From Burkholderiales bacterium (GTDB lineage Bacteria; Pseudomonadota; Gammaproteobacteria; Burkholderiales; Burkholderiaceae_C): 64,000 bases of DNA. The DNA lies in NCBI GenBank assembly GCA_003963115.1, contig RXJQ01000022.1:62001-126000 (forward strand), written 5' to 3'. Below, piece by piece: positions 1-64,000 of this stretch. Both the position numbers and the translations under genes were made by a program. Every line of letters begins with the position of its first letter. The stretch's first letter is position 1. The notes below the pieces were generated by a model. It made no database searches, was not told the origin of the DNA, and saw only the letters and a program-made list of their open reading frames with translations.

Positions 1-560
1 AACCACTGCCGGGCCACGCCGTGGTGAGGCAGCGTGGCCTTCAGGCGCGCCGCCACGCCCCAATGGCCATACTCCTTGCGGGCAAAACTAACGCCCAGGG
101 CCGAGCGCGTCTGGGAAAACTTGCCCTCGCAGATGGCCAGCAAACTGGCGTCGACCGGCGCGCCTTCCTCGGTCACCGGCCCGACCACCTCCACCTTGGG
201 CGCAAACCGCAGGGCCTCGCCCAGCAGGCGCTCCAGCTCGGCCGCATCCACGATCCAGGCCAACTCGCTCACGCATTGCTGCCAGGCCGAAAACGACAGG
301 ACACCGCCCTCGTCACCCCGCACATCCATCTCGCTCACAGGCGAGGCATAAGCCTTGAGCGCAGGCCAGGCCCGCAGCCGCTCCAGCAGGCGGATGGCAC
401 GCGCATTCAAGGCATAGGTGCGCACATCAGGCTTGGCAGCGCCCTTGCCCGCCTCGGGTGCCTTGGCCCAGGCCACTTTCCAGCCATCGGCCGACAAGGA
501 CAGCGCCAGACTCATGGCCACCGCCCCCGAACCACTGACACACACATCAAAAGCAGGCAT
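1..560 (-). CDS. UbiH/UbiF/VisC-family FAD-dependent monooxygenase (partial, C-terminus off the window)
   Basis: The reverse strand reads from ATG at 560 without a stop to the window edge, giving the first 186 residues; the ORF track misses it because the stop lies outside. The N-terminus is a Rossmann-like FAD segment (VSGSGAVAMSLALSLS, with alanine where the third glycine of GxGxxG is usual). It is followed by the family signature DVRTYALNARAIRLLERLRAWPAL-like stretch, a SELAWIVDAAELERLL segment, and YGHWGVAARL...PHHGVARQW, all in the order seen in ubiquinone-biosynthesis hydroxylases. Expected role: flavin-dependent ring hydroxylation, probably in ubiquinone synthesis. Which Ubi step it performs cannot be told from this part. 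The leader upstream of the start is a pyrimidine-rich GTTTGTTT-repeat tract on the coding strand. Confidence 0.8.
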   Translation of the reverse strand, partial: MPAFDVCVSGSGAVAMSLALSLSADGWKVAWAKAPEAGKGAAKPDVRTYALNARAIRLLERLRAWPALKAYASPVSEMDVRGDEGGVLSFSAWQQCVSELAWIVDAAELERLLGEALRFAPKVEVVGPVTEEGAPVDASLLAICEGKFSQTRSALGVSFARKEYGHWGVAARLKATLPHHGVARQW

Positions 561-664
561 ATGCGCAAACACAAGCAAGAACAAGAGGAACAAACAAACG
601 GAAACAAACGAACGGCGACGAGGCCCCAGGCGCACGAAAACGGAGGGCCATTCGGTAATTTAAT

Positions 665-684
665 ATGGAATTCTTAAATTCCAT
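665..684. promoter_or_regulatory. 20-bp A+T-rich palindrome upstream of the hybrid kinase
   Basis: ATGGAATTCTTAAATTCCAT has perfect 8-bp arms around a 4-bp centre and ends 16 bases before the chosen ATG of the kinase. It is conspicuously A+T-rich in a GC-rich genome. It contains the ATG that the ORF track uses as the kinase start, which argues for the later start at 701. It is probably an operator or a promoter-proximal site; the regulator is unknown. Confidence 0.5.
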
Positions 685-700
685 CGAATACAGGGAACCA

Positions 701-2623
701 ATGGCAGTAAACCGCTTGTGGAGGGCTGTTTTGGGCCATTCCGATACTGCTGCCGGCCCTCAGCATGCCGGCAGCGCGAACTACCTGTCACTGATCGAGC
801 ACAAAACGGCACTTCGTATCTACCTGATCGCGGCCGTGGCGGCCCTCGTGCTGTGGGGATGCGAGCTGAGCACCCAGGTGATCGCGCCGCACGACCGGTG
901 GGCGCAGCCCGCCCTCGCGCTGCTGATGCTGTGGCTGCACCGTACGCTGGACCACCACCCCGAAACGCTGCTGGGCACCCAACGCGTGGCCGCCGGCGGG
1001 CTGGGCGCCTATTTCATGGTGAGTTCGCTGTCGGCGCTGTTCTTCAATCGGCAGGCGGTGTCGCCCTACTGGGTGGCCAACAATTTCCTGTGGATGCCGG
1101 TGGTGTCGTTGCTGCTGCAGCTCACGTTTCCCTGGCGATGGGCCGTGCGCCTGTCGCTGGCCATGCTGGCCATGGTCGCCCTGCCCGCAGTCTGGCTGGA
1201 GGCCACCTCCACGGACAAGGCCTGGTCCGGCGTGATGCAGTCGCTGGTCATCAATGGCGTGCTGATGCAGATCACCTTCCTGGTCAGCCTGATCAGTGTC
1301 GACCGGCTCAAGCATGGCGTGGGGCTGATCGTCTCCGGCCACAAGGACGGCCCCAGCGACGCCCGTCAGGCGCTGGAGATGTGGGTGCGCGACCGCACCG
1401 ACGAGCTCGCACGCGCCCGCGACGCTGCCGAGACCGCCTCCCGCGCCAAGAGCCGCTTCCTGGCCGTCATGAGCCACGAGTTGCGCACCCCGCTGCATGC
1501 CATGCTGGTGTCGGCTGATCTGCTGGCTGACAAGAACAACCTGCCCGGCGACACCGAGCGCGATACCCGCCTGCTCAACACCATCCAGACGAGTGGCCAG
1601 CACCTGCTGACCCTGATCGACCAGGTGCTGGAGCTCTCGCGCATCGAGGCCGGCAAGATCGAGGCCGTGGAGCAGCCCATGGACCTGCGCCTCATCGTGC
1701 AGAAAGCCTGCGCCGCCGTGAAGCCCATGGCCGAACTCAAGGGCCTCAAGCTGCTGATCGGCATGCCCGATGACCTGCCCTCCATGCGCATGGGCGACGA
1801 GCTGCGGCTCACCCAGGTGCTGATCAACCTGATGGCCAATGCGATCAAGTTCACCATGCAAGGCCATGTCAGCCTCACCCTGCGCCGTCTGCCGCCTGTC
1901 AACCCGGGAGAGGACTGGCTGTGCATGAGCGTGATCGACACCGGCCAGGGCATGAGCGAATCCGACCAGAGCCGCGTCTTCGAGGCCTTCTACCAGGCCG
2001 ACAGCCGCAGCAACCGCCACCACGGCGGTGCCGGCCTGGGCTTGACCATCACCCAGGAACTGGTGAGCCTGATGAAGGGGCGGCTGAGCCTCAAGAGCCA
2101 GCCGGGCCGGGGCACACGCATCGACGTGGAGCTGCCGCTGGCCATCTTGCAGGACACGGACCCGTCCCTGCTGCGCGCGCCCAACGTGAGCCGTGATCTG
2201 CGCGGCCAGCTGGTGCTGGTCGTCGACGACGATGATGTCAACCGCATGCTGGCCACGGAGGTGCTGCTGAGCGCCGGGGCCAGCGTCAGGGAAATCAGCA
2301 ACGGCCACGACGCGCTGGCCTTCATGCGCGAGAACCGCCCCGCTGCCGTGCTCATGGACTGGCGCATGCCCGGCATGGACGGCCTGGAAACCACGCAGCG
2401 CCTGCGCCAGGGCGAAGCCGGTGCGCTCAGCCAGGACGTGCCCGTCATTGGGTTGACGGCCAACGCCTTCGAGGAAGACCGCCAGGCCTGCCTCAGCGCG
2501 GGCATGAACACCGTGCTGACCAAACCGGTGGACCGCAAGCAGTTGCTCGATGCGCTCTGCCTGTGGATGAAGATCGACCCTGCGGCCAAACCTGCCTCAC
2601 CGGCGACACCATCGGCGGCGTAA
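701..2623 (+). CDS. hybrid sensor histidine kinase/response regulator, membrane-anchored
   Basis: 640 residues from ATG 701, which has AGGGA just upstream; the ORF-track start at 665 lies inside a palindrome and lacks a ribosome site. About six hydrophobic segments fill the first ~190 residues. Then come a HisKA domain with the H-box [16 protein letters not shown] (phospho-His about residue 259), and a HATPase domain with N-box [20 protein letters not shown] and [11 protein letters not shown]-terminal receiver domain follows ([15 protein letters not shown] with phospho-Asp about residue 553, and the TKPVD lysine). There is no separate periplasmic sensor domain, so the signal is probably sensed in or at the membrane. 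No cognate regulator gene is adjacent. The stimulus is unknown. Confidence 0.9.
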
Positions 2624-2687
2624 AATGGCAGGTTTGGTGCGCGTGAGGTGCGCCGCCCTTCTCTTTCTGTACCCTCTAGGAACATCC

Positions 2688-3782
2688 ATGAGCCTCAAGT
2701 GCGGCATCGTGGGTCTGCCCAACGTCGGCAAGTCCACCCTTTTCAACGCCCTGACCAAGGCCGGCATCGCGGCTGAAAACTACCCCTTCTGCACCATCGA
2801 GCCCAATGTGGGCGTGGTGGAAGTGCCCGATCAGCGCCTGCAAGCCCTGGCTGACATCGTCAAGCCCGAGCGCATCCTGCCCGCCATCGTCGAGTTCGTG
2901 GACATCGCTGGCTTGGTGGCCGGCGCTTCCAAGGGCGAAGGCCTGGGCAACCAGTTCCTCTCGCACATCCGCGAAACAGACGCCATCGTCAATGTGGTGC
3001 GCTGCTTCGAAGACGACAACGTGATCCACGTGGCCGGCAAGGTCGACCCCATCGCCGACATCGAAGTCATCCAGACCGAGCTGTGCCTGGCCGACCTGGG
3101 TACCGTCGAAAAGAGCCTGACCCGCTACCAAAAGGCCGCCCGATCTGGCAACGACAAGGAAGCCGCAGCCCTGGTCAAGGTGCTGGAAAAGTGCCAGGCT
3201 GCGCTGGACCAAGCCAAGCCCGTGCGCTCCATCGATTTCAGCAAGGAAGAGCTGGTCATCCTCAAGCCCCTGTGCCTGATCACCGCCAAGCCCGCCATGT
3301 TCGTGGGCAACGTGTCTGAAACGGGCTTTGAAAACAACCCCCTGCTGGACCGCCTGAAAGAATACGCCGCAGCCCAAAAAGGAGCCGTGGTGGCCATTTG
3401 CGCCAAGACCGAAGCCGAACTGGCCGAGATGGACGACGAGGACCGCGCCATGTTCCTGGCCGAAATGGGTCAGGACGAGCCCGGCCTGAACCGCCTGATC
3501 CGCGCGGCCTTCAAGCTGCTCGGTCTGCAAACCTACTTCACCGCCGGTGTGAAGGAAGTGCGCGCCTGGACCATCCACGTGGGCGACACCGCCCCTCAGG
3601 CCGCTGGCGTGATCCACACGGACTTCGAGCGTGGCTTCATCCGCGCACAGACCATCGGCTTTGACGACTACATCCAGTTCAAGGGCGAACAAGGCGCGAA
3701 AGACGCCGGCAAGATGCGCGCCGAAGGCAAGGAATACGTGGTCAAGGACGGCGACGTTTTGAACTTCTTGTTCAACGTCTGA
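2688..3782 (+). CDS. ychF: redox-regulated ATPase/GTPase YchF (Obg-like)
   Basis: 364 residues from ATG 2688, preceded by AGGAA; the ORF track extends it 21 codons upstream without support. The P-loop GLPNVGKST lies near residue 9, DIAGLV corresponds to switch/G3, and the C-terminal TGS-like region reads [15 protein letters not shown]...GFIRAQTI...[13 protein letters not shown], the usual YchF ending. Length matches the family (363 in E. coli). It is a ribosome-associated P-loop ATPase involved in translation and oxidative stress responses. It is housekeeping and its start lies about 65 bases after the kinase stop. Confidence 0.97.
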
Positions 3783-3797
3783 GCCAAACAGAACGTC

Positions 3798-4601
3798 GTG
3801 CGCAGCAGCCTGAAGTTCGCAGGGCTGTACTGTGCAACGTTGGCGCCGCTGGCCCTCCACCCCGTCTCGGCCGCCTGCAGCCGGGTATTGCGCGTGGGCT
3901 GGGTGGCGTGGCCCCCATATTCGGTCGAAGGCCCGCGTCAGCAGCCTTTGGGGCTTGACGTCGAACTCGTCTCGCGCATCGCCCAGGAGGCCGGTTGCAC
4001 GGTTGAATTCGTCCGGGGCATACCGCCGCCGCGTCAGCTGTTTTACCTGCGTCAAGGCACGCTCGATCTGCAATTTGCCGCATCCGACGTGCCCGAGCGC
4101 CACGCCTTCGCCTGGGTCAGCAAGCCCTACCGCGCGGAGATCATTTCGCTGTTCGCGCGCAGCGGCGAGGCAGCCCGCTATGCCCCCGCCACCCTCGACA
4201 CTGTGGCCAAGAATCACTGGCACCTGATCGCGCCGGATGCGGGCTGGTTCGGTGCGAGCTACCAGGCTCTAAGGCCTCAGTTTCAAGCCAAGGGCCGGCT
4301 TTCTGTCTACCGCACGACCACGCAGGGCATGCAGATGCTAAACACGCACCGTGGCGATCTGGTGCTGGGCGACCACTACGCCTTCGTGCACGAATCCTTG
4401 GCCAAGGGCATCCCGCCGCTCGACCCGCTGCCCATCCCGGTCAACGAGGACCCCATCCACCTTCTGCTGAGCAAGACCTCGCTTCAGGCGAGGGATATGG
4501 ACACCCTCAACGCGGCCATCGAACGCCTGACCCGAAGCGGCGCTCTGAGGGACATCGAGACACGCTATCGCCTGAGCCAGGGCCGCGCGCCTCGCCGCTG
4601 A
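3798..4601 (+). CDS. periplasmic amino-acid-type solute-binding protein (SBP family 3-like)
   Basis: 267 residues starting at GTG 3798, 15 bases after ychF, with no clear ribosome site. A signal peptide ending near HPVSA is followed by RVLRVGWVAWPPYSVE and then PLGLDVELVSRIAQEAGCTVEFV, the entry pattern of family 3 binding proteins. The C-terminal lobe keeps GMQMLNTHRGDLVLGDHYAF and a final helix AIERLTRSGALRDIETRY. No ABC permease or ATPase is adjacent; the next gene is a chemoreceptor. It could therefore deliver a ligand to a receptor or to a transporter encoded elsewhere. The ligand cannot be told. Confidence 0.75.
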   Translation: MRSSLKFAGLYCATLAPLALHPVSAACSRVLRVGWVAWPPYSVEGPRQQPLGLDVELVSRIAQEAGCTVEFVRGIPPPRQLFYLRQGTLDLQFAASDVPERHAFAWVSKPYRAEIISLFARSGEAARYAPATLDTVAKNHWHLIAPDAGWFGASYQALRPQFQAKGRLSVYRTTTQGMQMLNTHRGDLVLGDHYAFVHESLAKGIPPLDPLPIPVNEDPIHLLLSKTSLQARDMDTLNAAIERLTRSGALRDIETRYRLSQGRAPRR

Positions 4602-4637
4602 CGGCACAGGCTGTGCGTCCACGTGGCGCATAAAAGA

Positions 4638-4651
4638 CTGATCTGGATCAA
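4638..4651. promoter_or_regulatory. FNR/ANR-like box upstream of the chemoreceptor
   Basis: CTGATCTGGATCAA differs from the FNR/ANR consensus TTGAT-N4-ATCAA only at the first base. It lies in the 236-base gap between the binding-protein gene and the chemoreceptor, about 190 bases before the receptor start. That distance is compatible with control of the receptor only if transcription starts well upstream. Apart from this site I see nothing in the gap. Confidence 0.35.
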
Positions 4652-4837
4652 GCATGGCCACCCATGATGGCCCGAGGTCTGGCCATCGCGGATTTTTCCC
4701 ATGTGGAGAAAAATATTCTGCTCAAGACCTCGCCCTTGTCGCCGAAAGCTTCAGGGATCTAGGCGACTTGGACTTGGCATGACGGCCCTGCTTCTCGGCG
4801 CCACCTGACGACCGACAACAGGCTTGTGCCATTCACC

Positions 4838-6394
4838 ATGAACATGTTTGCCTTGATGCGAGGATTCTCGATTCGCTTTCGTATGTACAGCGCCATTGGT
4901 GTCGTGCTGTTTCTGCTCGTCCTGGTGGGCGGTGTGGGCCTGTATGGCCTGCTGCACAACCAGAGCGCCAGCGACGCCTACCGCAAAGGTCACTTCGCCG
5001 AGGTGAGCCTACTGTCGGGCATGCGCGAGGCCATTGGCGACATCCGTTTGCGTGAGAAGAACGCCATTTTGCTGGCCGGCGACGGCGCCGCCGTCGGCCG
5101 CGAGATTCAAGGCTGGCAAGGCAGCATCAAGACCCTGCGCGAACTCTGCGCCCGCATGCTGGAAGGCGAGGAAGACGCAGACAACGTCGTTGTGCGCAAG
5201 ATGCTGACGCAACTGGACGCCTACCAGAAGGCCGTGGAGTCTGAATCCGACCAGTTGGCCTCGGGCGCGCTGTCGGGCAAGGCAGCGATGAGCAAGCTGG
5301 CACCGGCCGCCGGGCTGGCCAATCAGTTCGGCCAATACACGCAGGACATCGACAAGATCCTGAACCAGGAGTCGGAGACAGCGAACGTGGAACAGGCGGT
5401 GACCGTGCGCAACACCATGCTGCTGTTTGGCGGTGCCGTGCTGCTGTCCATCCTGATCGTGGCCCCGCTGACCATCCTCAACCAGATCTGCATCTGCCGT
5501 CCACTGGAAGACGCCCAGCGCATCTCCCAGGCCATCGCGGCCGGCCACCTGAGCAACCAGGTCGATACCAGCGGCTCGGACGAACCCGCACAGTTGCTCG
5601 GCGCCCTGATGCGCATGCAGGACGCATTACGCGCCATCGTCTCGGATGTGCGCATCTCGGCCGACTCCATCTCCGTGGCCTCCAGCGAAATCGCCAGCGG
5701 CAACATGGACCTGTCTTCCCGTACCGAAAGTACGGCGTCCAATCTGCAGGAAACCGCCAACTCGATGGAGCACCTGACCGGCACCGTGCAGCAGAGCGCC
5801 GAGTCGGCCACGCAGGCCAATGCGCTGGCGCAGTCCGCCGCCACGGCCGCCCATCGCGGCAACAGCATCGTGTCAGAAGTCGTCTCCAACATGGACGAGA
5901 TCGACGGCACCAGCAAGCGCATCAACGACATCATCGGCGTCATCGACGGCATCGCCTTCCAGACCAATATCCTAGCCCTGAACGCCGCGGTGGAAGCCGC
6001 CCGTGCGGGCGAGCAAGGCCGTGGCTTTGCCGTGGTGGCCGGCGAGGTGCGCTCCCTGGCTCAGCGCAGCGCCACCGCCGCCAAGGAAATCAAGCAGCTG
6101 ATCCAGGCCTCCAGCGAGAAGGTGGAGTCGGGCACGCGCCTGGTCCACGACGCGGGTGCCGCCATGGAAGAGATCATCGCCAGCGTGCAGCGCGTCTCGG
6201 ACATCATCGGCGAGATCAGCTCGGCCGCCACCGTGCAAAGCACCGGCATCGCCCAGGTGAACCAGTCGGTGACTGATCTGGATCAGATGACGCAACAGAA
6301 CGCCGCGCTGGTGGAGCAGTCTGCTGCGGCTGCTGCCAGCCTCAAGGATCAGGCCACGAAGCTCACGCATTCGATGGCCATCTTCAAGGTCTGA
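4838..6394 (+). CDS. methyl-accepting chemotaxis protein
   Basis: 518 residues from ATG 4838; ATG 4844 and 4856 are alternatives, and the track uses GTG 4826. TM1 spans about residues 17-40, a small periplasmic four-helix-type domain about 41-185, and TM2 about 190-212. HAMP follows, then a long cytoplasmic coiled coil with the conserved tip [44 protein letters not shown]. The C-terminus ends in SMAIFKV, with no NWETF-type CheR-binding tail. It signals to CheA/CheW; a CheW gene lies about 0.9 kb downstream. The ligand is unknown, though the binding-protein gene immediately upstream is a possible partner. Confidence 0.95.
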
Positions 6395-6413
6395 GCTGGC
6401 CCCTCGTTTGACC

Positions 6414-7133
6414 ATGCACCTGCGCCATCATCCACGATCTCGGTGCATGCTGGCCTTGGCTGGCACCATGGCGATGGCGATGGCAATGTCAGATGGCGCT
6501 TGGGCCGGCCGGCCGCTGTCGACCGACGACGCGAGTGCCAACAGTCAGGCCCAATGCCAGTTGGAGAGCTGGCAGGACAGTATCGGTGGACTGCGGGCGG
6601 TGCATGTGTCGCCTGCCTGTGGCTTGCTCGATGGGTTTGAGCTCGGGCTGGATGTGATCCGTGTGTCCCCCGCCACAGAGCAGGCTCAGGCGCGCGCGGT
6701 GGGCATCAAGTGGGCACCGGAATGGGCCAGTTGGCAAGGCTTGCGGTTCGGCGTGAAAGCCGGCACCCTCAGCGAGAAGGCCCATGACGAGCACGCCTGG
6801 CATCAGTCCCTCGTGGGTGCCAGCGCCCTGGCCAGGCTGCCGCTGAATGCCCAATGGACCCTGCACCTGAACCTCGGGCGCGAGCGCAACAAGCTAGAGC
6901 AAGCAAGCACCAACAGCTACGCAGCCGCCCTGACCTGGTCACCCGAGGCTCGCTGGCTGGTCTTTGGCGAAGTGCTGGGACACGCCAACAGCCCCGCCTG
7001 CCAGGCCGTCGGCCTTCGCTATTGGCTGCTGCCCGACAAGCTGGGGCTGGACGCCACCGCCGGACGCAGCAATGCCACGCCAGACAGCCGTAGCTGGGGC
7101 ATTGGCATCGGCTGGTATGGCATCTCGTTTTGA
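6414..7133 (+). CDS. hypothetical secreted protein, probably outer-membrane beta-barrel
   Basis: 239 residues from ATG 6414 (the track uses TTG 6408), 19 bases after the chemoreceptor stop, so possibly co-transcribed. An N-terminal signal peptide with a Met/Ala repeat (MAMAMAMS) ends near GAWA. The mature part alternates polar and hydrophobic residues in short strands (LRFGVKAGTL, WTLHLNLG, WLVFGEVLG, VGLRYWLL) and ends WGIGIGWYGISF. A terminal Phe preceded by alternating aromatics is typical of outer-membrane barrels. I do not recognise a named family. Two Cys occur near CQLESW and SPACGL and another later. Confidence 0.6.
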   Translation: MHLRHHPRSRCMLALAGTMAMAMAMSDGAWAGRPLSTDDASANSQAQCQLESWQDSIGGLRAVHVSPACGLLDGFELGLDVIRVSPATEQAQARAVGIKWAPEWASWQGLRFGVKAGTLSEKAHDEHAWHQSLVGASALARLPLNAQWTLHLNLGRERNKLEQASTNSYAAALTWSPEARWLVFGEVLGHANSPACQAVGLRYWLLPDKLGLDATAGRSNATPDSRSWGIGIGWYGISF

Positions 7134-7268
7134 GCACCATGCCCAAGCCATCAAATGGACTTTCATTTCCGGACTTCAGTTCCGGCGACCACCGCCGATA
7201 TTGACGGTGAACCCAGTTCCCACGGAGTACGCCCCGCTTGGCGCACGCCCCGCTACCGAAGGACGCGC

Positions 7269-7844
7269 ATGGAAACCCTGCAAGCCGCCCCCCAGACTCA
7301 ACCCGCCGTCCGCGGTGATGCCTCGCCCGCCGGTTTGGGCATGCGCAATGCCAATCGCCAGGTCCGCCATGTGCCCGCCGGCCGTGAATACCTCACGTTC
7401 CGCCTCGGCACCGAAGAGTACGGCATCGACATCTTGAAGGTGCAGGAAATCCGCTCCTACGAGCCGCCCACCAAGATCGCCAACGCGCCCGCCTACCTCA
7501 AGGGCGTGGTGAACCTGCGCGGCGTGATCGTCCCCATCGTGGACCTGCGCGTGAAGTTCAATTGCTTCAACGACGAAGGCCAGACCGAGATCAACAGCTT
7601 CACCGTGGTGATCGTGCTGAACGTCAAGGGCCGCGTGGTCGGCGCCGTGGTCGATTCGGTGAGCGACGTGATGCAGCTGTCTGAGCAGGCCATCCAGCCC
7701 GCCCCCGAGATGAGCAGCTCGGTCGTGGACACCACCTACATCACCGGCATCGCCAATGTGAGCGAACGCCTGCTGATTCTCATGGACATCGAATCCCTGA
7801 TGGGCAGCGCCGAGATGGGCCTGATCAACACCCTGGCTCAGTAA
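7269..7844 (+). CDS. cheW: CheW chemotaxis coupling protein
   Basis: 191 residues from ATG 7269, preceded by GAAGGA at good spacing; the 229-residue track ORF starts 38 codons too early. An unstructured N-terminal ~40 residues precedes the CheW fold: YLTFRLGTEEYGIDILKVQEIRSYEPPTKIANAPAYLKGVVNLRGVIVPIVDLR, then VVGAVVDSVSDVM. It scaffolds CheA onto chemoreceptors such as the one upstream. The C-terminus continues past the fold with a short tail. It is convergent with the next gene, only six bases from its stop. Confidence 0.93.
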   Translation: METLQAAPQTQPAVRGDASPAGLGMRNANRQVRHVPAGREYLTFRLGTEEYGIDILKVQEIRSYEPPTKIANAPAYLKGVVNLRGVIVPIVDLRVKFNCFNDEGQTEINSFTVVIVLNVKGRVVGAVVDSVSDVMQLSEQAIQPAPEMSSSVVDTTYITGIANVSERLLILMDIESLMGSAEMGLINTLAQ

Positions 7845-7850
7845 GCCGCC

Positions 7851-10454
7851 TCATTCGGCCTGACGCAGCGTCATTGCCACGGGCCTGCTGACCACGCCAC
7901 GCAGGCTCCACCAACCGGCCGCCCAGGCCAGCAGCGCCCCGACAATGGCTCCCAGCAAGGGCCACCACAGGGGCGCATGCCATTCGAACTCGAACACCTT
8001 GGTGGCCAGGCCCCAGCCAATGCCCAGCGCCGCCGCAGCCGCCATGGCACCGGCCAGCGCACCCAGCCCGAGCAGCTCCACGCTCTGAACGGTCGATAAC
8101 AGTTTCTGCGTCGCGCCCATGGAGCGCAGCACGGCCCACTCCCGCGCACGGCGCTCACGCGAGGTCATCAGGCCCGCCATCAGCACGATCAGGCCGGTGG
8201 CCAGCGTGAACACGAAGAGAAACTCCACCGCCGTGATCACCTGCCCGAGCACCCCCTGGATCTGTGCCAAGGTGGCCGACACGTCGATGACGGTCACATT
8301 GGGGAAGTTCTGCACGAGGGTGCGGTCCAGCTTGACCTGTGCAGGCATGCGAAACGCGGTGATGTAGGTCACCGGCCACTGCGGCATGTCTGCCTTGGGC
8401 GCCATCACGAAAAAGTTCACGCGCATGGAGGACCAGTCCACCTTGCGCAGGCTGGTGATGCGCCCTTCCTGCATCGTGCCGGCCATGTCGAAGCGCAGCC
8501 GGTCGCCCAGGTGCAGGCCCAGGGTCTTGGCCAGGCCCTCTTCCACACTGAAGGCATCGTTCTCGTCCTTCACATAGCGGCCGGACACCACCGGGTTGTA
8601 GGCCGGTGACTGCGACGCAAAGCTCAGGTTGAATTCGCGGTCGGCCAGGCGCTGGGCACGCTCGTCGGCGAAGTCTTGCGCGCGCACGGCCTTGCCGTTG
8701 ACCGCCACCAGACGCGCCCGCACCATGGGATACCAGTCGAACTGCGCCACGCCGGCCTGCTTCAAGGTGCTTTGAAAGGCCAGGGCCTGATCCGGCTGGA
8801 TGTTGATCACGAAGCGATCAGGCGCATCCGGCGGCGTGGCATTGCGCCAGCTGTCGACCAGGTCCGTGCGGATCAGCACCAGCAGCATCAAGGCCAGCAG
8901 GCCCACGCTCAAGGCGCAGACCTGCACGACCGTGTGCACGGGCTGCGCGGTCAACTGGCGGGTGCCCAAGGTCCACCAGGTCGGAGCCTGACCGGCCAGG
9001 CGATCGGCTACTTCGCGCAGCACACCGACCGCAACAAAGCCTAGCAAGGCAAACACCAGCACCGCGCCCATGAAGCCGCCCAGCGCGATGCCGCCCATCT
9101 TGACGTCCTTGGCCACCATCATCAGCAAGGCCAGCAAAGCCCCGCCGCCCAGCAGCCACACACCGGTCGACATGGGACGCAACTGGCCCAGATCCCGACG
9201 CAGCACGCGCAAGGGCGGCACCTGCGTGAGCTGCAACACGGGCGGCAGTCCAAAGCCCAGCGTCAGCAGCACGCCCACGCCCAGGCCCAGCGCGATCGGC
9301 TGCCAACCGGCGGCGGGCAGCGAGACGCCCACCAGGTCTGACAGCAGCGCCACGAACACCAGATGGAACAGCCAGCCCAAAGCCAGGCCGACGACGCTGG
9401 CGGCGGCGCCCACGACCAGAAACTGCAAACCGTAGGACCAGGCCATGACGGGCTGAGGCACGCCCAGCACCCGCAACAAGGCGCAGTCATCCAGGCGGCG
9501 CTGGGCGAAGTCTCTCGACACGAGCGCCACGGCCACGGCCGAAAGCAAGCCCGCCAGCAAGGCGACCAAGCGCAGGAACAAACCGGCACGGTCCAGCGTG
9601 GCACGCATCTCGGGCCGGCCCGAATCGAGTGTCTCGACGCGCAGGCCACGCTGTTTGTCGGCCACCTGTTTAGCCACGTTCACGAACTGCTGCACCTGTA
9701 CCTTGCCGTCGTTGGGCAAAGGCGCGATGGGCGTGGTGTCGGCATCACCCGCCCGCGAGGGCCCGGCCACCATCACGCGGTAGGTGATGCGGCTGGCGGG
9801 CTGGACCAGTTGGGTTCGAGCCAGATCGGCCGCACGGATCATCACCCTGGGGGAGAAGGCCGCAAAGCCCGCACCGCGATCCGGCTCGCTGACGACCACG
9901 GCACTGATCAGAAAGCGGGCTTCGCCCAACCACAGCGTGTCGCCGACCTTGAGGTTGAGCGCCAGCAGCAAGGAAGGCTCAACCCAGGTCTCGCCCGAAG
10001 GTGGCCCGCCCGCAGGCGCTTTGCCCGTGGGCTTGACGATGCCGTCGGCCCCCATGGCGCCCAGCGTCAGTTGGCCGCGCAAGGGGTAGTTCGGCGTCAC
10101 GGCCTTGAGCGACACCAGACGCGTGTCACCTCCCAGTTCGTCCGGCGCGCGGGCCATGCTGGCGAACACCGAGGTCTGGGCCATGCGCAAGCCCAGAGCC
10201 TGCGCCTTCTTTCCGAGGTCCTCGGGTACGGGCTGATCTGCCACCACCACGGCATCGGCCCCCAGCAACTGCGCCGCATCCCGGGTCAGGCCCCGCTCGA
10301 TCCGGTCCGCGAAGAAGCCGACGGCCGTCAGCGCCGCCACCGCCAGCACCACGGCCAGCACGAGAAAACGCATCGCGCTGGACCGCCAATCACGGCGCGT
10401 CTGGAGCAAGGCCCATCGCCAGGCCGGGACTGTCATGCTGGAAGACACACTCAT
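7851..10454 (-). CDS. FtsX-family ABC transporter permease (YbbP-like)
   Basis: 867 residues. One N-terminal membrane segment (MRFLVLAVVLAVAALTAVGFF) is followed by a MacB-like periplasmic core (~45-250). Two FtsX modules of several membrane segments follow, in the middle and at the C-terminus (VEFLFVFTLATGLIVLMAGLMTSRERRAREWAVLRSMGATQ is the typical FtsX signature). The size and two-module layout fit YbbP-type permeases that work with a YbbA-like ATPase in lipoprotein or envelope handling. No ATPase gene is adjacent here, so the partner must be elsewhere. ATG 10454 has only a weak ribosome site; Met7 is an alternative. Confidence 0.87.
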   Translation of the reverse strand: MSVSSSMTVPAWRWALLQTRRDWRSSAMRFLVLAVVLAVAALTAVGFFADRIERGLTRDAAQLLGADAVVVADQPVPEDLGKKAQALGLRMAQTSVFASMARAPDELGGDTRLVSLKAVTPNYPLRGQLTLGAMGADGIVKPTGKAPAGGPPSGETWVEPSLLLALNLKVGDTLWLGEARFLISAVVVSEPDRGAGFAAFSPRVMIRAADLARTQLVQPASRITYRVMVAGPSRAGDADTTPIAPLPNDGKVQVQQFVNVAKQVADKQRGLRVETLDSGRPEMRATLDRAGLFLRLVALLAGLLSAVAVALVSRDFAQRRLDDCALLRVLGVPQPVMAWSYGLQFLVVGAAASVVGLALGWLFHLVFVALLSDLVGVSLPAAGWQPIALGLGVGVLLTLGFGLPPVLQLTQVPPLRVLRRDLGQLRPMSTGVWLLGGGALLALLMMVAKDVKMGGIALGGFMGAVLVFALLGFVAVGVLREVADRLAGQAPTWWTLGTRQLTAQPVHTVVQVCALSVGLLALMLLVLIRTDLVDSWRNATPPDAPDRFVINIQPDQALAFQSTLKQAGVAQFDWYPMVRARLVAVNGKAVRAQDFADERAQRLADREFNLSFASQSPAYNPVVSGRYVKDENDAFSVEEGLAKTLGLHLGDRLRFDMAGTMQEGRITSLRKVDWSSMRVNFFVMAPKADMPQWPVTYITAFRMPAQVKLDRTLVQNFPNVTVIDVSATLAQIQGVLGQVITAVEFLFVFTLATGLIVLMAGLMTSRERRAREWAVLRSMGATQKLLSTVQSVELLGLGALAGAMAAAAALGIGWGLATKVFEFEWHAPLWWPLLGAIVGALLAWAAGWWSLRGVVSRPVAMTLRQAE

Positions 10455-10539
10455 GCGGTTGGTCTGATGGGGTTGTCAGATTGGCGCGAAGTTTGCGCGA
10501 TGATGACAGCTTACTTGGAAGTCCGACTCAGCCACGCCC

Positions 10540-11274
10540 ATGCCCGTCAATTACCTCAGGACGCTCACGGCCCCGGAGCGCACCCGTCGCACCAATCTGC
10601 ATTTGGGCCTGTCGCTGGCCTTCGTGGCCGGCGCCACCAACGCGGGGGGCTTTCTCGCCGTCAAGGCGTACACCTCGCACATGACGGGCGTGGTCTCCAG
10701 CATGGCCGACGACCTGGCACTGGGCCGCATCGACCTTGTGCTGGACTGGGCCACCTCGCTGCTGGCCTTCCTGCTGGGCGCCGCCACATCGGCCATCCTC
10801 ATCAACTGGGCCAGGCGGCGCGCCTTGCGGCATGAGTACGCCCTGCCCCTGCTGATCGAGGCGACCATGCTGTTGGCGTTCGGCGTGCTGGGCGCCATGC
10901 ACCATGTCATCGGCTCTTCACTGGCCCTCACCGTCGCCCTGTTGTGCTTTGTGATGGGCTTGCAGAACGCCATGATCACCAAGGTGTCCAACGCGGAGAT
11001 ACGGACCACGCACGTCACCGGCCTGGTCACCGACATCGGCATCGAGCTGGGCAAGTTGATCTACTGGAACCACAGCCCAGACAGCATCGCTCAGCCCATG
11101 GTGCGCGCCAACCAGGACAAGCTCAAGGTGCATGTGCAACTGGTGATGTCCTTTTTCGTGGGCGGCGTGATCGGGGCGCTGGGTTTCAAGCACGTGGGCT
11201 ATGTGTCGACCGTGCCCCTCGCTGTCGTGCTGGCATTGCTGTCGTCCGTGCAGTTCTGGCCGGCCCGGCGATAG
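10540..11274 (+). CDS. DUF1275 (YoaK-type) membrane protein
   Basis: 244 residues with about six membrane segments. The family features are FVAGATNAGGFLAVKAYTSHMTGVVSSMADDLALG near the N-terminus and FVMGLQNAMITKVSNAEIRTTHVTGLVTDIGIELG in the middle, the two-fold motif of DUF1275 proteins. The biochemical role of the family is not established. It is divergent from the FtsX permease, with an 85-base gap, and nine bases upstream of the dioxygenase gene, with which it is probably co-transcribed. The ribosome site is weak. Confidence 0.9.
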   Translation: MPVNYLRTLTAPERTRRTNLHLGLSLAFVAGATNAGGFLAVKAYTSHMTGVVSSMADDLALGRIDLVLDWATSLLAFLLGAATSAILINWARRRALRHEYALPLLIEATMLLAFGVLGAMHHVIGSSLALTVALLCFVMGLQNAMITKVSNAEIRTTHVTGLVTDIGIELGKLIYWNHSPDSIAQPMVRANQDKLKVHVQLVMSFFVGGVIGALGFKHVGYVSTVPLAVVLALLSSVQFWPARR

Positions 11275-11283
11275 ACTGCCTTC

Positions 11284-12153
11284 ATGACGTCCCATCTCGA
11301 TTCACGCCTGCCCACGCTCTTCCTGTCTCACGGCTCGCCGATGATCGCCATCGAGCCTGGCGAGGCGGGCCTGTTCATGCAGAAGCTCGGGCCAACGCTG
11401 GACCGGCTATGGGGTCGCCCGAAAGCAGTCGTCATCATGTCGCCGCACACGGCCACGCGCTCGACCTATGTGCTGGGCGCCGCGCAGCACGGCACCATCC
11501 ACGACTTCGGCGGCTTTCCGGCGCCCTTGTATGAGATCCAGTACGAGGCCAAGGGTGATGCCGCCCTGGCGCAAACCGTGACGCGCCTCCTCACTGACGC
11601 GCGCCTGCCTGCCCAACTGACGCCACAAGGCGGTTTGGACCACGGGACCTGGACGGTGTTGATGCACATGTACCCACAGGTTGATGTGCCGGTGGTGCCC
11701 GTGTCCCTGACACCGCACATGCGCCCGGCAGATAAGCTGGCCATGGGCCGCGCCCTGCGTTCGCTGGCCCATCAAGGCGTGCTGGTGATCGGCTCAGGCA
11801 GCCTGACGCACAACCTGCAGCGCTTCTTTGGCCGCCCCGTCCCTGTCGATGCGCCAGAAGAAAGCGATTGCGCTGCGTTCAGGGCCTGGGTGATGCAGCA
11901 CAGCACCTCGGCCGATTGGCCGGCGCTGCTGGACTACCGCTCCAAAGCGCCCTATGCCCGCGAGATGCACCCGACCGACGAGCATTGGCTGCCCTTCTAC
12001 TTTGCGGCAGGCGCAGCCACCAGTGACGAAGAGCAGGCACCGGCACAGGCCGTGCGCCTGCATGGCAGCATCACACATGGCCACTTGGCGATGGACGCCT
12101 ATGGCTTCGGCCCGGGCGCAGCGGCCTTGCTGGAGGCATTGAGCCCCGCCTGA
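11284..12153 (+). CDS. DODA-type extradiol dioxygenase (YgiD-like)
   Basis: 289 residues. The class III extradiol fold is indicated by LFLSHGSPM (His16), IMSPHTATR (His55), HDFGGFPAPLYEIQY, GGLDHGTWTVLMHMYP (His120) and GSGSLTHNL. These are the metal-binding and active-site histidines of the 4,5-DOPA-dioxygenase/YgiD group. It would cleave catecholic rings adjacent to a hydroxyl; the physiological substrate in bacteria is usually unknown. It follows the DUF1275 gene by nine bases and is convergent with adenine deaminase, seven bases from its stop. Confidence 0.9.
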   Translation: MTSHLDSRLPTLFLSHGSPMIAIEPGEAGLFMQKLGPTLDRLWGRPKAVVIMSPHTATRSTYVLGAAQHGTIHDFGGFPAPLYEIQYEAKGDAALAQTVTRLLTDARLPAQLTPQGGLDHGTWTVLMHMYPQVDVPVVPVSLTPHMRPADKLAMGRALRSLAHQGVLVIGSGSLTHNLQRFFGRPVPVDAPEESDCAAFRAWVMQHSTSADWPALLDYRSKAPYAREMHPTDEHWLPFYFAAGAATSDEEQAPAQAVRLHGSITHGHLAMDAYGFGPGAAALLEALSPA

Positions 12154-12160
12154 AGCTTCG

Positions 12161-13225
<1,065 letters not shown>

Positions 13226-14395
13226 TTACTTGCTGGAAGGAATCGCGCCGTCCACGCCCTTGACGTAGAAGTTGATGCCGCCGAGGAACTTGTCATCGGC
13301 CACGGCGTCCTTGGCCAACACATCCTTGCCATCCTGACCAGCGATGGGGCCCTTCCAGATCACGAAGCTGCCATCCTTCAGACCAGCCTTGACCTTCTCG
13401 ACCTTCTCCTTCACGTCAGCGGGCACCTTGTCGGAGATGGACACGATGTCGATCGCCCCTTCCTTGACGCCCCACCACACGCCACCGGTCTGCCACGTGC
13501 CTTCCAAAGCATCCTTGGTGGCCTTGATGTAGTACGGGCCCCAGTTGATGACACTGGAAGCCAGGTGTGACTTCGGCCCGAACTGGCTCATGTCAGAGTC
13601 CCAGCCAAAGGCGTACTTGCCGGCCTTCTCTGCCGTTTGCAGCACGGCGGGCGAATCGGTGTTCTGGAAGAGCACATCGGCCCCCTGGTTGATCAGGCTT
13701 TGCGCACCTTCGGTTTCCTTGGGAGGATCGAACCAGCCGTTCACCCACACCACCTTGGTCTTGATCTTGGGGTTGACGCTTTGCGCGCCCAGCGTGAAGG
13801 AGTTGATGTTGCGGATCACCTCGGGGATGGGGATCGAGCCCACCACGCCGATCACGCCGGATTTGCTCATGCCGCCGGCGATCACACCAGCCATGTAGGC
13901 GCCTTCATAGGTGCGCGAGTCATAAGTGCGCATATTGGGCGCAGTCTTGTAGCCGGTGGCGTGCTCGAACTTCACATTGGGGTTGTCGGCTGCGACCTTG
14001 AGCATGGGCTCCATGTAGCCGAAGGTGGTGCCGAAAACCAGGGTGTTGCCCTGGCTCACCAGGTCACGCAGCACGCGCTCGGCCTCTGGGCCCTCGGGCA
14101 CCTTCTCGACGAAGGTGGTCTTGACCTTGTCGCCGAATTCCTTTTCTACGGCCAGGCGGCCAGCGTTGTGGGCAAAGGTCCAGCCTGCATCGCCCACCGG
14201 GCCCACATAGGCGAAAGCGATCTTGAGCGGGCCGGCCGGCGCCGCCGCGGCCGAGGCAGCCGACGCGGGCTCGGAAGCCGCAGGTGCTGCAGGTGTTTCT
14301 GCTTTCTTGCCGCAACCAACGAGGGCAGCGGTGGCGGCCAGCGTGGCCCAGCCGGCCACCTTGAGCAAAGAGCGCTTGGACAGAGTCGTGGTCAT
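13226..14395 (-). CDS. BMP-family lipoprotein, purine/nucleoside-binding component of ABC transporter
   Basis: 389 residues. The signal sequence ends in the lipobox LVGC, followed by an Ala/Pro-rich linker. The body has KIAFAYVGPVGDAGWTFAHNAGRLAVEKEFG, NTLVFGTTFGYMEPMLKVAADNPNVKFEHATGYK and the YEGAYMAGVIAGGMSKSGVIGVVGSIPIPEVIRNINSFTLGA stretch typical of BMP (PF02608) proteins. It captures nucleosides or nucleobases for the adjacent permease pair. The ATG has GGAG six bases upstream. An inverted repeat lies between it and the upstream permease gene. Purine specificity is inferred from the guanine and adenine deaminase genes in the same operon. Confidence 0.93.
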   Translation of the reverse strand: MTTTLSKRSLLKVAGWATLAATAALVGCGKKAETPAAPAASEPASAASAAAAPAGPLKIAFAYVGPVGDAGWTFAHNAGRLAVEKEFGDKVKTTFVEKVPEGPEAERVLRDLVSQGNTLVFGTTFGYMEPMLKVAADNPNVKFEHATGYKTAPNMRTYDSRTYEGAYMAGVIAGGMSKSGVIGVVGSIPIPEVIRNINSFTLGAQSVNPKIKTKVVWVNGWFDPPKETEGAQSLINQGADVLFQNTDSPAVLQTAEKAGKYAFGWDSDMSQFGPKSHLASSVINWGPYYIKATKDALEGTWQTGGVWWGVKEGAIDIVSISDKVPADVKEKVEKVKAGLKDGSFVIWKGPIAGQDGKDVLAKDAVADDKFLGGINFYVKGVDGAIPSSK

Positions 14396-14451
14396 GTCAT
14401 CTCCAGGGTTGAGAACTGCTTGTCAGAGAGATTGGATTGCGCACTGCAGCA

Positions 14452-14470
14452 ATGATCGTGCCGCGATCAT
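14452..14470. repeat. inverted repeat between transporter permease and binding-protein genes
   Basis: ATGATCG-TGCCG-CGATCAT has perfect 7-bp arms in the 81-base gap, 6 bases after the permease stop. It can form an RNA hairpin on the operon transcript, but no U-run follows, so it is not a simple terminator. A role in transcript processing or in setting the binding-protein level is possible. Confidence 0.35.
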
Positions 14471-14476
14471 GCCAAT

Positions 14477-15412
14477 TCACGTGCCAGGATGGAAGGGCTT
14501 GCCCAAGGAAGCGGGCATGTTGATGCGAATCCACGTCGGATTGCGCGAGATCAATACCAAGACCACGATGGTGGAAAGGTAAGGCAGCATGGTGAGCCAT
14601 TGGCTGGGGATCTGCACGCCCTGCCCTTGCAGTTGAAACTGCAGCATCGTGACGCCGCCGAACAGATAGGCCCCCAGCAACACGCGCGCCGGGCGCCATG
14701 TGGCAAAGGTGGTCAGGGCCAGGGCGATCCAGCCTTTGCCTGCCACCATGCCTTCCACCCACAGGGGAGTGTAGACCAGCGAGATATAGGCCCCCGCCAA
14801 ACCGCACAAGGCCCCGCCCATCATCACGGCGGCCAGGCGGATGCGCCGAACGGCATAGCCCAGCGCGTGTGCCGATTCAGGCGACTCGCCCACCGCACGC
14901 AAGACCAGGCCAGCACGCGATTTCATCAAGAACCGGCTGAGTCCCAGGGTCAGCGCCACCGCCGCATAGACCAGCGGGTGGTGCTTGAAAAAAGCCGGCC
15001 CCACGAAGGGCAGATCCGACAAGAAGGGGATGTCGAAATGGGCGCGCTCAGGCAGGCGCTGTTGGGTGTAGCTGATGCCAACGAAAGCGCTCAAACCGGC
15101 GCCAAAGAGGCTCAGCGCCAGGCCACTGGCGTACTGGTTGGTGTTGAGCCAGATCACCAGCACGCCAAACACCATGGCCATGCCCGCGCCGGCCAGTGCA
15201 CCGGCCGCGAACCCCAGGGTATCGCTGCCCGTGTGCACGCAGGTGGCGTAGCCAGCAATGGCCGCCACCAGCATCATGCCCTCGGCCCCCAGATTGAGCA
15301 CGCCGGCGCGCTCGTTGATCAACAGCCCCAAGGCAGCCAGAGCCACCACCGTGCCGGCGTTGAGCGTGGCGGCAATCAGCAGCGCCAGCGAATCAGCGGT
15401 CAGTCCGGTCAT
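14477..15412 (-). CDS. BMP/Nup-type ABC transporter permease 2
   Basis: 311 residues from ATG 15412, whose start overlaps the upstream stop as ATGA; the track's TTG start at 15427 is less likely. Eight or more hydrophobic segments are present, with LLINERAGVLNLGAEGMMLVAAIAGY near the N-terminus. That is the EAA-like signature of the YufQ/NupQ (BPD_transp_2) family. It forms the inner-membrane channel with the 353-residue permease. The cargo is probably a nucleoside or nucleobase, judged from the operon. Confidence 0.92.
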   Translation of the reverse strand: MTGLTADSLALLIAATLNAGTVVALAALGLLINERAGVLNLGAEGMMLVAAIAGYATCVHTGSDTLGFAAGALAGAGMAMVFGVLVIWLNTNQYASGLALSLFGAGLSAFVGISYTQQRLPERAHFDIPFLSDLPFVGPAFFKHHPLVYAAVALTLGLSRFLMKSRAGLVLRAVGESPESAHALGYAVRRIRLAAVMMGGALCGLAGAYISLVYTPLWVEGMVAGKGWIALALTTFATWRPARVLLGAYLFGGVTMLQFQLQGQGVQIPSQWLTMLPYLSTIVVLVLISRNPTWIRINMPASLGKPFHPGT

Positions 15413-16456
15413 TTGGATGTCACCCAACGCAAACGTTGATGGATGAAGGTGTCGCAGGCCAGGAGCGCGAACAGCAGCAGCCCCTGGAAGACACCGGTCA
15501 AGGCCTTGGGCAGTCCCAGGCGCGACTGCGCGAGCTCACCGCCAATGTAGAACATGCTCATCAGCACCGCCGAAAACACGATGCCCACTGGATTGAGGCG
15601 ACCGACGAAGGCCACGATGATGGCGCCAAAGCCGTAGCCCAAAGGGATGTAGGGCGTGAGCTGGCCCTGGGGACCAGCAGCGTCAAGGCCACCAGCCAGG
15701 CCAGCCATGCCGCCGGAGAGCAGCAAGCCCGTCCACAGCGCGCGCCGCGACGAGAAGCCCGCGTAGCGCGCCGCCGCCGGTGCCAGCCCGCCCACCTGAA
15801 GCTGGAAACCAGCATGCGTGCGGGCCATGAACACCGTCAGGATCAGCACGGCCAGGGCCGCAAAACCCACACCCACGTTCATGCGCAACCCCGTCATGAG
15901 CTTGGGCACGCGGGTCATCTCCAGGAAGGTGATGGTCTGAGGGAAGTTGTAGCCCTGAGGGTCCTTCCAGGGGCCATAGACCAGGTAGCTCAGCACCATG
16001 TCGGCCACATAGACCAGCATCAGGCTGACCAGGATCTCGCTGGCATTGAAGCGGTCACGCAGCAAGGCCACGATGGCCGCCCACAGCATGCCCCCCACCG
16101 CACCGGCCAGCAACACCAGCAGCCAGATGGCCGAGCTGCTCTCAGGCGTGGCGCGCATGGCCACACCACCGGCGAACACCGCGCCCATGATGAATTGACC
16201 TTCCGCGCCGATGTTCCAGATGTTGGCCCGAAAGCACACCGCCAGGCCAAGACCAATGAGGATCAAGGGCGTGGCCTTGACGCTCAGTTCAGACAGCGCA
16301 TAGCTGCTATTGAGCGGCTCGACGAAGAACATCTGCAAGCCCGCCAGCGGGTCTTTGCCCAGGGCGATGAACAGCAGCACCCCGATGACCACGGTGATGG
16401 CCAAGGCCACCAAGGGCGAGGCCAGCATCAGCGTGGTCGACGGCGTGGGCCTGGGC

Positions 16457-16470
<14 letters not shown>
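15409..16470 (-). CDS. BMP/Nup-type ABC transporter permease 1
   Basis: 353 residues, hydrophobic throughout. It has LILIGLGLAVCFRANIWNIGAEGQFIMGAVFAGG (NIGAEGQ signature) and GYGFGAIIVAFVGRLNPVGIVFSAVLMSMFYIGGE, as in YufP/NupP permeases. The coding region overlaps the ATPase gene upstream by 14 bases and the next permease by 4, indicating tight translational coupling. It pairs with the other permease to form the channel of the purine importer. Confidence 0.93.
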
Positions 16471-17994
<1,524 letters not shown>

Positions 17995-17998
<4 letters not shown>

Positions 17999-19383
17999 GC
18001 TGCTGTCCGTGTTTTGTATACAGTTTTACCAGCAATCAGCGTGCCTACCAAGTTGCGTTCATCCCCAAGCGTCATCCAGGCAAAGACGCGTTCGTGCAGG
18101 TTCCCCGAGGCCTTGGCCACCTCGTCGCGGTGCGAGGCCACTGGCTCGACCGCCCAGTCCCACACGGCCAGATCGGCCATGCAGCCGGGGTCCACATGCC
18201 CCATTTCGTGCGCCAGCCCCAGATGCCGCGCCGCACCCAGGGTGGCGGTGAACAAGGCCTTCCAGGCGGTCAGGCGCGTGCCTTGCATGGCCTGGATCTT
18301 GTAGGCATCGGCCATGTTGCGCAGCATCGACAGGCTGGTGCCGCCGCCCACATCACTGGCCAGGCTCACGTTCACGCCCCCGCGCTCCGCGCCGGCCCAG
18401 TCGAACAGGCCGCTGCCCAGAAACAGGTTGGAAGATGGACTGTGCGCGATCTGGGCGCCATGCTCGCGCAGCACGGCGCGGTCGCGCTCGTCCAGCCAGA
18501 TGCCATGGGCCAGCACGGCCCGCGCGCCGATCAGGCCATCGCGGTCGTAGACGTCCAGGTAGCTGCGAGCATCGGGAAACAGCTCGGCCACCCAGCGCAC
18601 CTCGTCGCGGTTTTCGGCCACGTGGGTTTGCATGTACGTGCCGGCGTAGGTCTGGCAAAGCTGGCCGGCCATCTTCAGTTGTGCGGGCGTGCTGGTGGGC
18701 GCGAAACGCACCGTCACCGCGAAGGACTGTCGGCCCTTGCCATGCCACTGCTCGATCAGGTCGACGCAATCGCGTTCGGCTTGCTCGACATCGTCACGCA
18801 AGCCATCTGGCGCGTGCCTGTCCATGAGCACCTTGCCTGTGACCAGGCGCATGTGCTGTGCGTGCGCTTCCTCGAACAAGGCCTGCGCGCTGACCTTGTG
18901 CACGGTCGGGAACACAACCGCACTGGTCGTGCCGTTGGCCCACAGGGCCCGCAGAAAGCGCTGGGCACCCTCCCTCGATGCCGTCGGGTCGGCATAGCGG
19001 CGCTCGGCCGGAAAGGTGTAGGTGTTGAGCCAGTCCAGCAGGGCGGTGCCAAAGCTGGCGATCACATCCAGTTGCGGGCAGTGCACGTGCGTGTCGATGA
19101 AGCCGGGCATGATCAGTCGGCCACGGTGGTCTTCGACGGGCGCCGCCAGCCAGTCGTCACCCAGCGACTGGACGCGCGGCTGTACCGCCACGACGCGGCC
19201 ATCGTCGATGAGCACGGCATGATCCGGGCGCCAGCGCACGCCGGCTGCCTCGTGCGGCGCAGCAAAACCCGGGTCCTCGGTGAAGTCCAGCACATCGCCC
19301 CACAACACGAGCCGCCCAGATGACGAGGGGCCTTGCCAGGAGGGCTGGGTGGAGGTGGTCGGGTCTGTGCCAGGATCAGTCAT
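17995..19383 (-). CDS. guaD: guanine deaminase
   Basis: 462 residues of the amidohydrolase superfamily. MPGFIDTHVHCPQLDVIASFG gives the HxH metal site (His99, His101) with the guanine-deaminase type PQ motif, and LLDWLNTYTFPAERRYADP follows, a family hallmark. Later come MQTHVAENRDEVRWV, ARAVLAHGIWLDERD, AHSPSSNLFLGSG and SLASDVGGGTSLSMLRNM. It hydrolyses guanine to xanthine and ammonia, feeding the XdhABC enzyme encoded divergently. It sits 12 bases downstream of a lysR gene and is coupled to the transporter ATPase gene. Its last codons (AAA ACT GTA TAC AAA ACA) are unusually A+T-rich and contain TGTATACA. Confidence 0.96.
18011..18026. promoter_or_regulatory. TGTATACA motif at the guaD 3' end, upstream of the transporter genes
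   Basis: On the coding strand it reads AAACTGTATACAAAAC, matching 11 of the first 12 bases of the palindrome at the gntR start (AAAGTGTATACACTTT). It lies inside the guaD C-terminal codons, 12 to 28 bases before the transporter ATPase ATG. Codons here are atypically A+T-rich, as if the DNA motif itself were kept. It is a candidate site for the GntR-type regulator, but it could be chance. Confidence 0.4.
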
Positions 19384-19395
19384 CTAGGGCGGCGG

Positions 19396-20400
19396 TCAAC
19401 TGGCGCTGCGCACGGGCAGGGCCTGGGCGCGCGTGGGTGGACGAACAAGCTGCAGACTGCGCACGACGTCGCGCACCTGCTCGCGTAGCCAACGGCTCGC
19501 TGCGGAATGGTGCGTCAGGTCATGCCAGAGCTGATAGTAGTTCATTGGCGGGAAGCTCACGGGGCATCGCACGATCTTCACGCGCAACTGTTGCGCATAG
19601 CGCTCACAGAAGCGGCGACCCGTGGTGAGCACGAGCAAGGATCCGGCCACCATATAGGGCAGTTGCGCGAAATGCGGGTTGCGCACGACGATGTTGCGGC
19701 GCAGGCCCTGCGCGGCCAAGTGCTCGTCGATGATGCCCAGCGCGCCGGGGTGCAGGGCCGACGGCGCGATGTGCTCCGCCGCCAGGTACTGCTCGACAGA
19801 CCAGGCGCGCTTACCCTCCTTGGGCAGCCGCGCTGCGGGGTGGTCTTCGGACACCATGCAGACGACCTCGTCGGTCACCAGGCGGCCCAGATGGAGCTCA
19901 TCTGAAGGCTCCAGCCAGTTGCCGATGACCAGGTCGACCTCACCGCGCGCCAGGCTGCGACGGTAGTCCAGATCTGCGGACAAGGGGATCACGTCGATGC
20001 GCACGTGTGGCGCCAGCTTGCGCAGACGCAGCGTCAGCTCCGGCAGGAAGTAAGGATCGAGGTAATCGGTGGCGGCCAGGCGGAAGGTCAGGCTGGTAGT
20101 GGCCGGGTCGAACTCGCGCACCGAATTCTTGTGGCCGAACATGCTCTGCGCGTGCTGCAGGATGGCCGCGGCGGGCTCCAGCAGGCTGAGCGCCACATCG
20201 GTGGGGGCCATGGTCTGCCCGCAGCGGACCAGCAAAGGGTCGCCCGTCAACTCGCGCAGGCGCTTGAGTTGAGAGCTGACAGCAGGTTGGCTGGATTGCA
20301 GGCGAACGGCCGCCCGCGAGACGCTGCATTCGGTGATCACGGTGTGCAGGACACGTATCAGGGAGAGGTCGATCTTCTCGAAAAGCGTGCTCTTATTCAT
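19396..20400 (-). CDS. LysR-family transcriptional regulator, probable purine-catabolism regulator
   Basis: 334 residues. The N-terminal winged helix-turn-helix reads DLSLIRVLHTVITECSVSRAAVRLQSSQPAVSSQLKRLRELTGDPLLVRCGQTMAPT. The C-terminal substrate-binding fold is PBP2-like (LTFRLAATDYLDPYFLPELTLRLRKLAPHVRIDVIPLSADLDYRRSLARGEVDLVIGNW). It is the first gene of the leftward operon with guaD and the purine importer (12-base gap). It is divergent from xdhABC, the classic arrangement for control of both arms. The effector is unknown; a purine or xanthine/urate-like compound is a reasonable guess. Confidence 0.9.
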   Translation of the reverse strand: MNKSTLFEKIDLSLIRVLHTVITECSVSRAAVRLQSSQPAVSSQLKRLRELTGDPLLVRCGQTMAPTDVALSLLEPAAAILQHAQSMFGHKNSVREFDPATTSLTFRLAATDYLDPYFLPELTLRLRKLAPHVRIDVIPLSADLDYRRSLARGEVDLVIGNWLEPSDELHLGRLVTDEVVCMVSEDHPAARLPKEGKRAWSVEQYLAAEHIAPSALHPGALGIIDEHLAAQGLRRNIVVRNPHFAQLPYMVAGSLLVLTTGRRFCERYAQQLRVKIVRCPVSFPPMNYYQLWHDLTHHSAASRWLREQVRDVVRSLQLVRPPTRAQALPVRSAS

Positions 20401-20557
20401 ACGTCAACACTGATAATGCTTATTCGCGAAATGGTATGGCCAGAGCCTACACTGGCGATACCCTCTTCGTGGTGTGTGGATGCACGGGCGTGGCTTTTGC
20501 AAACACATGAGCCGCAAAGACCTGTCTGCCCAAAGTTCGCTCCAAAGGAACCCGCCC
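20401..20557. promoter_or_regulatory. divergent control region between lysR and xdhA
   Basis: This 157-base gap separates the lysR-guaD-transporter operon from xdhABC. Close to the lysR start it holds ATAATGCTTAT (4-bp arms, 20413-20423), directly followed by the 8-bp palindrome TTCGCGAA (20423-20430). These are plausible parts of a LysR binding region. The xdhA ribosome site (AAAGGA) sits at the other end. No clear sigma70 hexamer pair could be chosen by eye. Confidence 0.35.
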
Positions 20558-22093
20558 ATGAGCACCATCGCCCCCCGCCCGATCCGTTTCGTGCACCAGG
20601 GGCAGATACGGGAAGTGAGCGGCTTGCCGCCCACCACCACCGTGTTGCAATGGTTGCGCGAACATGCGCACTGCACGGGCACCAAAGAGGGGTGCGCCGA
20701 GGGCGACTGTGGTGCATGCACGGTGGTGGTGGGCGAGCTGGACGCGAGCACCGGCGCCTGGCAACAAAAGACGGTCAATGCCTGCATCCAGTTCCTGCCC
20801 ACGCTGGATGGCAAGGCCCTGGTAACGGTGGAAGACCTCCATGGCGCGGATCGCCCATCGCTGCACCCCTGCCAGCAAGCCATGGTGGACTGCCACGGTT
20901 CGCAATGCGGCTTCTGCACACCGGGTTTCGTGATGTCGTTGTGGCACGTCTACCAGACGCATGAGCAGGCACCGACCCGGTCGGATCTGGCCGACGCCCT
21001 GTCCGGCAATCTGTGCCGCTGCACGGGCTACCGCCCCATCCTGGATGCCGGACAGAAAATGTTCGAGGCGCCCCGCCCTGCTGTTGACAACGCCCCCTTG
21101 CTGTCCCTCATGGCAGCGCTGCGTCAGCCAACTCCCCAGGGCCTGGTTTATGAGGGCCCGTCTGCCACGGACAGCACAGTGAAGAGCCGCTTCTTCGCGC
21201 CCAGCAGCCTCGATGAACTGGCGCAACTGCGCCAGGCCATGCCCCACGCACGCCTGCTGGCCGGCAGCACCGACATCGGCCTGTGGGTCACCAAGCAGTT
21301 CAAGACTGTGGGCGACATCATCTACCTGGGTCAGGTGCCGGCGCTGCAAACCATCACCCAACTCGCGCCACAGGGCGATCAGCCTGGCGCACTGGAGATC
21401 GGCGCGGGTGTGAGCCTGGAGCAGGCCTGGTCCACCTTGACCGATGCGCTCCCCGCCCTGCGCGAGATCTGGCTGCGTTTTGCCTCGCCACCCGTTCGGC
21501 ATGCCGGCACCCTGGTCGGCAACCTCGCCAACGGTTCGCCCATCGGCGACAGTGCGCCCATCCTCCTGGCTCTGGACGCCTCGGTCTTGCTGCGCTGCGG
21601 CAAGCAGACCCGCGAGATGCCCTTGTCCGCCTTCTACCTGGACTACATGAAGAACGCGCTGCAAGCGGGCGAGTTCATCCAGTCGGTACGCATCCCCTTG
21701 CCGCGTGTCGAACAAGGCCAGATCCTGAGGGCCTACAAGATCTCCAAGCGCCGGGACAGCGACATCTCCGCGCTGTGCGCCGGTCTGTACATCCAGCTTG
21801 ACGGCGAGGTGATCCGCGATGCACGCTTGGGCTGGGGTGGCATGGCGGCCACGGCCAAGCGGGCCCACCTGGCGGAAGCCGCTCTGATCGGCCAGCCCTG
21901 GACCGAGGCCACGCTGCGGCAAGCACAAGCGGCCCTGGCGCAAGACTTCCAGCCCATGACCGACCTGCGCGCCACCAAGGACTACCGCCACAAGGTGGCC
22001 GCCAACCTGCTGGAGCGTTTCTGGCTGGAGACCCGGCCTGCTTCGCCGCTGGCAGCGAGCCAGGTTCAAGTCTGGCCGGCCCAGGCCGCCTGA
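20558..22093 (+). CDS. xdhA: xanthine dehydrogenase small subunit (2Fe-2S and FAD)
   Basis: 511 residues from ATG 20558 with AAAGGA upstream; the track start is 28 codons early. The N-terminal plant-type ferredoxin domain has GTKEGCAEGDCGACTVV. A second [2Fe-2S] domain has CHGSQCGFCTPGFVMSL and GNLCRCTGYRPI. The C-terminal FAD-binding half has LLAGSTDIGLWVTKQ and VGNLANGSPIGDSAP. It passes electrons from the molybdenum centre in XdhB to NAD+ during hypoxanthine to xanthine to urate oxidation. It is the first gene of the xdhABC operon, divergent from the LysR gene. Confidence 0.97.
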   Translation: MSTIAPRPIRFVHQGQIREVSGLPPTTTVLQWLREHAHCTGTKEGCAEGDCGACTVVVGELDASTGAWQQKTVNACIQFLPTLDGKALVTVEDLHGADRPSLHPCQQAMVDCHGSQCGFCTPGFVMSLWHVYQTHEQAPTRSDLADALSGNLCRCTGYRPILDAGQKMFEAPRPAVDNAPLLSLMAALRQPTPQGLVYEGPSATDSTVKSRFFAPSSLDELAQLRQAMPHARLLAGSTDIGLWVTKQFKTVGDIIYLGQVPALQTITQLAPQGDQPGALEIGAGVSLEQAWSTLTDALPALREIWLRFASPPVRHAGTLVGNLANGSPIGDSAPILLALDASVLLRCGKQTREMPLSAFYLDYMKNALQAGEFIQSVRIPLPRVEQGQILRAYKISKRRDSDISALCAGLYIQLDGEVIRDARLGWGGMAATAKRAHLAEAALIGQPWTEATLRQAQAALAQDFQPMTDLRATKDYRHKVAANLLERFWLETRPASPLAASQVQVWPAQAA

Positions 22094-22115
22094 GTCGTGA
22101 CGAAGGGCAAGCACC

Positions 22116-24455
22116 ATGAACAAGACCGTTGAAGCCTTTCAGACTGCCACCGTGGCCGGCCAGGCACTGCCGCATGAATCGGCGCACCTGCATGTGGCGG
22201 GCCAAGCCACCTACATTGATGACCTGCCCGAACTCGCCGGCACCCTGCACGCGGCCATCGGCATGTCGCCCGTCGCGCATGGCCGGCTGGAGTCCATCGA
22301 TGTCGCGGGCCTGAAAAAGCTGGCCGGGGTCGTCGATGTCTTGACCGCTGCCGACATCCCCGGCGTCAACGACTGCGGCGCTATCGTCCACGACGACCCC
22401 ATCCTGGCTGAAGGCGAGGTCCACTACCTGGGCCAGCCCATCTTCGTGGTCCTCTCGGCCAACCGGGAGACCGCGCGCCGCGTGGCGGCCAAGGTCGCCG
22501 ACTTCGTCAAGATCACACCCCTGCCCGCCTTGCTGACGCCCGATGCGGCCCATGCGGCGCAGCGCTATGTGGTGCCCCCCATGCACCTGCATCGCGGCGA
22601 CACGGCGCAGGCATTGGCCCAGGCCCCTGAGCGTTTGCAAGGCCGCTTCGACCTGGGCGGCCAGGAGCAGTTCTACCTCGAAGGCCAGATCTCGTATGCC
22701 ATCCCGAAAGAGAACGATGGCCTGCTGGTGCACTGCTCCACGCAGCACCCCAGCGAGATGCAGCATGCCGTGGCCCATGCCCTGAACCTGCATGCGCACC
22801 ATGTGCTGGTCGAATGCCGCCGCATGGGTGGCGGCTTTGGCGGCAAGGAGTCGCAGTCGGCGGTGTTCGCGTGTATCGCGGCCGTCGCGGCCCACAAGCT
22901 CAAGCGGCCGATCAAGCTGCGCCCCGATCGCGACGACGACTTCATGATCACGGGCCGGCGCCACTGCTTCTATCACGAGTTCGATGTGGGCTATGACGAG
23001 GCTGGCCGCGTGCTGGGTGCCAAGGTCGACATGGTGTCTCGGGCTGGGTTCTCGGCCGACCTGTCCGCGCCGGTGATGACCCGGGCGCTGTGCCATTTCG
23101 ACAATGCCTATTACCTGCCGGCAGTCGATCTGCATGGCTACTGCGCCCGCACCAACACACAGAGCAACACGGCCTTTCGTGGTTTTGGCGGGCCGCAGGG
23201 TGCACTGGCCATCGAGGTGATCCTCGATTCGATCGCGCGCCAACTCGGCAAGGACCCATTGGACGTGCGCCTGGCCAATCTGTATGGCATCGATGACCGC
23301 AACACCACGCCCTATGGGCAACTGGTGGAAGACAACGTGCTGCACCCTTTGCTGGATGAACTGGCCCGCAGCAGCGACTACCGGGCTCGCCGCGCCGCGC
23401 TGTCCGCCTTCAACGTCAGCAGCCCCGTGCTCAAGAAAGGCATCGCGCTCACGCCCGTCAAGTTCGGCATCTCCTTCAACGTGGTTCACCTCAACCAGGC
23501 CGGCGCGCTGGTGCACGTCTACAGCGACGGCAGCATCCTGGTCAACCATGGCGGCACCGAGATGGGCCAGGGCCTGAACACCAAGGTCGCGCAGATGGTG
23601 GCCCATGTGCTGGGCGTCAAGGCGCAACGCGTGCGCGTCACGGCCACGGACACCAGCAAGGTGGCCAACACCTCGGCCACGGCCGCCTCGACCGGCTCGG
23701 ACCTCAATGGCAAGGCCGCTGCCGACGCCGCACAGCAGATCCTGACCAGGTTGACGGCGATGTTGGCCAAGCGCCATGGCGTGCCCGAGGAGCTGATCCG
23801 CTTCTCGGATGACATGGTGCAAGTCGGTGCCGAGACGCTGCGCTTCGACGACGTGGTGATGGACGCCTACATGACCCGCGTGCAGTTGTGGTCCGACGGC
23901 TTCTACGCCACGCCCAAGCTGCATTGGAACCGCGAGACCATGCAGGGGCGGCCCTTCTTCTACTTCGCCTATGGTGCCGCCGTGAGCGAGGTGCTGGTCG
24001 ATACGCTCACTGGCGAATGGAAACTGCTGCGCGCCGATGTGCTGCACGACGTCGGCCAGTCCATCAACCCCGCGCTGGACATCGGCCAGGTCGAAGGCGC
24101 CTTCATCCAGGGCATGGGTTGGCTGACCAGCGAAGAGCTGTGGTGGCACCCGCAAAGCGGCAGGCTGATGACCCACGCGCCGTCCACCTACAAGATCCCC
24201 ACGGCCAGCGACTGCCCGGCCGACTTCCATTTCAAGCTGTTCGACAACCAGAACGTGGAAGACACGGTCTACCGCTCCAAGGCCGTGGGCGAGCCGCCTC
24301 TGCTGCTGCCTTTCTCGGTCTTCCTGGCCATCCGCGATGCCATCTCGTCTGTTGGCCAGCATCGCGTCGACCCGCCCTTGCGCGCCCCAGCCACGCCAGA
24401 GGCCATCCTCGATGCTGTGGACGCCGTCAAGGCTGCCGCCTCATGTCCAGCCTGA
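22116..24455 (+). CDS. xdhB: xanthine dehydrogenase molybdopterin-binding subunit
   Basis: 779 residues, AAGGG ribosome site, 22 bases after xdhA. Molybdopterin-binding motifs include RRMGGGFGGKESQ, NTAFRGFGGPQG, VNHGGTEMGQGLNTKV and ANTSATAASTGSDLNG. GEPPLLLPFSVFLAIRDAI carries the catalytic glutamate at about residue 726. Hydroxylates hypoxanthine and xanthine to urate together with XdhA. Its 3' end overlaps the xdhC start by 13 bases. Length is that of bacterial XdhB. A large antisense ORF over it is a codon-bias shadow. Confidence 0.97.
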   Translation: MNKTVEAFQTATVAGQALPHESAHLHVAGQATYIDDLPELAGTLHAAIGMSPVAHGRLESIDVAGLKKLAGVVDVLTAADIPGVNDCGAIVHDDPILAEGEVHYLGQPIFVVLSANRETARRVAAKVADFVKITPLPALLTPDAAHAAQRYVVPPMHLHRGDTAQALAQAPERLQGRFDLGGQEQFYLEGQISYAIPKENDGLLVHCSTQHPSEMQHAVAHALNLHAHHVLVECRRMGGGFGGKESQSAVFACIAAVAAHKLKRPIKLRPDRDDDFMITGRRHCFYHEFDVGYDEAGRVLGAKVDMVSRAGFSADLSAPVMTRALCHFDNAYYLPAVDLHGYCARTNTQSNTAFRGFGGPQGALAIEVILDSIARQLGKDPLDVRLANLYGIDDRNTTPYGQLVEDNVLHPLLDELARSSDYRARRAALSAFNVSSPVLKKGIALTPVKFGISFNVVHLNQAGALVHVYSDGSILVNHGGTEMGQGLNTKVAQMVAHVLGVKAQRVRVTATDTSKVANTSATAASTGSDLNGKAAADAAQQILTRLTAMLAKRHGVPEELIRFSDDMVQVGAETLRFDDVVMDAYMTRVQLWSDGFYATPKLHWNRETMQGRPFFYFAYGAAVSEVLVDTLTGEWKLLRADVLHDVGQSINPALDIGQVEGAFIQGMGWLTSEELWWHPQSGRLMTHAPSTYKIPTASDCPADFHFKLFDNQNVEDTVYRSKAVGEPPLLLPFSVFLAIRDAISSVGQHRVDPPLRAPATPEAILDAVDAVKAAASCPA

Positions 24456-25363
24456 GTGCCCCGGACCTGCGACGCCTGGCCTGCGAGTGGGAGCAGGCTG
24501 GGCAGCGTGCCATGGTGATCACGGTCAGCCAGAGCCAAGGCTCCACGCCGCGTGATGCGGGCACGCGCATGCTGGTGAAGGCAGATGGGCTTGCTGGCAG
24601 CATCTTGGGGACGCTTTTTGGCACCATTGGTGGCGGCCACCTGGAATGGCAGGCCATCGACCTGGCCAGGCAAGCCCTGGCCGAGTGTGCAACAGGCGTG
24701 CCCGCAGCCTGGACGCAGACCTTCGCGCTGGGCCCGGCCCTCGGCCAATGTTGCGGCGGCGTGGTCACGCTCCATTTCGCCCCGCTGGATGAACAAGCGA
24801 TCGCGCAATGGCCTGTCAGCGGGCGGATGCACATCGAACTCCATGGTGCTGGCCACGTCGGGCAAGCCATCATCAGGATCCTGAAGGATCTCGATTTCTC
24901 TGTGCGCTGGATCGATACACGCGACAGCGGCGACGAATGCTGCGGCCTGCCCGATGAGGCGACCTTGCAAGGCCTGCCGCCACACATCGTCTGGCTGCCA
25001 TCCGATTGCCCCGAGGCCGAAGTGGCAGACGCTCCGCCCGGCGCCATCCACCTGGTCCTCACCCACCGGCATGACCTGGACCTGCGCATCATCGAAGCCG
25101 TGCTCAAGCGCAACGACAGCCTGTTTGCCGGGCTGATCGGCTCGCGCACCAAGAAGGCCAGGTTCCTGCACAGGCTCGAAGCAAAAGGCCTGAGCACCGC
25201 ACAGCTCGCGCACATGACCTGCCCTATCGGCCTGCCAGGCCTGCAGGGCAAGGAGCCCGCCGTGATCGCGGTCGCCGTGGCGGCGCAACTGCTGATGATC
25301 CAGCAGTCACAATCCACACTCGACACCGCCATTTCATTCGAACAAACCCCGTCTTCGCCGTGA
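24443..25363 (+). CDS. xdhC: xanthine dehydrogenase accessory protein XdhC
   Basis: 306 residues from ATG 24443, overlapping the xdhB stop; the 491-residue track ORF is an upstream read-through in the same frame. Conserved XdhC motifs are SQGSTPRDAGTRMLV, GTIGGGHLEWQAI and LGQCCGGVVTLHF in the first half. A Rossmann-like second half has LHGAGHVGQAIIRIL, VLTHRHDLDLRIIEAVL and FAGLIGSRTKKARFLHRL. It binds and inserts the (sulfurated) molybdenum cofactor into XdhB. It is translationally coupled to xdhB and to the deaminase gene that follows. Confidence 0.95.
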   Translation: MSSLSAPDLRRLACEWEQAGQRAMVITVSQSQGSTPRDAGTRMLVKADGLAGSILGTLFGTIGGGHLEWQAIDLARQALAECATGVPAAWTQTFALGPALGQCCGGVVTLHFAPLDEQAIAQWPVSGRMHIELHGAGHVGQAIIRILKDLDFSVRWIDTRDSGDECCGLPDEATLQGLPPHIVWLPSDCPEAEVADAPPGAIHLVLTHRHDLDLRIIEAVLKRNDSLFAGLIGSRTKKARFLHRLEAKGLSTAQLAHMTCPIGLPGLQGKEPAVIAVAVAAQLLMIQQSQSTLDTAISFEQTPSSP

Positions 25364-26772
25364 GCCCACACAGCACGCTGCTGATCCAGAACGCCGACTG
25401 CGTCGCCACCATGGACGACCAAGGCACCGAGTGGCGTGACGCCAGCATCCTGATCCAGGGCCACGAGATCATCGCCGCCGGCCCCACCGCATCCCTGCCC
25501 AAGGACTTGCTGGACCAGGCCACGCAGACCATCGATGCGCGAGGCCACATCGTCATCCCCGGGCTGGTGAACACCCATCACCACATGTTCCAGAGCCTCA
25601 CGCGGGCCGTACCCGCCGCGCAGAACGCCGAGCTGTTCAGTTGGCTGCGTACGCTCTACCCCATGTGGGCCAGGCTGACGCCAGAGATGATCCACGTCTC
25701 CACGCAAGTGGCAATGGCCGAGTTGCTGCTCAGTGGCTGCACGACCAGCAGCGATCACCTCTACCTCTACCCCAATGGCGTGCGACTCGACGACAGCATC
25801 GCCGCCGCGCAAGACATCGGCATGCGCTTCCATGCCTGCCGAGGCAGCATGAGCGTGGGCGAAAGCGCAGGCGGCCTGCCGCCAGACAGCCTCGTCGAAA
25901 AGGAAGCGGACATCCTCAAGGAAAGCCAGCGGCTGATCGACACCTTCCACGACGCCAGCCGCCACGCCATGCTGCGCGTGGCATTGGCCCCTTGCTCGCC
26001 GTTTTCCGTCAGCCCCGACTTGATGCGGGAGTCGGCGCGCCTGGCGCGTAGCAGCGGCCAAGCCGGCGTGCGTCTGCACACCCACCTCGCCGAGAACGAC
26101 CACGACCTGGCCTACACGCGCGAGAAGTTCAATTGCACGCCAACCGAATACGCCGAGTCACAGGAGTGGCTGGGCGATGACGTCTGGCATGCGCACTGCG
26201 TCAAACTCGACGATCACGGTATCGGCCGTTTTGCCGCCACGGGCACGGGCGTGGCCCATTGCCCTTGCAGCAATATGCGGCTGGCCTCTGGCATTGCGCC
26301 CGTGCGACGCATGCTCGACGCGGGCGTGCCCGTGGGCCTGGGTGTGGACGGCTCGGCCAGCAACGATGCCGCCCACATGCTCGGTGAAGCCCGCCAGACC
26401 ATGCTGCTGGCCCGTGTTGGACGCAGCCTCGTGCCTTTTGGCTGCGACCACGGCCCCTCAGACATGACTGCACATGACGCCTTGCGAGTGGCCACCCGGG
26501 GCAGTGCCCGGGTACTGGGCCGCGACGACATCGGGCAGATCGCGCCAGGCATGGCGGCCGACCTGGCCATCTATGACCTGCGCACCTTGGGCATGGCCGG
26601 CAGTGCCGTACACGACCCCGTGGCCTCATTGCTGATGACCCAGCCCGCACAGACCGCATGGACCATCGTGCATGGCCGCATCGTGGCCGATCATGGCCGG
26701 ATCACCACCGTGGATCTGGCCCGCGTGGTCGAGCGCCACAATCAGTTGGCCAGGGCGTTGGCCGGGCATTGA
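25360..26772 (+). CDS. 8-oxoguanine deaminase (amidohydrolase)
   Basis: 470 residues starting at GTG 25360, which overlaps the xdhC stop (GTGA). Amidohydrolase fold: VIPGLVNTHHHMFQSLTRA (HxH site), SGCTTSSDHLYLYPNGVRLDD, RLHTHLAENDHD, WHAHCVKLDDHGIGRFAATGTGVAHCPCSNMRLASGIAP and GLGVDGSASNDAAHML. The sequence resembles the branch of 8-oxoguanine deaminases and hydroxyatrazine hydrolases. With xdhABC beside it, deamination of 8-oxoguanine to urate is the most consistent role, letting oxidised guanine enter the same route. Another aminohydrolase of the TrzN/AtzB type is the alternative. Confidence 0.85.
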   Translation: MSPHSTLLIQNADCVATMDDQGTEWRDASILIQGHEIIAAGPTASLPKDLLDQATQTIDARGHIVIPGLVNTHHHMFQSLTRAVPAAQNAELFSWLRTLYPMWARLTPEMIHVSTQVAMAELLLSGCTTSSDHLYLYPNGVRLDDSIAAAQDIGMRFHACRGSMSVGESAGGLPPDSLVEKEADILKESQRLIDTFHDASRHAMLRVALAPCSPFSVSPDLMRESARLARSSGQAGVRLHTHLAENDHDLAYTREKFNCTPTEYAESQEWLGDDVWHAHCVKLDDHGIGRFAATGTGVAHCPCSNMRLASGIAPVRRMLDAGVPVGLGVDGSASNDAAHMLGEARQTMLLARVGRSLVPFGCDHGPSDMTAHDALRVATRGSARVLGRDDIGQIAPGMAADLAIYDLRTLGMAGSAVHDPVASLLMTQPAQTAWTIVHGRIVADHGRITTVDLARVVERHNQLARALAGH

Positions 26773-26793
26773 AGGGTTCTTAAGCCATCGGCA

Positions 26794-27510
26794 TCAGGCC
26801 TTCTTTTGCTGGCGACGTCGCTGATAAGCCACCACCCCCAGCCCCGCCAAGACCAGGGCCATCACTTCGGGCTCGGGCACCGCTGCGGTTTGAATCCCGA
26901 TCTTGTATTGCTGCAAGGAGGCGTAGGCCGCGCTGCCTTGCCCCACGGCGCCCGCACCCAGCAGGAGATCCAGGGCAGATAAACCAATCGGCTGCGAGGC
27001 AGCAAAGCTCAGCGAGCCCGACGCGCTGTGAGCACCAAGCGATGACTGGCCGGCCGTGAGCGACACGATGGTGTAGGGCGTGTTCTGGCCCAGCATGTCC
27101 GCGCCATTGACCACCACCCATCGAGACACCAGGCCAGCCACGACGCCGGCCTGCGAACCTTGCGAGTCGGCTGCCGAAGCGCGGTGCTCACCCGCCACCG
27201 TTTCAGTCAAGCCCGTGATGGTGACACCCGCCTTGGGCGTGATCACGATGGGAAAGGGTTTGCCGGCGTAGCTGTCGAAGGAGCCCACCACGCCATTGGT
27301 TTCCAGGATGCCACCCAGCGCGTAGGTGTTGTAGCTCAGGTTAGAGAACGTGACATCGCCACCGCTGGTGCTGACAGTCGCGCCGGTCAGGAAGGTGTCC
27401 TCGTAGCTCAAGACATAGTTGCCCGCGTCAATGCTGACAGAGGCGGCTTGGGCGGCGGGCAGAACCCCCAGCAGGCCTGCAGACAAGGCTGCGATCACAA
27501 CATTCTTCAC
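26794..27510 (-). CDS. PEP-CTERM sorting-domain protein
   Basis: 238 residues. The signal peptide ends near AQAAS. A low-complexity Ser/Gly/Ala/Thr-rich beta body follows, then the C-terminal sorting signal VPEPEVMALVLAGLGVVAYQRRRQQKKA (PEP motif, hydrophobic helix, basic tail). PEP-CTERM proteins are processed by an exosortase and are usually exported to the envelope or extracellular matrix. No exosortase is in this window. It sits alone inside the purine region, convergent with the 8-oxoguanine deaminase gene. I see no sequence link to purine use. The 147-base gap upstream has a weak TTCACA...TATAGG promoter-like pair. Confidence 0.9.
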   Translation of the reverse strand: MKNVVIAALSAGLLGVLPAAQAASVSIDAGNYVLSYEDTFLTGATVSTSGGDVTFSNLSYNTYALGGILETNGVVGSFDSYAGKPFPIVITPKAGVTITGLTETVAGEHRASAADSQGSQAGVVAGLVSRWVVVNGADMLGQNTPYTIVSLTAGQSSLGAHSASGSLSFAASQPIGLSALDLLLGAGAVGQGSAAYASLQQYKIGIQTAAVPEPEVMALVLAGLGVVAYQRRRQQKKA

Positions 27511-27657
27511 GGCGCACCTATATTTGTAACGATATGTGTGTGAACTATAGCCACCGTGATTTCACTCGTGTTCGCTTTTTAGCCCCTCAGGCGTGGGGAG
27601 GGTTACCCCTCGAATCCATGGACTCTTCCATCTGGCAAAAAACCCCAATCAAAGCCC

Positions 27658-28881
27658 TTATTGCAGCGCCGCACCGGCCTCGAACCAGCGGGCCAGAACC
27701 GCTCTTTCAGCGTCAGTGATACCCGTGGCGTTGTTCATGGGCATGGCTTTGAGCACCACCGCTTGCTGGTAGATCTGCTGCGCGTGTGAGCCGATCAGGT
27801 CGGGCGAGCTCAGCATCACGCCTTTGTTGGCCAGTTGCGGGTTGTGGCACAGCACACACCGTTGTGTGACGATGGCCTGCACCTCGGCGAACTTCGGCGC
27901 AGGTGCGGCCTTGGCCTCTGCCGAGCTGGCCACCGGTGCCGGCGCCAACCAGACCGCCACACCCAGCAGCACGACCACCCCAGCCAGAGCCCAGCCCCAA
28001 GGCGCGCCCTTGCCGACCACCTCGGTCTTGTGACGGGCCACGAAGAAGTGCCGGATCAAGGCACCGGCCAGCATGATCAGCACGAGCACCAGCCAGTTGT
28101 GCGCGTGCCAATAGGCCCAGCCATAGTGGTTGCTGAGCATGGCGAACAACACCGGCAGCGTGAAGTAGGTGTTGTGCACGCTGCGCTGCTTGCCCCTCTG
28201 CCCGTGGACAGGGTCAACCGGCTCGCCGGCCTTCATGGCCGCAACCACCTTGCGCTGCCCCGGAATGATCCAGAAGAAGACATTGGCGCTCATGGCCGTG
28301 GCCATCATGGCTCCCACCAGCAGGAAGGCCGCACGCCCGGCAAACAACTGACAGGCCAGCCAGGCGGCCAGCACCACGATGGCCAGCACGCACAGGCCCA
28401 CCAGCTTGTCACCATTGGGCTTTTGCCCCAAGGTCCGGCAGATCAGGTCATACAGAATCCAGAAGCCCGCCAGAAAGCCCAGAGCGGACAGCACGGCCAC
28501 ACCGGGCGACCAGGCGTGTACCGACTTGTCGATGAGGAAGGTGCCTGCGTTGAACAGGTACAAGACCGTGAACAAGGCAAAGCCGCTGAGCCAGGTCGAA
28601 TAGCTCTCCCAGAAGAACCAATGCAGGTGCTCGGGCAGGCTCTTGGGCGCCCCCAGGTACTTCTGCGGGTTGTAGAAGCCGCCGCCATGCACGGCCCACA
28701 GCTCGCCGCCCACACCCTTGTCCTTCAGCTGCTGGTCCTTGGGTGGCGTCAACGAGTTGTCCAGCCAGACGAAATAGAACGACGATCCGATCCAGGCAAT
28801 GGCCACGATCACATGGGTCCAGCGCAGCAGCAGGTTGACCCAATCCAGGGCATAGGCCAACAAGGGCGACATCTCGATCAT
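27658..28881 (-). CDS. puuD: membrane urate hydroxylase PuuD with C-terminal cytochrome c domain
   Basis: 407 residues from ATG 28881 (GAGGA six bases upstream); the track start adds 19 unsupported codons. About eight membrane segments follow the family N-terminus (LLRWTHVIVAIAWIGSSFYFVWLDNSL, GFYNPQKYLGAP, HWFFWESYSTWLSGFALF). The C-terminal ~100 residues are a c-type cytochrome with one CVLCH haem site and a distal KAMPMNN methionine region. It oxidises urate to 5-hydroxyisourate, passing electrons to the respiratory chain rather than to O2 directly. It is downstream of uraH, whose product uses its product. Confidence 0.96.
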   Translation of the reverse strand: MIEMSPLLAYALDWVNLLLRWTHVIVAIAWIGSSFYFVWLDNSLTPPKDQQLKDKGVGGELWAVHGGGFYNPQKYLGAPKSLPEHLHWFFWESYSTWLSGFALFTVLYLFNAGTFLIDKSVHAWSPGVAVLSALGFLAGFWILYDLICRTLGQKPNGDKLVGLCVLAIVVLAAWLACQLFAGRAAFLLVGAMMATAMSANVFFWIIPGQRKVVAAMKAGEPVDPVHGQRGKQRSVHNTYFTLPVLFAMLSNHYGWAYWHAHNWLVLVLIMLAGALIRHFFVARHKTEVVGKGAPWGWALAGVVVLLGVAVWLAPAPVASSAEAKAAPAPKFAEVQAIVTQRCVLCHNPQLANKGVMLSSPDLIGSHAQQIYQQAVVLKAMPMNNATGITDAERAVLARWFEAGAALQ

Positions 28882-28907
28882 CGATGGTCCTCGGTCAAGC
28901 AAGCGGA

Positions 28908-29321
28908 TCAGCTGCCACGGTAGGTGGAATACGACCACGGGCTCACCAGCAAAGGCACGTGGTAGTGGGACTGCGCATCGGCGATACCGAAATCAAGCGG
29001 CACCTTGCCCAGAAAGGCGGGCTTGGGCAGCACCACGCCCTTGGCCCTGAAATAGCCCTCGACATCGAAGATGAGGCGGTAGCAGCCCGTCTTGAAATCG
29101 CTGCCTGAGAGCAAGGGCCGATCCAGGCGGCCATCCGCGTTGGTGACCACGCTGCGCAGCGACAACCAGCGGCCATCGCCGCAACCATCGGGCGAGGTCT
29201 CGCGCACATAAAGCTCCAGCTTCATGCCTTCGGCAGGCGTGCCATGAACGGTGTCCAGCACGTGGGTGGTCAGAAACCCGGTATGGGGTGTGGTGTCAGA
29301 AGAGGCTTGTTCTTGGCTCAT
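28908..29321 (-). CDS. uraH: 5-hydroxyisourate hydrolase (transthyretin-like)
   Basis: 137 residues from ATG 29321; the 349-residue track ORF includes non-genic upstream sequence. HIU-hydrolase hallmarks are LTTHVLDTVHGTPAEGM near the N-terminus, TNADGRLDRPLL in the middle, YHVPLLVSPWSYSTYRGS at the C-terminus (the family-defining YRGS), and FFRAKG-type strand residues (YFRAKGVVLPKPAFLGKVPLDFGI). It hydrolyses 5-hydroxyisourate to OHCU. It is the first gene of the leftward uraH-puuD pair, divergent from gntR with 97 bases between starts. Confidence 0.97.
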   Translation of the reverse strand: MSQEQASSDTTPHTGFLTTHVLDTVHGTPAEGMKLELYVRETSPDGCGDGRWLSLRSVVTNADGRLDRPLLSGSDFKTGCYRLIFDVEGYFRAKGVVLPKPAFLGKVPLDFGIADAQSHYHVPLLVSPWSYSTYRGS

Positions 29322-29398
29322 AGAGGGCTCCCGCTCGGGCGCTGGCACACAACCTTGATCGCTGCGTGCTTGTGTGCATGGCTTGCATGTGCGATCTG

Positions 29399-29414
29399 AA
29401 AGTGTATACACTTT
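29399..29414. promoter_or_regulatory. 16-bp perfect palindrome, probable GntR operator
   Basis: AAAGTGTATACACTTT is a perfect 16-bp palindrome between divergent uraH-puuD and gntR-puuE, ending four bases before the gntR ATG. Its position and the TGTATACA core fit a FadR/FCD-type GntR operator. Binding there would repress gntR itself and could affect uraH. A related site lies at the guaD/transporter junction. Confidence 0.65.
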
Positions 29415-29418
29415 AAAC

Positions 29419-30207
29419 ATGATGAGCGCTGCACGCAAGACATCTCCTTCCACTTCATACACAAGCAGTCGGCGTGCCCGCCTGCCGCGCGCCGATGCCA
29501 CCCTCATCTCCACGGCCGATGCACCAGATTCGACATCGGACGCCTCCAGCACCGAGCACATCGTGGCAGCCGTGACACGCGCCATCGTGGAGCATCGCCT
29601 GTTGCCAGGGGCCAAACTGGTGGAGCAGAGGCTGGGCGACCGGTTCGGCGTGTCTCGCACCGTGGTCAGGCAGGCACTGTTCCGGCTGTCTGAGCTGAAG
29701 CTGGTCAAGCTTGAGCCTGCGCGCGGGGCCTTCGTGGCCGCACCATCGGTCAAGGAAGCCCGCGAGGTCTTCGCCGTGCGCCGCATGGTGGAGGCACAGA
29801 TGCTGCGCGAGTTGATTGCCTGCATCAAGCCGGCCGACATCCGCGCACTCAAGGCCCACCTCAAGGCCGAGCGCGACGCCGTGACCCGCATCGACGTGCC
29901 CTCGCGCACCAAGCTGCTGTTTGACTTCCATGTGCGGCTGGCCGAGGTGCTGGGCAACCAGGTGCTGGTCGACCTCGTTCAAGAGCTGGTCTCGCGCTGC
30001 TCGCTGATCACGCTGATGTACCAGTCTGCCGATGACGCGCAGGCCTCGAATGCCGAACACATGCAGCTGCTCAAGGCCATTGAAGCACGCGACACCGATC
30101 TGGCCTTGCATCTGCTGGACGACCATCTCCAGACGGTGGAGCACCAACTGACCGAACAACCCCGCACGGCTGCCCCGCTCTTGAACGCGGCCCTGCCCAC
30201 GACCTGA
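29419..30207 (+). CDS. GntR-family (FCD) transcriptional regulator of the urate/allantoin genes
   Basis: 262 residues from ATG 29419 (or the next codon, also ATG). The track start at GTG 29374 would place the palindromic operator inside the gene. After a ~35-residue Ser/Arg-rich leader, the winged helix reads HIVAAVTRAIVEHRLLPGAKLVEQRLGDRFGVSRTVVRQALFRLSELKLVKLEPARGAFVAAPS. The FCD ligand domain follows (VFAVRRMVEAQMLRELI, FHVRLAEVLGNQVLVDLVQEL, EHMQLLKAIEARDTDLALHLLDDHL). It is the first gene of the rightward puuE operon (17-base gap) and is probably autoregulated. No ribosome site is visible, so the message may be leaderless or have a very short leader. Confidence 0.9.
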   Translation: MMSAARKTSPSTSYTSSRRARLPRADATLISTADAPDSTSDASSTEHIVAAVTRAIVEHRLLPGAKLVEQRLGDRFGVSRTVVRQALFRLSELKLVKLEPARGAFVAAPSVKEAREVFAVRRMVEAQMLRELIACIKPADIRALKAHLKAERDAVTRIDVPSRTKLLFDFHVRLAEVLGNQVLVDLVQELVSRCSLITLMYQSADDAQASNAEHMQLLKAIEARDTDLALHLLDDHLQTVEHQLTEQPRTAAPLLNAALPTT

Positions 30208-30224
30208 TTGACGTCACGCCTGTC

Positions 30225-31187
30225 ATGAACACCAGCACCACGCCCTACCCTCGCGACCTCATTGGCTACGGCCGCACGCCACCGCACGCCCAGTGGCCCG
30301 ATGGCGCGCGCATCGCCGTGCAGTTCGTGCTCAATTACGAAGAAGGCGGCGAGAACAGCGTGCTGCATGGCGATGCCGGCAGCGAGCAGTTCCTCAGCGA
30401 AATGTTCAACCCGGCCTCCTACCCGGACCGGCACCTGAGCATGGAGTCGATTTACGAATACGGTTCGCGCGTGGGTGTGTGGCGCATCCTGCGCGAGTTC
30501 GAAAAACGCGGCTGGCCCTTGACGATCTTTGGCGTCAGCATGGCCTTGCAGCGCCATCCTGATCTCACCAAAGCATTTGTCGAGTTGGGCCATGAGATCG
30601 CCTGTCACGGCTGGCGCTGGATCCACTACCAGAACCTGGACGAGGCCACCGAGCGCGAGCACTTGGCGCTGGCGATGCAGATCATCGAGGAGTTGACCGG
30701 TCAGCGTGCCCTGGGCTGGTACACCGGACGCGACAGCCCGAACACCCGCCGCCTGGTGGCCGACTATGGCGGCTTTGCCTATGACAGCGACTACTATGGC
30801 GACGACCTCCCTTTCTGGACCGAGGTACAGCGCACCGATGGCCAGACCGTGCCACACCTGATCGTGCCCTACACCCTCGACGTCAACGACATGCGCTTTG
30901 CCCTGCCTCAAGGCTATTCGCAAGGCGAGGACTTCTTCACCTACCTGCGCGATACCTTCGATCTGCTGTATGCCGAAGGCGACCCCCATGGCGACAACGA
31001 GCCCAAGATGATGAGCGTGGGCATGCATTGCCGCCTGCTGGGGCGCCCGGGCCGTTTCAAGGCCTTCCAGCGCTTTCTGGACCATGTGGCCAAGCACGAC
31101 AAGGTCTGGGTCTGCCGCCGTATTGACATCGCGCAGCACTGGCGCCAGGTACATCCTTACCAAGCCGCTCACCCGGCGTCGAACTGA
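30225..31187 (+). CDS. puuE: allantoinase PuuE (polysaccharide-deacetylase family)
   Basis: 320 residues. PuuE hallmarks are YPRDLIGYGRTPPHAQWPDGARIAVQFVLNYEEGGENSVLHGD, SMESIYEYGSRVGVWRIL, FGVSMALQRHP, GHEIACHGWRWIHYQ and GWYTGRDSPNTRRLVADYGGFAYDSDYYGDDLPFW. This is the metal-independent or weakly metal-dependent allantoinase family, unrelated to AllB. Opens the allantoin ring to allantoate. It sits between gntR and the uraD::allC fusion, forming the second half of the urate pathway. Confidence 0.96.
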   Translation: MNTSTTPYPRDLIGYGRTPPHAQWPDGARIAVQFVLNYEEGGENSVLHGDAGSEQFLSEMFNPASYPDRHLSMESIYEYGSRVGVWRILREFEKRGWPLTIFGVSMALQRHPDLTKAFVELGHEIACHGWRWIHYQNLDEATEREHLALAMQIIEELTGQRALGWYTGRDSPNTRRLVADYGGFAYDSDYYGDDLPFWTEVQRTDGQTVPHLIVPYTLDVNDMRFALPQGYSQGEDFFTYLRDTFDLLYAEGDPHGDNEPKMMSVGMHCRLLGRPGRFKAFQRFLDHVAKHDKVWVCRRIDIAQHWRQVHPYQAAHPASN

Positions 31188-31208
31188 AGCGTCCTGAAAG
31201 ACCCTGCC

Positions 31209-32990
31209 ATGAGCCTGACCCTGGACCGACTCAATGCAGCCTCAAGCGAGGGCTTCGTTGCCCTGCTCGATGGCGTCTACGAGCACTCACCGTGGATCGC
31301 CGAAGCGGCGGCTGCGGCCCGCCCTTTCAAGACCGTCACCCACCTCAAGCACGCGCTCGCGCAAGTGGTGAGACAAGCTGGCGCAGACCGTCAGAAGGCC
31401 TTGATCCGTGCTCACCCCGAGTTGGCAGGCAAGGCCGCGGTGGCCGGCCAGCTCACAGCCGAGTCCACCAGCGAGCAAAGCAAAGCCGGTCTCACGCATT
31501 GCACCGCCGATGAATTTGCCCGACTGCAGCAGCTCAATGCCGACTACAACACCCGGTTCGGCTGGCCTTTCATCCTTGCGGTGCGGGGCCCACGTGGACT
31601 GGGCCTGACACGCCAGCAGATCATTGAGACCTTCGCGCGCCGGCTGGACAACCCGGCCGACTTCGAACTGGCCGAATGCCTGCGCAACATCCACCGCATC
31701 GCCGAGATCCGCTTGAACGACAAGTTCGGCATCGAGCCCACACAAGGCAACCTGGTGTGGGACTGGGCCGAGCAACTCGCCGTGCACAGCGAACCCGAAT
31801 TCGCGGCACAAGGCCAGCTCACCGTGACCTACATGACCACGGCTCACCAGGCCTGCGCGGCGCAATTGCTCGTGTGGATGCGCGAATGCGGCTTCGATGA
31901 GATCAGTGTGGACGCCGTGGGCAACGTGGTCGGCATCTACCATGGCAGCGATCGCAGTGCGCCACGCCTGCTCACCGGCTCACACTACGACACCGTACGC
32001 AATGGCGGCAAGTACGATGGCCGGCTGGGCATCTTCGTGCCCATGGCCTGTGTGCGGGCCCTGCACCAGCAAGGCCGGCGCCTGAGGCACGGCATCGAGG
32101 TGGTCGGTTTCTCTGAAGAAGAGGGCCAGCGCTTCAAGGCCACCTTCCTCGGGTCGGGGCCCCTGGTGGGCGACTTCGACCCAGCCTGGCTCGACCAGCT
32201 CGATGCAGACGGCATCAGCCTGCGCCAGGCCATGCAGTCCGCAGGGCTGAGCGCCGACATGGCCGACATCCTCAAGCTCCAGCGCCAGGCCAAAGACTAT
32301 CTGGGCTTCGTTGAAGTCCACATCGAGCAAGGCCCCTGGCTGGACGAGATCGACCAGCCGCTGGGCGTGGTGACCGCCATCAATGGCAGCATGCGCTTTG
32401 CCGGCGAGGTCGTCGGCCTGGCCTCTCATGCGGGCACCACGCCCATGGATCGCCGCAAGGATGCCGCCGCAGCCGTGGCCGAGCTGGTCTTGTATGTGGA
32501 GCAACGCGCCGCCGCAGATGTCGCGTCAACACATGGCCCGTCGGTCGGTACCGTGGGTGTGCTGCACGTTCCCTCAGGCTCGATCAACGTGGTGCCAGGG
32601 CGCTGCCAGTTCACACTCGATCTGCGCGCGCCCGACGACGCACAGCGCGACGCCCTGGCCAAGGACGTGCAGCAAGCACTGGCCACCATCTGCGAGCGAC
32701 GTGGTCTGCGCTACAAGCTGGAGTTGAGCATGCAAGCCTCGGCCGCGCCATCTGATCCGGCCTGGCAGGCCCGTTGGGAAGCGGCAGTCAGCCATGTGGG
32801 GCTGCCCGTGTTCAAGCTGCCCAGCGGAGCCGGCCACGATGCCATGAAGCTCCACGAGCTGATGCCGCAGGCCATGCTCTTCGTGCGTGGCGGCAATGCG
32901 GGCATCAGCCACAACCCGCTTGAAACCATCACCAATGACGATGCACAGTTGTGCGTCGATGCCTTCACGCACCTGCTGGAGCAGCTATGA
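31209..32990 (+). CDS. fusion: OHCU decarboxylase (UraD) + M20 allantoate amidohydrolase (AllC-like)
   Basis: 593 residues in one uninterrupted frame. Residues ~1-170 are UraD: ALIRAHPELAGKAAV (catalytic His69), LNADYNTRFGWPFILAVRG, AEIRLNDKF. Residues ~185-590 are an M20 hydrolase of the AllC/ureidopropionase type: TGSHYDTVRNGGKYDGRLG (metal-binding His259, Asp261), FSEEEGQRF (Glu303-305), VEVHIEQGPWLD, GLASHAGTTPMDRRKDA, and a late SGAGHDAM. UraD makes S-allantoin from OHCU; the second half releases ammonia from allantoate. The next gene starts in its stop codon (ATGA). Confidence 0.93.
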   Translation: MSLTLDRLNAASSEGFVALLDGVYEHSPWIAEAAAAARPFKTVTHLKHALAQVVRQAGADRQKALIRAHPELAGKAAVAGQLTAESTSEQSKAGLTHCTADEFARLQQLNADYNTRFGWPFILAVRGPRGLGLTRQQIIETFARRLDNPADFELAECLRNIHRIAEIRLNDKFGIEPTQGNLVWDWAEQLAVHSEPEFAAQGQLTVTYMTTAHQACAAQLLVWMRECGFDEISVDAVGNVVGIYHGSDRSAPRLLTGSHYDTVRNGGKYDGRLGIFVPMACVRALHQQGRRLRHGIEVVGFSEEEGQRFKATFLGSGPLVGDFDPAWLDQLDADGISLRQAMQSAGLSADMADILKLQRQAKDYLGFVEVHIEQGPWLDEIDQPLGVVTAINGSMRFAGEVVGLASHAGTTPMDRRKDAAAAVAELVLYVEQRAAADVASTHGPSVGTVGVLHVPSGSINVVPGRCQFTLDLRAPDDAQRDALAKDVQQALATICERRGLRYKLELSMQASAAPSDPAWQARWEAAVSHVGLPVFKLPSGAGHDAMKLHELMPQAMLFVRGGNAGISHNPLETITNDDAQLCVDAFTHLLEQL

Positions 32991-34255
32991 GCACAGATGC
33001 ACGTGCCGACCTTGCCGACTTCTACGCCCAACTCGACCAGTGGGTCGATGCCCATTTCGACGAAGAAATTCGCTTCCTGCAAGCCATGGTGCAGGTTCCA
33101 ACCGACACGCCTCCCGGCAACAACGCACCCCACGCCCAGCGCACGGCCGAACTGGTACAAGCCTTTGGTTGGCAAGTTGAAGCCCATGCCGTGCCTGATG
33201 CCGAGGTCAAGGCCTATGGCTTGCAGAGCCTGACCAACCTCATCGTGCGCAGGCGCTTTGGACAAGGTGGTCGCGTGGTGGCGCTCAATGCGCATGGCGA
33301 CGTGGTCCCCCCTGGCGAAGGCTGGACGCACAACCCCTATGGCGGTGAAATCGAGGACGGCAAGCTTTACGGCCGCGCCGCCGCCGTGAGCAAGAGCGAC
33401 TTTGCCACCTTCAGCTTCGCCTTGAGGGCGCTCGAAGCCTTGAGCGCAGAGCACCCCGAGGCGGGCATCCACGGCGGTGTCGAGCTGCACTTCACCTATG
33501 ACGAGGAGTTCGGGGGCGAGCTGGGTCCAGGCTGGCTGCTCAAGCAGGGCCTCACCAAGCCTGACCTGCTGATCGCCGCCGGCTTCAGCTACGAGGTGGT
33601 CACTGCCCACAACGGCTGCCTGCAGATGGAGGTGACCGTGCATGGCCAGATGGCACACGCGGCCATCCCGCACACTGGCATCGATGCGCTGCAAGGCACT
33701 GTGAAGATCCTCAACGCGCTGTACGCCCTCAACACCGACTACCAGCGCATCACCTCACAGGTACCCGGCATCAAGCACCCGTACCTGAACGTGGGCCGCA
33801 TTGAAGGTGGCACCAACACCAATGTGGTCCCCGGCAAGGTCGTCTTCAAGCTGGACCGGCGCATGATCCCCGAGGAAGACCCCGTCACTGTGGAGGCCGA
33901 TATCCGCCGCGTCATCACCGAGGCCGCAGCCAGCTTCCCCGGCATCAAGGTCGACATCAAACGGCTGCTGCTGGCGCATTCGCTCAAGCCTCTGCCGGGC
34001 AACGCGCCCCTGGTCACAGCCTTGCAAAAACATGGTGAAGCGGTGTTCGGTGAGCCCATCCCCACCAGCGGCACGCCGCTCTACACCGATGTGCGGCTGT
34101 ACTGCGCCCAGGGCATCCCGGCCGTGATCTATGGCGCCGGGCCGCGCACGGTGTTCGAGTCCAACGCCAAGCGCGCTGACGAGCACCTGGTACTGGAAGA
34201 CCTGCGCCGTGCCACCAAGGTGGTCGCCCGCACCCTGTGGGACATCTTGAGCTGA
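32987..34255 (+). CDS. M20-family metallohydrolase (ArgE/DapE-like), last gene of the allantoin operon
   Basis: 422 residues from ATG 32987, coupled to the previous stop (ATGA); the track start is 12 codons early. M20 features are VVALNAHGDVVPPGEGWTHNPYGGEIEDGKLYGRAAAVSKSD (metal ligand HxD), LHFTYDEEFGGELGP (catalytic Glu pair), GQMAHAAIPHTGIDALQG in the dimerisation domain, and GTPLYTDVRLY. In classical ArgE/DapE the 'GRG..D.KG' reads GRGAxDMKG; here it is GRAAAVSKSD, a divergent ligand loop. Operon position suggests a role after allantoate, for example on ureidoglycine or ureidoglycolate, but this is inference. Confidence 0.75.
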   Translation: MSTDARADLADFYAQLDQWVDAHFDEEIRFLQAMVQVPTDTPPGNNAPHAQRTAELVQAFGWQVEAHAVPDAEVKAYGLQSLTNLIVRRRFGQGGRVVALNAHGDVVPPGEGWTHNPYGGEIEDGKLYGRAAAVSKSDFATFSFALRALEALSAEHPEAGIHGGVELHFTYDEEFGGELGPGWLLKQGLTKPDLLIAAGFSYEVVTAHNGCLQMEVTVHGQMAHAAIPHTGIDALQGTVKILNALYALNTDYQRITSQVPGIKHPYLNVGRIEGGTNTNVVPGKVVFKLDRRMIPEEDPVTVEADIRRVITEAAASFPGIKVDIKRLLLAHSLKPLPGNAPLVTALQKHGEAVFGEPIPTSGTPLYTDVRLYCAQGIPAVIYGAGPRTVFESNAKRADEHLVLEDLRRATKVVARTLWDILS

Positions 34256-34261
34256 AGCCCG

Positions 34262-36190
34262 GTGACATACAGACCCGATGTAGACGGACTGCGCGCCATC
34301 GCGGTGCTTTCAGTCCTGGGTTTTCATGCCTTTCCCCAGTTCATGCCCGGCGGCTTCGTGGGCGTGGACATCTTCTTCGTGATTTCAGGCTTTCTGATTT
34401 CACGCCTCATTTTCGAGGACCTGGACAACCATGCCTTCAGCGTCCTGGCCTTCTACCAAAGGCGCATCCGGCGGATCTTGCCCGCGCTGTTGGTGGTCAT
34501 GCTCTCCAACATCATCGCAGGTTGGTTCATCCTTTTCCCCGACGAGTACGCGCAACTTGCGCAACATGTGGCGGCCGCCGCCGCCTTCGTCCTGAACTTC
34601 AGCCTTTGGCGAGAAAGCGGGTATTTCGACAACGCGGCGGAAACCAAACCCATGCTCCACCTTTGGAGCCTGGCGGTGGAAGAGCAGTTCTACCTCCTTT
34701 GGCCTCTGTGGCTTGCGGCATGGGGCAAGAAGCGGGCAAACATACCCTACGCGATCCTGGGCGTGGGACTGCTGTCCTGGTGCTGCAACATCTACCTGTC
34801 CAGCAAAAGCCCAAGCGCGGCGTTCTATCTGCCCATCACCCGCTTTTGGGAACTCATGGTGGGGGCCGCTGGTGCTTACCTGGCCTCGATCAAGCGCGCT
34901 CCTTTTGGCCGGCATCCCAACCTCCAGAGCGTGGCGGGCGCCCTGCTCATCGTATGGGGCTTTCTGCTGATCAACCGCCACAGCGCCTTCCCCGGATACT
35001 GGGCCTTGCTGCCAACAGGTGGCGCCTTTTTGATCATCAATGCGGGTGAACAGGCATCGGTCAACAGGATCCTGCTGGCCAGGGCCCCTATTGTGGCCAT
35101 CGGCTTGATCAGCTACCCCTTGTATCTATGGCATTGGCCCTTGCTGACCTTTTTGAGAATCGGCACGAATGGCCAAGCCGGTCCTAACTTGATCCTGGCG
35201 AGCCTTCTACTGGCCTTTCTCCTGGCCTGGCTCAGCTACAGCCTGCTCGAAAAGAGAATCCGCGCGGCAAAGGGGCATCGCCATGTAGGCGCCTTGCTTG
35301 CGTCCTTGATGCTGGTCTTGCTGATATCCACCGTCATCAGCGTCCAGGCTGGCCTGCCGGATCGCGCCATCGCACGCAAGCTGGGCCATATCGGCGCTCA
35401 GGATGTGTTTGCCGGATCAAGGCACGCGGATGGCAGCTGCACCGAGTTGCTCCACCTTCCTTCACTGCCTGAAGAGATCTGCCTCACCAACTCACGCAAC
35501 CCCACATTGCTGATGGCCGGCGACAGCCACGCGATGGCGCTGTTTTCATCCATCTACGGAAAGAGCACGCAAGCAGAGGCTCTGCTGATTGCCGCACATG
35601 GCTGCGACCTCTACCCGGAGCTCACCTATGCCCCTAGCTACCAGAAGGACTGGGGCAGCAACTGCACGGCAGTCGCTCAGCGCATCATGGCGCTGACTCG
35701 GGCCCCGAACACCTTGAGGACCATCCTGCTGGTCAACCACTACCCACCCTTGGATGAAGGCGTCTCGCCCTACAGATTGGGCAACGATCAGTTGAACAGG
35801 CGTCAGGCCTTTCTCAGTGGCCTGCCTCCCTTGATTCGGGCCGCTCGACAAGCGGGCAAGAAAGTCGTCTTTCTGGTGGATGTACCCTTCCTGAAGCAAG
35901 ACCCCAAGAACTGCGTCCAAAGGCTGCCGTTTGTCGAAGCAAGAGACTGCCGGTACACCTTGAGCGAGCACCAGCAGTTGCGGCTCGAATACCTTCAGCA
36001 GGTTCGCCATCTACAGGCCCTGTATCCCGACCTGATCGTGTATGACCCCACCCCTCTCTTTTGCACTGGGCAGCTGTGCCTGGACCAAAAAGACGGCCAA
36101 CAGCTCTACAACGACGCCAACCACATCAGCGCCTATGCATCGAAGATGGTGTTGAACCAGATGCGCGCAGACCATGTTCTCGACTTTTAG
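34262..36190 (+). CDS. acyltransferase-3 / SGNH hydrolase two-domain membrane protein (OafA/YrhL type)
   Basis: 642 residues from GTG 34262, six bases after the M20 gene. The N-terminal acyltransferase-3 domain starts YRPDVDGLRAIAVLSVLGFHAFPQFMPGGFVGVDIFFVISGFLIS (active-site His in LGFHAF) and has about ten membrane segments to ~residue 365. The C-terminal extracytoplasmic SGNH domain has MAGDSHAMALF (nucleophile Ser) and NDANHIS (Asp/His). Such proteins O-acetylate lipopolysaccharide, exopolysaccharide or peptidoglycan-linked glycans. It reads as more A+T-rich than the purine genes before it, so it need not belong to that operon functionally. Confidence 0.92.
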   Translation: MTYRPDVDGLRAIAVLSVLGFHAFPQFMPGGFVGVDIFFVISGFLISRLIFEDLDNHAFSVLAFYQRRIRRILPALLVVMLSNIIAGWFILFPDEYAQLAQHVAAAAAFVLNFSLWRESGYFDNAAETKPMLHLWSLAVEEQFYLLWPLWLAAWGKKRANIPYAILGVGLLSWCCNIYLSSKSPSAAFYLPITRFWELMVGAAGAYLASIKRAPFGRHPNLQSVAGALLIVWGFLLINRHSAFPGYWALLPTGGAFLIINAGEQASVNRILLARAPIVAIGLISYPLYLWHWPLLTFLRIGTNGQAGPNLILASLLLAFLLAWLSYSLLEKRIRAAKGHRHVGALLASLMLVLLISTVISVQAGLPDRAIARKLGHIGAQDVFAGSRHADGSCTELLHLPSLPEEICLTNSRNPTLLMAGDSHAMALFSSIYGKSTQAEALLIAAHGCDLYPELTYAPSYQKDWGSNCTAVAQRIMALTRAPNTLRTILLVNHYPPLDEGVSPYRLGNDQLNRRQAFLSGLPPLIRAARQAGKKVVFLVDVPFLKQDPKNCVQRLPFVEARDCRYTLSEHQQLRLEYLQQVRHLQALYPDLIVYDPTPLFCTGQLCLDQKDGQQLYNDANHISAYASKMVLNQMRADHVLDF

Positions 36191-36277
36191 CGACCGCCGT
36201 GCATGTCGCGCTTCTCATTTCAGCGATTCCACATCGGTCCAAAGGTGCGCAGGCAGGATTGCGCGACAAGCGCGCTT

Positions 36278-37636
36278 CTAGTTCGTGGGCGACTTCCAGC
36301 CATCTGTCAGCGTATTCAAAAAGGTCACGATGTCGCGCACTTCTGCTTCGGTTAGCCTGGGGCGATCGCCAGGACTTGCCCCAAACGGCGCACTCACGTT
36401 GACATTGCCATGGTAGCGAGCAGGCAAATCATCAAATTTTCGCACTTTGCCTCGCGTGTCCTTCGGATACCAGCGCTCGGGCTGACTGTCTCGCGTGGCA
36501 TAGAAGCGGACAACCTGCTCCAGGCTGTGAAATACACCGTTATGAAAGAATGCACGTCGGGTGGCCACGTTGCGCAGCGTCGGTGTCTTGAAGAGACCGC
36601 ACCAATCATCGTGCTCGGAACGATTGAATCGACCGTTGGCACACAAGCCTAGATCAAAGTATTTTGGGTCGCCATTTGCCCGAATGGCACGATTACGCGG
36701 CACGCCCAGCGCAGAATACGCTGAATCGGTGAAACGAGGTAAACCGCCACTGGATGTCAGCGAGCTGGTGTGACAACTCGCGCAGTTGCCCTTATTGGGC
36801 GCATTGAACAAGGTCAAGCCCCGCATTTCGGCGGGACTCAATGTAGCTTGATGACGCATAAAAGCATCGTACTTGCTGGAGAAGGGGTAAAACTCGTTTT
36901 CGCTTTGTTGATAAACCTCCAAAGCTGAAGCGAGCCAAGATACGACGCGTGCGGGGTCATCGAAAACACGCTCACCGGGACCACTGAACGCCGCCTCGAA
37001 GTCGGCGGCGTAGGCGGAGTGCATAACCCGTCTGGCCAGATCAGCAGGGGATGCATTGGCCATCTCGTTGTGCGCAAACAGTGGAATCAACGCCTGTTCA
37101 TGGGGCGTGTCGGCACGGCCGGACCACGTCAATCCACCAGTCGGCCCGCCATCCTCACCGTGACCATCTTCATCATCAATGAAATGCGCGGTGAACGGAA
37201 CTGTTGTGACCAGATAGCGCAGCGTGGGTACGGCTCGCATACCGGCCTGATCAAGGTGCGCTCCCCCATGCTGCACAGACAAAGCATTGGCCGGGCCAAA
37301 GCCATGCGCAGGGTCGTGACAAGAAGCGCAAGCCTGCCGCCCAGACGCAGACAGGCCAGCATCGAAGAAGATGCGACGCCCCAAATCCGTCATCTGCTGA
37401 ACCGTCGGCCAACTTCCAAATACGCGCGGACCATAACCAGGAAGCCGCCCTGGTGATGAAGGTACAGCCGATGAAGCGGGCCTATCCACATGGGCCACCT
37501 GCGCCATTTCCGCGCTGGTAGGTGTGGATGCAGGCAGCGGAACTGCCGAGCCGTTACACCAGGCAACGGTCGGTACTGCAATACAGCCGATCAGGCATAC
37601 CAAGCCTGTCAAGCGGTGGAAAGCCAATTTGAGCAC
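36278..37636 (-). CDS. di-haem cytochrome c peroxidase (CcpA/MauG-like)
   Basis: 452 residues from GTG 37636, with no obvious ribosome site, so the start is uncertain. It has an N-terminal hydrophobic signal segment (GLVCLIGCIAVPTVAWC), a ~60-residue linker, LGRRIFFDAGLSASGRQACASCHDPAHGFG (haem 1), and a second CASCH in KGNCASCHTSSLTS (haem 2). FKTPTLRNVATRRAFFHNGVFHSLEQVVRFY is also diagnostic. Periplasmic reduction of H2O2 or oxidation of a protein partner is expected. It is the last of three leftward genes with the PEP-CTERM and phosphoesterase genes. Confidence 0.93.
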   Translation of the reverse strand: MLKLAFHRLTGLVCLIGCIAVPTVAWCNGSAVPLPASTPTSAEMAQVAHVDRPASSAVPSSPGRLPGYGPRVFGSWPTVQQMTDLGRRIFFDAGLSASGRQACASCHDPAHGFGPANALSVQHGGAHLDQAGMRAVPTLRYLVTTVPFTAHFIDDEDGHGEDGGPTGGLTWSGRADTPHEQALIPLFAHNEMANASPADLARRVMHSAYAADFEAAFSGPGERVFDDPARVVSWLASALEVYQQSENEFYPFSSKYDAFMRHQATLSPAEMRGLTLFNAPNKGNCASCHTSSLTSSGGLPRFTDSAYSALGVPRNRAIRANGDPKYFDLGLCANGRFNRSEHDDWCGLFKTPTLRNVATRRAFFHNGVFHSLEQVVRFYATRDSQPERWYPKDTRGKVRKFDDLPARYHGNVNVSAPFGASPGDRPRLTEAEVRDIVTFLNTLTDGWKSPTN

Positions 37637-37704
37637 CAGTAAAACAGCGCGCCGCCTTGATCGACGACGCGCTCGTAAATGCTTGCTAACTCAGATCGAG
37701 TCGA

Positions 37705-38349
37705 TCACTGACGGCGGGTGCGCAGGCTTTGACCAACCAAAAGCAGCAGGCTCACTGCAGCCAGGGCGAAACTTTCAGGCTCCGGTACGGGCGCAGCGAC
37801 GGTGTTCATGGTCACACGCAAGGTATCGAAGTTGAAGGTGTCCGCCGCCAACACGCCGGAACCATTGTCGGCATACTGCACGAAAGTGGGCGTACCGACC
37901 GGGTTCTGGCTGGCGACCAAGCCACTTGCCCCCGTAGCGCCAAACAAACCGGAACCGAACAATACAGCGTATTTGCCGGCAGTCAGCGTACCTGTCAAGG
38001 CGACGCTCTGATCACCGCCTGTAGGCGTGAACAACGCCTCAGACACGGTTGAAGCAGCCAAGTCAGAAATGGCCGGCAGGGTGTCGGCAGACGTCAGGCG
38101 CACCACTGCACCAAAGATCGCGTTGCCATCGCCGTTCACCGTGAAGTTACCGCCAATCGATGTCAGCGATTCGTTGGCGGTCACACTGAACACTGCACCC
38201 AGGTAGCGGGTGTTGTCCAGAAAGTAGTCACCGCCCGCAGTGGCCTCGTCCACAAAGGTCGCGGATTGGTAGGCCGAAGCCTGCGCCAGCACGGGCGTAA
38301 GCGTCAAGGTCGCAGCGGCCAACAAGGTCGCACCAAAAATGGATTTCAT
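37705..38349 (-). CDS. PEP-CTERM sorting-domain protein
   Basis: 214 residues, ribosome site TAGGAG upstream. Signal peptide ends near AQASA. The body is Gly/Ser/Thr/Ala-rich with beta-like repeats (SATFVDEATAGGDYFLDNTRYLGAVF). It ends VPEPESFALAAVSLLLLVGQSLRTRRQ, i.e. PEP box, hydrophobic span and basic tail. It is exported and probably processed by an exosortase encoded elsewhere. It lies between the phosphoesterase gene (35 bases upstream) and the peroxidase gene (68 bases downstream) and is presumably co-transcribed with both. Confidence 0.93.
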   Translation of the reverse strand: MKSIFGATLLAAATLTLTPVLAQASAYQSATFVDEATAGGDYFLDNTRYLGAVFSVTANESLTSIGGNFTVNGDGNAIFGAVVRLTSADTLPAISDLAASTVSEALFTPTGGDQSVALTGTLTAGKYAVLFGSGLFGATGASGLVASQNPVGTPTFVQYADNGSGVLAADTFNFDTLRVTMNTVAAPVPEPESFALAAVSLLLLVGQSLRTRRQ

Positions 38350-38384
38350 GAATTTCTCCTACAGCAATAGAGCATGGCAGTGGC

Positions 38385-40049
38385 TCAATGAGCCAGGGTC
38401 AGCGCATTGGTCAGATCACCCATTGGCTTGCCGGTGCTGGCGGTCACAGCCGCATCACGTGCTTGCAGACCGGGCAGCGTTGCCAACGACCAACGACGCG
38501 TAATCAAGCGCAGTACCGACGCCGTGTCGTACACGGTGTGATCGACGAAACCCTTCTTGGCAAAAGGAGAGATCACAATGGCCGGGATACGCGTGCCAGG
38601 CCCCACCAAGTCGCCTTTAGGGACCGGCGCGTGATCGAACTGCCCCCCAAACTCGTCGTAGGTCACGACGACAACCATGTTGGACCACTGGGGGCTTTGC
38701 TGGAGCGCCTTGATGGTGTTGACGATCTCGGCGTCAGCATCGGTCACGTTGGCATAACCGGGATGCTGGTTTTGGAAACCTACTGGCTTGTAGAACACCA
38801 CCGGAGGCAAGGTGCCATTGGCCGCATCGGTATACAAATCGCTTCGATCCTTCAAATGTGCTGCGCGATAGGCAGGATGGGCCACCGGGTCCATCGAGGC
38901 GAAGTAATTGAAGGGTTGATGGTGGGCCTGGAAGTCGGAGTGGGACGCATCAGACGTACCAAAGCTATTGGTGTTGTAGATGGTCGTGCTGTTGTTGAAT
39001 GAAGAACCGTTCCAAACGTAGGGCGTCGAGGACGCTGCAGCCCAGCCACCCGAGTACCAGGCCCAACCAATGTTGGCCCCATCCAGCAGATCACCGATGG
39101 TGGTTTGTGTCTGGGGTGGAAGCGTGGTCGCTGCAGAGGGAGCGGCATACAGCGCATTGTTGCCAGAGTTATTGATTGGCTTGTTGCCGCTGGGCTGGTA
39201 GGCCGGCTGCATGGTGTTGACTGCGCGATACCCGTCACCAGCACCAAAATAGTCCACTGGGGCAATGTTGCCAGACAGCGTGAAGACGGGCTTGCCGCTC
39301 AAAGCTGATGCGGGCGAACTGGAGGACAAGGCCAATTGCGGTACGCCATTGACCGGAGAACCCAGCACGGCGACGGTCATGTGATTGTTGCCAACGGTAG
39401 CAGCGTCCACCGTCGGCACGCATGCGCAAATAAGATATTGGTGATTCAGAAACGAGCCACCCCAAGCACCCTCATAGAAATTGTCGGCAAGCGTGTATTG
39501 CTTGGCTATATTCCAAAGCTGCGTCTTGCTGCCATCAAAATAGCCCATGACCACGCCACCGGAATCACCCCAGGCAGCGAACATATCGTTCTTGCCGCCG
39601 TTGGCCTGCATCTGATTTTCAAAGAAGCGATGGTACAGGTCGCGCGTTACGACTGTATTGGGCACGGTTCCATAGCCAAACAGATCGGTACTTGCGTCGA
39701 TCTGGAATGGTGCGTTGGGCCAGACATTCGTGGTTTGGGCTTGCGTTACAGCAGGCGTCTGTCCAGCCGCAGTCAGGCCGCTCCATGCCGGAGGCAGGAC
39801 GGACAGCGCAGTGCTGCCATCACGATCAACCTGCTTGATGGCTTTGGCCGCAGCGGAGTTGAGGCCGTTGGCTCCTGGAAACTTCCCGAACAAGTTATCA
39901 AAGCTACGGTTCTCGGCGTAGATGACAACGATGTTTTGAATCGCTTCAATACCCGGTTGTGTCGTGGTCGCTTTGGCCGAAAAAGACATTGCTGCAAAAG
40001 CGGACGCCAGCAGCGCAGGCATGGGAGCAAGAATAGGACGGAAATTCAT
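38385..40049 (-). CDS. secreted AcpA/phospholipase C-type phosphoesterase (alkaline phosphatase superfamily)
   Basis: 554 residues from ATG 40049 (AAAGGA upstream); the track adds 25 codons. Signal peptide ends near SAKA. Catalytic-site motif IQNIVVIYAENRSFDNLFGKFPGANGL and later VVTYDEFGGQFDHAPVP, TRIPAIVISPFAKKGFVDHTVYDTASVLRLITRRW are typical of AcpA-like acid phosphatases and bacterial phospholipases C. It releases phosphate from phosphomonoesters or cleaves phospholipids in the periplasm or outside. It is first of the leftward three-gene set. The 262-base gap to trhO holds no gene. Confidence 0.9.
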   Translation of the reverse strand: MNFRPILAPMPALLASAFAAMSFSAKATTTQPGIEAIQNIVVIYAENRSFDNLFGKFPGANGLNSAAAKAIKQVDRDGSTALSVLPPAWSGLTAAGQTPAVTQAQTTNVWPNAPFQIDASTDLFGYGTVPNTVVTRDLYHRFFENQMQANGGKNDMFAAWGDSGGVVMGYFDGSKTQLWNIAKQYTLADNFYEGAWGGSFLNHQYLICACVPTVDAATVGNNHMTVAVLGSPVNGVPQLALSSSSPASALSGKPVFTLSGNIAPVDYFGAGDGYRAVNTMQPAYQPSGNKPINNSGNNALYAAPSAATTLPPQTQTTIGDLLDGANIGWAWYSGGWAAASSTPYVWNGSSFNNSTTIYNTNSFGTSDASHSDFQAHHQPFNYFASMDPVAHPAYRAAHLKDRSDLYTDAANGTLPPVVFYKPVGFQNQHPGYANVTDADAEIVNTIKALQQSPQWSNMVVVVTYDEFGGQFDHAPVPKGDLVGPGTRIPAIVISPFAKKGFVDHTVYDTASVLRLITRRWSLATLPGLQARDAAVTASTGKPMGDLTNALTLAH

Positions 40050-40311
40050 TGGTTGATCCTTTCTGCGACGAAAAATAGCTACCCCTATCAAAACCATGTT
40101 GCTGAACGCGTGTGACGCGCGCATGTCAGGCGGAGCCCTGCTTAATGGATGCGGAAAAGACCGGAGCCTATGGATTGGTGCTCGTCCATTTCCATTCGAT
40201 TGCGAGCCCTCGCAGCCTTCTGTTTCCCCATATGTGGAGAATCATCGGCGACCTGGCATTCGCCGCACATTGGCAAGGTAGGCACCCTGCCATTCTTGAG
40301 ACAATGCCGAC

Positions 40312-41214
40312 ATGCCTGAGTCCATGCCCCTGATCCACATTTCCTTCTACCGCTTTGTCGCCCTGCCCGATCCCGAAGGCATGGCCGCACTCCTGCGCGA
40401 GCTGGTCGCACCACTCACCGGCAACGTCCTGGTAGCGCAAGAAGGTATCAGCGGCGCCTTGGCGGGCTCACTGGCGCAGATCAAGGCTTTCGAGCACGCC
40501 ATGGCCCATGACCCTCGCCTGGGCGGCCTGTTCACCGACATGCCCTTCAAGCGCAGCACCTGCAACACGCCGCCCTTCTGGAAGGTGAAGGTGCGCGTCA
40601 AGCCGGAAATCGTCGCCCTGGGCCTTGACGGCGTCACCGGCCTCGTGCCTGACCGCGCCTCCGGCCACCACCTGAGCCCACAGCAATGGCGCGACCTCAT
40701 TGCCCGCGACGATGTGGTCGTGCTGGACAACCGCAACAGCTTCGAATACCGCCTGGGCCGCTTCAAGAACGCCATCGACCCGCACGTCGACAACTTCCGC
40801 GACTTCCCCGACTACGTGGCCGGCCACGCCGAACAGTGGAAGGCGGAAGGCAAGAAGGTGGCCATGTACTGCACCGGCGGCATCCGCTGCGAAAAGACCA
40901 GTGCCTGGATGCAGCAGTTCGGCCTGGACATCTACCAGCTCGACGGCGGCATCATGAACTACTTCCAGGCCCTGCCTGATGCCGACAAGGACTGGCAAGG
41001 CGAGTGCTTCGTGTTCGACAACCGCGTGGCCGTCGACACCCACCTGCAAGAGACCGACACCACCTCGGACGACGTCTACAACCCCGACATTCCTGATGAA
41101 CGCTGGCGTCTGGAGCGGGCACACCGCCTCTCTGCCTTCACGCCCAAGGTCTACCGCGAACCCACAGACGACGCCCCCGAAGCAGCCAGCGGCAGGGATG
41201 AGCCCGCCTCCTGA
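40312..41214 (+). CDS. trhO: tRNA uridine(34) 5-hydroxylase TrhO (YceA, rhodanese-like)
   Basis: 300 residues. The N-terminal acylphosphatase-like domain reads HISFYRFVALPDPEGM...GNVLVAQEGISGALAGS, followed by PFKRSTCNTPPFWKVKVRVKPEIVALG. The rhodanese domain has VVLDNRNSFEYRLGRFKNAIDPHVDNFRDFP and the active-site loop YCTGGIRCEKTSAWM. It catalyses O2-dependent hydroxylation of wobble U34 in tRNA, a step to 5-methoxyuridine derivatives. The C-terminal CxxC-type zinc segment found in some homologues is not seen. It is followed closely by a pseudouridine synthase gene. Confidence 0.95.
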   Translation: MPESMPLIHISFYRFVALPDPEGMAALLRELVAPLTGNVLVAQEGISGALAGSLAQIKAFEHAMAHDPRLGGLFTDMPFKRSTCNTPPFWKVKVRVKPEIVALGLDGVTGLVPDRASGHHLSPQQWRDLIARDDVVVLDNRNSFEYRLGRFKNAIDPHVDNFRDFPDYVAGHAEQWKAEGKKVAMYCTGGIRCEKTSAWMQQFGLDIYQLDGGIMNYFQALPDADKDWQGECFVFDNRVAVDTHLQETDTTSDDVYNPDIPDERWRLERAHRLSAFTPKVYREPTDDAPEAASGRDEPAS

Positions 41215-41230
41215 CACCGAAGACCCGGCC

Positions 41231-42217
41231 ATGCGCATCACGCTGCCCACCATCAACGGGGTCAGCCCCAGTTGCGTTGCCCTGCCCCATGGCACCTGGC
41301 CCACCATGCTGGACTTCCTGGCCCAGCGCATCCCCGCCGTGTCTCGTGATGACTGGGCCCAACGCATGCGCCAAGGCGAGGTACTCGACGCGCAAGGCCG
41401 GCCTGTTGCACCCAACACGCCCTACCGCTCGCAGACCAGGCTCTACTACTGGCGCAGCCTGCCCTTCGAACACGCCATCCCTTTTGAGGAGGCCGTGGTC
41501 TTCCAGGATGCGTACCTGGTGGTGGCCTACAAACCGCATTTCCTGCCAGTCACGCCCAAGGGGCGCTATCTGCAAGAGACACTGCTGGTGCGCCTCAAAC
41601 GCAAGCTTGGTATCGACACCCTGGTGCCCATGCACCGCATCGACCGCGAAACCGCAGGGCTCGTGGCCTTCACGATCCAGCCGCACACACGCCATGCCTA
41701 CCAGAGCCTGTTTCGCGACAAGCTGATCGGCAAGACCTACGAAGCCATCGCACGTCTCAATCCGGCCGTCGCCCTGCCGCTGACCTACCAATCACGCCTG
41801 GAAGAAAGCGAACGCTTCATGGCCATGCACGAGGTGGAAGGGCCGGTGAATGCAGAGACCCGCATCGAGCTGATCGAATCACAAGCGGGTTGGGGTCGCT
41901 TCAGGCTGAGCCCCATCACCGGACAGAAGCACCAGCTGCGGGCCCACATGTCGGCGCTGGGCATGCCCATCGAGGGCGATCAGATCTATCCTGAATTGCT
42001 GCCCGCCTTGCCTCCCGATGTGCCACCTGACTTTTCCAGGCCGCTGCAACTGCTGGCCCAGTCGCTGGCCTTCACCGACCCCGTCACAGGCCAGGCACGT
42101 GCCTTCCATTGCGGGCGCAGCCTGGACCTGGCACAGGTTGTTCAAGAGGTCGCCAGCAGAGACACCAGCACCGTCAATCTGGGCGCCATCACGGCAGCAA
42201 CACCGCCGCCCCGCTGA
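41231..42217 (+). CDS. RluA-family pseudouridine synthase
   Basis: 328 residues from ATG 41231; ATG 41198 is an alternative that overlaps trhO, and the track start lies inside trhO. Catalytic motif MHRIDRETAGLVAFTIQP (Asp in HRID), with LVVAYKPHFLPVTPKGRYLQETLLVRL before it and RFRLSPITGQKHQLRAHMSALGMPIEGDQIYP after it. It resembles the RluA branch that modifies rRNA or tRNA uridines; the exact target cannot be read from sequence. Its 3' end overlaps the convergent alcohol dehydrogenase gene by 29 bases. Confidence 0.93.
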   Translation: MRITLPTINGVSPSCVALPHGTWPTMLDFLAQRIPAVSRDDWAQRMRQGEVLDAQGRPVAPNTPYRSQTRLYYWRSLPFEHAIPFEEAVVFQDAYLVVAYKPHFLPVTPKGRYLQETLLVRLKRKLGIDTLVPMHRIDRETAGLVAFTIQPHTRHAYQSLFRDKLIGKTYEAIARLNPAVALPLTYQSRLEESERFMAMHEVEGPVNAETRIELIESQAGWGRFRLSPITGQKHQLRAHMSALGMPIEGDQIYPELLPALPPDVPPDFSRPLQLLAQSLAFTDPVTGQARAFHCGRSLDLAQVVQEVASRDTSTVNLGAITAATPPPR

Positions 42218-43223
42218 AGCGCCCGGCCCGCAAATCCGCCAAGGCTTCGTTGGCCTGCGCCATGGGGTAGCCATGGGTCCTGACCTGCAGGCGGCAGCGC
42301 GCGGCCAAGGCCATGAAGCCCTCACCATCGGCTCGCGTCAAGTTGGCCACCGACACGATGCGCCGCTCACGCCACAGCCAGGCGTAGGGGAACGAAGGGA
42401 TGTCGCTCATGTGGATGCCAGCGCACACGACGATGCCTGCGGGCCGGATGGCCTGTAGCGCCAACGGCACCAAGGCGCCGACCGGCGCGAACAACAAGGC
42501 GGCATCCAGCAAATCAGGCGGCGCCTGCTCGGAAGCTCCCGCCCAGACCGCGCCCAATTGCAAGGCCAGGGCCTGCGCCGCCGCATCACCTTCACGGGTG
42601 AAAGCATAGACGTCGCACCCTTCGAAGCGCGCCATTTGCGCCACCAGGTGGGCAGCCGCGCCAAAGCCATACAGCCCCAGCCTGGGCCGCGCCCCTTTGA
42701 GTGCCTCGCCAGCCATGCGCAAGGCCCTGTAGCCGATCAAGCCGGCGCACAGCAACGGCGCGGCCTCGGCATCGGCGTAGTCGGGCGGAATCGGGAACAC
42801 ATAGCGCGCGTCAGCCACCACATGGCTGGCATAACCGCCATGGATCTGATAGCCGGTGAAACGAGCCTGCTCGCAGAGGTTTTCATGGCCGCTCAAGCAC
42901 ATCTCGCACTGACCGCAGGTCCAGCCCAGCCAGGGCACACCGACACGGTCGCCCACCTGATGCTTGCAGCCCGCCTCTGCCACGCCCTCACCCAGCGCCA
43001 CCACGCGCCCCACCACCTCGTGGCCCGGCACCACCGCTTGCCCCGGGAAAGGCAAGTCGCCGTCGACGATGTGCAGATCGGTGCGGCACACACCACAGGC
43101 GCTCACGCGGATCAGCACCTGCCCCCGCCCGGCCTTGGGCATGGCCTCGCGCAGCTCCTTCTGCAGTGGACGACCTGGACCATCCATCTGCATGGCATAG
43201 ATCAATTGGGCATCGGCTGCCAT
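42189..43223 (-). CDS. zinc-dependent alcohol dehydrogenase (AdhA-like)
   Basis: 344 residues from ATG 43223 with AAGGAG upstream; the track start is ten codons early. MDR-family motifs: catalytic zinc CGVCRTDLHIVDGDLP and GHEVVGRVV, structural zinc CGQCEMCLSGHENLC, and the NAD(P)-binding fold LGLYGFGAAAHLVAQMARFEGCDVYAFTREG. The coenzyme loop GFGAAA replaces GxGGxG with Ala at two positions, a feature of this AdhA-like subgroup. Oxidises primary alcohols or reduces aldehydes. It lies 61 bases downstream of psd on the same strand. Confidence 0.92.
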   Translation of the reverse strand: MAADAQLIYAMQMDGPGRPLQKELREAMPKAGRGQVLIRVSACGVCRTDLHIVDGDLPFPGQAVVPGHEVVGRVVALGEGVAEAGCKHQVGDRVGVPWLGWTCGQCEMCLSGHENLCEQARFTGYQIHGGYASHVVADARYVFPIPPDYADAEAAPLLCAGLIGYRALRMAGEALKGARPRLGLYGFGAAAHLVAQMARFEGCDVYAFTREGDAAAQALALQLGAVWAGASEQAPPDLLDAALLFAPVGALVPLALQAIRPAGIVVCAGIHMSDIPSFPYAWLWRERRIVSVANLTRADGEGFMALAARCRLQVRTHGYPMAQANEALADLRAGRFSGAAVLLP

Positions 43224-43284
43224 GATGAGGGCTCCTTCACGTGCGCGGTCCACACGTCGATCACCCCGTCATGATGCGCCGATT

Positions 43285-44127
43285 TCAGCGCTGCGCCATG
43301 GCCTCGCCCATGCGGATGGGCTTGGCGGCCGCCCAATCCGGGTTGAACTGCAACGAGCCTCTGGGGAAGAGCATCACCACGGTTGAGCCCAGCAGGAAGC
43401 GCCCCATCTCATCACCCTGCTTGAGCACGATGGGCTGATTGTCATAGCGCCACTCTCGCAGATTGGCACTGCGAGGCGGGTTCACCACGCCATGCCAGGT
43501 GGTGGCCATGCTGCCCACCACCGTCGCGCCCACCAGCGTCAGCACGAAGGGGCCATGCTCGCTCTCGAACACACACACCACGCGCTCATTGCGCGCGAAC
43601 AGCCCCGGCACGCCGTGCGCCGTGGCCGGGTTCACCGAGAACAAGTCACCGGGCACATAGATCATGCGGGTCAGGCGCCCATCACAGGGCATGTGGATGC
43701 GGTGGTAGTCCTTGGGGCTGAGGTAAAGGGTCGCGAAGTGGCCATCCTCGAAGCGCGCCGCCAGTTGGGCGTCGCCGCCAACCAGTGCACGTGTGCTGTA
43801 GTCGTGCCCTTTGGCCTGGAAGATTTGGTCCTTGCGAATGGGGCCGAACTGGCTGATGGCGCCATCGACCGGGCTGATGAGATCGGCCTGCGCCAAGGGG
43901 CGTGCGCCGGCCTTCAGCGGACGGGTGAAGAACTCATTGAAGGTCGGGTAGCTGGCGATGTCCGGGTTGGCCGCCTCGGCCATGTTCACGCCATATTTGC
44001 CCACGAACCACTTGATGAAGCCCGTCGTCAAGGCGCCACCGCGCATCGATGCCAGCAAGCCGGCCCCCTGGGTCAGGGCCTTCTTGGGCAAGACATACTG
44101 CATGGACACAAAGAGACGATCTGACAC
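43285..44127 (-). CDS. psd: phosphatidylserine decarboxylase proenzyme
   Basis: 280 residues from GTG 44127. Conserved segments are SYPTFNEFFTRPLKAGARPL, LISPVDGAISQFGPI, YLSPKDYHRIHMPCDG and VNPATAHGVPGLFARNERVV. The self-cleavage site FLLGSTVVML lies near the C-terminus; Ser248 of LGST becomes the pyruvoyl group. Makes phosphatidylethanolamine at the inner membrane. Length and layout are those of the bacterial membrane-associated enzyme. It is divergent from the NMT1-type transporter, with 145 bases between starts. Confidence 0.97.
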   Translation of the reverse strand: MSDRLFVSMQYVLPKKALTQGAGLLASMRGGALTTGFIKWFVGKYGVNMAEAANPDIASYPTFNEFFTRPLKAGARPLAQADLISPVDGAISQFGPIRKDQIFQAKGHDYSTRALVGGDAQLAARFEDGHFATLYLSPKDYHRIHMPCDGRLTRMIYVPGDLFSVNPATAHGVPGLFARNERVVCVFESEHGPFVLTLVGATVVGSMATTWHGVVNPPRSANLREWRYDNQPIVLKQGDEMGRFLLGSTVVMLFPRGSLQFNPDWAAAKPIRMGEAMAQR

Positions 44128-44272
44128 TGGCAGCCTCGGGTGGTTTGGACAAAGCGGGGCATTTTATCGTTGTGGCCTGGCAACCTCACAATTGAGCCAT
44201 GGCGGGCACGGCGCATGCATCACACGGCAAGCTCAGGTAAAAAGCGGGTTGCCATCGAATGGAGTTGCCGCC

Positions 44273-45298
44273 ATGACGCTCACCACGACACCCAACACGA
44301 GACATATCGCCCTCGCCCGCCAGGCCGTCGCTTGCCTGGGCCTGCTCGCCGCCTCGCTTTGCGCACAGCAGGCTGCGCACGCCGCAGACAAATTCACCTA
44401 CATCACCAACTGGTACGCCGAAGCCGAACACGGCGGCTTCTACCAGGCCCAGGCCACAGGCCTGTACGCCAAGGCCGGGCTGGACGTCACGCTCAAGATG
44501 GGCGGCCCGCAGGTCAACCTGATGCAGCTGATGATGGCCGGCCAGGCAGACTGCGTCATGGGCTATGACGTGCAAACGATCCAGGTCTGGGAAAAAGGCA
44601 TCCAGGCCGTAACCGTGGCAGCGGCCTTCCAGAAGGACCCAGTCGTCATCGTGGCGCACCCCGACGTCAAGAAATTCGAGCAGCTCAAGAGCAAGACCTT
44701 GCTGATCGGCAGCGCAGGCCAGGTCACCTACTGGCCCTGGTTCAAAACCCAGTTCGGCTTCACCGATGCGCAGATGAAGCCCTACAACTTCAACATCCAG
44801 CCTTTCCTGGCCGACCCCAACATCGCGCAGCAAGGCTATCTGGCCTCCGAGCCCTACTCTATCGAGAAGGAAGGCAAGATCAAGCCTACCGTCTTCATGC
44901 TGTCCGACCTGGGCTGGCCGCCCTATGCCATGACCGTGGTGTGCTCCGTCAAGACCATCCAGAACCGACCCAAGCAGGTGGCCGCCTTCGTCAAGGCCTC
45001 CATGGAAGGCTGGAAGAGCTACCTCGGCGGTGACCCCAGCCCAGGCAATGCCCTGATCAAGAAAGACAACCCGAACATGACCGATGACCTCCTGGCCTAC
45101 GGCATCGCCAAGATCAGGGAGCAAGGCGCGGTCACCGGGGGCGACGCGGCCAAGTACGGCATCGGCATCATCACCGACGAGCGCATGAAGCAGACCTACG
45201 ATCTGCTGGTCAAGCACAAGCTGCTGGATGCGAGCAAGGTCGACATCAAGAAGACTTACACGACCCAGTTCGTCAAGGACCTGAAGGTCATGCCCTGA
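44273..45298 (+). CDS. NMT1/SsuA-type ABC transporter substrate-binding protein
   Basis: 341 residues from ATG 44273 (GGAG upstream); the track start lies in the divergent psd gene. Signal peptide ends near AAHA. ADKFTYITNWYAEAEHGGFYQAQATGLYAKAGLDVTLKMGGPQVNLMQLMMAGQADCVMGYDVQ is the NMT1-like start. WPWFKTQFGFTDAQMKPYNFNIQPFLADPNIAQQGYLASEP is characteristic of a subgroup common in proteobacteria with unassigned cargo. Pyrimidine/thiamin precursors or riboflavin are possible, but no TPP or FMN riboswitch precedes it. Followed by its ATPase and permease. Confidence 0.9.
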   Translation: MTLTTTPNTRHIALARQAVACLGLLAASLCAQQAAHAADKFTYITNWYAEAEHGGFYQAQATGLYAKAGLDVTLKMGGPQVNLMQLMMAGQADCVMGYDVQTIQVWEKGIQAVTVAAAFQKDPVVIVAHPDVKKFEQLKSKTLLIGSAGQVTYWPWFKTQFGFTDAQMKPYNFNIQPFLADPNIAQQGYLASEPYSIEKEGKIKPTVFMLSDLGWPPYAMTVVCSVKTIQNRPKQVAAFVKASMEGWKSYLGGDPSPGNALIKKDNPNMTDDLLAYGIAKIREQGAVTGGDAAKYGIGIITDERMKQTYDLLVKHKLLDASKVDIKKTYTTQFVKDLKVMP

Positions 45299-46053
45299 TG
45301 GGTGAACGCACCGCCGCCATCGACCTGCAAGACGTCGAGCAGGTCTACCCCAACGGCACGCGGGCCTTGCAGCCCGTGTCGCTGCGCATCGAGGCAGGCG
45401 AATTCGTGACCCTGCTGGGCCCCTCGGGTTGCGGCAAGAGCACCCTGCTGAAAATGGTGGCGGGCTTGCTCAAACCCACGGCGGGGCGCATCGCCTTGTC
45501 TGACGCGCACCTATCCTTCGTGTTCCAGGAGGCCACGCTCATGCCCTGGGCCGATGTGCGCAGCAATGTGCGCCTGCCACTGGACCTGGCCGGCGTCGCG
45601 CGCCCCGAGGCCAATCAGCGCGTGGATGAAGCCTTGCAATTGGTGGGGCTGCAAGCCTTTGCAGGACACCGTCCACGCGAACTCTCGGGCGGCATGCAGA
45701 TGCGTGTGTCCATCGCGCGGGGCCTGGTCACGCGCCCCCGCCTGCTGCTGATGGACGAGCCCTTCGGCGCCCTGGACGAGATCACCCGCAACAAGCTCGA
45801 TGCCGACCTGCTTGAGCTGTGGCGGCAACAAGGCCTCACCGTCGTGTTCGTCACGCACAGCATCACTGAAGCCGTGTTCCTGTCGACGCGCGTGATCATG
45901 ATGGCCACGCGCCCCGGCCGCGTGGTGTTGGACCAGCGCATCGACAACCCCTGGCCGCGCGACGACGATCACCGCACCAGCCCGGCCTTCAATGAGAGCG
46001 TCAGGCAACTGCAGCACGGCCTGAGCCAAGCCTCGTCGGAGTCTGCGGTATGA
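45298..46053 (+). CDS. ABC transporter ATP-binding protein (NMT1/SsuB type)
   Basis: 251 residues; the ATG shares a base with the upstream stop (TGATG). Walker A LGPSGCGKST, Q-loop FVFQEATLMPW, signature ELSGGMQMRVSIARGL, Walker B LLLMDEPFGALDE and switch FVTHSITEAVFLSTRVIMMA, in the order and spacing of nitrate/sulfonate/taurine-type importers. Energises uptake through the permease encoded next, whose start overlaps its stop by four bases. Confidence 0.95.
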   Translation: MGERTAAIDLQDVEQVYPNGTRALQPVSLRIEAGEFVTLLGPSGCGKSTLLKMVAGLLKPTAGRIALSDAHLSFVFQEATLMPWADVRSNVRLPLDLAGVARPEANQRVDEALQLVGLQAFAGHRPRELSGGMQMRVSIARGLVTRPRLLLMDEPFGALDEITRNKLDADLLELWRQQGLTVVFVTHSITEAVFLSTRVIMMATRPGRVVLDQRIDNPWPRDDDHRTSPAFNESVRQLQHGLSQASSESAV

Positions 46054-46835
46054 ACACGCGCATGGACAAGCTCAAGCAAACCGCCCTGCCCGTGCTGATG
46101 GCCTTCATCCTGCTGGGCATATGGCAGGCCTGGACGGTGTTGGCAGAGGTGCCCGCCTACCTCGTGCCCTCGCCCTGGCTCATCGCCCAGACCCTCGTCA
46201 AGGACTGGGGCCTGCTGAGCGGCGCCTTGCTGGTCACCATCAAGATCATGGTACTGGCCTTTGCCTGCGCCACCGTGCTGGGCGTGCTCGTGGCCTTTGC
46301 CATGGTGCAGAGCCGCTGGATCGAAGCGGCTTTCCTGCCCTATGCCGTGCTGCTGCAGGTCACGCCGATCGTGGCCATCGCACCGCTGATCATCATATGG
46401 GTGAAAGACCCGACCGCCTCGCTCGTAGTGTGCGCCACGCTGGTCGCACTCTTTCCCATCATCTCCAACACCACCATCGGTCTGCGCAGCGTCAACCCCG
46501 GGCTGGCGGCCTACTTCCAGCTCCAGAAAGCCACACGATGGCAGACCCTGCTGCGCCTGCGCGTGCCTTCGGCCCTGCCCTACTTCTTTGCGGGCCTGCG
46601 CATCTCGGGCGGACTGGCCCTGATCGGTGCGGTGGTGGCCGAGTTCGTCGCCGGCACGGGTGGCACCGGCACCGGTCTGGCCTACCAGATCCTGCAATCG
46701 GGCTACCAGCTGGACATCGCCCGCATGTTCGCCGCGCTGACCCTCATCGCCTTGACCGGCGTTGGCGTGTTCGTCTCGCTGGCCGCGCTTTCACGCTGGG
46801 TGCTGGGCGGCTGGCACGAAAGCGAGATCCGCTGA
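46050..46835 (+). CDS. ABC transporter permease (NMT1/SsuC type)
   Basis: 261 residues, about six membrane segments. PSPWLIAQTLVKDWGLL near the N-terminus and the EAA loop reading VNPGLAAYFQLQKATRWQTLLRLRVPSALPYFFAGLRIS are characteristic of the BPD_transp_1 nitrate/taurine class. The GTGGTGTGLAYQIL segment fits too. It completes the three-gene importer and overlaps the ATPase gene (ATGA). A terminator follows about 15 bases after the stop. Confidence 0.95.
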   Translation: MNTRMDKLKQTALPVLMAFILLGIWQAWTVLAEVPAYLVPSPWLIAQTLVKDWGLLSGALLVTIKIMVLAFACATVLGVLVAFAMVQSRWIEAAFLPYAVLLQVTPIVAIAPLIIIWVKDPTASLVVCATLVALFPIISNTTIGLRSVNPGLAAYFQLQKATRWQTLLRLRVPSALPYFFAGLRISGGLALIGAVVAEFVAGTGGTGTGLAYQILQSGYQLDIARMFAALTLIALTGVGVFVSLAALSRWVLGGWHESEIR

Positions 46836-46850
46836 GGGCACCCACCACAC

Positions 46851-46881
46851 CCCAGTAACCCCACTGGTTACTCGGGTTTTT
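46851..46881 (+). terminator. rho-independent terminator after the ABC transporter operon
   Basis: CCCAGTAACC ... GGTTACTCGGG can pair with one bulged G, forming a stem of about ten pairs around a CCACT loop. It is followed by TTTTT. It starts 15 bases after the permease stop, ahead of the tetR promoter. Confidence 0.7.
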
Positions 46882-46908
46882 GATGGCGCCAAAAGTTTTA
46901 AGGCGACT

Positions 46909-46925
46909 GGTCATATTATTTGACC
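46909..46925. promoter_or_regulatory. inverted repeat abutting the tetR start (candidate operator)
   Basis: GGTCATATTATTTGACC has 5-bp arms (GGTCA/TGACC) around a 7-base A+T centre and ends one base before the TetR start codon at 46927. TATTAT inside it resembles a -10 box. Its TGACC half-site recurs three times as TCTGACC upstream of the reductase gene, so one regulator may bind both. Confidence 0.5.
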
Positions 46926-46926
46926 C

Positions 46927-47520
46927 ATGGCCCGCACCGCTGACAAAACCGAGATCCCCAACCGACTGACCGAGGCCGGCTATACCCTCTTCAACCAGTT
47001 GGGCTATAACGCCACGGGCATCCAACAGATCACCGACAAGGCCGGCGTGCCCAAGGGTTCCTTCTACAACCACTTCGACAGCAAGGAAGCATTCGCCGCC
47101 CAGATCATTCGCAACTACGGCGCCTGGGTGGACAAGGCCTGGAGCGGTGCGCTGGAAACGGCACCCGCAGAACCGCTGGCAGCCATCCGCCACCTGTTCG
47201 GCAGCTTCATCCAGCGCCATGAGGATAGCGGCCGCTGCGGCTGTCTGGTGGGCAATTTCGCGGCCGAAGTGGCCGAGGCCAGCGACACCTGCCGCCAGGT
47301 GCTGCGAACCGTGATGACGAGCTGGCGCGAGCGCCTGGCCGAACTGATCCGCCAAGGGCAAACGCACGGCAGCATCCGCCGTGACCTGGACGCCCTGGTG
47401 CTTTCGGGCTTCTTCTGGGATGCCTGGGAAGGCGCGGTGCTGCGCATGAAAGTCGACCACAGCACCCGTCCGCTCAAGGACGTGGTGACACTCATGCTGG
47501 ACAAATTCTTCTGTCCGTGA
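46927..47520 (+). CDS. TetR-family regulator, NemR/AcuR-like
   Basis: 197 residues. The N-terminal helix-turn-helix reads RLTEAGYTLFNQLGYNATGIQQITDKAGVPKGSFYNHFDSKEAFAAQII. The C-terminal part has SGRCGCLVGNFAAEVAEAS, comparable in place to the cysteine region of NemR-type electrophile sensors, though the match is by eye. It precedes an old-yellow-enzyme gene, the classic NemR-NemA order. It probably represses that gene and itself and responds to reactive electrophiles or quinones. A palindrome directly precedes its start. Confidence 0.88.
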   Translation: MARTADKTEIPNRLTEAGYTLFNQLGYNATGIQQITDKAGVPKGSFYNHFDSKEAFAAQIIRNYGAWVDKAWSGALETAPAEPLAAIRHLFGSFIQRHEDSGRCGCLVGNFAAEVAEASDTCRQVLRTVMTSWRERLAELIRQGQTHGSIRRDLDALVLSGFFWDAWEGAVLRMKVDHSTRPLKDVVTLMLDKFFCP

Positions 47521-47583
47521 GCTGAGCCTCGCGCACCACCAGCCTGGCCTGCACCGGCCTTGCACTGGATCAAACCTTCACTT

Positions 47584-47639
47584 TCTGACCGACATACCCT
47601 GCCGGCGTGGGCCGGCTTTTCTCTGACCTTTGTCTGACC
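47584..47639. repeat. three TCTGACC direct repeats upstream of the reductase gene
   Basis: TCTGACC occurs at 47584-47590, 47622-47628 and 47633-47639, the last two 11 bases apart, i.e. one helical turn. They lie before the NemA-like gene and share TGACC with the operator-like repeat at the tetR start. They look like half-sites for a regulator. Confidence 0.45.
47601..47620 (+). terminator. hairpin with T-run after tetR
   Basis: GCCGGC-GTGG-GCCGGC is a perfect 6-bp GC stem with a 4-base loop, followed by TTTT. It lies 80 bases after the tetR stop and 40 bases before the reductase start. It would separate the two transcripts, or act as an attenuator if they are co-transcribed. Confidence 0.6.
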
Positions 47640-47660
47640 TACTTTTGACTGGAGCTATCC

Positions 47661-48755
47661 ATGGGATCCCGCGAAGCACTGTTCGAGCCATTCAAGCTGG
47701 GTGACATCACCCTGTCCAACCGCCTGGTGATGGCCCCCCTGACCCGCAGCCGCGCCCAAAAGGGCAATGTGCCGGGCCCGCTGACAGTCGAGTACTACAG
47801 CCAGCGCGCCAGCGTCGGCCTCATCATCGCCGAGGCCACGCAGGTCTCGGCCACTGCGCAGGGTTACCCGTCCACACCCGGCCTGCACACGCCCGAGCAG
47901 GTGGCAGGCTGGCGCAAGGTGACCGACGCCGTCCATGCCAAGGGCGGCAAGATCTTCGTGCAGCTGTGGCACACCGGCCGCATGTCGCACACGGCCTATC
48001 AACCGGGCGAGCAAGCGCCCGTGGCCCCCTCGGCCATCGCTGCCAAGGCCAAGACCTTCGTGCCAGGCCAGGGCATGGTGGACACCTCGGTGCCTCGCGC
48101 ACTGGAGACCAGCGAGATCCCCGGCATCGTCAATGACTTCCGCACGGCTGCCCGCAACGCCATTGAGGCCGGCTTTGACGGCGTCGAGATCCATGGCGCG
48201 CACGGCTACCTGATCGACGCCTTCCTGCGCGACGGTTCCAACAAGCGCACCGACCAATACGGCGGCAGCATCGAGAACCGCGCCCGCTTCCTGCTCGAAG
48301 TCATGGCCGCGGTGACAGCCGAGATCGGCGCCGGCAAGGTCGGCATCCGCCTGTCGCCCGTCTCACCGGTGAACGACTCCAGCGAGAGCAACCCGCAGCC
48401 GCTGTTCGAGTACGTCGTGCGTGAACTGGAAAAGCTGCACCCCGTGTACATCCATGTGGTCGAAGGCCACACAGGCGGCCCGCGCGACAACGCCCCCTTC
48501 GATTACGAGGCCCTGCGCAAGCTCTACAGCGGCGTCTGGATGGTCAACAATGGTTATGACAAGGACATGGCCGAACGCGCGGTGGCCGAATCGCGTGGTG
48601 ACCTGGTTTCCTTCGGCCGCCTGATCATCAGCAACCCCGACCTGCCTCGCCGCCTGCGCGAGAACGCACCGCTCAATGAGGTGTACAAGGACGTGGGCTT
48701 CTATGGCGGTGGCGACGCGCACGGCTACACCGACTACCCGGCCCTGGCAGACTGA
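47661..48755 (+). CDS. old yellow enzyme-family alkene reductase (NemA-like)
   Basis: 364 residues from ATG 47661, ribosome site GGAG. FMN-binding TIM barrel: LFEPFKLGDITLSNRLVMAPLTRSRA at the N-terminus, FVQLWHTGRMSH, DGVEIHGAHGYLIDAFLRDGSNKRTDQYGGSIENRARFLLEV, and VSFGRLIISNPDLPRRL. The substrate-binding pair is HxxH (HGAH), versus His/Asn in some members. Reduces activated alkenes, nitro-compounds or maleimide-like electrophiles with NAD(P)H. It is probably controlled by the TetR protein upstream. Confidence 0.95.
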   Translation: MGSREALFEPFKLGDITLSNRLVMAPLTRSRAQKGNVPGPLTVEYYSQRASVGLIIAEATQVSATAQGYPSTPGLHTPEQVAGWRKVTDAVHAKGGKIFVQLWHTGRMSHTAYQPGEQAPVAPSAIAAKAKTFVPGQGMVDTSVPRALETSEIPGIVNDFRTAARNAIEAGFDGVEIHGAHGYLIDAFLRDGSNKRTDQYGGSIENRARFLLEVMAAVTAEIGAGKVGIRLSPVSPVNDSSESNPQPLFEYVVRELEKLHPVYIHVVEGHTGGPRDNAPFDYEALRKLYSGVWMVNNGYDKDMAERAVAESRGDLVSFGRLIISNPDLPRRLRENAPLNEVYKDVGFYGGGDAHGYTDYPALAD

Positions 48756-48785
48756 GTCAAGCGAGTCACCCACCTCCTGAAAAGG

Positions 48786-48800
48786 CGCCGTTAAACGGCG
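48786..48800. repeat. 15-bp perfect inverted repeat after nemA
   Basis: CGCCGTTAAACGGCG has 7-bp arms around one base. It lies 31 bases after the reductase stop and has no T-run, so it may be a protein site or a 3' stability hairpin rather than a terminator. Confidence 0.4.
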
Positions 48801-48814
48801 TACCAGCATCAGAT

Positions 48815-48874
48815 GCCCGGCCGCATTTTGATTTGACAATATTGGTTGTCAACTCCAGAATGGCCGGGCTTTTT
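48815..48874 (+). terminator. long hairpin with nested repeat and T-run between nemA and MAPEG gene
   Basis: GCCCGGCC (48815-48822) pairs with GGCCGGGC (48862-48869), followed directly by TTTTT. The loop itself contains a second perfect inverted repeat (48833-48852). It can terminate transcripts from the reductase gene, or fold in the leader of the MAPEG message. Confidence 0.55.
48833..48852. promoter_or_regulatory. operator-like repeat containing a consensus -35 box for the MAPEG gene
   Basis: TTGACAATATTGGTTGTCAA has perfect 7-bp arms. Its first six bases are the sigma70 -35 consensus TTGACA, and CAGAAT lies 17 bases further on as a possible -10 (4 of 6 matches). A repressor bound here would block the promoter. 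The regulator is not identified. Confidence 0.5.
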
Positions 48875-48907
48875 GCTGTTCGAAGACAAGCCTTTTTAGG
48901 AGACAAG

Positions 48908-49315
48908 ATGACCATCGCCAATACCGCCGTCCTGATCGCCGCCGTGATGCCTGTGATCACCATGGGCATCGCCAAAGCCAGCACCGCTGGCAAGAAGCGC
49001 AGCCAGGGCGGCTACGACAACAACAATCCGCGCACCTGGATGGCTGGCCTGGATGGCTGGCGTGCACGTGCCGCCGCCGCCCAGAACAACGGCTTCGAGG
49101 CTCTGCCCCTGTTTGTGTTTGCCGTGCTGGCCGCGCAACACGCCGGCCTGGACCAAGCCCGCACGGACCACCTGGCCCTGGCCTTCATCGGCGTGCGCGT
49201 GCTCTACACGGCCATCTACTTCGCCAACATCGCTGCCCTGCGCTCGGTGGTGTGGGCTGTTGGCCTGGGCATCACCATCGCCATCTTCGCGCCGACGCTG
49301 TCGATGCCTTTCTGA
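48908..49315 (+). CDS. MAPEG-family membrane protein
   Basis: 135 residues from ATG 48908 with AGGAG upstream; the track start lies in the leader. Four hydrophobic segments are present. The MAPEG signature region is NNPRTWMAGLDGWRARAAAAQNNGFEALPLFVFAVLAA, with GVRVLYTAIYFANIAALRSVVW later. Eukaryotic MAPEG members are glutathione transferases or peroxidases; bacterial ones are mostly uncharacterised. Placement after the NemR/NemA pair suggests electrophile stress. A promoter/operator-like repeat precedes it. Confidence 0.9.
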   Translation: MTIANTAVLIAAVMPVITMGIAKASTAGKKRSQGGYDNNNPRTWMAGLDGWRARAAAAQNNGFEALPLFVFAVLAAQHAGLDQARTDHLALAFIGVRVLYTAIYFANIAALRSVVWAVGLGITIAIFAPTLSMPF

Positions 49316-49340
49316 TCAGGCCTTCAATCTGAAATCTGAA

Positions 49341-50399
49341 TCAGGACGCCCAGGCCGACCTGGCCTGGGTTGGCTGCAAACACCCCATCTCGACGAGGCT
49401 CTCGCGCACCGCATCGTCCAGCGGCGTGTGCGGCTCCGGGCCAATCAGCGAGACAAGCTTGCGGTTGTCGAGCTTCAGCGCCACGTTCCAGAGATAACGC
49501 ATCTCGCGGATCTCGCGCAGCAAGCCCACGAACGGTGTCAGCAAGGCCAAAACGGCCCAGGGCAAAGGCCTGATGGGCATGTCCGGCTGCCCCAGCACGC
49601 GCCGGATCGACTCGGCCATCTCGCCCCCACGTGCCAGCCAGTGACCTTCCAGGTGCAGCACCTCGAAGCGGGCCAGACGGGCAGGATCTTGTAGATCCAA
49701 GGCCATCAGCCGTGCCGCGGTTTCCGCCATGTCCGGCAGATAGACCCAGGCGTGCCCCACATCCAGCGGGCCCGGATAAACGATGCGCCTTGGCCGTTGG
49801 CCCGGCTTGAGCATGAGCGTGCCAAACCACGACGCCGGGGCATGGCCTCCAAAGAAGTCGCCCGCTCGCAACACCAGTGAATGCAAAGGCTGCTGGGCCG
49901 CCTGCGATGCTTCAAGCAGCATGCGCTCCATTTCCACACGAACCTGCCCCTTGCCCGTCAGCGGATGTTGGGGTGATGTTTCGCTGAGCAAAGCACCGGC
50001 ATCTGGCCCGAAGTTGTAGATGTTGCCGGGCAGCACCAGGCGTGCACCGGCTGCACGGGCCGCCGCCACGCTGTTGGCCAACATTGGCAGGGCCAGCTCA
50101 CGCCAGCGCTGGTAGCGCGGCGGATTTGCCGCATGAACGACGAAATGCGCGCCTTTGGCTGCGGCGAGCATGTCTGATGCGGACATGGCGTCCCCCACCT
50201 GCCACTGCACGGCCTCCAGACCCCGCCATGCCGCTTCTTTGCGCGCGCGCTCGGCCATGTCGGCGTGGCGGGTCAAGGCGCGTACCGCCCAGCCGCGTGC
50301 CAGCAGGCTGCGCGCCAATGCGCCACCGAAACCACCCGTGGCACCCACGATGAGAACCAGGGGTGCACCTGAGCGATCCTGGGCTTGATGTGTGTTCAT
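49341..50399 (-). CDS. NAD(P)-dependent epimerase/NmrA-type short-chain protein
   Basis: 352 residues from ATG 50399 (AGGAG upstream); the track start adds 21 codons across the divergent promoter. Rossmann start LVLIVGATGGFGGALARSLLARGWAVRALTR, then VQWQVGDAMSASDMLAAAKGAHFVVHAAN and LVLPGNIYNFGPDAG, with the YxxxK of classical SDRs not obvious. It belongs to the atypical SDR/epimerase group. The substrate is unknown. It is divergent from a LysR gene, which is probably its regulator. Confidence 0.85.
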   Translation of the reverse strand: MNTHQAQDRSGAPLVLIVGATGGFGGALARSLLARGWAVRALTRHADMAERARKEAAWRGLEAVQWQVGDAMSASDMLAAAKGAHFVVHAANPPRYQRWRELALPMLANSVAAARAAGARLVLPGNIYNFGPDAGALLSETSPQHPLTGKGQVRVEMERMLLEASQAAQQPLHSLVLRAGDFFGGHAPASWFGTLMLKPGQRPRRIVYPGPLDVGHAWVYLPDMAETAARLMALDLQDPARLARFEVLHLEGHWLARGGEMAESIRRVLGQPDMPIRPLPWAVLALLTPFVGLLREIREMRYLWNVALKLDNRKLVSLIGPEPHTPLDDAVRESLVEMGCLQPTQARSAWAS

Positions 50400-50470
50400 G
50401 ATGAAGGGCTCCTGTCGTCGTGTCGATGGCCTCATGCTAGGCGCACCCATGTCATTCAACAATTACCTAT

Positions 50471-50501
50471 CCATGCATATCTGCTATACATTCATGCATG
50501 G
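50471..50501. promoter_or_regulatory. 31-bp interrupted inverted repeat between SDR and LysR genes
   Basis: CCATGCAT and ATGCATGG are perfect 8-bp arms separated by 15 bases. The right arm covers the LysR start codon. Each arm contains the self-palindrome ATGCAT. The spacing suits two half-sites on one helical face, a likely autoregulatory LysR site in the 98-base divergent gap. Confidence 0.5.
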
Positions 50502-51406
50502 ACACCACCGACATCGACTGGAACCTCTACCGAGCCTTCCTGGCCGTGATGCGCGAGGGCAGCCTGTCTGCCGCGGCGCGAGCGCTGGGCAGCACCCAGC
50601 CCAGTGTCGGACGCCACATCGCGGCACTCGAAGAAGCGCTCGGCACACCTTTGTTCACGCGGGGCCCAGGCGGCCTCAAGCCCACTGCCACCGCACTGGA
50701 ACTCCAAGGCCCTGCCCGCGCCATGGCGACTGCCGCGCAGCATGCGGTGCGGGTCGCTTCGGGCAGTGCGCACGAGCATCGCGGCACCGTGCGCATCACC
50801 GCCAGCCAGATCATTGGCGGCGAGGTCCTCCCGGAACTGCTGGCACGCTACCAGGCCCAGCACCCCTTGGTCACATTGGAACTCGTGCTCAACAACAAGA
50901 TGGACGATCTGCTCAAGCGCGAGGCCGACATCGCCGTGCGCATGGAGCGCCCCGGCCAGCAGGCGCTGATCGCCAAGCGGATGGGCCGCGTCGACATCGG
51001 CCTGTATGCACACCAGCGTTATGTCAGGACACGGGGGCTGCCACGCAACCTGGTCGAAATGAGCCAGCATGCCCTGATAGGGGCAGATCAGGACCCGATT
51101 GCCACCCGCCTGGGACAGCAAAAAGGCATCGCCATCACGCGCGACATGTTCACCTTCCGTTGCGACAACGACCTCGCGCAGATTGCCGCCATCCGCGCCG
51201 GCATGGGCATCGGTGGCATGCAGATCGGGCTGGCGCGTCGCGACCCCGACCTGCTGCCCGTGCTGCCCGAGAGCCTGACCTTCAACCTCGACATGTGGCT
51301 GGTGATGCATGGAGACCAGCGACAGAACCAGCGCGTCATGTCGCTCTTTCGCTATCTGACGCAGGAGCTGAGTGCCTACGCAGCCTCCAGCCAGCGCGCA
51401 AGCTGA
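50498..51406 (+). CDS. LysR-family transcriptional regulator
   Basis: 302 residues. The helix-turn-helix reads DWNLYRAFLAVMREGSLSAAARALGSTQPSVGRHIAALEEALGTPLFTRGPGGLKPT. The effector domain reads GTVRITASQIIGGEVLPELLARYQAQHPLVTLELVLNNKMDDLLKREADIAVRM. It is divergent from the SDR gene and separated from it by a long inverted repeat. The usual arrangement would make it the regulator of that gene. The effector is unknown. Confidence 0.92.
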   Translation: MDTTDIDWNLYRAFLAVMREGSLSAAARALGSTQPSVGRHIAALEEALGTPLFTRGPGGLKPTATALELQGPARAMATAAQHAVRVASGSAHEHRGTVRITASQIIGGEVLPELLARYQAQHPLVTLELVLNNKMDDLLKREADIAVRMERPGQQALIAKRMGRVDIGLYAHQRYVRTRGLPRNLVEMSQHALIGADQDPIATRLGQQKGIAITRDMFTFRCDNDLAQIAAIRAGMGIGGMQIGLARRDPDLLPVLPESLTFNLDMWLVMHGDQRQNQRVMSLFRYLTQELSAYAASSQRAS

Positions 51407-51500
51407 ACAGCTGTATCGGCCTGGGTCCTGGGTATATGCTTGCGCCCACAGCCCACATGGGCTGATCCACATGGGTTGATCGCCACAACAGGAGTCCGCA

Positions 51501-52187
51501 TTGAATCAACGTCCTCTCACCACCGAAGAAGCCCGTGTGCTGTCCGTACTGGTCGAGAAGCAGCACACCGTGCCGGACAGCTACCCCATGTCGCTCAATG
51601 CGCTGACCCTCGGCTGCAACCAGAAAACGGCCCGCGACCCGGTCATGCAGCTCAGTGAGGCGGACGTGCTGCAGGCCATCAACGGTTTGAAAGAGCTCAG
51701 CCTGGTCACCGAGGTGAGCGGCAGTCGCGTCACGCGTTTCGACCACAATGCGGCGCGTGGCCTGGGCGTACCCAGCCAGTCCGTGGCTTTGCTGACCATG
51801 CTGATGCTGCGCGGGCCGCAGACTTCAGCCGAGTTGCGCTTGCACACAGAGCGTCTGCACCGATTCGCGGACGTGTCGTCGGTGGAGGGCTTTCTGGAAG
51901 AGCTGGCCGAACGCGAGCCCAAGCGCGTGGTCAAGCTGCCACGCGCACCGGGTGAACGCGAGCACCGTTGGGCTCATTTGCTGTGTGGCGAGGTGGCCTT
52001 GCCCACGCCCTCTGCGTTTGTGGCGCGCGGCGGCTCGGTGCCATCCGATGTCAGTGCCGATGAAGTGGCCGACGTGAAGGCAGAACAGGCCCGCATGGCG
52101 CAGGAACTGGCAGAGTTGCGTACCCTGGTTCTGCGCATGGCCGCCGAGCTGGGCCTGGAGCCTTCGCCCGACAAACCCGGTCACTGA
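51501..52187 (+). CDS. YceH family protein (DUF480)
   Basis: 228 residues starting at TTG 51501, which has a good AGGAG ribosome site 7 bases upstream. The family start PLTTEEARVLSVLVEKQHTVPDSYPMSLNALTLGCNQKTARDPVM is diagnostic, followed by a second winged-helix-like unit (SVALLTMLMLRGPQTSAELRLHTERLHRF). A C-terminal coiled coil ends at ELGLEPSP. The function of the family is not settled. It is convergent with the DUF1415 gene. Confidence 0.93.
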   Translation: MNQRPLTTEEARVLSVLVEKQHTVPDSYPMSLNALTLGCNQKTARDPVMQLSEADVLQAINGLKELSLVTEVSGSRVTRFDHNAARGLGVPSQSVALLTMLMLRGPQTSAELRLHTERLHRFADVSSVEGFLEELAEREPKRVVKLPRAPGEREHRWAHLLCGEVALPTPSAFVARGGSVPSDVSADEVADVKAEQARMAQELAELRTLVLRMAAELGLEPSPDKPGH

Positions 52188-52207
52188 TCAACACGCCAGG
52201 CAGCGTG

Positions 52208-52750
52208 TCAGGTCCAGAGCTTCTTCCAGCCTTCGTGGCCCAGCTTGCGCAAGGTTTCGATATTGGCCTCGTAGATATCGGCGGCATCGGGAATCGCGGC
52301 CACCGCTTGCGCCAGGCTGCTCTCGCGGATCAGGTGAAGCGTCGGATACGGTGAACGGTTGCTGTAGTTGTCGATGTCGTCGGGCTCGGTGCCATCGAAC
52401 TGGTAATCGGGGTGGAAGCTGGCCACCTGGACGACGCCATCGAGCTCCAGCTCTTCGAGCGCCGCGTCAACCACATCGAGGAAGTCGTTGTAGTCCATGA
52501 AGTCGGTCAACACGGCAGGGTGCACCAGCAGGGTCGTGTCGATCTCGGCCGGGTCGGCATCACGCAGCAAGGTCAACTCGGCCACCAGGTCTTCCAGCAA
52601 GGCTTCGGGCTCGGTGGCGTCAGACACCTTGTAGCGGATCTGCTTCTTGACGTGCACGGCCTTGGCGAAGGGGCACAGGTTCAAGCCGATGACGGCGCGT
52701 GTCAGCCACGTCTCGGTGTCGGCGATGATGGTGTCGTGGTCGAGCTTCAT
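52208..52750 (-). CDS. DUF1415 family protein
   Basis: 180 residues from ATG 52750; the track start is 11 codons early. Family features: ADTETWLTRAVIGLNLCPFAKAVHVKKQIRYKVSDA, LLVHPAVLTDFMDYNDFLDVVDAALEEL, VQVASFHPDYQFDGTEPDDIDNYSNRSPYPTLHLIRESSLAQAV. Conserved Cys, His and Asp suggest an enzyme or metal binder, but no activity is established. Convergent with yceH. Confidence 0.93.
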   Translation of the reverse strand: MKLDHDTIIADTETWLTRAVIGLNLCPFAKAVHVKKQIRYKVSDATEPEALLEDLVAELTLLRDADPAEIDTTLLVHPAVLTDFMDYNDFLDVVDAALEELELDGVVQVASFHPDYQFDGTEPDDIDNYSNRSPYPTLHLIRESSLAQAVAAIPDAADIYEANIETLRKLGHEGWKKLWT

Positions 52751-52860
52751 GGCGGTATTGTCCCCCCGATCGCGCGCCCACAACCCAAGCGAGTTCGGGT
52801 CAAGGGTCGTTACAGTACGAGGTGTTGCCGTGTCTTGCTGCCCCGCTTTGTCGTACCGCC

Positions 52861-53400
52861 ATGTCCGAAACCGCCAATCTGCATCAACTCGTTCAGCAGT
52901 TCGCCCATGCGGGCAGGCTCGATGCCATCTACCTTCGGCCGGCGCGCCTTGAGCCGGTGGTCTCGGTACAACAGGCTGAACTTGTGCCCGAAAGAGGCCT
53001 CGTGGGTGATCACAAGGCTGCCAAGCCCTCTGCGCAGATTGGCGGCAGCGATCGACAGGTCACACTGATCCAGGCTGAGCACATGCCGGCTGTGGCCGCC
53101 TTCACCCAGAAAGGCCAGGTGGACCCGGCCTGGCTGCGGCGCAACCTGCTGGTCTCCGGCTTGAACCTGCTTGCCGCCAAGGCCTTGTTCCATGACGAGC
53201 CCATTATCCTGCGCATCGGCAGCGCAGTGGTGCTGGAGATCACCGGCCCTTGCGACCCCTGCTCGCGCATGGAGGAGTTGCTCGGTCCCGGCGGCTACAA
53301 CGCCATGCGGGGCCATGGCGGCATGACCGCTCGCGTGCTCCACGGTGGCCACATCCAGGTGGGCGACGCCATCCGGTGCACGCCACCTTCTGCGTCCTGA
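52861..53400 (+). CDS. MOSC-domain protein
   Basis: 179 residues from ATG 52861 (the track uses GTG 52822). The MOSC fold is seen in LVPERGLVGDHKAA, VTLIQAEHMPAVA, PAWLRRNLLVSGLNLLAAKALF and LEITGPCDPCSRMEELLGPGGYNAMRGHGGMTARVLHGGHIQVGD. The CDPC region holds the conserved cysteine associated with molybdenum cofactor sulfur handling or cofactor-dependent reductases. It could support XdhB-like molybdoenzymes, but it is far from them. It precedes ureD by 34 bases. Confidence 0.88.
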   Translation: MSETANLHQLVQQFAHAGRLDAIYLRPARLEPVVSVQQAELVPERGLVGDHKAAKPSAQIGGSDRQVTLIQAEHMPAVAAFTQKGQVDPAWLRRNLLVSGLNLLAAKALFHDEPIILRIGSAVVLEITGPCDPCSRMEELLGPGGYNAMRGHGGMTARVLHGGHIQVGDAIRCTPPSAS

Positions 53401-53434
53401 TCCTTCCCTCTTCGCCTCAAGCAAAGCGCCCTTC

Positions 53435-54280
53435 ATGAGTTGGCACGGCCACCTTCACCTCGACTACAAGCTGGATGGTGCGCGCACCATCGCCCACGAC
53501 CGCCACGACGGGCCTTTGCGTGTATTGCAACGCCTCTACCCCGAGGGTGACGGCATCTGCCACCATGTGCTGGTGCATCCGCCCGGCGGCCTCGTGGGCG
53601 GGGACGTGCTGGACATCGACATGTGCCTGCAAGCTGGCAGCCACGCCGTGATCACCACGCCCGGGGCGACGCGTTTCTACAAGAGCACGGGCGCCGAAGC
53701 CGTGCAAAGCCTGCTTGCGCGGCTGGCGCCCGGCGCCCGCCTGGAATGGCTGCCGCTGGAAACGCTGGCCTACCGCGCTTGCGTGGCCACCAACCGCATG
53801 CGGTTCGAGTTGGCACCCGACGCCGAGATGATGGGTTGGGATGTGCTTGCGCTGGGGCTGCCTGCGGCAGGTGAAGACTTTGACGACCCCATGCACGGCC
53901 AAGGCCGCTTCACGCAGGAGATCGAGCTGCCAGGCATCTGGCTGGAGCGCGGCACAGTGGCAGCCACGGACCAGCGTCTGCTGGACAGCCCCTTGGGCTG
54001 GGCTGGGCACCGCGTGATGGCCACCATGTGGCTGGCTTGCGGCTCACCCATGACGCGGGAGCGGAAAGAAGCCTTGCTGGATGAGGCTCGGGCCGTCCAG
54101 GCCGCGTCTCCCTTGGCCGCCACGGCTGGCAGCACCAGTCCGCATGACGAGGTGGTGATCCTGCGTGTCCTGGCCAACCGGGTCGAGCCCGCCATGCAGT
54201 TGTTGACTCAGGTGTGGGCCCGGTGGCGTCAAACCGCCTGGCAGTTGCCGCCGTGCCCTCCGCGGGTCTGGCGAACTTGA
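53435..54280 (+). CDS. ureD: urease accessory protein UreD, without other urease genes nearby
   Basis: 281 residues from ATG 53435; the track start lies in the MOSC gene. UreD features: GPLRVLQRLYPEGDGICHHVLVHPPGGLVGGDVLDIDMCLQAGSHAVITTPGATRFYKSTG, SPLGWAGHRVMATMWL and the C-terminal PPCPPRVWRT. UreD is the scaffold for nickel insertion into urease. Normally it heads a ureDABC-EFG cluster, but here the next gene is an opposing diguanylate cyclase, so the rest must lie elsewhere. Urea is a product of the purine route in this window. Confidence 0.93.
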   Translation: MSWHGHLHLDYKLDGARTIAHDRHDGPLRVLQRLYPEGDGICHHVLVHPPGGLVGGDVLDIDMCLQAGSHAVITTPGATRFYKSTGAEAVQSLLARLAPGARLEWLPLETLAYRACVATNRMRFELAPDAEMMGWDVLALGLPAAGEDFDDPMHGQGRFTQEIELPGIWLERGTVAATDQRLLDSPLGWAGHRVMATMWLACGSPMTRERKEALLDEARAVQAASPLAATAGSTSPHDEVVILRVLANRVEPAMQLLTQVWARWRQTAWQLPPCPPRVWRT

Positions 54281-54305
54281 AAGCAGGCCGGCAGACCTGT
54301 CAGGC

Positions 54306-55901
54306 TCAGTGCGCGGCCTCGGCGGCCTTCTCAGGGTGCCAGTCGATGCACTGCACCTGATTGCGCCCGGCCTCCTTGGCGGCATACAGGCCCTGGTCGG
54401 CCCGCTCGATCAGCAGCAAGGCATTGTTGGCATTGCCCTTGCCCAATTGCGCCACCCCGAAGCTGGAGGTGATGCGCAGATTGGGCACGGCGTCCACGGC
54501 CGGGCCGGCGGTCTTCTCGATCGCATCGCGGATGCGCTCGGCCACCTCGGCCGCCCCCTGTTCGTCCAGGCCGGGCATGAAGGCGCAGAACTCCTCGCCA
54601 CCGTAACGACACAGCACGTCCTGCGGACGCATGGCCGTCTTGAGGATCTTGGCCACCTGCTGGATCACCAGGTCACCCACGGCATGGCCATAGGTGTCGT
54701 TGAAGGATTTGAACTTGTCGATGTCGGTCATGAAGCAGGTCAGCGGCTCACCCGTCTTCAAGGCATGTTCCAGCATGGGCTCGGCCCGGCTGAAGAAGGC
54801 ACGGCGGTTGAAGCAGCCGGTCATCGGGTCGCAGTTGGCAAGCAATTGCAACTCTTCGTTTTGCTTTTGGATCTTGTCGCGCGACAACTCCAGCTCGACC
54901 ATCGCCGAACGCAGTTGGCTATTGGCCTGGTCAAGCTCGGTCACGTCATCGAGGGTGACAAGGCAACCTCGGGCATTGCCAGCGGCATCTCGCACGGCTG
55001 CGCAGTTGAGCAAGGCGCGCCTGGGCTCACCGCCATCATGGCTGAGGTCGACCTGCACACCCAGGATCGGCTCGGTGGTCTGCAGCGCACGCTCCCATGG
55101 GCGTTGCACGTCTTCTTCCTTCAGGCCCTTGATCAGCCAGTCCAGTTGCGTGATGGCGCGGCCCAGCAGCACACCAGAGGCCTGCGGGTGAAAGCCCCGA
55201 AAGGCCGAATTGGCCATCAGGATCTGGCCATCGATGTCCAGCACCAGCAAGCCTTCGGTCAGCGTGTCGAATGCCACGCGCACCCGCTCCGGGATCGCCT
55301 TGGACGGATCCAGATGTTGCAACACGCGACGCAGGTACAAATAAAACGCCACGAAGCATGCCACGCTCAACGTGCCGATGAGCTGGACAGTGGGGTTCTT
55401 CAACCAACCCGCCAGCGAATTCGGCCAGGGCGAGCGAAAGCCCACTTCGAGCTGCCCCCAGCGTTGCTCGCCTGCATTGAGCGGCACCACCACGGCATTG
55501 ATCGTGGAAGACCCCAGCGGAGGCGCTTCCCAGGTTTGATCATGATGAGGCGAGGCCGCGTACAACACGCCCGATGATCGCCTGACCGCCAGCGAGGTGA
55601 TGTCACCGCTTTGTTCGACCAGCTCGACCAGCACATTCTGCAGATGCGCAGCGTCCTGGGTCTCATTGAGCATGCGGCGAACCTGCACGGCCAGGTGAAC
55701 GGACACCTGCTCGCGCACGTCCATGGTCACGGCGCGCTGGTCGGGCAATATCTTGAGGATCAGGTCCAGGATCATCAACAAGCCTAGCAGCATGGACACC
55801 AGCCCCATGGCAATGCGCACGGTCGGGCTGGGCGCCCAGCGTTTGAGGCCCGTGACAAGCGATGGATTGGCCGAGGCCTTTGCCTGGGTCGCCTGGGCCA
55901 T
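54306..55901 (-). CDS. membrane diguanylate cyclase with periplasmic sensor, PAS and GGDEF
   Basis: 531 residues. TM1 about 29-51 (MGLVSMLLGLLMILDLILKILP), an extracytoplasmic sensor about 52-170, TM2 about 173-192, a PAS domain about 205-330 (LTEGLLVLDIDGQILMANSAFRGFHP), a short coiled coil, then GGDEF with LANCDPMTGCFNRRAFF and the active-site RYGGEEFCAF. GGEEF is a catalytically competent variant. It would make c-di-GMP. It is the last of five leftward genes, 30 bases after the HlyD-type adaptor gene, and so probably linked to the export-like system above it. Confidence 0.94.
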   Translation of the reverse strand: MAQATQAKASANPSLVTGLKRWAPSPTVRIAMGLVSMLLGLLMILDLILKILPDQRAVTMDVREQVSVHLAVQVRRMLNETQDAAHLQNVLVELVEQSGDITSLAVRRSSGVLYAASPHHDQTWEAPPLGSSTINAVVVPLNAGEQRWGQLEVGFRSPWPNSLAGWLKNPTVQLIGTLSVACFVAFYLYLRRVLQHLDPSKAIPERVRVAFDTLTEGLLVLDIDGQILMANSAFRGFHPQASGVLLGRAITQLDWLIKGLKEEDVQRPWERALQTTEPILGVQVDLSHDGGEPRRALLNCAAVRDAAGNARGCLVTLDDVTELDQANSQLRSAMVELELSRDKIQKQNEELQLLANCDPMTGCFNRRAFFSRAEPMLEHALKTGEPLTCFMTDIDKFKSFNDTYGHAVGDLVIQQVAKILKTAMRPQDVLCRYGGEEFCAFMPGLDEQGAAEVAERIRDAIEKTAGPAVDAVPNLRITSSFGVAQLGKGNANNALLLIERADQGLYAAKEAGRNQVQCIDWHPEKAAEAAH

Positions 55902-55931
55902 GTGGGCGTGCCTGCCGTTGAAGCCCGCTGT

Positions 55932-57233
55932 TCAGCGGACGCTGGCCAGACGCATGCCACCCACGGGGGAAGTGGCGAGGTCCACGCCCGGCTTGCGGCG
56001 CGCGTCAGCGATGACAGGCTGATTGCTCATCACTGCGTCATGGCGACCCAGAGAAGGCATCTGCATGGACAGAGCCAGGGTAGTCTGCGCGCGCAACATG
56101 GGTGGCAACAGGGGCTTCTTGCTGCTCATGCGAACAGCCGTGTCGGATGCCGCGATCCAGCGATTGCCAGGCGATGTCTTGCCCAGTTCAGCCATGGCGA
56201 GTTTCAGCGTCGACGACACGAAACGGGCTGGCGACAAGGCATGAGGCAGTGTGCTCACGGGTGCGTTCATCGGCGCCGAAACCGTCACCAAACTGCCACG
56301 CGTGCCCGACACGCCGGGCTGCCAGGCGGGTGCCTGCAAAGGCGCTTGAGGCCAGCGTGTCGGCGCCACCTGGCCCGCAGCCGAAGGCGGTGGCGTCACC
56401 GACACGGGAGCGGTGGTCGAGCCGCTGGTATCGGCAGCGCCGAACGCGATGCGGCAGCGCACACCCGACGGGATGCGATTGCCAGGGTTGGGCATGCTCA
56501 GCCGGACCCGGAAGCTGTTGGAAGCGGGGTCGATCACGCGGTCGACCAGGGTCACCTTGGCCGACAACACGGCGTAATCTGGCAGGTCCGTCTTGACCGT
56601 CGCCAATTGGCCGGACGAGATGGTGCCGAACTGCGCCGCAGGCACGATGGCCTCGATGCGCAGCGGGTCAATGCGGGCCACGCGGACCACAGGCTCGCGC
56701 TCGATGCGTTCACCTTCCGTGCGATAGCGCTCCACCACCAGGCCTGCGAAGGGGCTGCGCACCTCACGCTGGCTCAACTGGGCGTTGGAGAGATGGAATT
56801 CCTTTTGCGCGACGCGCTGTGCTTCACGGGCCTGCTCCACGCGTTGCTGAGCCACGCGGGCCTCGGCTTCGGCCTGGTCCAGCGCCTGGTCGGACACGAA
56901 ATCGCGCTTGACCAGATCGCGTGTGCGTTCGAGCTTGCGCTGCGCCAGGTCACTGGCCGCAATCGCCTGCTGGGTTTCCGCATCGGCCTTGGCCTTGATT
57001 TCCGCCACGGATACCGAGGCCTTCTCGACCTGTGCGGACAGCCTGGCCACGACCTGGCCGGCCGTCACCACATCGCCACGCTCGACCGTCAGCTTCTCGA
57101 TCACGCCTGTCGATTGGCTGCCCACATCCGCCACGCGATCGGGCTCAATCAGGCAACCCAGCACATCCGCATGGCTACAACCCCACCAGGACAGGCTGGT
57201 GGCGGTTATCACGCTCAACGCTTTTTTGTTCAC
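55932..57233 (-). CDS. HlyD-family periplasmic adaptor (membrane-fusion protein) with unusual tail
   Basis: 433 residues from GTG 57233 with AGGAG seven bases upstream; the track start at 57278 adds 15 codons. The N-terminus (VITATSLSWWGC) resembles a lipoprotein signal, but Trp at -3 is non-canonical. RVADVGSQSTGVIEKLTVERGDVVTAGQVVARL is the lipoyl-like half, then a long alpha-hairpin coiled coil and EVRSPFAGLVVERYRTEGERIEREPVVRVARIDPLRIEAIVP. After a Pro/Ala/Thr-rich linker, the last ~120 residues match no adaptor domain I know. It follows the SecA-like gene by 109 bases. Confidence 0.88.
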   Translation of the reverse strand: MNKKALSVITATSLSWWGCSHADVLGCLIEPDRVADVGSQSTGVIEKLTVERGDVVTAGQVVARLSAQVEKASVSVAEIKAKADAETQQAIAASDLAQRKLERTRDLVKRDFVSDQALDQAEAEARVAQQRVEQAREAQRVAQKEFHLSNAQLSQREVRSPFAGLVVERYRTEGERIEREPVVRVARIDPLRIEAIVPAAQFGTISSGQLATVKTDLPDYAVLSAKVTLVDRVIDPASNSFRVRLSMPNPGNRIPSGVRCRIAFGAADTSGSTTAPVSVTPPPSAAGQVAPTRWPQAPLQAPAWQPGVSGTRGSLVTVSAPMNAPVSTLPHALSPARFVSSTLKLAMAELGKTSPGNRWIAASDTAVRMSSKKPLLPPMLRAQTTLALSMQMPSLGRHDAVMSNQPVIADARRKPGVDLATSPVGGMRLASVR

Positions 57234-57342
57234 TTGGATGCTCCTGCTCGACCACGCTGAGCAAGCCTTGACGCCCATCGTGCACTTAAGCGGGATGATG
57301 TCCGCACCTCGGCTAACGCGATCCGTGAAAAAGCCACGCTTG

Positions 57343-59349
57343 TCAGTCCCAGTCTTCTCTTCCGGCCATGGCCAGCTGCCGTGCCATCACCATGTCGGTG
57401 ATCAGCATCTGCCAGCGGTGGCGGCGTGAGCGCGCCTCGGCCTCCAGCTGGACCTTGCGGCAAGCGCGCTCAACCAGCCAGCGCCCGCCGATGCCCGTCT
57501 TGGCCCAACGAACGAGCCGTTTCAGGCCGCCCGAGGTGGCCAATTCCGCCCAGCAGCTGTCTTCCCAGCTCAGGATCGTTTCGCAGCTGCCGGGCATGCC
57601 CTGCCGCGCGCTGCGTCCGATCAGTTGCCGGTCGATGCGCCTGGAGCGGTTCAGGTTGGTGTTGATGACGTGCAGACCGCCGTTGGCCGCGGCTTCCTTG
57701 GACAAGTGCACATCGGTGCCCCGTCCCGCCATGTGGGTGGCCACCGTGATGCAACCCGCTTGTCCAGCCTTGGCGATGACCTCTTGCTCCTGCTGCCCCA
57801 GGGCTTCATCCTGTCGGGCATTGAGCACCTGATGCGGCAACCCATTGACGCTCAAGGCACGCGAGATCGCATCCGAATCGGCCACCGTGTCAGTCCCGAT
57901 CAGCACAGGCCGCCCTTGCTTGACATGCAGACGCGCCTGTTCGACCACACGCGTCCATTTATCAGCGGTGGTGTCCAGCACCTGCGTGCCGAGCACCTGG
58001 CGCCTCGATGGCACGCGCAGCGGAACACGGCACGTTGTCAGACCGTAGACGCGCAACATCTCGGCGCGGTCCTCGAAGATGGTGCCGCTCAGGCCCGCGA
58101 GCCGCAGGTAGCGCGGGAACAAGGACTGGTAGGTGGCCTGCGTGAGCGTTTCGTTCTCGGGCTGCGGCGGCACGCCTTCCTTGATCGCGATCATCTGGTG
58201 CAGGCCGCGCGACCACGACCGCCCCACAGCCAAGCGACCGGTGGTGTCGTCAATGATGTGGATGCCCTCATCACGCACGAGGTAGTGCACGTCCTTGCGA
58301 AACACATGCAGCGCCTGCAAGGCACAGCTCACCTGCTCGTGGCGATAGCGCCGCCAGCGCCAGGCCCCTTGCATGGAGGCGCCCAGTTCGGCCAGCCGGT
58401 TCTGCCCGGCCTCGGTCAAGCGCACCTGCATGCCTTCGTTGCAAACGTAGTCCTGCCCGACCTTGAGCTGACGCGCCAGGAACAAGGCCAGGCGATAGCG
58501 TTGGTCGGCCTCGCGCAGATCGACGGCGCGGGCCAGGATCAAGGGCGTGCAGGCTTCGTCGATCAGGATGCTGTCCACCTCGTCGACCACGGCCATGCAC
58601 AGGCCTCTGAGCACAATGCCATCCTCGTCGCCCACCGTGCGCGCGGCGCGGTCACGCAGGTGATCGAACGCCACCTCCTTGGCCGTCACGTGGACCACAT
58701 CGGCCTGGTAGGCCTGCTTGCGCTCCTGTGGCGTGCTGGTAGCCGTCACGTAGGCCACGCTCAGGCCCAGGGCGCCATAGATGGGTTGCAGTTCTTCTGC
58801 GTCACGACGCGCCAGGTAGTCATTGGCCGTCAGCACGTGAACCGGGATGCCTGCCAGCGCCGCCGTGGCCGATGTCAACAGCACGGTCAGCGTCTTGCCC
58901 TCGCCTGTGGCCATCTCGGCCAGGCGCTGGCCCAACATCCACCAGCCCGCCAGCAATTGAACATCATGCAACTGGAACCCACGCTGTTCGCGTACCAGTT
59001 GCGCAATCAGGCCAAAGCACGCTGCCACCTGATCTGGCGCGAAGCCGCTGCCCAGCCTGACCCGCATGGCCGCCAGATGCCTGGCACGTTCAGCATCAGG
59101 CAAGCCAACCCAGGCTGCCTGAGCCTGTTGCACCAGGGTCAGAAAGCGCTTGTTCTGGCGCGCAGACGGCTGCGGTGCCGCGCGCCACCACGCCTGCAGC
59201 CAGGCGATGAAGGGACTGTGCGAACGCATCGCCGCGTCTTTCAGCGGATAGCCACCATGAACAGGCCCCGGCCGAGGCACAGTCGATCCCGAGCCCATGC
59301 GCTCCGTCCAGAAGCCCGGATCATTGAAATGCGGCGTGAAGGTTTTCAT
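57343..59349 (-). CDS. SecA-like translocase ATPase, shortened at the C-terminus
   Basis: 668 residues, against about 900 in housekeeping SecA. An extra N-terminal ~45 residues precede the motor. NBD1: FQLHDVQLLAGWWMLGQRLAEMATGEGKTLTVLL (Walker A about 146-153), VHVLTANDYLARRDAE, VVDEVDSILIDEACTPLI. A preprotein-binding-like insert: VGQDYVCNEGMQVRLTEAG, DVHYLVRDEGIHIIDDTTGRLAVGRSWSRGLHQMIAIKEGV. NBD2: THMAGRGTDVHL, IDRQLIGRSARQGMPGSCETILSWED. It stops early in the helical scaffold (CRKVQLEAEARSRRHRWQ); the helical wing and the zinc/SecB-binding tail are absent. The start overlaps the upstream stop (ATGA). A specialised export motor is likely. Confidence 0.9.
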   Translation of the reverse strand: MKTFTPHFNDPGFWTERMGSGSTVPRPGPVHGGYPLKDAAMRSHSPFIAWLQAWWRAAPQPSARQNKRFLTLVQQAQAAWVGLPDAERARHLAAMRVRLGSGFAPDQVAACFGLIAQLVREQRGFQLHDVQLLAGWWMLGQRLAEMATGEGKTLTVLLTSATAALAGIPVHVLTANDYLARRDAEELQPIYGALGLSVAYVTATSTPQERKQAYQADVVHVTAKEVAFDHLRDRAARTVGDEDGIVLRGLCMAVVDEVDSILIDEACTPLILARAVDLREADQRYRLALFLARQLKVGQDYVCNEGMQVRLTEAGQNRLAELGASMQGAWRWRRYRHEQVSCALQALHVFRKDVHYLVRDEGIHIIDDTTGRLAVGRSWSRGLHQMIAIKEGVPPQPENETLTQATYQSLFPRYLRLAGLSGTIFEDRAEMLRVYGLTTCRVPLRVPSRRQVLGTQVLDTTADKWTRVVEQARLHVKQGRPVLIGTDTVADSDAISRALSVNGLPHQVLNARQDEALGQQEQEVIAKAGQAGCITVATHMAGRGTDVHLSKEAAANGGLHVINTNLNRSRRIDRQLIGRSARQGMPGSCETILSWEDSCWAELATSGGLKRLVRWAKTGIGGRWLVERACRKVQLEAEARSRRHRWQMLITDMVMARQLAMAGREDWD

Positions 59350-61511
59350 GCACCCCTCACATCGGAGAAATGCTTGAGGAACAGCTGACGCAGGCGCAAG
59401 CCCCAGGTTTGCAGCAAGGGCCTCGGCGTCAACTCCAGCTTGACCTTGGCCAGCCCACCGGCCCGAGGAATGCGCTCGTCGAGCACCACGTCCACCATGA
59501 AGGTGGGTTCCGCGGGCTTGATGCCATCGGTGTCGGTGGGCTCCACCGGCACGGGGCCGCCTTGCTTGTTGCTCAGCGCGGCCGAGGGCAGCTTGTCGAT
59601 GGCGGCGGGTGCCTCACCCGAAGGCTTGCCCTTCAACGCTTTGCCTGGCCGCTCAGACAGCATCACGGTCACACCCTTGAGGCGCTCCTTGACATCTTCG
59701 ATGTCCCGCTGGGAGATGACCGCACGCACAACCGTCGGCACGTCTGACATCACATAGGCCAGCAGTTGCCCCCGGCTGACCTGGCGCTGGTCGATGTCTT
59801 CCTGCCTGGACAGCACGAACTCGCCGGGCTGCACGGCCCTCAGAACCTGTCCCGCCAGATCCTCGTCGACCTTGCCCAGTTGCGCATAGTCGCGGTTGAG
59901 CGCCTGCTGGGCATTGCTGACCTTGAGCGGGTCTATGCCAAAAGCACCGTTGAGTTCGGCACGCGTGCCATCGATCTGCGACATCAGGATGGCACGCTGC
60001 GTCAGCAACACGGGGTCCTTCAGCCTGATCAAAGCCTGCCCCCGCACCACGCGTTGCCCGCTTCGCACCAGCACGGCGTCGACCTCGGCATCGCTGGTCG
60101 CGCGCACCTGCGCGTCGGGTGGCAGCCAGACCACGCCATCGGCCACCACCGAGGCCGGCACCGGCACCAAGGCCAGCATCGCCAAAGCCCCGGCCGCGGC
60201 CACGCCACCGCCCCACAAGGCCTTGGTACGCACCGACTCGAAGCCGGCCGCCATTTGCAGGTTGTTCCCCCAGTTGCGGCAAGGTTGCAGCACCAGGCTC
60301 CACACCATCCAGGCCAGGATACCCATGCCCAGCCAGGAGGCCTTCTCTGCTGCCCAGCTGACCATCACCCAGCTGACCGTCAGCCGGTAGCCCCACGAGG
60401 CCGGCGAGTACAGACGCAGCACCCAGCGCTCCAGCGCATCGTGTTCTGATGGCGCGCGTGGCTCCACAGGCATGCGCAGCAGACGCGCCACCAGCCCTTG
60501 CCACATGCGTTCATTGGCCAGCGTGCTGCGCTGAGCCAGGTTGGGCAGATCCAGCACATCGCAAGCCACGAAATAGCCATCGAACTTCATCAGCGGGTTG
60601 CCATTGAACAGCAGCGTGGAGAGCCCACCCACCGTCATCAAGGTGAAGGCCAGCTCACGCACCAGCCCGTCTTCCACGGCCAGCCACAACCCCAGCCCCA
60701 GTACCGCCAGCGTCATTTCCACCATGATGCCCGCCGATGCCACCAGCCCCCGGTGCGCGCGGCTTGTCAGCCGGTTGGACGCCGAAGCATCCACGTACGG
60801 CATGGGCACGAACATGAAGAAGTTGATGCCGACCTCCGGCACCTCGCAACCAAAGCGCCTGAGCATCAGGGCGTGGCCAAGCTCGTGCACGCCCTTCATC
60901 AGCGGGTACAGGACCCACACCATGGCCAAAAAGCGAGGCGTCAGGAAATGGGCCTGGCCATAGATGCGGATGTCTGGCCAGTTGAACCAGATGCCCAGCA
61001 TGCCGGCCAGCATCAGCACCATCCAGGCCATCAAGGTCTGCACCTTGAAGAGGCCACGAATACGGGGGTACAGCGTTTCCAGCAGGGCCGATGGATTGAA
61101 CAAACCCAGCCTGAAGGACAAAGGATTGAGCCGCGTGCGCTTTTCCTTGCGCTGGCGCTCCTCGCCCACATGCAGGATCTGGCGCACATCCGGTGTGACC
61201 TCGGCCTGCACCAGACCCGCATCGGTCAGCTGTCCCAGAATGCGGATCACATCGTTCTGGCTCGGCGCGGCGTCACCCTGCCGGTTCAGCAGCGACTGCC
61301 AGATCTCGTCCACCGTCAAGCGGCCATCCAGCCGCCCGACCAACTCGAACGCCTGCGCATTGACACGGTGATGTCGCCCCGTGGCCTGGTTGTGCAGCAC
61401 ATACCAGGCTTGCCCGCGGGTGCGCTGCATGCGCACGCTGACATGGGCACGCAGGCGCGGATGCAAGCGCGCGATGCGATACCAGTAGGGGGACAGCAAG
61501 GTCTCTTGCAT
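59346..61511 (-). CDS. PqqD-like / M50 site-2-protease / HlyD-type fusion membrane protein
   Basis: 721 residues. Residues ~1-110 resemble a PqqD-type winged helix (YVLHNQATGRHHRVNAQAFELVGRLDGRLTVDEIWQSL...QNDVIRILGQLTDAGLVQ). Residues ~155-445 form a multi-pass membrane region with the zinc motif HELGH (209-213) and GNPLMKFDGYF (Asp311), the S2P/M50 catalytic set. Residues ~460-720 carry a lipoyl/HlyD-like segment (ASVVADGVVWLPPDAQVRATSDAEVDAVLVRSGQRVVRGQALIRL) and end before a short LRLRQLFLKHF helix. Probably cleaves or handles a membrane substrate and links to the adaptors beside it. Coupled to the SecA-like gene. Confidence 0.88.
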   Translation of the reverse strand: MQETLLSPYWYRIARLHPRLRAHVSVRMQRTRGQAWYVLHNQATGRHHRVNAQAFELVGRLDGRLTVDEIWQSLLNRQGDAAPSQNDVIRILGQLTDAGLVQAEVTPDVRQILHVGEERQRKEKRTRLNPLSFRLGLFNPSALLETLYPRIRGLFKVQTLMAWMVLMLAGMLGIWFNWPDIRIYGQAHFLTPRFLAMVWVLYPLMKGVHELGHALMLRRFGCEVPEVGINFFMFVPMPYVDASASNRLTSRAHRGLVASAGIMVEMTLAVLGLGLWLAVEDGLVRELAFTLMTVGGLSTLLFNGNPLMKFDGYFVACDVLDLPNLAQRSTLANERMWQGLVARLLRMPVEPRAPSEHDALERWVLRLYSPASWGYRLTVSWVMVSWAAEKASWLGMGILAWMVWSLVLQPCRNWGNNLQMAAGFESVRTKALWGGGVAAAGALAMLALVPVPASVVADGVVWLPPDAQVRATSDAEVDAVLVRSGQRVVRGQALIRLKDPVLLTQRAILMSQIDGTRAELNGAFGIDPLKVSNAQQALNRDYAQLGKVDEDLAGQVLRAVQPGEFVLSRQEDIDQRQVSRGQLLAYVMSDVPTVVRAVISQRDIEDVKERLKGVTVMLSERPGKALKGKPSGEAPAAIDKLPSAALSNKQGGPVPVEPTDTDGIKPAEPTFMVDVVLDERIPRAGGLAKVKLELTPRPLLQTWGLRLRQLFLKHFSDVRGA

Positions 61512-61525
61512 GCTTCACCCTGGGC

Positions 61526-63058
61526 TTAGAGGAAGGTCCAGGCCTGCATGCTGAGCCATTGCCAGACACGGTCGGCCGCGCGCCACAGCAGCGGCCGGGG
61601 CGGCATGTCGATGCGTGCCACACCCTGCAAGCCGGGCCGCAAGCCCCTCGCACCCGCGCCGGCCCCGGTGGGGATGGCCTCGATCTCATAGCGCACGCCA
61701 TTGGGCGTCGTCTTGGCCACGGGCGTCACGCGGTTGAGCGTCAAACCAATGGTCTGATCAGGCATGGCTGCCAGACGCAGCCGGGCAATCTGGCCATTGT
61801 TGAGGCTGGCGATGTCGCTTTCGTCCACCTCCAGCACCACGCGCCAATCGAGGCCAGGCGCCAGCGTCAGCAGGTTGTCGCCGCGTTTGACAGGTGCACC
61901 CAATTGCTGGCGCAAATCACCCGCGATGACCACGCCATCAAAAGGCGCGATGATCTTCAAGCGCGCCAACTGCTGCTGGAGCAGCGAGATCTGGGCCTTG
62001 GCCTCGTTGAGCTTGGACTGCGCGATCACCGCCTGTGCGCGGTCACCCCGTGCAAAGGCCTCGGCAAAACCATTCTCGTGCTGTGCCGCCTCGGCCGTAC
62101 GGGCTCGCAGAGCACTTTGCAGGTCGTCATCGGAGAGCTCGGCCAAAACCTGGCCAGCCTGCACCAGGTCACCGGCATGTACATGCGCTTCCCGCAGGAA
62201 GCCGTCCTGGGGGGCACTCATCACACGCTGCACCGCACCCTCCAGCCGCGCCGTGGCCGTCACCTGGTATGGCAAAGGCAGCCCGATGCCAAAGGACATG
62301 ATGCCGAAGAGGGCCAGCACGGACCAACGCAAGGTCCGCTCACGCGGATCCGCCAGCCGCACGCGCAGCGACTCCAGCCAGCCGCGCCCTCGCTCATACC
62401 ATGGCTGCTCCAGTCGGTAGCGCAGGTCCAGCGCCGGCGCCATCAGCCCGGCCAGTTTGGCGACCCAGCGCAACTCGGCCTCGCTGAATCCGCGTGAGCC
62501 CTGCTGTTGATCCAGAGACAGCGGCCTCAGGGCGTCCACATGGCTGGTACGCTCCAGGGTCAAGGTGCCCACCACCACACCCCCCTGAGCCAAGGGCACG
62601 GTCAGCAGGCCGGAAAGCCCCTGCACACGGCACAAGGTCTGGTGGGCCATGGTGATGGCATGGGCTTGCGTGGCCTGCGGCTTGGCAGGCTGGGGCCAGC
62701 TCAACGTGGTCTGCTGGTGTGCGGCTTCCAGCATGGCCTGATGCAGCTCAGGCAGGGCCACACCCTCCTCCAGCAGCACGCCATCAGACAGCACGCGCAG
62801 CCGCAGCGACTGCCCGCTGACCCACCCCAGCGCCACGCGGTGGCACTTCATTTGCTGGTTGAGCAAGGTCACGAAGGCTACAGCCCCCGCTGTCCAGTCC
62901 TTCTCCATCAGAAAAGCCTGCAGGCAGGCCACCGCCGCCGCATCATCTTGCACGGCGACTGCCTGTTGCTGAGACTTGGGCGAGCCCTCGGCCGACGCCC
63001 CTGCCTGGGCCGGCATCGGCTCAAGCATCTTGGGACGAGGGGTAACAATGGTGCTCAA
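61526..63058 (-). CDS. GAF-like / HlyD-family adaptor, membrane-anchored
   Basis: 510 residues starting at TTG 63058 (AGGA upstream); ATG 63028 is an alternative without a ribosome site. Residues ~40-215 form a GAF-like cytoplasmic domain (FVTLLNQQMKCHRVALGWVSGQSLRLRVLSD...LTVPLAQGGVVVGTLTLER). One membrane segment (~253-275, WSVLALFGIMSFGIGLPLPY) is followed by the HlyD part: EGAVQRVMSAPQDGFLREAHVHAGDLVQAGQVLAELSDDDL, a coiled coil, and APFDGVVIAGDLRQQLGAPVKRGDNLLTL. First of the leftward operon, 14 bases before the M50 gene, and divergent from the response regulator. Confidence 0.87.
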   Translation of the reverse strand: MSTIVTPRPKMLEPMPAQAGASAEGSPKSQQQAVAVQDDAAAVACLQAFLMEKDWTAGAVAFVTLLNQQMKCHRVALGWVSGQSLRLRVLSDGVLLEEGVALPELHQAMLEAAHQQTTLSWPQPAKPQATQAHAITMAHQTLCRVQGLSGLLTVPLAQGGVVVGTLTLERTSHVDALRPLSLDQQQGSRGFSEAELRWVAKLAGLMAPALDLRYRLEQPWYERGRGWLESLRVRLADPRERTLRWSVLALFGIMSFGIGLPLPYQVTATARLEGAVQRVMSAPQDGFLREAHVHAGDLVQAGQVLAELSDDDLQSALRARTAEAAQHENGFAEAFARGDRAQAVIAQSKLNEAKAQISLLQQQLARLKIIAPFDGVVIAGDLRQQLGAPVKRGDNLLTLAPGLDWRVVLEVDESDIASLNNGQIARLRLAAMPDQTIGLTLNRVTPVAKTTPNGVRYEIEAIPTGAGAGARGLRPGLQGVARIDMPPRPLLWRAADRVWQWLSMQAWTFL

Positions 63059-63230
63059 GGCGACGGTCCTGGTTCACACACATGGGGGTGTCGGGGCTTT
63101 TTTACCCGGCTTGCCCCTATGATCTGAAAATCTCAAGCGGCCAATACCTCGAAAAACGGAGAAAGTTCACGCCTTGACGCCTGTTCTGGCTGTCGCGTGA
63201 CGGCCCCACACCACGAATCAGGAGTCATTC
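63059..63230. promoter_or_regulatory. divergent control region of the SecA-like operon and the response regulator
   Basis: 172 bases between the TTG start of the GAF-HlyD gene and the ATG of the response regulator. It has GGGGC...GCCCC 5-bp arms around a T-rich stretch near the operon side, a TTGACG hexamer about 55 bases before the regulator ATG, and the regulator ribosome site CAGGAG. The regulator probably binds here. Confidence 0.4.
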
Positions 63231-63977
63231 ATGAAGGTTTTGCTGATCGACGACCACCCCTTGATCCTGGCAGCCTTGCAATCGGTCATCCAGGGTCTGG
63301 GCGACAACGTGACCGTGGCAGCGGCAGACAGCGGCCGGGCTGCCCGTGAAACCCTGCGTCAGGACTCCAGCTACGACCTCGTCCTGCTCGATTTGCACCT
63401 GGGCGACGCCGACGGCTTCGATCTCCTCAGCGAGCTGCGCACCAAATACCCCGCCCTGCCCGTGGTCGTGATTTCCGCTTCCGACCGCACCAGCGACGTC
63501 ATCCGCGCCATCGACATGGGCGCCATGGGCTTCGTGCCCAAGCGCGCCACCAACGAAACCCTCTTCGAGGCGCTCCAGCAGGTGATGTCCGGCGGCGTGT
63601 ACGTCCCGCCCATGAGCATGGGCGCCGACCACCAGCCCCAGCTCAGCGGCTCGCCTCATATCCAGCAGGTGCAGCGCGAGGCCTCGGAAGCCGCCTACCA
63701 GACCATGCCCTCGCTGATGCAGCTGGGCCTCACCCCCCGCCAATCCGATGTGCTCAACCTGCTGCTCAAGGGCCAGCCCAACAAGCTGATCGCGCGCGAA
63801 CTGGGCCTGTCGGTCGAAACCGTCAAGGACCACGTGGCCGCCGTGCTGCGCGCGCTGGGCGTGAGCTCGCGCACCCAGGCGGTGATTGCTGTCAGCCAGA
63901 TCCTGCAAAGGCAAAGTGGCGGGCAAGGTGGCGGCACGCCCAGCGGCTCCACCTACTCCGGCTGGCGCCCGCGCTGA
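63231..63977 (+). CDS. NarL/LuxR-type response regulator
   Basis: 248 residues from ATG 63231 with CAGGAG upstream. Receiver domain: VLLIDDHPLILAAL, phospho-acceptor Asp in DLVLLDLHLGDADG (about residue 52), VISASD and the FVPKRA lysine region. LuxR-type helix-turn-helix: LGLTPRQSDVLNLLLKGQPNKLIARELGLSVETVKDHVAAVLRALGVSSRTQAVI. The C-terminus has a Gly/Ser-rich tail (QSGGQGGGTPSGSTYSG). Its sensor kinase is not in the window. It is divergent from the SecA-like operon and is the likely regulator of it. Confidence 0.94.
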   Translation: MKVLLIDDHPLILAALQSVIQGLGDNVTVAAADSGRAARETLRQDSSYDLVLLDLHLGDADGFDLLSELRTKYPALPVVVISASDRTSDVIRAIDMGAMGFVPKRATNETLFEALQQVMSGGVYVPPMSMGADHQPQLSGSPHIQQVQREASEAAYQTMPSLMQLGLTPRQSDVLNLLLKGQPNKLIARELGLSVETVKDHVAAVLRALGVSSRTQAVIAVSQILQRQSGGQGGGTPSGSTYSGWRPR

Positions 63978-64000
63978 GCGCCCACCTGAACCTGGATGAC

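Follow-up and report, generated by a model that had tools for sequence, protein, structure and literature searches.

In the stretch of DNA analysed here, 64,000 nucleotides in length and hereafter referred to as the window, an open reading frame on the reverse strand (61526..63058) encodes a protein of 510 amino acids, GAF-HlyD, with a TTG start; the N-terminal sequence MSTI/V is conserved among relatives. After residues 1-36, a tail predicted to be disordered in the full-length model, the protein carries a cytoplasmic GAF domain (residues 37-217; 62408..62950, reverse strand; profiles, AlphaFold2 and PDB matches), a single transmembrane helix at about residues 244-262 (62273..62329, reverse strand; hydrophobicity and model), a periplasmic adaptor of HlyD/MacA type (residues 263-489; 61592..62272, reverse strand; Pfam, Foldseek and model) and a C-terminal helix seen in the model (residues 490-510; 61526..61591, reverse strand), in which W507 is invariant among the homologues. 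A single hydrophobic segment (residues 245-263) is located between the GAF domain and the adaptor. In Pfam the window protein alone matched HlyD_3 (2.4e-18) and HlyD_D23 (1.5e-13), and the adaptor half matched MacA (Foldseek E 1.5e-15) and other adaptors, the barrel-sandwich adaptor fold following one N-terminal membrane helix as in the HlyD/membrane fusion proteins. The original prediction of a GAF-type domain, a single membrane helix and an HlyD adaptor in this reading frame was confirmed by Pfam, AlphaFold2 and PDB matches, and the GAF part of the region preceding the helix stands at residues 37-217, but the length of this region, given there as about 210 residues, is about 243 residues including the disordered tail.

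Since the Foldseek matches of the full-length model were dominated by the HlyD half and were uninformative for the GAF half, the GAF domain was modelled by itself. The AlphaFold2 model of residues 37-227 (pLDDT 90.7, pTM 0.87) gave best 50 PDB matches that were nearly all GAF-domain proteins or phytochromes, including PDE2A (1mc0, the best, E 2.8e-7), Nlh2, PtsP and NifA; the structure prediction proposed earlier as a check thus returned a GAF fold. The GAF/GAF_2 matches of the window protein alone were weak (Pfam 2e-3, 6e-4), under the curated cut-off, and PF01590 GAF was matched by 43 of the 48 pooled homologous N-terminal regions with a best E-value of 1.8e-11. The N-terminal domain of GAF-HlyD has a true GAF fold, and a coiled coil or another non-GAF fold is ruled out by the PF01590 matches, the AlphaFold2 model and the PDB matches.

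GAF-HlyD is the first gene of a co-directional array on the reverse strand, with successive intergenic gaps of 14, -4, 64 and 30 nt down to the fifth gene. The M50 gene, starting 14 nt past the GAF-HlyD stop, encodes a protein of 721 amino acids (59346..61511; ORF, Pfam and motifs) composed of a PqqD domain (residues 37-101; 61209..61403; PF05402 2.8e-6), an M50 metalloprotease with the motifs HELGH (residues 209-213) and NPLMKFDG (residues 305-312), and an HlyD part. It is followed by a short second SecA of 668 amino acids (57343..59349) with DEAD and preprotein cross-linking domains, which retains Walker A GEGKT and DEVD and for which the scaffold/wing and C-terminal zinc domains were not found by Pfam scan, by a second HlyD-family adaptor of 448 amino acids (55932..57278; ORF, Pfam) and by a PAS-GGDEF diguanylate cyclase (54306..55901; Pfam) as the fifth gene. 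A response regulator of NarL/LuxR type (63231..63977, forward strand; Pfam) is encoded upstream of the operon and divergently from it. The catalytic motifs are well kept among the homologues, HExxH in 76/76 M50 proteins and DExD in 63/63 SecA proteins. An HlyB-type ABC transporter, the mark of a classical type I system, was not among the scanned operon genes, nor were genes for TolC or for RND or MFS pumps found in the window operon; no promoter or terminator was detected when the intergenic stretch was scanned for them, and a search of IMG/VR gave no relative of the M50 protein. About 9 kb past the window end, a giant, highly repetitive ORF (MASLIPLLNTAQVAALSTQTIANLTTADWAQFNTAQIVALTSSQIQAI..., over 1370 aa; G000:C71:134994 onward, L006:12995-17104, forward strand), truncated by the contig end, gave no match in an NCBIfam scan.

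This arrangement, which the original prediction did not recognise as standard, is real but not new, because the same locus, with GAF-HlyD as a regular member, was described by Kamneva et al. 2015 (PMC4452313). In the parts of that report dealing with the locus, GAF-HlyD shares an operon with three further genes, for a PqqD/M50/HlyD protein, a short second SecA and an additional HlyD protein; the locus, first described in Planctomycetes and Verrucomicrobia, is reported from these phyla, Proteobacteria and others, and the Methylobacterium extorquens operon META1p2402-2399 is named as having the same order (PMC4452313). The same parts suggest that the ABC ATPase is replaced by SecA and the pore by M50, note that such loci contain no ABC transporter, propose already a regulatory or sensory role for GAF, and call the broader role of the locus "completely unknown" (PMC4452313).

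A second copy of the whole module is located on contig 28 of the same genome, followed by a giant gene whose product starts MSHNGLPLRLRPVVEALEAKLLYSADM, matching NCBIfam NF012209 (LEPR-XLL) with 15.1 bits in the protein scan, just below the cut-off of 17, and with 21 bits, above the cut-off, in the genome search. Because the contig-28 copy precedes this giant, the link between LEPR-XLL proteins and the putative exporter was put to the test. From a total of 80 loci recovered with a GAF-HlyD alignment, the 61 with at least 900 bp after the module were used for adjacency. In 52 of them the LEPR core motif followed the module on the same strand at a distance of 48-936 bp, a count somewhat favourable because the motif was loosened after inspection of these loci; as the control, the motif was matched just once more in 2.74 million six-frame residues. 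Five of the nine loci without the adjacent motif belong to the window's own clade, where GGDEF takes this place, and within the stretch examined no LEPR-XLL neighbour was found for Alisedimentitalea, L135, L145, L165 and L173, the Alisedimentitalea giant not carrying the motif at its annotated start. In a distant sample, all 22 same-contig pairs were no more than 12 kb apart, even on contigs over 4 Mb.

On five alphaproteobacterial plasmids the order differs, the LEPR-XLL giant being located upstream, followed by DUF3467 and then GAF-HlyD; the giant of the Thalassospira plasmid is annotated as LEPR-XLL by NCBI, and a TolC gene ends the Methylosinus and Thalassospira loci (two of the five). The small DUF3467 protein follows the giant in all five motif-bearing plasmid loci (L234, L235, L236, L237 and L243) and is possibly an extra component or chaperone. 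At L243 (Thalassospira marina plasmid), GAF-HlyD, M50, HlyD and TolC are listed; a SecA gene is not listed there and may thus lie elsewhere or be replaced. Several frames make up the broken M50, SecA and HlyD genes at L161 (Polaromonas sp. P2-4), which suggests a copy that is decayed or badly sequenced.

The association was also found at the level of whole genomes. Among 61 relatives, LEPR-XLL above the cut-off was detected in 23 of 26 genomes with GAF-HlyD versus 4 of 35 without it. In a separate, evenly drawn sample of 299 Pseudomonadota genomes, LEPR-XLL was present in 35/35 genomes with full-length M50, 26/51 with a weaker relative only and 7/213 with none. The boundary dividing full-length from weaker M50, at a best E of about 1e-60, was set by eye after the hits were known. 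The difference between the first and last groups is significant (Fisher p 5e-36, by a test that ignores kinship), the association recurs over many families, and several of the seven LEPR-XLL genomes without an M50 relative represent short frames or incomplete genomes. For the proposed dedicated LEPR-XLL exporter, both co-occurrence and adjacency were thus observed. The weaker PqqD-M50-HlyD family is widespread (match over about residues 30-680 at 1e-10 to 1e-49; for instance G051:C1:919264-923204), and half of its genomes carry LEPR-XLL giants, sometimes adjacent. This family is possibly a sister exporter, and since genomes that have only the weaker M50 also often carry LEPR-XLL, machines other than the GAF-HlyD version may serve these proteins as well.

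In the window's own genome, we identified two second SecAs and two LEPR-XLL proteins, together with a longer SecA frame on contig 81 that was taken as the canonical SecA; close relatives are Aquabacterium. No LEPR-XLL gene adjoins the window operon, in which GGDEF occupies the slot used by the giant in sister clades. An unlinked LEPR-XLL gene, cut by the contig end, is located on contig 5. At the N-terminus its product most resembles the LEPR-XLL proteins found in the same clade (up to 61%), next that of L143, and after this the giants adjacent to the sister-clade operon (43%). The response regulator beside the operon is common to the window clade and the LEPR-linked sister clade. From these sequence relations the contig-5 gene probably pairs with the window operon, and it is probably the neighbouring gene, not the cargo, that the operon has lost, because the contig-5 giant resembles those of the clade and the sister clade and the regulator is shared with the latter. 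Divergent from the contig-5 giant is a gene for an 823-aa GGDEF protein (L074; G000:C5:7072-9543, forward strand).

The giants of this genome carry DUF4347 and cadherin domains, and the Thalassospira giant carries RTX repeats. The N-termini of the LEPR-XLL proteins are basic and, in the giants long enough to test, without any hydrophobic segment above 1.6 in a 15-residue window, and for this reason a Sec signal peptide is unlikely. From co-occurrence and adjacency we consider with good confidence that LEPR-XLL giant surface proteins are the cargo served by this cluster, and it is likely that the service is export rather than another one. The cluster would then probably represent a type-I-like system that is powered by SecA, exports LEPR-XLL giants and has GAF-HlyD as an inner-membrane adaptor, the machine being composed of the short SecA ATPase, the PqqD/M50/HlyD membrane protease, the HlyD adaptors and probably a TolC-type outer-membrane channel. 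The basic N-terminal tail with the LEPR-XLL motif would act as a leader and substitute for a Sec signal peptide. The PqqD domain in the M50 protein, proposed as the leader-binding element by analogy to leader recognition in RiPP systems, would bind this leader, which might be trimmed at the M50 site, where the active-site motif is present. The short SecA, with its ATPase motifs, would propel the polypeptide into the conduit; GAF-HlyD, the M50 protein and the second HlyD protein would together bridge the periplasm with their HlyD parts; and GAF at the cytoplasmic mouth might gate or assemble the machine upon binding of a ligand or a partner. That all these elements join in a distinct one-step pathway, in which the LEPR-XLL leader is bound by PqqD of an intramembrane protease, proteins thousands of residues long are pushed by the short SecA through HlyD/TolC, and the GAF domain of the adaptor switches the machine in response to a cytoplasmic signal, is a speculative and rather unlikely proposal in its entirety.

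Co-occurrence alone agrees equally with export, processing, anchoring or release of the giants. The locus might process, anchor or release LEPR-XLL giants once an ordinary type I system of the ABC kind has exported them, as every homologue keeps an intact M50 protease motif and some giants bear the RTX repeats that are typical of substrates of such systems; this appears improbable, however, for an ATPase (SecA), adaptors and, at some loci, TolC are supplied by the locus itself, the annotated neighbourhoods list no gene for an ABC exporter immediately next to the module, and the loci discussed by Kamneva et al. are likewise described as having none (PMC4452313). Far less probable is the export or maturation of a small peptide or metabolite with the LEPR-XLL neighbour being incidental, because the giant adjoins the module in 52/61 loci and is present in 35/35 genomes, even though the M50 protein resembles RiPP metalloproteases, matching the daptide protease model NF041824 at 3.8e-40, below the model cut-off, as well as PqqD models. 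MacA/RND-type adaptors are the best matches of the HlyD part, as expected of an ordinary RND or MFS efflux adaptor with a chance GAF fusion, but this reading is hardly tenable: it is already contradicted by the conserved operon, which has no RND or MFS pump gene, and beta- and alphaproteobacteria alike retain the fusion next to M50, with SecA genes also adjacent in nearly all loci long enough to show them.

The role of GAF within the proposed exporter can be considered separately. Ligand gating by this domain is possible but somewhat doubtful, while a slightly stronger case, still short of convincing, can be made for a structural role in docking or dimerisation, by which GAF would hold the SecA-like ATPase or M50 at the membrane; the cargo link is unaffected by this. 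In favour of docking, conservation is lower in the GAF region than in the HlyD part (mean column identity 0.51 versus 0.70), and E111, Q115 and P208 are the only three invariant GAF residues among 48 homologues; moreover, the cyclic-nucleotide motif NKFDE was found in none of the 48 aligned GAF regions, so that assignment to the cyclic-nucleotide type by this motif was rejected. Against it, the invariant E111 and Q115 are located on the helix after strand 2, a region that forms ligand pockets in other GAF domains; as judged from sequence, the three invariant residues would fit a pocket or a docking face alike. The sole hint of c-di-GMP is the GGDEF gene adjoining the operon in the window's clade. 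Outside this clade, the density of GGDEF genes near the module is 0.021/kb versus roughly 0.009-0.016/kb genome-wide in the genus, a near-background level without clear enrichment, and a general link to c-di-GMP was rejected.

The GAF-HlyD fusion was published earlier, and what is new here is its likely cargo, the LEPR-XLL giants. The genomic link pairs two orphans, a machine without known cargo and a group of giant proteins, opens the role of the second SecA to testing, and suggests an exit route for proteins that reach roughly 15,000 residues and have no Sec signal peptide. The proposed cargo bears the N-terminal motif of LEPR-XLL domain proteins (NCBIfam NF012209); in the open-licence PMC literature, the passages in which the term "LEPR-XLL" occurs name no exporter, and no paper linking DUF4347 with PqqD/HlyD/SecA/M50 was found there. 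The window carries the same four genes in the same order as the locus of Kamneva et al., including the GAF-HlyD fusion, but adds GGDEF as a fifth gene and the divergent response regulator, and the LEPR-XLL giants are proposed here as substrate, whereas the passages on the locus in that report name none (PMC4452313). As in accessory Sec systems (SecA2), a second SecA adjoins the presumed cargo gene, but the short SecA here is without detectable scaffold/wing and C-terminal domains and its partners are HlyD adaptors and an M50 protease. With the type I systems for giant adhesins (HlyB/HlyD/TolC, LapEBC-type), the proposed exporter shares the HlyD adaptors, TolC in some loci and large repeat-rich surface proteins as the proposed cargo, but it differs in that a SecA-type ATPase together with an M50 membrane protein takes the place of an ABC transporter, and in a proposed signal that is N-terminal rather than C-terminal.
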